Positions 1 through 30,087 of a DNA stretch of 30,087 bases are shown piece by piece (positions within the stretch are counted from its first letter, which is position 1; each line of letters opens with the position of its first letter). The stretch covers positions 1 to 30,087 of IMG/VR virus record IMGVR_UViG_3300042922_000105. One strand, given 5' to 3'. This DNA is from a virus. Both the position numbers and the translations under genes were made by a program. The notes under the pieces are model-generated. The model did no database searches. It was not told where the DNA came from and saw only the letters and a list, made by a program, of their open reading frames with translations.

Positions 1-7
1 TTCTCAC

Positions 8-29
8 TCACGTACACTTCACGTACACT
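8..29. repeat. Perfect 11-bp tandem direct repeat
   Basis: TCACGTACACT occurs at 8-18 and again immediately at 19-29. The 11-bp period is close to one helical turn, so a protein could read both copies on one face of the DNA. Further ACGT words follow at 41, 47, 58, 209, 227 and 236. The spacing is iteron- or operator-like; function unknown. Confidence 0.7.
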
Positions 30-68
30 GTCTGCCACGCACGTTCACGTTGGCACAACGTTAGCATC

Positions 69-89
69 TTGTGACCCCCAGGGTCGCAA
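69..89. repeat. Hairpin with 9-bp stem and 3-nt loop
   Basis: Bases 69-77 pair with 81-89 (one G-T wobble) around the loop CCA; the core is GACCC/GGGTC. No T-run follows on either side, so it is not an obvious intrinsic terminator. Confidence 0.5.
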
Positions 90-282
90 TTAAGTACCTC
101 GCATATGGAGTACATGGGGTGAGAGGGATATAATAACTAACTACCTGTTCACCTACTATTTTCTCATGAGTCAAAAAATATAATATATAAAAATTCTCAC
201 CGTATATCACGTATATGTCAAACAGAACGTGAGTTACGTATTCTAACAGTTCAGAGTAGTGTGCATAGTATTTATTGTATTA

Positions 283-304
283 TTTAAGTTCTTTCAAACT
301 TAAA
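283..304. repeat. 8-bp AT-rich inverted repeat
   Basis: TTTAAGTT (283-290) and AACTTAAA (297-304) are perfect inverted repeats around a 6-nt loop. It could be an operator or a weak RNA hairpin; nothing decides between them. Confidence 0.45.
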
Positions 305-335
305 GTACAGTGTTTATTACTACATTTCTTTCATA

Positions 336-394
336 TCAGACATCTATTAGATGCTAATAACAGGCTAAAATGTCTGACCATATTGCCGAGGTCA
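336..394. repeat. Nested inverted-repeat element
   Basis: TCAGACAT (336-343) is the exact inverse of ATGTCTGA (370-377). Inside it CATCT (341-345) pairs with AGATG (349-353), which shares bases with the outer arm. TGACC (375-379) pairs with GGTCA (390-394), which competes for the other arm. The three stems are mutually exclusive in part, as in a switching RNA or a clustered protein-binding site. Confidence 0.45.
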
Positions 395-560
395 GCTAAA
401 TGACATCATCAACAGAATGTATTATTTATTATCAAATCAGTAAAAATAGAGGTGTTTTATTAACACTATTATAAATAACGTAATACTACGAGAAACAGAG
501 AAAAACGGAGATAATGAAAGATAGTTTGCTAACATTATTCCTTGTGACAGATTATGATGT

Positions 561-589
561 TTGACACAATGAATTTAGGGTGGTATACT
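561..589 (+). promoter_or_regulatory. Consensus sigma-A promoter for the rightward operon
   Basis: The -35 hexamer TTGACA (561-566) is separated by exactly 17 bp from TATACT (584-589), a one-mismatch match to the full consensus. Transcription would start near 596 and run into all the structural genes. TTGTG (542-546) and CACAA (565-569) form an inverted repeat overlapping the -35, a possible but weak operator. Confidence 0.8.
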
Positions 590-774
590 CTTTATATAGG
601 GTTAACGGTCATACTTCCCTTATAACTCCTATAGTTTCTCCGCTTCGCTACGAAACAGAAAAGTTCTTCTACCTCAATGGAATAGTCTATTCTTTTATCA
701 AAAGTAATCAAAACTAGTAGATTTCACTTCAATATAACTTACCCCTATTATCCACAATGAGCTAATATAACTAT

Positions 775-787
775 GGTCGGAACGACC
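775..787 (+). other. Leader hairpin before the first ribosome-binding site
   Basis: GGTCG (775-779) pairs with CGACC (783-787) around a GAA loop, ten bases before the AAGGAG ribosome site of the first gene. It may protect or tune the 5' end of the message; this is inference. Confidence 0.4.
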
Positions 788-809
788 GCTAATAGAAGGA
801 GATGTGTAA

Positions 810-1103
810 ATGGAATTTAAAGAATTGCTGATATTGATATTTGTAGTAAATGCACTATTTATTATTGATTTGTATTTTTTTCATGAACTGTTTTTTGAAC
901 GTGAGGACAAGCCTTCCGCTTTTAATGAAACGATTACAGTTCAGGAAGATTATGAAGAAGTACAGGTAGATGAATTTGATAGTAGGATAGAAGAAATGAA
1001 AAAGGAAATCAAAGAGAAAAAGAGTACAGGGGTATTTGAGGTTAATGAAGCAGAAGTGATTACGGAAGAATATGAACAACATCTATATCATTCAATAGAA
1101 TAA
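810..1103 (+). CDS. Small membrane-anchored protein, unknown function
   Basis: 97 residues. A good AAGGAGATG ribosome site precedes the ATG. Residues about 5-28 form one hydrophobic segment that also contains aromatic residues, followed by a strongly acidic, charged C-terminal part (about residues 30-97) that is probably helical. The layout suggests a single-pass membrane protein with a cytoplasmic or external acidic tail. It is the first gene after the late promoter and sits just before the terminase genes. I do not recognise the family; a role in packaging or lysis cannot be claimed from sequence alone. Confidence 0.65.
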   Translation: MEFKELLILIFVVNALFIIDLYFFHELFFEREDKPSAFNETITVQEDYEEVQVDEFDSRIEEMKKEIKEKKSTGVFEVNEAEVITEEYEQHLYHSIE

Positions 1104-1104
1104 T

Positions 1105-1371
1105 ATGGGTAGAATAAAGAATTGGGGTATAGGCTCTTTATTAAAACAGATATATGAGAGAGAAAAGATATATGAGAATATAACTAACCCTACTACACCT
1201 AGTGAAGATGAAAGGTATTATAATGATTTGAGGTTACACGTAGAACTAGGTATATGTATTGAATGCAATAGGAAGACAAGTGAAGTTGGTTGGAGAACAA
1301 ATGAAGAAAGGAGTGAGTTTGATATATCAGCACTATGTAGTGAATGTCAGATAAAATACTTTGGAAAGTAG
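1105..1371 (+). CDS. Small zinc-ribbon-like protein, unknown function
   Basis: 88 residues with two CxxC pairs (C51/C54 in CIEC and C78/C81 in CSEC) about 24 residues apart, the spacing of a zinc ribbon or zinc-binding knuckle pair. The ATG lies one base after the stop of the previous gene and has no strong ribosome site of its own, so translation is probably coupled. Small zinc proteins of this kind next to terminase genes are often DNA-binding or HNH-like, but no HNH residues are visible here. Function not assigned. Confidence 0.6.
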   Translation: MGRIKNWGIGSLLKQIYEREKIYENITNPTTPSEDERYYNDLRLHVELGICIECNRKTSEVGWRTNEERSEFDISALCSECQIKYFGK

Positions 1372-1375
1372 AAAA

Positions 1376-1397
1376 GCTAACGTAAAAATACGTCAGC
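1376..1397 (+). repeat. Hairpin after the small zinc-protein gene
   Basis: GCTAACGTA (1376-1384) pairs with TACGTCAGC (1389-1397) around an AAAA loop, with one A-C mismatch. No T-run follows, so it is more likely an RNA-processing or stabilising hairpin than a terminator. The stem again has an ACGT core. Confidence 0.45.
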
Positions 1398-1464
1398 AAT
1401 TCATACTCATACAATATACTAAAGACACAAAGAGAAACCTATCCAACGTGAAGTTTGGAATAAG

Positions 1465-1492
1465 TTGAATTTTATTATACTACTATTATAAC
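1465..1492 (+). promoter_or_regulatory. Possible weak promoter before terminase
   Basis: TTGAAT (1465-1470), a 16-bp spacer and TATAAC (1487-1492) lie in the 168-bp gap before the terminase small subunit. The match is weak and the gap is very AT-rich, so chance is a real possibility. Confidence 0.25.
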
Positions 1493-1539
1493 CAAAAAGT
1501 AAATAGAATATACATTAGTAAAATAAGGAAGTGAATATA

Positions 1540-1986
1540 ATGGGCGAGATAGCTAAGTACGACGATATAATGGAACAATTAAAACCTGAACAAATTAAGT
1601 ATGCTAATTTAAAAGCAACTACTACTCTTACTCAAAGGCAAATAGCAGAACAAATAGGTGTTCATTATAACACTATAGGTAATTGGAATAAGAACCCGCT
1701 GATACTTGAAGCTATCAAATGCGAGATAGAATGTGTTAAACAAGATAATGCTATGAAGGTACAACAATTAATGCAACATATGCTTAAAGAAGCAATAGGT
1801 ATACTTGTTGATAAAGAGTCTAGTAGAACTGTTAAGACACAAATAATAGGACAATTGTTCACAGCAGTAGGTAAGTATGCAGGATTTGAACCTACAAAAC
1901 AAGTTAACAAAGAGATTAAAGTTACTAAGTCTTTTGAACAACTGTTATCCGATGGTGTTGAAGACGTTGATTATGAGGTAGAATAA
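1540..1986 (+). CDS. terS: Terminase small subunit
   Basis: 148 residues from the ATG at 1540; a GTG at 1531 is in frame but overlaps the AAGGAAG ribosome site, so 1540 is preferred. A helix-turn-helix sits near residues 28-53 (TLTQRQIAEQIGVHYNTIGN), typical of the homeodomain-like terminase small subunits of Gram-positive phages (phBC6A51 type). The rest is mainly helical, with a C-terminal acidic tail that usually contacts the large subunit. It would recognise the packaging site and form a ring that loads the large terminase. The gene ends one base before the large subunit start, the normal order. Confidence 0.8.
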   Translation: MGEIAKYDDIMEQLKPEQIKYANLKATTTLTQRQIAEQIGVHYNTIGNWNKNPLILEAIKCEIECVKQDNAMKVQQLMQHMLKEAIGILVDKESSRTVKTQIIGQLFTAVGKYAGFEPTKQVNKEIKVTKSFEQLLSDGVEDVDYEVE

Positions 1987-1987
1987 T

Positions 1988-3808
1988 ATGCCTAAATTAG
2001 ACCATTTATTATATCCACTAACAGAAGAAGAGAAATACAAAACACCTCCAGCTGGACTTAGTAAACAACAAGTATTCCTGTGGAGATTGCAGAATGATAG
2101 TGTTTGGTATGCAGAGAAGTTTTTAAAGATAAGAGATAAGAATGCAAAACTAATACCATTTGTATTTAATGATGCACAGTTAATTATGGAACGTATAGAT
2201 AGGTATTGTATAGAACATGGAATACTTAGAAGGTATATAATACTAAAAGCAAGGCAAATGGGACTTAGTACGTATACAGAAGGTAAAATGTATATTGATA
2301 CTACTACAAATAAACTTAAAGGTACAATGATAATTACACAAGAAGACCAAGCTACTCAAAACCTATTTAATATGGCTAAGCTATTTTATGATGAAATGCC
2401 TATGGAACTCAAACCAATGCGTAAAACTTCTAATGAAAGAGCACTTACTTTTGAAAATCCAACACTAAATGCAGAAGAAAAACTAAATAATCCAGGTCTT
2501 AGAAGTAAGTATTCAGTTGCCACAGCTAATGCTGTTGAAGTTGGTAGGTCATGGATGCTTCATAATTTGCACGCATCAGAAGTAGCATTTTGGGCAAAAC
2601 CTGAAATAACAATGACTGGTCTTATGCAAGCTATTGCAGATAATATGGAAACATTAGTTATATTAGAGTCAACTGCTAATGGTGTAGGTGGTTATTTCTA
2701 TAATATGTGGCAACAAGCAATGCATGGAGAAAATGATTTCATACCTATATTCCTACCTTGGTTTACAGATAAGACGTATACTAAACCATTCAAATCACAG
2801 AAAGATAAAGATATTTTTACTGAACTGATAAATGCAACGTATGTGAATGACAAAGGCGAAGAAATGCACACTTATTATTGGACTTTAATGAATGACTTCG
2901 GTGTTTCAGTAGAACAAGTTAATTGGTATGATTATACTAAGAGAAATAAATGCCAAAATGATGAAGATATTATGAAACAAGAATACCCATCAACACCTGA
3001 CGAAGCCTTTATATCAACTGGTAGACCTAAGTTTAACAGCAGAGCACTTAGTAAGTATAAGAGGTACGTAAAACCACCATTAAAAGTAGGGAATGTAACT
3101 GTAGTTAATGGAGAAATACAGTTCATAGAAGACCCAAAAGGTTATGTATCTATATGGAAAGAACCTAGTAAAGATATGTTCTACTGTATTGGTGCTGACG
3201 TAGCAGAAGGACTAGCAAAAGGTGACTATTCATCTGCTCATGTAGGTGATGAAAACTTTGAAGTAGTAGCAACTTGGCATGGTCACATTGACCCTGATAT
3301 GTACGGTGAAGAACTAGTAAAACTAGCTAGATATTATAATAATGCGTATCTAGGTATAGAAAATAACAACCACGGACTGACTACACTTCATAAAGTAAAG
3401 CAATTAGAATACTGGAACATATACTACAGTAAGAATTACGATAAGCTAACTGAAAAGATAACTCAAAAGATGGGATGGAGTACAACTATTAAGACAAAAC
3501 CTCTAATGATAGACAAGTTAGCCGAATACGTGCGTGATTTTTACTTGGGAATATTTGATGATTTGACCATAAGTGAACTATTAACGTATATTATAGAAGA
3601 AAACGGTTCTACAAATGCACAGTCAGGTTGTTATGATGATACGGTTATGTCGCTTGCAATTCTACTACAAATGCTACTAGAAGGAAGAGGACAAGATTAT
3701 ATACCTGAACAACCATTTGATGAATATTCACCTAAGAAAAGACAGAGAGTTAAAGAGATAATTGACCCACTATTTGAACAAGAAGATAACGTTGAATATG
3801 GAGAATAA
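1988..3808 (+). CDS. terL: Terminase large subunit (ATPase and nuclease)
   Basis: 606 residues, the usual length. The N-terminal packaging ATPase shows a deviant Walker A, KARQMGLST (87-95), a Walker-B-like strand NLHASEVAFW (193-202) in which E198 would be catalytic, and the coupling motif ESTANG (227-232). The C-terminal RNase-H-like nuclease shows D403 in GADVAEG, E457 in LGIENNN and D549/D550 in GCYDD, the expected acidic metal ligands. The protein would cut concatemeric DNA and pump it into the prohead through the portal. A GAGGT ribosome site lies inside the end of the small-subunit gene, so the two are coupled. Confidence 0.95.
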   Translation: MPKLDHLLYPLTEEEKYKTPPAGLSKQQVFLWRLQNDSVWYAEKFLKIRDKNAKLIPFVFNDAQLIMERIDRYCIEHGILRRYIILKARQMGLSTYTEGKMYIDTTTNKLKGTMIITQEDQATQNLFNMAKLFYDEMPMELKPMRKTSNERALTFENPTLNAEEKLNNPGLRSKYSVATANAVEVGRSWMLHNLHASEVAFWAKPEITMTGLMQAIADNMETLVILESTANGVGGYFYNMWQQAMHGENDFIPIFLPWFTDKTYTKPFKSQKDKDIFTELINATYVNDKGEEMHTYYWTLMNDFGVSVEQVNWYDYTKRNKCQNDEDIMKQEYPSTPDEAFISTGRPKFNSRALSKYKRYVKPPLKVGNVTVVNGEIQFIEDPKGYVSIWKEPSKDMFYCIGADVAEGLAKGDYSSAHVGDENFEVVATWHGHIDPDMYGEELVKLARYYNNAYLGIENNNHGLTTLHKVKQLEYWNIYYSKNYDKLTEKITQKMGWSTTIKTKPLMIDKLAEYVRDFYLGIFDDLTISELLTYIIEENGSTNAQSGCYDDTVMSLAILLQMLLEGRGQDYIPEQPFDEYSPKKRQRVKEIIDPLFEQEDNVEYGE

Positions 3809-3820
3809 GGAGGTAAATAA

Positions 3821-4156
3821 ATGATTATACCTAACAAAGTAAGAATAGGCAGTTGTGATTATGATGTTAATGTTACTAATAATGCAATTGTACTTGAAGG
3901 TAGACAATGTAAGGGAATGATAGATTACGAATATCATAATATAAACATTGATAGTTCAATCCAAGATGAACAAGGACAAGAACAAACATTCCTACATGAA
4001 TTATTTCATGGAATTGTACATTCTAGGAGTTTAGATTTAGGTGAAGATACGGAAGAGATAATAGATGCAATAGCTATTGGTATGCATCAGGTAATTAGAG
4101 ACAACCATAGAATATTTATAGACAGAAGTGAGGTGGTTACTTGTGGAAATATTTAG
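3821..4156 (+). CDS. Small HExxH metallopeptidase-like phage protein
   Basis: 111 residues. HELFH (59-63) is a zincin HExxH motif; an acidic stretch EDTEEIID (75-82) about 15 residues later could supply the third zinc ligand, as in gluzincins. The N-terminal half (PNKVRIGSCDYDV..., then GMIDYEYHNINID) is a beta-rich segment seen in small phage relatives of ImmA/IrrE-like peptidases. Substrate unknown. Placed between terminase and portal, it might act in prohead maturation or against a host protein; both are inference. A GGAGG ribosome site precedes the ATG, and the 3' end overlaps the portal start by 14 bases. Confidence 0.7.
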   Translation: MIIPNKVRIGSCDYDVNVTNNAIVLEGRQCKGMIDYEYHNINIDSSIQDEQGQEQTFLHELFHGIVHSRSLDLGEDTEEIIDAIAIGMHQVIRDNHRIFIDRSEVVTCGNI

Positions 4157-6200
4157 TAAGAAGAATAAAGAACATACCAAAACACAATATGAGTCTACAG
4201 AAGAAGAAATAAAATTATCCGAACTGTCGTACAACAGATTTAAAGACAGTATGGTAGCCAAATCAGAGTACACAAAGAAGTGGAAAGAATGTTATGATGC
4301 GTACTTTGGTAACTATAAGAATAAAAACAAACCAATATACAAATCAGATGTAATCGTAAACCATATATTTAAAACCATAGAAACAGTAAGACCTATTATG
4401 ATTGATAATAACCCAAAGTTTATTGCACTTGCTAGAACAGAAACAGGAATAGCTAAGTCAGAGGTGATACAGAAATCCCTTGATTATGAATGGGATAGAG
4501 AGGCTATGAGAAACAAATTACCTCAAGCACTTATACCTGCATTAGTAACAGGTAATGCTATATTCTTCTTAGGATGGGATGGTAAAGACAATAAGATAGG
4601 TAATATCAAATGTAAACTAATAGATGCATTTAACTTCTATTGTGACCCACTTGCATACGACCTTGAAAGTGCAGAATACGTTATATATGCAACATATAAA
4701 CATTTCAATCAGTTAAAGAAGAAGTACCCAAAGAAATCATCTGCAATAACTGGTGCACAGGTTAAATATAGCGAACTAGTTCAAGACAGAGATAAGAACG
4801 CAGTAAAGCAGAATAACCAAGTTCTTGTACTTGAAATGTGGTGTAGGGATTATACTACTATTGAGAAAGAATACGAAGAGGATGGTAATAAACTAAAGCA
4901 AATAAGTGCTAAATACCCAAGAGGAAGAGTAATTACAACTACTCCTGAACTGAACTTAGTATTAGAAGACAAACCTAATCCATATAAACACGGTAAATTT
5001 CCTTTTGTAATGCTAAAAGATTACGATATACCGTTTGAATTTTGGGGTAGAGGTGATGTAGAACAATTAATATCTCCGCAAAGCTATATTAATGAACTGA
5101 ATAATCAAATCACTGATAATGCTAAGAATACAGGTAATATGCAATGGATAGTAGATAATAATGCAGGTATACCAAAAGGAACATTAACTAATAGACCAGG
5201 ATTAATTGTTAGAAAGAACCCAGGAACAGAGGTACGTAGAGATAGTCCACCACCAATGCCAGGGTATATAAATGATAAAGTGCAAGAGTGGAAAACAGAT
5301 ATACAAACTATATCAGGAGTACATGAAACACTTGCAGGAGAACGAGCACCAGGAGTACAAGCAGGTAATGCGATTATGGCATTACAAGAAGCTAGTCAGA
5401 CTAGAATAAGGCTTAAAGTTAAGATGATGGAAAATGCACTATCTGACCTTGCTTCAATGTGGTATGAACTCGCACAACAGTTTTGGAAAATAGATAGGTT
5501 TGTAAGAGTTACTAATGAAGAAGGTAGTTATGACTTTGAGAACATAAAGACAACTGATTTAGAGAATGATTACGATATAAAAGTAACAGCAGGTAGCACA
5601 ATGCCAAGTAATAAGACTGCTAAACTTGATTTGATGATTAGACTTGCACAAACAATGGGTGAAGATGGATTACCTATGGTAGACAGAAAGAGTGTAATGC
5701 AATTTGTTGATATGGCAGGTAAACAAGAAATGTTACAACGTATGGAAGATATTAAACAAGGTGCAGAACAGCAATTACAAGCACAACAACAAGCAGAAGG
5801 TCAAGCACAACAACAGCAAGCTATGTTTGAACAAATAGTACAAGTTGTACAGGAATTACAAGGTGAAGTGCAGAAACTTTCAAATGAAGTAGCTAAGATT
5901 GAACAGGAGAAAGAAGCAGAAGACGAAGAAAAGGCAATTCAAGAAAGAGAAGGTAAGGCATATGAGAAAGGATTAAAAGAAATACCGCCTGACATAGATG
6001 ATGAAAAGAGGATTGCTATGGAAATACTTAGGGAACAAGGTGGTAATATGCCACAAGAGGAAGATGATTTTACAAATAGTCTAAATAATGGTATAATACC
6101 TGATGAAGCATTAGATGAACTCAATAATCTTCCACCTGAACAATTAATGGCACTTCTTGAACAATATCCACAATTAGAAGAAATGATAAATAAACAATAG
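4143..6200 (+). CDS. Portal protein
   Basis: About 685 residues from GTG 4143. A GTG at 4128 is also in frame, but GAGGTGG at 4130-4136 is positioned for 4143. The length and segments such as a WGRGD-containing stretch, the glycine-rich ETLAGERAPGVQAGNA region and the following long helix match large P22-like portals of short-tailed phages. It would form the dodecameric vertex ring for DNA entry and exit and the docking site for terminase and then the adaptor. The C-terminal 170 residues are Gln/Glu-rich and coiled-coil-like (poly-Q runs near 550-570), resembling a barrel or crown extension. Gene order terminase, portal, scaffold, capsid supports the call. Confidence 0.85.
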   Translation: MEIFSKKNKEHTKTQYESTEEEIKLSELSYNRFKDSMVAKSEYTKKWKECYDAYFGNYKNKNKPIYKSDVIVNHIFKTIETVRPIMIDNNPKFIALARTETGIAKSEVIQKSLDYEWDREAMRNKLPQALIPALVTGNAIFFLGWDGKDNKIGNIKCKLIDAFNFYCDPLAYDLESAEYVIYATYKHFNQLKKKYPKKSSAITGAQVKYSELVQDRDKNAVKQNNQVLVLEMWCRDYTTIEKEYEEDGNKLKQISAKYPRGRVITTTPELNLVLEDKPNPYKHGKFPFVMLKDYDIPFEFWGRGDVEQLISPQSYINELNNQITDNAKNTGNMQWIVDNNAGIPKGTLTNRPGLIVRKNPGTEVRRDSPPPMPGYINDKVQEWKTDIQTISGVHETLAGERAPGVQAGNAIMALQEASQTRIRLKVKMMENALSDLASMWYELAQQFWKIDRFVRVTNEEGSYDFENIKTTDLENDYDIKVTAGSTMPSNKTAKLDLMIRLAQTMGEDGLPMVDRKSVMQFVDMAGKQEMLQRMEDIKQGAEQQLQAQQQAEGQAQQQQAMFEQIVQVVQELQGEVQKLSNEVAKIEQEKEAEDEEKAIQEREGKAYEKGLKEIPPDIDDEKRIAMEILREQGGNMPQEEDDFTNSLNNGIIPDEALDELNNLPPEQLMALLEQYPQLEEMINKQ

Positions 6201-6232
6201 ACCAACCGTAAGGAGTCTAAGGAGGTAATATT

Positions 6233-7048
6233 TTGGATAAAGAGTTTTTTGAAAAAGCATATCAAGCAGAGTATGAAGAGGTAAAAGTAGAACCTACAGA
6301 AGTAGATAATCCACAGCCTGTTGATAAACCTGTTGATAAGTTAGAAATAGTAACACCAGTTACAGAAACTAAAGAAGTGACAGAACTATCGAAGTATAAC
6401 ATTGATGGTGAAGAGTATACAATTGAGCAAATCAAAGAGTGGAAACTAGGTAATATGCGACAAGCAGACTACTCTAGGAAGACACAAGAAGTAGCAAGGC
6501 AGAGAAAAGAAATGCAGGATGCAGTATCACTTTATGAATATATAAAGAAAAATCCTGACGTTGCTACTGCACTTAGAGATGCTGATTATAGTGATGGTGC
6601 TGAACAAGTAACCAAGCCATTAACTCCTGAAATGCAAAGAGTACAGGAATTAGAATATAAGTTAGCTGAAAAGGAACTAGACGAAACAATTAATAGACTT
6701 AAAACAAAACATTCTGACTTTAACGAAGTTGAAGTAATGCAAGAATGTGAGAAAAGGCAAATATACGACCTAGAGTTTGTATATAGTGCTATGAAAGGTT
6801 CAAAAGAAAGTACGCAAGTTGATGTAGAAGCAATTAAGAAAGAAGCCATAGAAGAAGCCAAGAAACAACTAATGGCTGAACTACAAGCTAATACAGATAG
6901 TACGACTACAATCATATCAAGTGAAGGTGGACAAGCTATTGTAACATCACCAGGCGATACATTAACAGTAGAAGAAAAACGTTTTTGTGAAAAAAGAGGG
7001 TTTGATATTAACGAATATGCACAATGGAAAACCATTGGTGCTAAATAA
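6233..7048 (+). CDS. Capsid scaffolding protein
   Basis: 271 residues starting at TTG 6233, set by GGAGG at 6221-6225 with a 7-base spacer. It is highly charged and helical, with a Pro/Val-rich acidic N-terminus and a motif around residues 74-87 (NMRQADYSRKTQEV) that recurs in scaffold proteins of Gram-positive phages. A coiled coil covers roughly residues 130-215. It would template prohead assembly and leave before DNA packaging. It lies directly between portal and major capsid genes, as expected. No protease motif is visible, so removal is probably by exit unless the HExxH protein upstream acts on it. Confidence 0.8.
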   Translation: MDKEFFEKAYQAEYEEVKVEPTEVDNPQPVDKPVDKLEIVTPVTETKEVTELSKYNIDGEEYTIEQIKEWKLGNMRQADYSRKTQEVARQRKEMQDAVSLYEYIKKNPDVATALRDADYSDGAEQVTKPLTPEMQRVQELEYKLAEKELDETINRLKTKHSDFNEVEVMQECEKRQIYDLEFVYSAMKGSKESTQVDVEAIKKEAIEEAKKQLMAELQANTDSTTTIISSEGGQAIVTSPGDTLTVEEKRFCEKRGFDINEYAQWKTIGAK

Positions 7049-7076
7049 TAAAAATAATAATAAGAGGTGATTATAA

Positions 7077-8024
7077 ATGCCAGTAACTCCAATAGCAGGA
7101 AATACGCATATTAGTACAGGCTTTGGTAAATTACTAGAGCCAGGATTAAGAAAGATATTCTTCGAGTCATATGATGAGATGCCTGAACAATATTCAAAAC
7201 TATATAAAGTAAACAAGTCAACACAGGCAACTGAAACAGATTACGGTTTAGGAGCATTTGGTGATTGGACAGAGAGAGCATCTGAAACTGACTCTGTTGC
7301 ATACCAAAAGTTAAGTGCAGGTCTTGAAAGAACCTACACACATAAAGCATTTACACAAGGTTTCATGATTGGTAGAGAACTTTATGATGATGAAAAATAC
7401 AGACAAATAGATAAATTCCCTAAAGCAATGGCTAGAGCAGGTAGAGCAAAAGTAGAAAAAGATGCAATGCTCCCATTAATTAACGGATTTGCAGATGTAG
7501 TAGCAGAGCCTACAAAGGCTATATATGATGGGAAAGCATTATTTGCGGTTGACCATCCATTAGTAGATAGTGTTGCTGTATGTTCTAACTTAGCAACTGG
7601 TGTTCTTAATCAGGACAACCTAGAAAAAGCTATAATGCTTATGAGAGCAACTAAAGACGAAGCAGGCGGATTAATTGTAATGACACCTGATACTCTCATA
7701 GTACCTCCTGCATTAGAATATGATGCTAGAATATTACTAGAGTCTACATCAGTACCAGGAAGTGACTTCAATGATATTAACGTAATTAAAGGTGCGTTAA
7801 AGCTTGTAGTTATGGACTATATCGGAACTGCTAATGGCGGTTCGGATACAGCATGGTTTATACAAGATAGTAAAAGGCACGAACTTAACTTCTTTTGGAG
7901 AGTTAAACCTGAATTTAAGTGGGATGAAGATTTCGATACATTCGTAGCTAAATACAGAGGATACATGAGATACAGCTTCGGTGTTTCTGATTTCAGAGGT
8001 CTTGTAGGCTCAAAAGGTCTATAA
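7077..8024 (+). CDS. Major capsid protein, HK97 fold
   Basis: 315 residues. It follows the scaffold gene and carries features of the HK97-type capsid group close to Mu gpT-like heads: an N-terminal arm, a central region with ELYDDEKYRQID and FAVDHPLVD, and a C-terminal P-domain-like end reading FFWRVKPEF and YMRYSFGVSDFRGLVGS. A strong AGAGGTG ribosome site precedes the ATG. It would build the icosahedral shell with the separate scaffold. An intrinsic terminator just downstream suits a highly expressed gene whose message needs its own 3' end. Confidence 0.88.
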   Translation: MPVTPIAGNTHISTGFGKLLEPGLRKIFFESYDEMPEQYSKLYKVNKSTQATETDYGLGAFGDWTERASETDSVAYQKLSAGLERTYTHKAFTQGFMIGRELYDDEKYRQIDKFPKAMARAGRAKVEKDAMLPLINGFADVVAEPTKAIYDGKALFAVDHPLVDSVAVCSNLATGVLNQDNLEKAIMLMRATKDEAGGLIVMTPDTLIVPPALEYDARILLESTSVPGSDFNDINVIKGALKLVVMDYIGTANGGSDTAWFIQDSKRHELNFFWRVKPEFKWDEDFDTFVAKYRGYMRYSFGVSDFRGLVGSKGL

Positions 8025-8036
8025 TAATCAACTACT

Positions 8037-8070
8037 AAGGGTAGGGCAAGTAAACTGCCCTCCCTTTTTT
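8037..8070 (+). terminator. Intrinsic terminator after the capsid gene
   Basis: AAGGG-T-AGGGCA (8037-8048) pairs with TGCCCTCCC plus two Ts (8056-8066) around a 7-nt loop, with one bulged T, and runs into TTTTTT (8065-8070). No promoter is visible between it and the next gene, so it probably works as a partial terminator that raises capsid message over downstream genes. Confidence 0.85.
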
Positions 8071-8092
8071 AATGTAAACATAGGAGGTATGT

Positions 8093-8374
8093 ATGGACAA
8101 TAATTGGTTAAATCAAATAGAATTACCACTTAGTAAGTCAGAGAAAACGCAGTATCAAATACTGATGACACTAGGTAATATAGAAAGATTGTTAAATCAA
8201 CTGTTACCAAAAGAAGATAGACAAGGTGTTGAGGAATGCACGATAACTGAAATCAGTTCAGTAGATTATTCTGATATGACAAAAGAACAGTTAATTATAG
8301 AATGTGAGAAACAAGGTTTGAAGATAAGTGCTAGAGATAGTAGAGTAAAATTGTTAGAAAAACTAGCAGAGTAG
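8093..8374 (+). CDS. Small protein with SAP/HeH-like C-terminus
   Basis: 93 residues with AGGAGG before the ATG. The C-terminal 32 residues (MTKEQLIIECEKQGLKISAR then DSRVKLLEKL) have the two-helix pattern of SAP, LEM or HeH domains, which bind DNA or proteins and often occur in phage head-tail operons. The N-terminal half is a polar helix of unknown role. From its position between capsid and adaptor it could be a head-decoration or head-completion factor; this is inference from location. Confidence 0.6.
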   Translation: MDNNWLNQIELPLSKSEKTQYQILMTLGNIERLLNQLLPKEDRQGVEECTITEISSVDYSDMTKEQLIIECEKQGLKISARDSRVKLLEKLAE

Positions 8375-8382
8375 GTGAGCAG

Positions 8383-8820
8383 ATGACACTTAATGATTTG
8401 ATATTAAGAGTACGCAGTTATACTAGAGATACTAGTGGCAGTATATTTGCTAAGATTGATGTAGTTGGGTTTATAAATGAAGGTATAGATAGAATTAAAG
8501 TAATACCTCAATTAACTACTCTTACGTATTTAAATGCTCTTACAGATACAACAACAATACTTCCTGAACAATATCATTATTTACTTGCTGTTTACTCTGC
8601 TAGTAGATGTATGTTCCAAGATGAACAAGATGGTAGAGCAGGAACACTAATGAATGAGTTTGAAACAAAGATGGAAGAACTTAGAAGCAAGATAGATAAT
8701 GGAGAAATAATAATCAAAGATATTGATGGAAATGCAATAGTGATAACTACAGAGATGGATTACATTATGAATGAATATTTTGATGTAGATGTATCTGACG
8801 AGGAATATATAGTTGAATAG
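8383..8820 (+). CDS. Head-tail adaptor (connector) protein
   Basis: 145 residues. The opening (MTLNDLILRVRSYTRD followed by VVGFINEGIDRIK) is the typical start of gp6/gp4-like phage adaptors, which form a helical ring beneath the portal. A second helical part follows, with YHYLLAVYSASRCMFQDEQDG and a coiled helix through FETKMEELRSKI. The acidic C-terminal tail is longer than in minimal adaptors. The gene lies directly before the long tail-hub gene. The start has only a modest GGTGAG ribosome site and is probably coupled to the gene upstream. Confidence 0.7.
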   Translation: MTLNDLILRVRSYTRDTSGSIFAKIDVVGFINEGIDRIKVIPQLTTLTYLNALTDTTTILPEQYHYLLAVYSASRCMFQDEQDGRAGTLMNEFETKMEELRSKIDNGEIIIKDIDGNAIVITTEMDYIMNEYFDVDVSDEEYIVE

Positions 8821-8831
8821 GAGGTGAATAT

Positions 8832-10622
8832 ATGCCTTATATACAGAAGAACCTACCTGCCCCACCACAAACATTATCGTGGTCAATAGATAGTTATGAA
8901 GGTGGACTTAATAATGTATTATCCGAAATGTTAATACAAGACAATCAGGCAACAAATATATGTAACGTTGATTTTACTGATGATGCTGTAATTGAAAGTA
9001 GAAATGGTTTAAAATTAATTACTTCATTAAGCGGTGGAGGTGATGTTACTTTTATAGATACATTGAAGTCAACAACGTTGACACCTAGAATGATACAAAT
9101 GTGCAACGGTGATGTATTTTTAGACAATGTTAAAATATTAGACAATAAGAATATTATCAGTGGAGTACAGTTCAATGATAAATATTATATGATTAATGGT
9201 ACTGAAATATATGTATTCGGTAAATTTCCACAGGTATTAAGTACACATATAAAACCGTGGGGTACACCAAACCCAAATGAAATTGTATTAAAGGTTGTAG
9301 CACCACCAACTGACTTTATACCATTAGATAATACAAATACAATAGGTATGTATCATTATGATTACACAGCAATGACTTGTTGGTATGAACCTTGCATAAA
9401 TGAATTAAATGATGAATTTAAGGGAGTTAACGTATTTCCAACATCACCTACACTAATAGCTATTCATGCTGAAAGACTTGTAATTATAAGTGATGCAGGC
9501 GACCCAGGAAGTATATACATTTCAGATATAAATGGTGCTTTCTATTACCCTGCTAGTTTAGGATTACACATACCACCTAAAGGAGACAGAATAGTTGGTA
9601 TGGAAGTATTTACTGATAGTATAGTAGTTGGTACTAATGCTGAATTATATGCTATATATGGTGATACAAATAGAGATACAACTGGTAGTCAGTACACTAT
9701 TAAACGTATAAATTCACATACTGGATTTAAGAATAACAAATCTATATGCCCAATGCACAATAATCTTGTATTTGTAGGTAATGATAACAATATATATTCT
9801 ATGTATACTACGAAGACAGATGTTAGTATTCTAATGACTAACGTGCTTAATAAAACAGTAGATGTTACTAAATATCCGATAAATGCTACTGGTGTAAATA
9901 TGAAAAAAACAACGTCTGTTTTTCATAAAGACAGATTATATATACTTATTCCTGATTTGAAAACAATATTAGTTTATTCATATAAATTTATGGCATGGAC
10001 TATATATAGGACAAACCTTACAATAACCACACTTGGTATATACGAAGATGAATTGATATTAGGTGCTAGTTATGGGACATTGTTAGAATTTGATAAAGAT
10101 ACTTATGATGATAATGGGACACCATTTGCAACATATTGGCACAGCAAACGTTTCTCATTTGGTGATAGTACATTATATAAGAAATTTAAAGAAATGTATG
10201 TTGTTGCTCATGTATTTGAAAATATACGTTCTGATGTTAAATTAACGTACGAAGTTGATTATATAGATATAGAGCAAAGAGAGTTAATTTCAAATCAAAT
10301 AAGTACATGGGGAATATCTAATTTTGGTGATAGGTATATAGTAAGAAACATATCTCCTTCATTGCCAATAACAATAGGTCAACGTGGTAGATATATTAAG
10401 TTTATGATATATAATGGCTACTTTGTTGAAGGTTATTTCTATCTTCTATCTGAACTACAAGTTTTTCCAAAGAGAAACCAAGCCTGTTATTATGTAGAGG
10501 AATTAGGTAAGTACGTCTTATATGATACTGGTAATATAGTAGAATTATCAGATGATGAAGTTAAGCAACCAATGAAAGTATATAGTGTTAGTGGAACATA
10601 TCAATTAAAAGGAAGGAGATAA
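8832..10622 (+). CDS. Tail hub/nozzle-like protein (P22 gp10 or T7 gp12 type)
   Basis: 596 residues. The N-terminal signature (YEGGLNNVLSEMLIQDNQA, then NICNVDF and SRNG) recurs at the start of the tail stabilisation and nozzle proteins of short-tailed phages. Repeated beta-strand segments follow, such as LVIISDAGDPGSIYISD, VGTNAELYAIYG and NNLVFVGNDNNIYSMYT, consistent with a beta-propeller. It would close the neck and form the tail tube end that binds the fibre. It is placed between adaptor and fibre and shares bases with the ribosome site of the fibre gene. Confidence 0.75.
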   Translation: MPYIQKNLPAPPQTLSWSIDSYEGGLNNVLSEMLIQDNQATNICNVDFTDDAVIESRNGLKLITSLSGGGDVTFIDTLKSTTLTPRMIQMCNGDVFLDNVKILDNKNIISGVQFNDKYYMINGTEIYVFGKFPQVLSTHIKPWGTPNPNEIVLKVVAPPTDFIPLDNTNTIGMYHYDYTAMTCWYEPCINELNDEFKGVNVFPTSPTLIAIHAERLVIISDAGDPGSIYISDINGAFYYPASLGLHIPPKGDRIVGMEVFTDSIVVGTNAELYAIYGDTNRDTTGSQYTIKRINSHTGFKNNKSICPMHNNLVFVGNDNNIYSMYTTKTDVSILMTNVLNKTVDVTKYPINATGVNMKKTTSVFHKDRLYILIPDLKTILVYSYKFMAWTIYRTNLTITTLGIYEDELILGASYGTLLEFDKDTYDDNGTPFATYWHSKRFSFGDSTLYKKFKEMYVVAHVFENIRSDVKLTYEVDYIDIEQRELISNQISTWGISNFGDRYIVRNISPSLPITIGQRGRYIKFMIYNGYFVEGYFYLLSELQVFPKRNQACYYVEELGKYVLYDTGNIVELSDDEVKQPMKVYSVSGTYQLKGRR

Positions 10623-10624
10623 AT

Positions 10625-13600
10625 ATGACTATACAACCATTAAATATATCATACCCTGATTTCGTACTAAATACAGTAATAGACCCTGAACAATTTGATA
10701 CTAATAATGCTGAATTAGTTAATAAGATAAATGAACTACTAACTGTATTGCATTCGATTAACGGTGCTAAAGAAATAATAGCTGATGCAATCCCTGGGTT
10801 TATTGGTAGTGTTGATTTACAAGCTATGTTAGTTGCGCTTAAAGCAAAGATAGACTCAAATGATGAATGGATTACTGCTGATGTAATAGAAAAACATGAT
10901 GGTGTGCTTAGTGCTATAAATACCATTTCAGGCAATATAGATAGTCTATCATTTGCAAAAGCAGATAAAGCTACAACATATCTTCGTACTGAATTGTATA
11001 AGAAAACAGAAGTAGATGGTTTGATGACTACACACAAAGCATCAGCAGACCATGACGGTAGATACTTTACCGAAGCAGAAATCAACACAATGAATACAAA
11101 TCATAAGGCTAGTACATCTGTTGACCATGATAATAGGTACTATACAGAAACAGAGATAGATACAAAAGTAGGAGTGTTAAATACAGCAGATACAACAAAT
11201 GCAAATAATCTAACTACACATAAAACAAGCACTGACCATGATGGCAGATACTATACACGAACAGAGGTAGATACTGCAAATACTAATCACAAAAATAGTG
11301 CTTCTACTGACCACGATAACAGATATTATACAGAAACAGAATTATCAGCTATAGATGGTATAAAAGGTAGTACATTGATAGGCACACCACCGATAACAGG
11401 CATAGCTGGTACTAACGTTAAAGAGCAATTAGCAAGTCTTAAAGAGAATATAAATCAAGTTGCAATAGCAGGTATACCTGATGGAAGTGTTACAGCGATT
11501 AAGATGGCTAATGATATGAAGAAAGACATTGCTGGTGGTATAGTTGCATATAATACTTACAAATCAGAATTAACAAATAGCTTTAAAGTACCAGTGACAA
11601 CAAATCAATTAGTGAACTCAATATCAGTTAACTCTAATAAAGTAGTTAATGTTGATTTGCAAGGGAAGACAGTTGTGAATTTATTAGGTAGTGATGGAGA
11701 TTGTGAAGATGTTAATAAGTTTTTACAATATCAATCAACAAGGATATTGGATAACATAAATAAAGTGTTTGGTAATAATGGATTAAAAGTTACACTGTCA
11801 ACAGGATACACTACTGGTTCTGTCAATCCCGGTATAAGGGATATTTTAGACATTAATAAATATTATTGTGTTAGTGTTTATGTTAAAAATGGCAATGCTA
11901 CAGAAGCATCTCTCAAAGTTGATAATGGGTATAGTGGTCTTGTTAATATAATAAACACAACAGATACAACAAAATTCAATAGGTTATTCATGAAATTAAA
12001 TCCAACCCAACATTCCAATACTATTAGAATTATACTTCAAGTTAGTGGCATAGAAGGTCAATATGCTTATTTTGACGGAATAATGCTAGAAGAAATCACA
12101 GAAGCACAATATAATGACCCTAATTTTAAGCCATCTGAATATGTTAATAGTGATATGAGTGTAGGGGAAGTTAGTACTAAAGTTAAGACAGTTGGGAAGA
12201 ACTTATTTAATGGTGAAGTAGAGTTAGGATTAATAGATGTTAATGGCTATAAGTCTCCTGGAACAGCCTGTGTGAGAAGCATTAACTATACTAATGTTAA
12301 AGAGAACACTAGCTATATATTATCTAGTGATATGGCATATACAACACTTGTATTTTTTTATAATGAGGCTAAATCACGCATATCAGATATATCGTCATTA
12401 AGTTTTACTACACCAGTTGGTTGTAAGTATATAATGTTTAGAACAAGTACTGGTGCAAATCAAAATAATATAAATGTCAAGTTTCAACTAGAAGAAGGTA
12501 CAACTGCAACTACCTACGAATCATACAAAGAAACCTACCTTGATGTGCCTGTATTAAAAAGTATACCTAGTGGTATTAAAGATGAAATAGTAGATAATAA
12601 GTTAATTAAAAAAGTAGAAAAAGTTGTGTTAGATGGAAGTTTAGGTTGGTTATTTGGTGCTAGTATAGTTGGTGCTAAACGAGTATACCTACCGAATGAT
12701 ACAATACCAAATAGTATAACACTAGGTGATGGACAGCTTATAAGATATGATGGAAAAATAGTTACAAATACAAAAGCAGATGGTAATGCAGGTGATACAT
12801 TCTATCTATCCAGTAACAGTATAAGAATATATATACCTTCATCTGTTAGCGGTTGGGGAGATAGTTATAATCCAACAAATGCTGAAATACAAGCTTGTAT
12901 GTTTGGTTGGGTAATGATGACGCAGGAGAGTTGGGCAACTAATGCTGTTGCTTATAATGGTGTTGGTACTAAGGGTTGGGCAAAAAGATATTGTGGTACA
13001 GGAACTTACGATACTTCAACAACACTTGGACAATTAGTTCAATCATCAGGAACAGGAACATTACCTACAGTTATGAATGACCAAGGTTACACACCATATA
13101 GACTCTACTATCAATTAGCAACACCAGTAACTACAGAAATAATTAAGCCTAATTTAATAGCATATCCTAGTGGAACATTAAATATTGAAACTGATACAAA
13201 TGTATGGGTAATACCTAATATAATTTATACTATAACTGATAGCGAGAAAGCTAATATAGATGAAATAATGAAAAAATCACATGAGAATACTCAAGGTATA
13301 TTGGGAAACGAAAAAGATATAGCACAATTAAGTAACCCTAACTTACTTATTAATGGTGATTTTCAAGTATGGCAGAGAGGTACGTCTTTTTTAAATGTTA
13401 TAAACACTGGTATTTATACCTCTGATAGATGGCTATGTTATGGTAATGCAAGTCATAATGGTAGTGTTTTTAAAACCATAAAAGGCATTAAACTAATAAG
13501 CAATACTAGTGCATCTTACTCAAGAATAAAACAAACGTTTGAAGATGATTTTAAGAATAAATTACTTGGAAAAGAAGTTACTTTATCAATAAATGTAAAA

Positions 13601-14233
13601 AACATTCAAGGAGGTGCATTATTTTATGTAATGGATGGTGGTGCTGGTTTTGTAAATGCTAATTTGTATAAAGGAATAAATACAGTAACGTTTAAAATGA
13701 AGGATATATTTACAAGTTACTTTGGAATAGCAATACAAGTTAATCAAGGAGCAACTGGTGATTATATTGAACTTGAGTGGGTTAAACTTGAACTAGGCTC
13801 AAAAGCAACTCCATTTGTACCAAGAACTTATGCAGAAGAATTAGCTATGTGTCAAAGGTATTACGAAAAGAGTTATAGAAGTGATATGTACCCAGGAACA
13901 GATACGTATTCTGGAAGGGATATGGGAAAAGCTGATGTTGCAATAGCTTTCAGTACAGCAGGTATATTTAACTTGGGTAGAAAACTAATATATTCCCAAA
14001 GAAAGAGAATTGCCCCTACAGTAACCTTATATGGTAGAGGAACTGGGTTAGCTCCTAATACTATCTACAAAAATGCTCAAGGTTCTTGTAGAACTGGGTG
14101 TACAGTATATAGTGTAACCGCAGGAGATATGGGATTTGAGTCAATTAGTGTAGACAACTCAAGTAATTCAGTGGCATTTAGTATAGGTGATATGTTTGAG
14201 TTTAATTGGGTAGCGGATGCAGAAATCTATTAG
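10625..14233 (+). CDS. Tail fibre / receptor-binding protein
   Basis: 1202 residues. The N-terminal part (about 1-130) is helical and probably attaches to the tail. Residues 142-235 hold four DHD[G/N]RY[F/Y] repeats of the phage-fibre type. Two beta-rich modules follow: about 300-510 with VVNLLGSDGDCED and YFDGIMLEEITEAQYNDPNF, and about 525-870 with GKNLFNGEVELG and YRLYYQLATPVTTEI, both like sugar-binding or jelly-roll modules. The C-terminal module begins at NPNLLINGDFQVWQRG (about 904) and ends with FVPRTYAEELAMCQRYYEKS, a common distal tip of Gram-positive phage fibres. It should decide host range. GGAGAT overlaps the preceding stop and serves as ribosome site. Confidence 0.85.
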   Translation: MTIQPLNISYPDFVLNTVIDPEQFDTNNAELVNKINELLTVLHSINGAKEIIADAIPGFIGSVDLQAMLVALKAKIDSNDEWITADVIEKHDGVLSAINTISGNIDSLSFAKADKATTYLRTELYKKTEVDGLMTTHKASADHDGRYFTEAEINTMNTNHKASTSVDHDNRYYTETEIDTKVGVLNTADTTNANNLTTHKTSTDHDGRYYTRTEVDTANTNHKNSASTDHDNRYYTETELSAIDGIKGSTLIGTPPITGIAGTNVKEQLASLKENINQVAIAGIPDGSVTAIKMANDMKKDIAGGIVAYNTYKSELTNSFKVPVTTNQLVNSISVNSNKVVNVDLQGKTVVNLLGSDGDCEDVNKFLQYQSTRILDNINKVFGNNGLKVTLSTGYTTGSVNPGIRDILDINKYYCVSVYVKNGNATEASLKVDNGYSGLVNIINTTDTTKFNRLFMKLNPTQHSNTIRIILQVSGIEGQYAYFDGIMLEEITEAQYNDPNFKPSEYVNSDMSVGEVSTKVKTVGKNLFNGEVELGLIDVNGYKSPGTACVRSINYTNVKENTSYILSSDMAYTTLVFFYNEAKSRISDISSLSFTTPVGCKYIMFRTSTGANQNNINVKFQLEEGTTATTYESYKETYLDVPVLKSIPSGIKDEIVDNKLIKKVEKVVLDGSLGWLFGASIVGAKRVYLPNDTIPNSITLGDGQLIRYDGKIVTNTKADGNAGDTFYLSSNSIRIYIPSSVSGWGDSYNPTNAEIQACMFGWVMMTQESWATNAVAYNGVGTKGWAKRYCGTGTYDTSTTLGQLVQSSGTGTLPTVMNDQGYTPYRLYYQLATPVTTEIIKPNLIAYPSGTLNIETDTNVWVIPNIIYTITDSEKANIDEIMKKSHENTQGILGNEKDIAQLSNPNLLINGDFQVWQRGTSFLNVINTGIYTSDRWLCYGNASHNGSVFKTIKGIKLISNTSASYSRIKQTFEDDFKNKLLGKEVTLSINVKNIQGGALFYVMDGGAGFVNANLYKGINTVTFKMKDIFTSYFGIAIQVNQGATGDYIELEWVKLELGSKATPFVPRTYAEELAMCQRYYEKSYRSDMYPGTDTYSGRDMGKADVAIAFSTAGIFNLGRKLIYSQRKRIAPTVTLYGRGTGLAPNTIYKNAQGSCRTGCTVYSVTAGDMGFESISVDNSSNSVAFSIGDMFEFNWVADAEIY
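11048..11329 (+). repeat. Four-unit fibre repeat inside the tail fibre gene
   Basis: The units DHDGRYF, DHDNRYY, DHDGRYY and DHDNRYY start at residues 142, 167, 204 and 229. The spacing alternates 25, 37 and 25, so a 62-residue double unit (a G form then an N form) is duplicated. This points to a past tandem duplication of a two-repeat block; the repeats probably form trimeric shaft segments. Confidence 0.7.
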
Positions 14234-14245
14234 GAGGTGATGTAA

Positions 14246-14638
14246 GTGGAATTTACTAATAAAATCTATATCAGATTAAACGAAGACAATATAGTGACAT
14301 ATATCTTCTCTACTGTATTTGAACAACCATTAGAAACAGATATATTACTAGAGGAAGGTAATGAAGAATATCATGCCCACGTTCATTTAAAGTACAAGCT
14401 AACAGATGATAAGGGCAGATTAAACTATAAATATATAGATGAACTGATAGAACTTACAGAAGAAGAAAAAGAAATATTGTTTCCTACACCAATTCCACAA
14501 CAAACTGAAACAGAAGTATTGCAGGAAAAGATTACAGAATTAGAAACAAATAATACTGCTTTTCAAACAAAAGACAATATGATACAGGAAACAATGGATA
14601 TAATTTTAACAGTAATATTACCAAGTTTACAAGTCTAA
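14246..14638 (+). CDS. Small fibre-associated protein, unknown function
   Basis: 130 residues from GTG 14246; the nearby ATG at 14240 runs straight into a stop, and GGAGG at 14233-14237 is spaced for the GTG. The N-terminal half is beta-rich and acidic. The C-terminal half contains a Pro-rich hinge (FPTPIPQQ) followed by a heptad-like helix (EVLQEKITELETNN...). Proteins of this shape right after a fibre gene are commonly fibre accessory proteins or assembly helpers (XkdW-like position). The exact family was not recognised. Confidence 0.6.
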   Translation: MEFTNKIYIRLNEDNIVTYIFSTVFEQPLETDILLEEGNEEYHAHVHLKYKLTDDKGRLNYKYIDELIELTEEEKEILFPTPIPQQTETEVLQEKITELETNNTAFQTKDNMIQETMDIILTVILPSLQV

Positions 14639-14671
14639 CAAGACTTGATATAAATTTTAAGGAGGTATATC

Positions 14672-14848
14672 ATGATGGTAACATTTATAGCAGGAAGAAT
14701 TGAATTAGCAGGTGACACATCACTAGAAGCAGGACAGGAGAAATACAGAGCATATTTTATTAACACAAATCTTTATTTAGCATACAAAGCAGAAGTGGAT
14801 GCTATATTGATGCAAGATGGCTATGGTGACTGTATAGTTACTGCCTAA
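14672..14848 (+). CDS. 58-residue phage protein downstream of the fibre genes
   Basis: A short ORF with a strong AAGGAGG ribosome site (14658-14665) and ATG at 14672, ending TAA at 14846-14848. It reads MMVTFIAGRIELAG at the start and ends with DAILMQDGYGDCIVTA. Small proteins that end in a similar ILxxxGYxDxIV pattern occur at the same place in many Gram-positive phage genomes, after the fibre genes and before lysis genes (XkdX/CD1375-like position). No function is known to me. Its coding nature is supported by the ribosome site, the codon use and the terminator directly after it. Confidence 0.7.
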   Translation: MMVTFIAGRIELAGDTSLEAGQEKYRAYFINTNLYLAYKAEVDAILMQDGYGDCIVTA

Positions 14849-14854
14849 ACAAAT

Positions 14855-14879
14855 GGGGACTATATGTCCCCTATTTTCT
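14855..14879 (+). terminator. Intrinsic terminator after the fibre cluster
   Basis: GGGGAC (14855-14860) pairs with GTCCCC (14866-14871) around TATAT and is followed by TATTTTCTT. The T-run is imperfect, so read-through into the amidase is likely. No promoter is visible before the next gene. Confidence 0.65.
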
Positions 14880-14896
14880 TATAAGGAGGTATGTAT

Positions 14897-15622
14897 ATGG
14901 AAGAACATATGGGTGTAAATGATGGGCACACTATTAGCGGTGCAGGTAGTGGTGCTGTTGGTTTTATAAATGAAAGTATGGAAACTAGAAAAGTAGGCAA
15001 GTTTGTTAGACAAATGTTATCCGAATTAGGATATAAGGTTAGTAATTGTACGGTAGATTATGCTAACAGTTCAAATGAAGCACTTAATTTGATAGTAAAT
15101 CTAGCTAATAATAAAGACCTAACATTTTTCATATCAATACATTTTAATGCTAGTGGTGGTAGAGGTGTTGAAGTATATACATACGAAGGTAGACAATTTG
15201 AAGATGCAGTAAACGTATGTAGAAACATATCTAACTTAGGCTTTATAAATAGAGGTGTAAAGAGTGGTACTGGGTTATATGTAATTAGAAAGACAAAAGC
15301 TAAGAGTATGTTAATAGAAGTATGTTTTGTAGATAGTGCAGATGCACAACATTATTTAAAAGTAGGTGCATATGCTATCGCTAAGGCTATCGTAGAAGGT
15401 ATAACGGGTAAAAAGGTAGTAGAAAAAATTAAATTCCCTATGCCACTTAAAATGAAGTATGACTGCCCTGCTGTTAGAATAAATGGAACTTCTATTGAAC
15501 TGATTAAATACTTCTATAAAAACGATAACATAACTGCTAGTGGAGAATTAGAAGATAAATATTTACTTAATATAAATGGTGTTAATGGCTATGTATACAA
15601 GAGTGCAACAACTAACAGATAA
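14897..15622 (+). CDS. N-acetylmuramoyl-L-alanine amidase (endolysin, Amidase_3)
   Basis: 241 residues. ATG 14897 is preferred over 14891 because GGAGG (14885-14889) lies only one base before the latter. Zinc ligands are visible: H11 in VNDGHT, E26 in FINESMETRKVG and H82 in FISIHFNASGG, with the catalytic glutamate E141 in SMLIEVCFVDS. The enzyme cuts the amide bond between N-acetylmuramic acid and L-alanine in peptidoglycan. The last 60 residues (from about 180) form a small beta-rich domain, possibly SH3-like, for wall binding. It is separated from the holin by two virion-protein genes, so it could also be a virion-associated lysin used at entry. Confidence 0.88.
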   Translation: MEEHMGVNDGHTISGAGSGAVGFINESMETRKVGKFVRQMLSELGYKVSNCTVDYANSSNEALNLIVNLANNKDLTFFISIHFNASGGRGVEVYTYEGRQFEDAVNVCRNISNLGFINRGVKSGTGLYVIRKTKAKSMLIEVCFVDSADAQHYLKVGAYAIAKAIVEGITGKKVVEKIKFPMPLKMKYDCPAVRINGTSIELIKYFYKNDNITASGELEDKYLLNINGVNGYVYKSATTNR

Positions 15623-15669
15623 TTTGTCACAATTCATAAATAATGGTAATATAAATGTGAGGTGAAAAA

Positions 15670-17439
15670 ATGGCAACTATAAAAGAAATGGCTCTAGCAT
15701 ATATAAATAAAAATTATCCTACTGCACCAACAACAAATCCAACAGCACAAGTAATACAAAATAAATTAGCACAAACACCAACTACAACAACGCAATCAGT
15801 AACTGCACCAAAATACGCAGGCTCTGCACCTACAAGTACTACTACACCGACATCTGCACTATCAGCACAAGATGCGGTAAATAGATTAAGTAGTGGTGTT
15901 ATAAAGAGTGGTAGTGCTGAATGGTATTCTGCTATGGATGCAATAGATAAAGCGAATGGTGTTGTTAATAATACTTCGCAATTTCCAAAAACATTAAGTC
16001 CTGAAAAAGAAGCACAACTTAACAACTTAGATATATTGAATGGTGCAAATAATGCGTATGTGGCAAATAGTGGCTATACATTTGGTTCAGCAGGTTCTGC
16101 TAATTTTACTAATACAGAAGCAGGTCAAATGTTAAAACAAGCTATAGATGCAAGGTTAAACGCAGGACAAGATATAACTGACCTATCTCAACAATATGCA
16201 GAAGGTGCACAACAGTTATTTGATAAAAATAAAAAAGCAAGTGGCGGTGCAGGTGGTTTCAATATGCAATCATTCTTGGACAATTATATGCAATTTATGA
16301 AAGGTTCATATGATAGTGCTAAGTTAGGAGAAACAGCACTTGCTAATAGCAAAATGGAACAAGATATACTAGCACAAGAAGGAGAAAAAAGACAAGGTGA
16401 AAAAGATTATACTGACTCAATGAACGGTATTAATCAAGATACTTATAATGCTAGTGAAAATGCAAAGATACGTGGTATGGAAAGAGGTATTAGTTATTCT
16501 GCACAGCAAGCAGGTGTCGAAGCGGGAGTAGCTAGTAGAGCACTTACTAATAAACAACAAGCTAAAGAGGTTAGAGATTTAAGGCTTGGTAGCATAAGAG
16601 ATAAAATAAATGCAATCAAATCAGGTAATTTAGCTGAACTGCAAAATATAGAAGCTAGTTACAATTCTAAGTTACAAGCATCTATGGGTGATGCATTTAT
16701 GAAGGGTACTGAACATCAATGGGATATGGAAAAGTTATCTACACAACAAGGTTATACTCAATCTAACATGGGATTACAACAAGGTTATGACTTAGATAAG
16801 ATAAAAGCTAACCAAACTAATACATTAACTAATATGGGAATACAACAAAAGTATGACCTAGAAAAAATAGATGTTAACAATACTAATGACCAAGTTAAAT
16901 TAAACACTATGTTTGAGAATGACTTAAAGAAAATGAGTGTAGACCAACAATACAAAGTACAACTTCAAAACATGGATTATGCATTTAAGAAAGACTTCTT
17001 AAAACTAGAAACTGGTGAGAAGAAGAATTTAATGGCATTTGATACAGAACAACAGAAAATAATCATGGGACTTGACCAAAAGCATAAGATGGCAATACTA
17101 GGTGCGCAAAATGCAAATGACAATAGACAACTACAAGCTAAATTCCAACAAGAGAGTCAAGGTGCAATGAGAGACATAATGAGTTCCATACTTATGAATG
17201 ACCCTAACTTTACTGCATATCCAAGCACAGCAGAACAAGGTAAGATGATGACTGACTTACTTGGAGTTGTTGGTGGAAAAATAACAGTAGACCAATTTGT
17301 AAATGCAAACTACAAGAATTTACCATCAAGTAAAAAGGCAGAAAGTGTAGCTATTGTTAAACAGCAAATAGATGCAATATCAGGTAAAGGTAAGCAAACA
17401 ACGCCTTTATACGGTTCAGATTTTATATTCCCTAACTAA
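15670..17439 (+). CDS. Internal virion / ejection-type protein (589 residues)
   Basis: GAGGTG precedes the ATG. After a short helix, residues about 18-65 are low-complexity Thr/Ala/Pro. The middle and C-terminal parts are Gln/Asn/Lys-rich and helical, with degenerate repeats near 355-400 (QQGYTQSNMGLQQGYDLDKI, then NMGIQQKYDLEKI). There is no signal peptide or enzymatic motif. Long helical proteins placed beside a giant internal protein in short-tailed phages are usually packed in the head and ejected with the DNA to extend the tail channel. The assignment rests on composition and position rather than on a recognised family. Confidence 0.6.
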   Translation: MATIKEMALAYINKNYPTAPTTNPTAQVIQNKLAQTPTTTTQSVTAPKYAGSAPTSTTTPTSALSAQDAVNRLSSGVIKSGSAEWYSAMDAIDKANGVVNNTSQFPKTLSPEKEAQLNNLDILNGANNAYVANSGYTFGSAGSANFTNTEAGQMLKQAIDARLNAGQDITDLSQQYAEGAQQLFDKNKKASGGAGGFNMQSFLDNYMQFMKGSYDSAKLGETALANSKMEQDILAQEGEKRQGEKDYTDSMNGINQDTYNASENAKIRGMERGISYSAQQAGVEAGVASRALTNKQQAKEVRDLRLGSIRDKINAIKSGNLAELQNIEASYNSKLQASMGDAFMKGTEHQWDMEKLSTQQGYTQSNMGLQQGYDLDKIKANQTNTLTNMGIQQKYDLEKIDVNNTNDQVKLNTMFENDLKKMSVDQQYKVQLQNMDYAFKKDFLKLETGEKKNLMAFDTEQQKIIMGLDQKHKMAILGAQNANDNRQLQAKFQQESQGAMRDIMSSILMNDPNFTAYPSTAEQGKMMTDLLGVVGGKITVDQFVNANYKNLPSSKKAESVAIVKQQIDAISGKGKQTTPLYGSDFIFPN

Positions 17440-17457
17440 TACAAAGGAGGTAGTTTT

Positions 17458-20400
17458 ATGGCTTATTATGATGAAGAAAGTAACTATGGTGGCTATAGGG
17501 GTTTATACACCCCTTCTACTTCTTTTGGTAAAAAGTTTGCAGAGAAGTCACGTTATGATAGTATGATTTTACAAATGGATGAAGAAACAAAGAAACGTTA
17601 TATAAATGACGAAGATTATAGATATGAGGTAGACAAGAGTTTTGGGTTTAAAGAACAATTTAACAACCCAATATTTCAAGATGAAAACTATAGAGAAAGT
17701 AAAACACAAGGTAGTGGTAGAGGTGCGTTAGCTAAAGTAATAGATTTTCTACAAACAGGTGCATATACATCAGCAGGGTTTTCTATGGGACTTGCTAAAG
17801 GAGAAGGTGTTGGTGGTGCATTAAAGAGAGCAGGAGAAGGATTTACAGCAGGATTTACTGGTAATGATGAAAAGTCATATCATTATTCTGATGTGTTAAG
17901 TGAAATGGGTCAATTTGAAGGTCATGATACTGCTAGAAAAGTAACTGGATTTATAGGTGATGTACTGTTAGACCCAACTACATATTTAGGTATAGGACTT
18001 ATAGATGATGTTGTTAAAGGTACTGGTAAAGTAGTTAAAGGTGCTGTTAATGGTAGTACTGATGTAGTTACTAAGACTGGTGGTAAGAGTGTAATAAAAG
18101 CCATGACTGATGATGATGCTATTAAAGTATTCAAATCACTTAAAGGTGATAATTATGTACCTAAAGTAGAAGAAGTTACTGAACTTATTAGGAGAACAAA
18201 TCAAACTAGAGGTATAAGAGAAACACAACCAATAACTGCATTTGGTAAAGAGTTAATATCAGGCGACACTATGAATAAACTTAGAAGTCCAATGAGAGCA
18301 CTAGGTGATAAAACAATAGCACCTTATGCACAAAAAGTTAAAGACTTTTTAGTTCATTCTAAACTATCAACTAAAGGAGATTTGGTTGACCTTGCACGTA
18401 CTAACCCAACTGCATTGAAGCAATACTTTGACTTTGCAGAAGAAGCAGGAAAACATGGTTTATCTCATTCTCAAGCAATAGCTAAAGCAGAAGAGCAATT
18501 CGCTTCACTTGATGGAATGGGTGATGAAGCAAATTCACTAGTTATGAAGCTAATGGAAGACGAAAAGTTGTTTAAGAAAATGAGTTCACAAACAGCTAGA
18601 GAAACGCAAGACTTTATGACAGAAGGTGCTGTACGTGGTGAACAAACAACTATGGATGATATGTTAAAGCAACAAGAACAATCAGTAGCAAAGACAACTA
18701 GTAACACACCAAATCTTGACGAGTTCCTAATGAGAACACAAGACCCTGACCACTTCAAAGGTTATAAGGCTTATAATAAACCTACTATTATTCCTGAAAT
18801 GAGTGAAGTAGCAATAACAAAAGACGTTGCCGATGATGTTGGCGAAGTTATAAACCTCAAAATACCTAATCCATATAAATATAGAGAAAAGATATTATCT
18901 AAGAAAGCAATAGCAAGTAAATATAATATAGATACAGCTACAATGCCTACTGTTATTAAGAACAAATCAGGTGAACTAGTTGATGAAAACACTGGAGAAA
19001 TAGTTAACTTCCTAAAAGGTGATTATCTTGAGAAAGCAACAATGAAAGAACTAAAAGAAATCAGTAGGAAGTTTAAGATAACTAATGGTGCAAAATATAC
19101 TGCTGACAATAAAAAGCTTTTAATAGATGATATAAGGATGAAATTCGATAAAAGAACTCCAATAAAAGAAGCACGTAGTAAACTTATAGATACAAAAGAA
19201 TATGCTAAATATACAACGTTGCAAGGTCAGAGTATAAAAGATGTAGCTGACATACCAGGTTTTGATATTAGAAACTTATCTGAGCATCTAACATATGTAG
19301 GCAAGCACAAGCTAATGTATGACATAATTGAAAAAGACCAGTGGATGTCAAATATATTCAAGCATCTTGTAAAGAACAACAAAATAAACACGCAAATCCC
19401 TGAACAAACACTAGATGATATATTATATAAATACCTAAGTGGTGAAACATCAAGTATTGTATCATCCACACATAGACTTCATAAAGACTATGGCAAGGCT
19501 AGTAAGCTAGTTACAAAGGAATTTGGTTCGTATGAGAAGTTAGACGAAGCAGGCAGAGCTAAGAGAATGAATAGAATATGGGAATACTACAACAACCCAA
19601 GAGAACTAGCAGAAAACTACTCCAGGTTAGAACAAGAGAACCTTATGAGTGGTGTTGGTAGAAACCTAGGAGAATATGATAATGAAGTTGAACGTTTAAT
19701 GCGTGATACAACATTTACTGATTTGAATACAGGTAAGAAATGGACTAAAAAAGGCAATACACCTGACATTCACAAGACATTAGAACAACAAGTATATGAC
19801 CAAAACAAAGCATTGAGTGAACTTGAAAATGCTAGGTTTGAAGGTAAGACATATGATGGTGGATATATGCCGATTGATATTGAAGATGTTGTGAAACAAC
19901 AAAATAAGAAGATATTTGAAAATAAAGCATTAAACAAATCCTATAAGAGTGGTGGATTGAGTGGATTACCTTATGATATGGTAAAAACATTTGATAAGCT
20001 ACTAACAGTAAATAAAAAATCATTGCCTGAGGATTTCAGCTTGAAACTAATAGAAGCAGAAATAACTGGTGGTAAACTCACACAAGCAGATATAGTTAAT
20101 GCAATGAAAGAGATTAAGTTTGGTGGTAAAGCTAATGCTGAAAGTACACTTGGACTTGCAAATGATAGAGTTAAAACAGCAATGAAGAAATTAGACGATA
20201 CTGTTAAGAAAAGAAATACAACATTAAATAACGTTATGAAATTAAGTGGACTCAATGATGATTTGATAAAGAACGGTAATCTTGCAAATCAAGTAGATGA
20301 ACTAGGTAAGTTACCTAAAGATATACAGAGTAAAGTTGTAACACCTTCCAAAGAAGTACAAGATACCATCAAATCAGTTAATGCTTTTACTGATGATAAG

Positions 20401-22395
20401 TATGAGTATACAACTAATTTATTCGATATAGCTAAGGCTAAGGTAGATGCTAGTAATACTGCTAAAACAGTTACGGAAGCAGAAGTTAAGTCAACTACTA
20501 AGGGTATTATATCAGATGACAAGATAGTAGATGACGTTATAAGAATAACTGACACTGAAAAATTAGCATTAAAATATGCAAAAGAACTTCGTAATACATT
20601 TAAAAATATAGGTGCAAAAGAAGTACAAGCAGGTAAGCTGAATGAAAAAGCATATGACGAAATGATGGGTAGTTATTTGTCACACGTAATGACACCACAA
20701 GCTAAAGGATTATGGGAAGGATTAAAGAAATCTAATCCTGATATGTATAATATGATGAAAGCAGGTAATAAAGGCAACCAATATGCAATCACTAGAGCAT
20801 TTACTAAAGGAACAACGTTACCTGATGGATATGTACTCAAAACTGGTAGTATAGAAGAAATCAATGAGCATATGGCTCAGTATCTAAGTGGCAACAAGAT
20901 GTTTGCAGATAAGGTAAGCGATATATACCTAGCACGTATGAAAGCACATGAGAATGTAATGTATGACTATAAATTAGCTGATGATATGGTTAATAAATTT
21001 GGTAGTAAAATGGAAGCAGGTACAGGACTCGGAAAGGGAGAAACAGGTATAATCAAAACTGCTGACATTAAAAGAGCATTAAATAAACTAGATGATGCTC
21101 AAAAGAAAACTATATATGAAAAGCTAGGACTAGAAGAAGGTTACTTTGATGGAACATATAAACCATTTATGAACTTAACTCCTGCACAAGCAGGTTATCT
21201 ATCCAAATCAAAAGGTGTTCCAGTATACAAAGTAAGTAAAGTAATGGCTGACAAAGCTGATAGTTTAGCTAAGACACAATTTGCAACTGATTTGCACGTA
21301 GCAGTTAAGATGTATGATAAATTCCTTACTCTATGGAAGACAAGTGTTACAGCAGTAAGACCAGGTTTTCATGCTAGAAACGCACAATCAAATGCATTTC
21401 AGAATTACTTAGATGTAGGTGTTAGAGCATATAATCCTGTATTCAATGGTAAGATGGCTATGATATCAGAAGGTAAAGAAGGTTTCCATACTATACTAGG
21501 AAAGAAATATTCATATCAAGAACTAAGAGAAAAAGCAGTTCAGTATGGTGTTGTTGACAAAGGCTTCTTTGAGAAAGACCTTGGTGAGAATACAATAACA
21601 GCACTTGATGGTAAGATAAATCCTAAATATAATCCTATAAATACTAAAGAGTTCTTTATATATAAAGGTGGTAGAAAGCTTGGTAACAAGGTAGAAAATC
21701 AAGCAAGAATGGCTAACTTTGTAGCTAACCTAGAAAGAGGAAAAGGCTTTCAAGAAGCAAGTGAACACACCAATAAGTTCCTATTTGATTATTCTGATTT
21801 GACCCCTTTTGAACAAAACGTTATGAAACGTATAGTTCCTTTTTATACATGGCTAAGAAAGAACGTTCCACTTCAAGCTGAAATGATTACAAGTAGTCCA
21901 CAAAAGTATTTACCATTTGTAAAAGCAATAGACAGAATGAATGAGGGCAAAGGCGAAGTACCTGACTATGCTAAGAACTGGGTACAGTTACCGTATACAA
22001 CTAAAGATAAAGACGGTAAAGAATACAACATAATGTGGAATAACTCACTACCATACAATGACCTTGGTAAAGTCACATCATTAAAAGATATGTGGGGTGG
22101 TATTAGTCCATTCATCAAAATACCAGTAGAACTAATAGCAGGTAAGAATATCTACTTTGAACAAGACATTAAAGGAAAACGTGGTGAGTATTTGACAGAA
22201 CAAGTACCAGGAGTATATGAAACTAAGAAATTAGATAAGGCATCAGGTAAACAACAAGCAGTAATAGCATCTGATTACATTGCAGGTACAGGACTCAGAA
22301 CAATGGAAACAGAAGAGAGTAAAAAGAAAAGCAGTTCAAGTAATAGGTTTAGTGCAATATATCAAAGATACTTAAAAGAGAAAGCTAATAAATAA
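17458..22395 (+). CDS. Giant internal virion protein (1645 residues)
   Basis: The largest gene, with AAGGAGG before the ATG. Residues about 85-190 are Gly/Ala-rich and amphipathic (GAYTSAGFSMGLAKGEGVGG and VLLDPTTYLGIGLIDDVVKG), a membrane-active type of segment. Long Lys/Glu-rich helical stretches follow. The C-terminal region has conserved-looking blocks: LTLWKTSVTAVRPGFHARN and, at about 1440-1475, FLFDYSDLTPFEQNVMKRIV then PFYTWLRKNVPLQ. The latter recurs in very large structural proteins of Gram-positive phages. It would be ejected ahead of the genome and help cross the membrane. No lysozyme or transglycosylase motif is evident to me. Confidence 0.65.
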   Translation: MAYYDEESNYGGYRGLYTPSTSFGKKFAEKSRYDSMILQMDEETKKRYINDEDYRYEVDKSFGFKEQFNNPIFQDENYRESKTQGSGRGALAKVIDFLQTGAYTSAGFSMGLAKGEGVGGALKRAGEGFTAGFTGNDEKSYHYSDVLSEMGQFEGHDTARKVTGFIGDVLLDPTTYLGIGLIDDVVKGTGKVVKGAVNGSTDVVTKTGGKSVIKAMTDDDAIKVFKSLKGDNYVPKVEEVTELIRRTNQTRGIRETQPITAFGKELISGDTMNKLRSPMRALGDKTIAPYAQKVKDFLVHSKLSTKGDLVDLARTNPTALKQYFDFAEEAGKHGLSHSQAIAKAEEQFASLDGMGDEANSLVMKLMEDEKLFKKMSSQTARETQDFMTEGAVRGEQTTMDDMLKQQEQSVAKTTSNTPNLDEFLMRTQDPDHFKGYKAYNKPTIIPEMSEVAITKDVADDVGEVINLKIPNPYKYREKILSKKAIASKYNIDTATMPTVIKNKSGELVDENTGEIVNFLKGDYLEKATMKELKEISRKFKITNGAKYTADNKKLLIDDIRMKFDKRTPIKEARSKLIDTKEYAKYTTLQGQSIKDVADIPGFDIRNLSEHLTYVGKHKLMYDIIEKDQWMSNIFKHLVKNNKINTQIPEQTLDDILYKYLSGETSSIVSSTHRLHKDYGKASKLVTKEFGSYEKLDEAGRAKRMNRIWEYYNNPRELAENYSRLEQENLMSGVGRNLGEYDNEVERLMRDTTFTDLNTGKKWTKKGNTPDIHKTLEQQVYDQNKALSELENARFEGKTYDGGYMPIDIEDVVKQQNKKIFENKALNKSYKSGGLSGLPYDMVKTFDKLLTVNKKSLPEDFSLKLIEAEITGGKLTQADIVNAMKEIKFGGKANAESTLGLANDRVKTAMKKLDDTVKKRNTTLNNVMKLSGLNDDLIKNGNLANQVDELGKLPKDIQSKVVTPSKEVQDTIKSVNAFTDDKYEYTTNLFDIAKAKVDASNTAKTVTEAEVKSTTKGIISDDKIVDDVIRITDTEKLALKYAKELRNTFKNIGAKEVQAGKLNEKAYDEMMGSYLSHVMTPQAKGLWEGLKKSNPDMYNMMKAGNKGNQYAITRAFTKGTTLPDGYVLKTGSIEEINEHMAQYLSGNKMFADKVSDIYLARMKAHENVMYDYKLADDMVNKFGSKMEAGTGLGKGETGIIKTADIKRALNKLDDAQKKTIYEKLGLEEGYFDGTYKPFMNLTPAQAGYLSKSKGVPVYKVSKVMADKADSLAKTQFATDLHVAVKMYDKFLTLWKTSVTAVRPGFHARNAQSNAFQNYLDVGVRAYNPVFNGKMAMISEGKEGFHTILGKKYSYQELREKAVQYGVVDKGFFEKDLGENTITALDGKINPKYNPINTKEFFIYKGGRKLGNKVENQARMANFVANLERGKGFQEASEHTNKFLFDYSDLTPFEQNVMKRIVPFYTWLRKNVPLQAEMITSSPQKYLPFVKAIDRMNEGKGEVPDYAKNWVQLPYTTKDKDGKEYNIMWNNSLPYNDLGKVTSLKDMWGGISPFIKIPVELIAGKNIYFEQDIKGKRGEYLTEQVPGVYETKKLDKASGKQQAVIASDYIAGTGLRTMETEESKKKSSSSNRFSAIYQRYLKEKANK

Positions 22396-22501
22396 GCACG
22401 TAAGGCTGTTTTAAGAGCAAGTACAGGTTTAGCAAGCTAGTACATCAAATAATATCTAAGTGCTCTCAGAATTGACGTAGTGCGTATGTGGAGGTATGTA
22501 T
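22396..22501 (+). other. Structured intergenic segment before the XhlA-like gene
   Basis: AGAGCA (22414-22419) pairs with TGCTCT (22461-22466), enclosing GTAC...GTAC and the quasi-palindrome TAGCAAGCTA (22430-22439). No T-run follows, so this is not a standard terminator. The segment holds the first copy of a 16-bp repeat that returns at 23147. It may be an RNA structure controlling lysis gene expression, or a protein-binding site. Confidence 0.45.
22427..22442 (+). repeat. 16-bp direct repeat, copy 1
   Basis: GTTTAGCAAGCTAGTA, identical to 23147-23162. The core TAGCAAGCTA is nearly palindromic. The two copies lie 720 bp apart on either side of the XhlA/holin genes. Confidence 0.65.
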
Positions 22502-22681
22502 ATGACAACAAATAGTAATGATGTTCAAGAAACACTAAAAGACCATACTAAAAGAATAGTTATACTTGAAAGGAATGGTGATGTGTTAAGTAACAAGGTA
22601 GACACTACAAACAAGATACTAATGGGGATATTAATGACAATAATACTGTTTGTTGTTAACAGTATACTAACAAAAATATAA
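22502..22681 (+). CDS. XhlA-like lysis accessory membrane protein
   Basis: 59 residues from ATG 22502; the in-frame ATG at 22496 lies one base from GGAGG (22490-22494) and is too close. A polar coiled helix (NDVQETLKDHTKRIVILERN, about 5-35) is followed by a single C-terminal membrane segment (about 37-57, ILMGILMTIILFVVNSILTK). This is the layout of the haemolysin XhlA family, which works with a holin to permeabilise the host membrane at lysis. Its stop merges with the ribosome site of the holin gene, so the two are translated in step. Confidence 0.75.
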   Translation: MTTNSNDVQETLKDHTKRIVILERNGDVLSNKVDTTNKILMGILMTIILFVVNSILTKI

Positions 22682-22695
22682 GGAGGTGAAATGAA

Positions 22696-22902
22696 TTGCA
22701 AATCAAAGAAAGATTAAGGAATAAATTATGGGTAGCTAGTTTAATATCATTCATAATTTTACTTGCAAAGACATTCAATCTATTTGAAGTACCTAGTAAC
22801 ATTGATACATTGGTAGATTTGTTTCTAAGTATTCTATCAGGAGCAGGAATACTAATTGACCCACTTACACCAGGTTTCAAGGATAACGATATAGATATGT
22901 AA
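22696..22902 (+). CDS. Holin, phi LC3 family-like
   Basis: 68 residues. The start is TTG 22696 (AGGAGG at 22681-22686); the ATG at 22691 is in another frame and closes after eight codons. Two membrane segments are visible (about 12-30 and 39-56). The C-terminal GILIDPLTPGFKDNDI matches the ILxDPTTxGxxDS ending of phi LC3-type holins. It would open the membrane so that the amidase reaches the wall. It is the last gene of the rightward operon and is followed directly by a terminator. Confidence 0.85.
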   Translation: MQIKERLRNKLWVASLISFIILLAKTFNLFEVPSNIDTLVDLFLSILSGAGILIDPLTPGFKDNDIDM

Positions 22903-22904
22903 AG

Positions 22905-22931
22905 TAAAAAGACACCAATTACGGTGTCTTT
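22905..22931. terminator. Bidirectional intrinsic terminator between convergent arms
   Basis: AAAGACACC (22908-22916) pairs with GGTGTCTTT (22923-22931) around a 6-nt loop. On the + strand TTTCTGTTTG follows. On the - strand the stem runs into TTTTTAC (22910-22904), the better T-run. It can therefore end the rightward late message and any leftward transcript entering from 23200. Confidence 0.85.
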
Positions 22932-22998
22932 CTGTTTGTGGGTATATTTCCCCACGTTGTATATTATGAAACTAAATGGGCACTATGTTATTACGTAT

Positions 22999-23012
22999 TC
23001 AACTAGTAGCAA
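22999..23012 (+). repeat. 14-bp direct repeat, copy 1
   Basis: TCAACTAGTAGCAA, identical to 23163-23176. The two copies bracket the hairpin-rich centre of the convergent region; ACTAGT inside is a palindrome. Confidence 0.6.
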
Positions 23013-23146
23013 GCATTCTTTAAATCCTTTCGGATTTGATGTCAGTTTGGTATTTAGTAGACTCAAATCAGAGAAAGTATTTATTCTGAACTGATGTATT
23101 CAACCAAGTACCATCACTGTAAGTCCGAAAGGACTTAAAAAGCACT

Positions 23147-23176
23147 GTTTAGCAAGCTAGTATCAACTAGTAGCAA
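23147..23176 (+). repeat. Second copies of the 16-bp and 14-bp repeats, nearly adjacent
   Basis: GTTTAGCAAGCTAGTA (23147-23162) repeats 22427-22442, and TCAACTAGTAGCAA (23163-23176) repeats 22999-23012. Here they abut. CTAGT (23159-23163) and ACTAG (23166-23170) can also form a small hairpin across the junction. Confidence 0.6.
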
Positions 23177-23207
23177 CCTGTTTACTACGTAGGTATTGTG
23201 TACCTTT

Positions 23208-23237
23208 ATATTAGCATGATTGTCAACATCTTGTCAA
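23208..23237 (-). promoter_or_regulatory. Leftward sigma-A promoter with extended -10
   Basis: On the - strand TTGACA (23237-23232) is followed after 18 bp by TAATAT (23213-23208), preceded by TGC, an extended -10. A second TTGACA lies 11 bp inside the spacer (23226-23221), forming a TTGACAA direct repeat with an 11-bp period that could also be an operator. Start expected near 23203-23201. It drives no visible gene before the terminator at 22905-22931. Confidence 0.6.
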
Positions 23238-23335
23238 GTTTCAAAATTGGCGCTTTTGTCTTCTTTTTAGTATATTAACTCTACCATGCTAATTATTTCG
23301 CAGTTTCTCATAGATTTGCTAAGTTTTCATTTAAC

Positions 23336-23762
23336 TTACCAATTACTGTAATCAACAGGGTATATTTTGATGTCAACTCTCGGATTGACTTTATCATATA
23401 ATACCCTGTTAATCCTAGTCATACAGTAATAATCGTTATGAAAATATATTCCTTGAAGTGCATCCATTAGTATCTTTAATGTATTATGGCTATCACGTAC
23501 TCTTCTGTCAGCAAAATAGAAATCCATATCAACATAATACCATACGTCTTTCTTATCTAACTGCCAACCTTGCTTGTGCATTTCTTCTATACATATAGAC
23601 CTACTATCTGCAAACCAATTTAGTGCTTTCTTAGTAAGTCTTCTTGTTTTGCCATAATACATATGGTTAACACTAGGGCGGAATTGAAAGGGTAACAGAT
23701 ACTAGTTGATTAGGGTAAGATGGTGTTTCCCTATATAAATCTGCTATCTCTTCTTTTGCCAT
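23336..23762 (-). CDS. rusA: RusA-type Holliday junction resolvase, split by a +1 frame change
   Basis: The first frame starts at ATG 23762, sharing an A with the MazG stop (TAATG), and reads 29 codons to CCC at 23678-23676 before TAG (23675-23673). The second frame begins at AGT 23674 and runs to 23336. A +1 slip from CCC to CCT joins them into 141 residues and recreates VSVTLSIPPSVNHMYYG, the conserved RusA N-terminus (compare SITLPWPPSNNRYYR of E. coli RusA). Catalytic-region residues are D90, H92 (Asp in E. coli) and K96 in RRVRDSHNTLKILMDAL, plus D110. The enzyme would resolve branched DNA before packaging. Without the shift, internal initiation at ATG 23662 gives a 108-residue protein lacking the first strand. 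It could be programmed recoding, a mutation or a sequence error. Confidence 0.8.
23673..23681 (-). promoter_or_regulatory. Candidate +1 frameshift site CCG-CCC-TAG-T
   Basis: A proline codon that can slip from CCC to CCT lies directly before a TAG stop, the arrangement known from +1 recoding sites such as release-factor-2 CTT-TGA. No Shine-Dalgarno-like booster is visible just upstream. Confidence 0.45.
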
Positions 23763-24091
23763 TAGTCATCAACTCTGTTTATACTTTTTTCTGAACTGAA
23801 ACCGTCAGGAAACCTTTTTAATAGCTTATCAACATTATGTTCAGCTATTTCATCTAATGTACGACCAATTGCCTTTGCACTAATAGCTAAATACCAAAGT
23901 ACATCACCTAATTCATCTAGCATTTTCTCTGTATTAAATTTATGACCTTGAAATAAGAACTTCTTTAGCAAGTCTATACATTCTCCTGACTCTCCATTAA
24001 GACCCATAAGACCATTTAGAAGCATTTTTGTATTGCTGTCATATTCTCCTGCTGTTCTTAATGCTTTCTCTTGATACTCATTTAATTGCAT
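23762..24091 (-). CDS. MazG-like nucleotide pyrophosphohydrolase
   Basis: 109 residues. The all-alpha NTP-PPase motif pair is present: ExxE at E34-E37 (LNGESGECIDLLKK) and ExxD at E60-D63 (DELGDVLWYLAI). The C-terminal helix (TLDEIAEHNVDKLLKRFPDG) is standard for the phage subgroup. It would hydrolyse a nucleoside triphosphate to the monophosphate, cleaning or balancing the nucleotide pool, or lower alarmone levels in the infected cell. AGGGGG precedes the ATG. Its stop overlaps the resolvase start, so the two are translationally coupled. Confidence 0.85.
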   Translation of the reverse strand: MQLNEYQEKALRTAGEYDSNTKMLLNGLMGLNGESGECIDLLKKFLFQGHKFNTEKMLDELGDVLWYLAISAKAIGRTLDEIAEHNVDKLLKRFPDGFSSEKSINRVDD

Positions 24092-24108
24092 ACTAAAACC
24101 CCCTGATA

Positions 24109-24195
24109 TTAGTACTTAAACCTGTTATTGTTGTTCTTGATGATTAGATAGGTAAATAAGATTATTAAAATTTCTATCACTACATATAGTTTCAT
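24109..24195 (-). CDS. 28-residue membrane microprotein
   Basis: ATG at 24195 shares its A with the TAA of the gene upstream (TAATG), a strong sign of coupled translation; stop at 24111-24109. Residues 2-20 (KLYVVIEILIILFTYLIIK) form one membrane helix, followed by a basic and Asn-rich tail (NNNNRFKY). The size and layout suggest a membrane-inserted phage microprotein, for example an accessory of host takeover, superinfection exclusion or lysis; this is inference. No known family recognised. Confidence 0.55.
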   Translation of the reverse strand: MKLYVVIEILIILFTYLIIKNNNNRFKY

Positions 24196-24677
24196 TATTT
24201 TATCAACCTATTATCAACAATCTCATACAATATTTCATTAGCTAATTTATCTTCAATACAGCTAAATAAACAGGTATGTGCTAGTCCAGTTTTATTAACT
24301 GCTTCTTTAGTTAGCACATTTATATTGCGTAAATCTTGTATTTCTTCTAGTTTCCATTTGTTATCTAGGATATCAGTATCATAGTTAGAATTACTAATTA
24401 ATATGTTATACGTATAATCTATTATGTTTTCAATTAAATTACGTTTCTTTGATATAATATAATTAATATCAGGTGTTTGTCCAAAATAATTCATCTTGGT
24501 TATTTTAAATAACTTCTCGAAGTTCTTAAACGTAATTATCATATCAGTATTACATCTTATACATTCGTATAGCTCATCTACTGCTCTAGCATATATAGAC
24601 CAATTAAACGCACTTTCATATATAAATGTACTAACATCTATAATACACATATTATGCTTTACGGAATAATGTTTCAA
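24195..24677 (-). CDS. Unknown protein, 160 residues
   Basis: TTG 24677 is chosen because AGGGGG directly after the upstream stop is well spaced for it; a later ATG (residue 10, MCIIDVSTFIYES) is possible. The protein is Ile/Asn/Tyr-rich and mainly helical, with no membrane segment, zinc motif or catalytic signature that I recognise. The CIIDVSTFIYES stretch vaguely resembles the first strand of a PIN nuclease, but the other acidic residues of that fold cannot be aligned by eye. It lies between a nuclease and the MazG gene in the replication operon. Confidence 0.5.
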   Translation of the reverse strand: MKHYSVKHNMCIIDVSTFIYESAFNWSIYARAVDELYECIRCNTDMIITFKNFEKLFKITKMNYFGQTPDINYIISKKRNLIENIIDYTYNILISNSNYDTDILDNKWKLEEIQDLRNINVLTKEAVNKTGLAHTCLFSCIEDKLANEILYEIVDNRLIK

Positions 24678-24689
24678 TTGACATTCCCC

Positions 24690-25655
24690 CTAGCCTTGCC
24701 AACGTTGAACTAGTTTGCCTCCACAATGACCTGCACGTTTTAACATACACATATTCTCACAATACCACGGACTTAGATTATGAGGTATAGAGGTTTTACC
24801 GTTGCTAACTTGAGTAAATATACTTATGATTTCATCTATTGCTTTTGATAGGTAAACATAATAATCTACTTTGCCTACTGTACATACAAATGTATCTTCA
24901 TCTACTCTAGTGTATATACGTTTCTTGTTCTCTTTAGTAAATAGTAATACAAATCTATTTATCTCTATTCCAAGGTTTTGTTGAACTGAATAAATATAGA
25001 GAGGTACTTGTAAGTCATTCTTTAACTTTTGACCAACATGAACCTTACCAGTTTTGTAATCAACTAAGTCATAATAACCGTTTTCATCTTTGTTTATTCT
25101 ATCATATGTTATCCTTATCTTTGGCAAATCAGGATGAATTACAGTAAACAATGTATCTTCTGTTTTGAACGGTGCAGGCATTTCGCTTTCCATTTGAAAG
25201 TAGTTCTCTATGCTTGTTAATGCTCCTGCATACTCACGTTTTCTGAACTCTTCTGTATCTAACAGTCTTTGATAACCTTCAAAATCATCTAGTGTAAAAT
25301 TACTAAACCACTTTAGAAATTCACTATGCATCTTTAATTTATCTATTTGCCCAAGTGAGGCTTGTTCAAATAATTCATGTAGTTTGATACCTATTTCTGC
25401 ATATATACTACTAGGTGTTTCTATACCGTCTATTGCAAGCAGTTTAAATGCGTGAGGACATATCTTGTATGTTTCTATATAAGAACGTCTTACGTACTCT
25501 AAATCTATCTTAGGAACAGTCTTGCCATTACATGATAGACATTTGAATTGATTTGTAAGACTACAATCGTCACATAGAAACGCACCGCAACCTGTTACGC
25601 ATTTAGCAGGATATAATTCACCTGTTAAATCAACACCACATATTGCACACTTCAT
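24690..25655 (-). CDS. Cas4/RecB-like PD-(D/E)XK nuclease with Fe-S and zinc modules
   Basis: 321 residues from ATG 25655; an in-frame ATG at 25682 lies inside the previous gene, whereas AAGGAG (25668-25663) is spaced for 25655. The N-terminus holds eight cysteines (C3, C6, C19, C23, C28, C31, C39, C42) in a treble-clef or RING-like pattern. The nuclease core shows H93 (KLHELFEQ), D185 (YDRINK), D199 and K201 (LVDYKTGK) and Q216/Y220 (QVPLY). C66, C299, C303 and C311 are placed like the Fe-S staple of Cas4 and AddB. It would be a DNA exonuclease in phage recombination or replication. No CRISPR array is nearby. Confidence 0.85.
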   Translation of the reverse strand: MKCAICGVDLTGELYPAKCVTGCGAFLCDDCSLTNQFKCLSCNGKTVPKIDLEYVRRSYIETYKICPHAFKLLAIDGIETPSSIYAEIGIKLHELFEQASLGQIDKLKMHSEFLKWFSNFTLDDFEGYQRLLDTEEFRKREYAGALTSIENYFQMESEMPAPFKTEDTLFTVIHPDLPKIRITYDRINKDENGYYDLVDYKTGKVHVGQKLKNDLQVPLYIYSVQQNLGIEINRFVLLFTKENKKRIYTRVDEDTFVCTVGKVDYYVYLSKAIDEIISIFTQVSNGKTSIPHNLSPWYCENMCMLKRAGHCGGKLVQRWQG

Positions 25656-25666
25656 ATACTCACTCC

Positions 25667-25909
25667 TTACATTGTAGCACACCCTATAATATTAACTCCT
25701 TTAGAATGTTTATGTTCTAAATTTTCATCATATGTTTTCTTAATGTATTCTAATTTCTTAGTCAGATTAACTGGTGGGTTTATTATTACTTCGGGTTCTT
25801 CAAATCCTGGCATTTCAATAAGAAGTGCTATTCCTAATTCATCTTCCTCTATTGCCTTATTAAACATTTCTTCTAAGGCACTCATTGTTATTTGTTCTTT
25901 TGCTTTCAT
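25667..25909 (-). CDS. Small acidic phage protein, unknown function
   Basis: 80 residues with AGGGGGTGAG before the ATG. It reads as a short helix (SALEEMFNKAIEEDELG) followed by ALLIEMPGFEEPEVIINPPV and a second helix (LTKKLEYIKKTYDENL), ending in KGVNIIGCATM. I recall similar small proteins from Clostridium and Bacillus phages, with the same IEMPGFxxPEVIIN core, but no function is known to me. Its stop sits just ahead of the ribosome site of the nuclease gene. Confidence 0.65.
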   Translation of the reverse strand: MKAKEQITMSALEEMFNKAIEEDELGIALLIEMPGFEEPEVIINPPVNLTKKLEYIKKTYDENLEHKHSKGVNIIGCATM

Positions 25910-25935
25910 TTTCTCACCCCCTTTGTATGTAGAAA

Positions 25936-25961
25936 ACGTAGCATATGGCTGTATACTACGT
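25936..25961 (-). terminator. Hairpin with TTTTC tail, possible terminator/attenuator
   Basis: On the - strand a 10-bp stem (ACGTAGTATA with TATGCTACGT, one G-T pair) closes a 6-nt loop and is followed by TTTTCT. Only about 30 bases remain before the next start, leaving no room for a new promoter, so it probably reduces rather than stops transcription, or marks an RNA-processing site. Confidence 0.5.
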
Positions 25962-25978
25962 CTTGTTAAAATATATCA

Positions 25979-26048
25979 AGGCACTTAGTTATACAATATG
26001 TGACCAAAGGTATTATCACCTACCTTTAATTTAATATTCTAAGTGCCT
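25979..26048 (-). other. Long-range stem with nested hairpin downstream of the polymerase gene
   Basis: AGGCACTTAG (26048-26039 on the - strand) is the exact inverse of CTAAGTGCCT (25988-25979). Between them AAAGGTA (26027-26021) pairs with TACCTTT (26012-26006). The element starts seven bases after the polymerase stop. It may be a 3' stabiliser or a control element for the next genes. Confidence 0.5.
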
Positions 26049-26054
26049 GAATGA

Positions 26055-29000
26055 TTAGGCTAGTTTTTCTACTATTTCCATTGTGTCTATTATAGCATCA
26101 TTACCTGAACGTCTACCTCTTATCATTATAATGTTACCATATTCAACCTTTTCTTGCAAGCATAGGACTTTATTTGTCCATGTTTTAGTAAAAGCTATAC
26201 ATTTTATACTGCCTTGTTGATTTGAAATAGTTATGAAAGCCATCTCATTACCATTCTTATCATATAGTGTCCTTACATTATCAACTATACCTGCAATTAA
26301 ACAATTACTATTATCTTGATGTGCTAGTAATGGTTTGAATGCATATTTATCTAATGGGTGAGAAGATAGATATATACCTAGTGCTTCTTTCTCCCATGCT
26401 AGTTTATCAAATTCTCGTAGAGGACATTCAAAACCTTCTTTTATTTGAGTTTTTGTTCTATGATGCTGGTCAAGTTGGTGCATAACACGTTGTCTATCAG
26501 ATTGCTCAAAGTCAAACACTCCTGCCTTGATAAGGCTTTCGACCACATTCTTTTTGATAAGACTTTTGTTTCTTCGTTCCAATAAATCTTGTAGTGACTT
26601 AATAGGTCGAATGTCTTTAATACCCCTGATAGCAGAGTCACCGACATTGGTAATTGAAGTAAGTCTGTACATGATACCTCCAGGTGTAGGTATAAAATTA
26701 TCTTCTGATTTGTTGATGTCAGGTGGTAATATTTTAATTCCTTTATGCTTACATTCGGCAATAAATTCACCTACCTTCTCTTGGTCATCACCTTTCTTAG
26801 TTAATACAGCACAATAAAAACATTCAGGATAATAGTACATTAAATATGCTTCTTGGAATGCTATCCTTCCATATGTGGTCGCATGGCTCTTATTAAATCC
26901 ATAACCGCCATCCACTGTATCCTCAATGTTCGCCCATATTTCTGCTATTTCTGCCTCTGTTTTTAGTAGTCCTACTTTTCTACAATCTTCAAAGAACTTA
27001 GTTTTAGTTTCAACATCATTACGTATGTCTTTATTCTTACGTAACTTTTTGTCTGCATATGCTAAGTCCCAACCTGCAAGTATGTGTGCATCTAACATAT
27101 ATTGTTCTTGATACACGTAGTCACCATATGTTTCTGCCATATACCATTCTCTTTCAGGTATAATACTCCACTCTACTTCACCAATTCTTCTTCTGAAATA
27201 GTTTGTACCAGTTCCAGGTCTTATGAGTGCATTGATAGCTATGATATCTCTAAAGTTTTGTGGGCATTGTTGTTTAACTCTTTGTGCTTGTTCTTCTAAT
27301 TGAAATACTCCTTTAACATTACCACTTGCAAGCATAGCGATAACATTCTTATCTTCGTAATCTATCTTATTCAAATCAATATCTATTCCATAAACTTCTT
27401 TAACGTTTTTAAGTGCAAGTTCTAGTGTTTCTAGTGTTTTTAAACCAAGTATATCAAATTTGAAGTGACCTAATTCATGTAAATCATCCATATCAAAGCA
27501 TACTACTCTCTTAATACGTTTACCATCCATATTATTAATACACTTCACTGGAAGTACATCAGATAGTTTATTCCATATGATAACTCCACCTGCGTGCATT
27601 GATGTATGAGAAACGTTCCCCTGTAGTCTTTGAATTGCTTTCCATTCTTTAGGGTACTTACTGATAGCTTCAATATATGGTTTGTTCTTTAAACATTGTT
27701 CCCATGTTAAAAATGGGTCTGTTGGTAATAGTGATGATATTATTTTAATATCTCTTTCACTATGTCCAAAACATTGAAGTATACGTCTAGTAATTGCTCT
27801 AGGAGCAAATGTACCAAATGAAACTATTCTGCCAATGTTTTCCCATCCATAGACTTCACCTAACAGTTCAAATACAGCATCTATATCTGAGAAATCTGAG
27901 TCTATATCAGGCTCTCTTCCTTTAGCAAGGAAACGTTCAAATATAAGACCATACTCTCTAGGTTCAACTCTAGTAATATCCATAGTATAACAGGATTTAC
28001 TACCTGCACCACTACCTCTACCTTCACCTACTAGAATACCTGCTTCTCTAGCACGTTTAATGTAATCTTGTACTATTAGAAAGTAATCAGCATAACCTTC
28101 TTCTGATATGATGGATATTTCATTGGCTAATTGTGCCCTGTAATCTTCATCATCAATACTTTCTGTTTTCTTCTCTTCATAACCATTCCACACATTATCT
28201 TTAAACGTCTGTATTGGGTCATTTGAGAATGGGTATTTAGGTAGGTAATGTCCAGTAGGTATTTCTGCATTGCACTTGTCAGCAATTACTACAGTGTTAC
28301 TGAGAGCACGTTCTATCACATCAGATGGAAGATAACTTAGACCTTCAATCATTTCTTCTTTTGTTTTAAACCAAAAGTCTTCTGTTGAAAATTTGAACCT
28401 TTTTTCATCAGTCATTTTCTTTTGTGTAGATAGTGCTAGTACTACTTCGTGTACCTCTGCATCTTCTTTATATATATAGTGAACGTCGTTTGTAGCAATT
28501 AATTCAACTTCATGCTCTTTAGCTAGGTGTACTAACATCTTATTAACTATTCTCTGCTCAGGAATACTATTAGGTTGTATTTCTAAGTAGAAATCTTCTT
28601 TAAATACATCTTTAAATAACTTTATCCAATCTTTAGCATATTTAATATTTCCATTCATAATTGACTGAGGTATTATGTTTGCAAGACAGGCAGAAGTACA
28701 TATTAGTCCTTCTCTGTAATTCATCAAATCATCAAAAGTTATTTGTTGCCTACGATAAAACCTATCTTCACTATATGCTAGTTCTTGTAGTTTAAATAGA
28801 TTAATTATACCTTGATATGATTTAGCTAGTAGTATTACGTGTCCATACTGAGGCTTACTGTTTTCATCATAGCCTTGTGTAAAATAGAACTCACACCCTT
28901 TGATTACTTTAAGACCATGTTTGTCCTGTAACTTTTGTGCTTTCCACAAGGAATATAAGCTTCCATGGTCAGTTATTGCTACAGCAGGATGACCTAGTTC

Positions 29001-29101
29001 TTTTGCACGTAATATTAATTCTTCTACCTTAGGCATACCGTCTAATGGTGAGTATTCCGTCACGTATGAACGTGAAGGTGTACAAAATCCTCTTTGCTCA
29101 T
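26055..29101 (-). CDS. dnaE: DNA polymerase III alpha subunit, DnaE type, interrupted N-terminus
   Basis: The long frame runs from 29063 (GTG, no ribosome site) to 26055. A better start is ATG 29101 (GGGGGTGG, 7-base spacer), reading MSKEDFVHLHVHT before TGA at 29062-29060. Skipping five bases from ACG (29065-29063) to ACG (29060-29058) joins them into 1013 residues and restores HLHVHTEYSPLDG, PHP metal motif I. Other PHP parts follow (AITDHGSLYS, VIKGCEFYF, ATNDVHYI). The polymerase aspartates are present (PDIDSDFSD near 395 and FKFDILGLKTLE near 545), with finger helices near 660 and a C-terminal OB fold (near 925-985). It would replicate the phage genome. Alternatives are -1 slippage, reinitiation at the GTGA overlap, mutation or sequence error. 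Confidence 0.88.
29058..29075 (-). promoter_or_regulatory. Candidate recoding site with hairpin in dnaE
   Basis: On the - strand TCACGT (29075-29070) pairs with ACGTGA (29065-29060) around a TCAT loop. The hairpin contains the last in-frame codon ACG, the TGA stop and the first base of a second ACG, so it sits exactly on the frame break. GTG (29063-29061) overlaps the TGA, allowing a stop-start GTGA. Confidence 0.4.
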
Positions 29102-29133
29102 ATTAAAACCACCCCCTTTTATTTAAAGCATTA

Positions 29134-29403
29134 TTAATCAAATGATTTTGATTTGAAATCTACTATACATTTATCACAAACAGCTTTATTCATATATTGT
29201 CCACCATTAGTTACTTGTCCACAAAACGTACAAGTTGTCCTTCTTTTTCTAATGATAATCATATCATCTTCTACGTAGAAATCTAACATATCACCTTTTG
29301 TAGTACCTACTTTTTCCTTTAAGTCCAGTGTCCTTCTGATTTCTTTAGGTATTACTATTCTACCTAATTCATCTATTGGTCTTGCTACTCCTGTGTATCT
29401 CAT
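29134..29403 (-). CDS. AbrB/SpoVT-like transcription regulator with zinc ribbon
   Basis: 89 residues. The N-terminal half (VARPIDELGRIVIPKEIRRT, about 6-25, through DFYVEDDMIIIRKR) is a swapped-hairpin AbrB DNA-binding fold in its standard form. The C-terminal 30 residues add a CxxC pair at C58/C61 and another at C76/C79, a zinc ribbon seen in some AbrB proteins of Firmicutes and their phages. AGGGGG precedes the ATG. It may control phage or host transition-state genes and could bind the AT-rich control regions found elsewhere in the window; targets are unknown. Confidence 0.8.
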   Translation of the reverse strand: MRYTGVARPIDELGRIVIPKEIRRTLDLKEKVGTTKGDMLDFYVEDDMIIIRKRRTTCTFCGQVTNGGQYMNKAVCDKCIVDFKSKSFD

Positions 29404-29433
29404 TTAACTTTTCCCCCTTTTATCTATTATAAT

Positions 29434-29607
29434 TTATTCAATGTCTATTTCTAATTTCTCACCATCATCTAATATTACATAGAAGCTTTCTGCAAAATAA
29501 TCATATTTTACATTTACAATTTTCTTTCCTATATAAAGTGGCTTGAGTTCATTTTCTATATTTATACCGTATTCTAAATTTCCCAGTTTGCTTTTATCTA
29601 TTTTCAC
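29434..29607 (-). CDS. Small protein, unknown function
   Basis: 57 residues from GTG 29607, which is correctly spaced from AAGGTGGTGAT; GTGs at 29619 and 29616 fall within that ribosome site. It is beta-rich (KIVNVKYDYFAESFYVILDD, then GEKLEIDIE) and resembles a small single-domain barrel or hairpin fold. It follows a terminator, so its transcription may depend on read-through. Family not recognised. Confidence 0.5.
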   Translation of the reverse strand: MKIDKSKLGNLEYGINIENELKPLYIGKKIVNVKYDYFAESFYVILDDGEKLEIDIE

Positions 29608-29628
29608 TGATATCACCACCTTATATGT

Positions 29629-29650
29629 AAAAACCCTGCATTTAGCAGGG
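29629..29650 (-). terminator. Intrinsic terminator on the - strand
   Basis: CCCTGC (29650-29645) pairs with GCAGGG (29639-29634) around TAAAT and is followed by TTTTTAC. It ends the message of the DUF1599-like gene, yet no promoter is visible in the short gap to the next gene, so partial termination is likely. Confidence 0.8.
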
Positions 29651-29656
29651 CAGTTA

Positions 29657-30087
29657 TTACTCTTCTACTTTAACAAATTTAATCTGTACGTCATTACCGT
29701 ATTTTTCTTTCAGCATAGTTAAAAGTTCATCTTTTGCTTGTTCTGCTGATGTGTAGAACTCTTCACAATCCTCGCAAGAACATTCTTTCATATCACCTAT
29801 AACTTCTTCATATGCTTGGTCTAATGTTCTTTCCATTAATTCCATTATAGAATATACAGCTATATCTTTAAGTGTATCTTCTATTTTTTCATCTTCTACT
29901 TTTCTTTCATAAGCATCATCTAGCAACACCTTTAATCTTTCTAGTTTATCAGTTAATCTAATAGCTATTGCTTGTGGGTATTCTTCTCGTACTTTAGTGA
30001 AGGAGTCACCATAATCACTATTCTTAGCTATATACGTATCCATGAACCCTTCTACTATTTCTTTAAATAACTCTATTTTTACTTTGC
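29657..30087 (-). CDS. DUF1599/Nmad1-like protein, 5' end outside the window
   Basis: The frame is open to the right edge, so the gene is 5'-partial. An ATG at 30043 exists, but AAGGG lies only three bases before it, and the upstream codons (KIELFKEIVEGFMDTYIAKN) fit the helix that normally leads into the motif. The signature KNSDYGDSF, then AIRLTDKLERLKVL and EDTLKDIAVYSIMELM, is that of the DUF1599 / nucleotide-modification-associated domain 1 group, a MazG-like helical fold. The acidic C-terminal part with CSCEDCEEF (C-x-C-x2-C) is extra. It probably acts in nucleotide metabolism alongside the MazG gene of the same arm. Confidence 0.65.
   Translation of the reverse strand, partial: KVKIELFKEIVEGFMDTYIAKNSDYGDSFTKVREEYPQAIAIRLTDKLERLKVLLDDAYERKVEDEKIEDTLKDIAVYSIMELMERTLDQAYEEVIGDMKECSCEDCEEFYTSAEQAKDELLTMLKEKYGNDVQIKFVKVEE

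Follow-up and report, generated by a model that had tools for sequence, protein, structure and literature searches.

What does the noncoding segment between the two convergent transcription units of a phage genome contain: an RNA gene of its own, an element acting as DNA, or simply the boundary of two operons? The genome is known from a linear IMG/VR virus record of 30,087 bp, the whole of which was analyzed here (the window). A preliminary description of the segment had proposed a structured RNA. Our analysis points to a real and conserved element, most likely an RNA gene without known family. With moderate confidence, we interpret it as a phage-encoded structured noncoding RNA gene that has its own promoter and terminator and is probably expressed with the late genes.

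Genomic Context and Distribution of the Element

The plus-strand genes extending to position 22902 carry late functions (terminase, portal, capsid, tail-like proteins, and amidase). The late unit also encodes a 1645-aa protein and then two small lysis proteins, the second of which is a holin according to its PHROG match, with its gene end at 22902. The minus-strand genes from 23336 on, where the gene of a RusA-like resolvase ends, encode this resolvase, a MazG-like protein, an exonuclease and a DnaE polymerase. The convergent gap between the late and early units is 22903–23335. The extent of the element is better set at ~22899–23322, with the block upstream of the promoter included (Table 1).

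No close relative of the window phage was found among isolated phages, and IMG/VR contained a single one (locus L002, from a 44,399-bp record). The orthologues detected in the two phages share 45–89% protein identity, the gene order around the element is the same, and the element itself is located at the matching locus of the relative with a DNA identity of 70%. The IMG/VR and GTDB scans together gave only two homologues of the element, those of the window and L002, and relatives were possibly overlooked, as the alignment-mode locus searches picked poor seed patterns. No homologues were revealed among phage and plasmid records. The 15-mer TTTAGCAAGCTAGTA was present in 21 IMG/VR contigs, but its flanking sequences were unrelated; a search with AAGTCCTTTCGGACTTA returned L002 only, plus two unrelated terminator-like hairpins. 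The element is also absent from distant relatives of the 1645-aa protein (~30% identity). This protein (window 17458–22395) has, for its C-terminal part, ~30% identical relatives in other uncultured phages, and weaker, partly N-terminal matches were observed in Arthrobacter and Cellulosimicrobium phages.

Table 1. Features of the element and of related regions of the window.
Feature	Position	Strand	Basis or conservation
Bidirectional intrinsic terminator, common to the predicted leftward RNA and the rightward late operon	22900–22935	.	Sequence; kept in L002
Predicted structured noncoding RNA, ~290–300 nt	22905–23203	-	Folding; conservation in L002
Small hairpin between core and terminator	22937–22956	.	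Hairpin also in L002, sequence unrelated
Terminator-proximal arm (inverted copy); GAAA-loop hairpin on minus strand at 23019–23038	22983–23095	+	Four pairs compensated in L002
Core, an imperfect palindrome (TACGTA to TACGTA); either strand folds as a cruciform-like four-way junction	22992–23191	.	Palindrome scoring and folding
Promoter-proximal arm; hairpin TAAGTCC-TTTC-GGACTTA at 23120–23137	23062–23175	-	Arm alignment
16 nt of the predicted RNA, perfect complement to the lysis-gene leader	23147–23162	-	Duplex search, window phage
Extended sigma70-type promoter TTGACA-18-TAATAT with TG (TGnTAATAT)	23208–23237	-	Sequence; aligned site in L002
Conserved sequence block preceding the promoter; GAGAAAnnGnGAAA lies ~71–73 nt before the -35	23238–23322	-	Resembles block upstream of late promoter
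Complementary site in the lysis-gene leader	22427–22442	+	Not conserved in L002
Third arm copy, left-end noncoding region; hairpin TTTAAGTTCTTTCAAACTTA at 283–302	254–358	+	Pairwise alignment and arm model

Promoter, Terminator and Coding Capacity

The leftward promoter noted in the preliminary description (TTGACA, 18 bp, extended TAATAT) is present on the minus strand, and the predicted start lies at ~23201–23203. In a region this AT-rich, sites of this kind are frequent (40 vs 31.5 expected). Taken alone against shuffles, the predicted promoter is non-significant; its support comes from conservation. The aligned site of the relative is TTGACA-18-TATCAT with TG, so that the -35, TG, -10 and 18-bp spacing are kept in the pairwise alignment while much of the spacer has diverged, and a shared extended promoter site was observed in none of 2000 column shuffles. 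The conserved promoter that would be expected of an independent noncoding RNA gene is therefore found here.

The stretch comprising the upstream block and promoter is 84% identical between the two phages. The upstream block resembles that of the strong late promoter at 561–589 (column-shuffle p 0.0004). This resemblance suggests control in common with the late genes, from which we infer late expression. As to the late operon itself, its leader (window 590–809, ~220 nt) contains strongly conserved stretches (e.g., 672–714) and two small hairpins, and possibly serves as an antitermination or attenuation leader.

The terminator hairpin occupies 22908–22931 and has a T-rich tail on both strands. 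The T-run had been described as best on the strand of the RNA; it is slightly better on the minus strand, but the terminator is bidirectional. A conserved same-strand intrinsic terminator, the second mark of an independent noncoding RNA gene, is thus present and serves the other strand too.

The same property would be expected if the locus were a boundary of convergent transcription only, in which a bidirectional terminator adjoins the structured 3' ends of the two opposing operons and no separate RNA is made. The terminator hairpin could serve both strands by its sequence, and no other terminator of the leftward early operon was seen. Moreover, in the LUZ24-like phage tf, which also has a two-unit convergent genome of ~45 kb, the units are parted where they meet by a predicted bidirectional terminator of only ~42 bp (PMC3517423). 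Unlike phage tf, the locus studied here adds a promoter and a 200-bp palindrome. We consider a mere boundary unlikely, because a terminator needs ~40 bp vs the ~400 bp conserved here, including the promoter and upstream block, and because an arm of the element is repeated at the genome end.

In agreement with the ~300 bases without a usable ORF noted earlier, the ~290-nt segment contains no conserved ORF and no small conserved peptide. The only ORF in the segment, on the plus strand, encodes 56 aa from a GTG start (22924–23094), and a scan revealed no short ORFs with an RBS-like upstream sequence common to both phages.

Predicted Fold and Palindromic Core

The predicted minus-strand fold has an energy of -84.9 kcal/mol (z -5.9), with none of 100 shuffles as good, and the element of the relative gives z -8.0. 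None of 199 other minus-strand windows of 300 nt was as extreme (best z -4.1, lowest energy -76.2). The plus strand folds equally (z -5.7). The local hairpins recognized earlier are real, but their number varies with the structure taken, at about five or six rather than at least six; the minimum free energy structure of the window merges two of them into one long stem that is 5.8 kcal/mol better than the local form.

The core of the element is an imperfect palindrome with a length of ~185–200 bp. Its local score is 57.6 vs a null maximum of 17.8 in L002 and 26.4 vs 15.4 in the window, and it is clearest in the relative, where 16 bp of the outer stem are perfect. Since the core is palindromic, the fold alone can choose neither a strand nor RNA over DNA. 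The relative, which keeps the promoter, terminator and hairpins with compensating changes, supports the proposal of a structured RNA that has a promoter and terminator of its own. The preliminary description had overlooked this core, as well as the arm at the left genome end and the likeness of the promoter to the late promoter.

Arm Copies and Compensatory Changes

Each arm comprises a hairpin with a constant TTTC loop (GAAA on the other strand) and a variable stem. Besides the two arms of the core, both phages have a single arm in their left-end noncoding region (269–378 of L049 in the relative). The left-end arms were found by pairwise alignment and also by an arm model whose construction included them; a model from the two full-length RNAs, in which the left-end arms were not included, recovers them as well (E 0.0008 for L049). 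The left-end noncoding region (window 1–809; L049 1–815) is conserved in patches and, by itself, revealed no exceptional foldability (z -1.3 and -1.9). The contig starts of the two phages lie within ~64 nt of each other at this end, suggesting that it is a physical genome end.

In the seven-pair hairpin compared over six arm copies, four of the seven pairs have double-sided changes and 97.6% of cells are paired, and the pairing collapses when the partner column is slid. Hairpins lost in relatives without compensating changes had been named as evidence against the RNA. The relative keeps the hairpins, and four pairs of the terminator-proximal hairpin alone have changed on both sides. The structure is therefore kept by compensatory changes, as in an independent noncoding RNA gene, within two phages only (six arms). 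Such structure-preserving evolution makes a plain, sequence-specific site in double-strand DNA less likely but fails to separate RNA from hairpin DNA.

The promoter-proximal arm is 88% identical between the phages (82/93) vs 72% for the distal arm (57/79), a difference with Fisher p 0.011 from a weak test, as it is one comparison and the alignment of the two distal arms is difficult. Better conservation of the promoter-proximal arm would be expected if transcription reads a single strand and the sole demand on the second arm is to pair, and this polarity favors a minus-strand RNA over a double-strand DNA site. In total, three facts favor a leftward RNA, namely the conserved promoter, the same-strand terminator and the polarity of conservation.

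The palindrome and the left-end arm may instead be used as DNA, as single-strand hairpins or a cruciform, in replication, recombination or genome processing, with any transcript being incidental. The near-palindrome is found in both phages with scores above the null maxima, both strands fold alike (the plus strand as good or better), and another arm is located at the left end, where both contigs begin. The element also lies 49% along the 44.4-kb relative, coincides with the GC-skew maximum of both phages, and has as its next gene that of a RusA-type Holliday-junction resolvase. However, the promoter and terminator are conserved around the palindrome, the two arms are unequally conserved, and any flip in gene direction is expected to give a maximum of the skew. 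We thus consider a DNA-level element somewhat unlikely. As to a replication origin at the palindrome, it is disfavored, since all genes would meet forks head-on and both gene direction and skew point towards the palindrome; by the same features, any origin would be placed at the left end.

Comparison With Known RNAs and Repeats

The earlier statement that the element fits no recognized RNA class was borne out. Among 4227 Rfam families, including phi29 pRNA, none matched at the gathering threshold, and relaxed matches were at chance level and to unrelated models. Neither tRNA nor tmRNA was found. Apart from phi29 pRNA and large RNAs of the GOLLD/ROOL type, few phage structured RNAs of this size are known.

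A packaging-type role had also been suggested. Like phi29 pRNA (RF00044), the candidate is a phage structured RNA whose paired hairpins have loops able to base-pair, and its complementary UUUC and GAAA loops might join copies into a ring; the two side hairpins with complementary tetraloops are predicted in both phages, and the junction fold is compact. Nevertheless, the loop complementarity follows from the palindrome, and the candidate differs from phi29 pRNA in being larger and palindromic, in lacking a covariance-model match at gathering or relaxed thresholds, and in its packaging proteins. A phi29-type system has a phi29-like packaging ATPase and a terminal-protein genome; here, we found a large-subunit TerL-type terminase match beside an HTH protein, a portal-family match and a DnaE polymerase. 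We found no specific support for this role and regard it as highly improbable.

Lambda OOP is an example of a phage small noncoding RNA gene with its own promoter and terminator. The candidate resembles OOP-type genes in its short predicted transcript, host-type promoter, intrinsic terminator and location in a phage intergenic region, but differs in the near-palindromic four-way-junction fold, the arm repeat at the genome end and the lack of a conserved antisense target. Repeats of the REP/BIME type are short hairpins found in inverted pairs between convergent genes. The candidate also contains inverted short hairpins between convergent genes, but there are three arm copies only, at two places kept in both phages, and they are accompanied by a promoter. 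No RAYT protein was found among the window proteins examined.

Complementarity to the Lysis-Gene Leader

The preliminary description had further proposed antisense regulation of the lysis genes. The RNA would pair with the holin-gene leader through 16 nt and delay or tune lysis. This perfect complement is longer than the longest in 200 shuffled leaders (10) and the next longest in the genome (12), the leader gives the best duplex with the predicted RNA among 2960 windows of its own genome, and the complementary site is located inside a leader stem-loop. However, the energy of the full-leader duplex stands out only mildly (it was matched by 8 of 200 shuffles), and the 16-nt stretch belongs to an insertion that is specific to the RNA of the window phage. 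The longest complement to the lysis leader in L002 has 9 nt, and the duplex there is unremarkable. As the relative lacks the complement and no strong pairing with mRNA at translation starts is common to both phages, antisense control of lysis is possible in the window phage, yet is not the conserved feature; on the whole, we find it quite unlikely. It should be added that the leader itself (window 22396–22495; L002 12801–12902) has a stem of the TTTTAAGAGC...GCTCTTAAAA type that is common to the two phages, whereas its loop differs strongly between them.

Proposed Expression and Role of the RNA

Transcription of the element, its timing and its action as RNA are inferred from sequence. According to the favored reading of a structured RNA gene, a host-type RNA polymerase would start leftward near 23202, probably when the late genes are expressed, since the promoter has upstream sequence in common with the late promoter. 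The transcript would form a near-palindromic core of ~200 nt, with a closing stem and a four-way junction that has a long middle stem and two side hairpins, the 5' one with a UUUC loop and the 3' one with a GAAA loop; transcription would stop at the terminator common with the late operon.

Among possible mechanisms we favor, with low confidence, one in which the arms are bound by a factor of the phage or host; this factor would recognize the left-end copy as well, and the RNA would then be its late-made competitor or carrier. Both this factor and its binding to the hairpin arms are conjecture. It is rather improbable, albeit conceivable, that late palindromic four-way-junction RNAs represent a new class; their arms, as copies of a hairpin element from the genome terminus, would link the RNA to a DNA-end event (replication or packaging) or to a factor binding there. 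If transcribed, the element offers a small testable case of an RNA and a genome-end element with a common hairpin arm, and of a phage RNA with a possible additional influence on lysis timing. Should the element act as DNA, it marks a functional site mid-way in a convergent phage genome.

Other Features of the Two Phages

In the RusA gene, an extra base that is conserved divides the reading frame in two (window 23640–23770, minus strand; L002 14030–14110). Frame 0 reads ...VTLSIPP followed by CCC TAG, while the +1 frame goes on with SVNHMYYG. The extra base is kept in both phages, whereas the L040 homologue has LPPSVNHMY within a single frame. By its sequence, this split looks like programmed +1 frameshifting at CCC_UAG.

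A predicted phage ubiquitin-like module of the relative consists of a ThiF/E1-like protein together with a protein carrying three ubiquitin-like (SAMP2-like) repeats in tandem (L050 17351–18019 and L051 1504–2136). A FolD-type methylenetetrahydrofolate dehydrogenase/cyclohydrolase is likewise encoded by the relative (L050 11688–12548).
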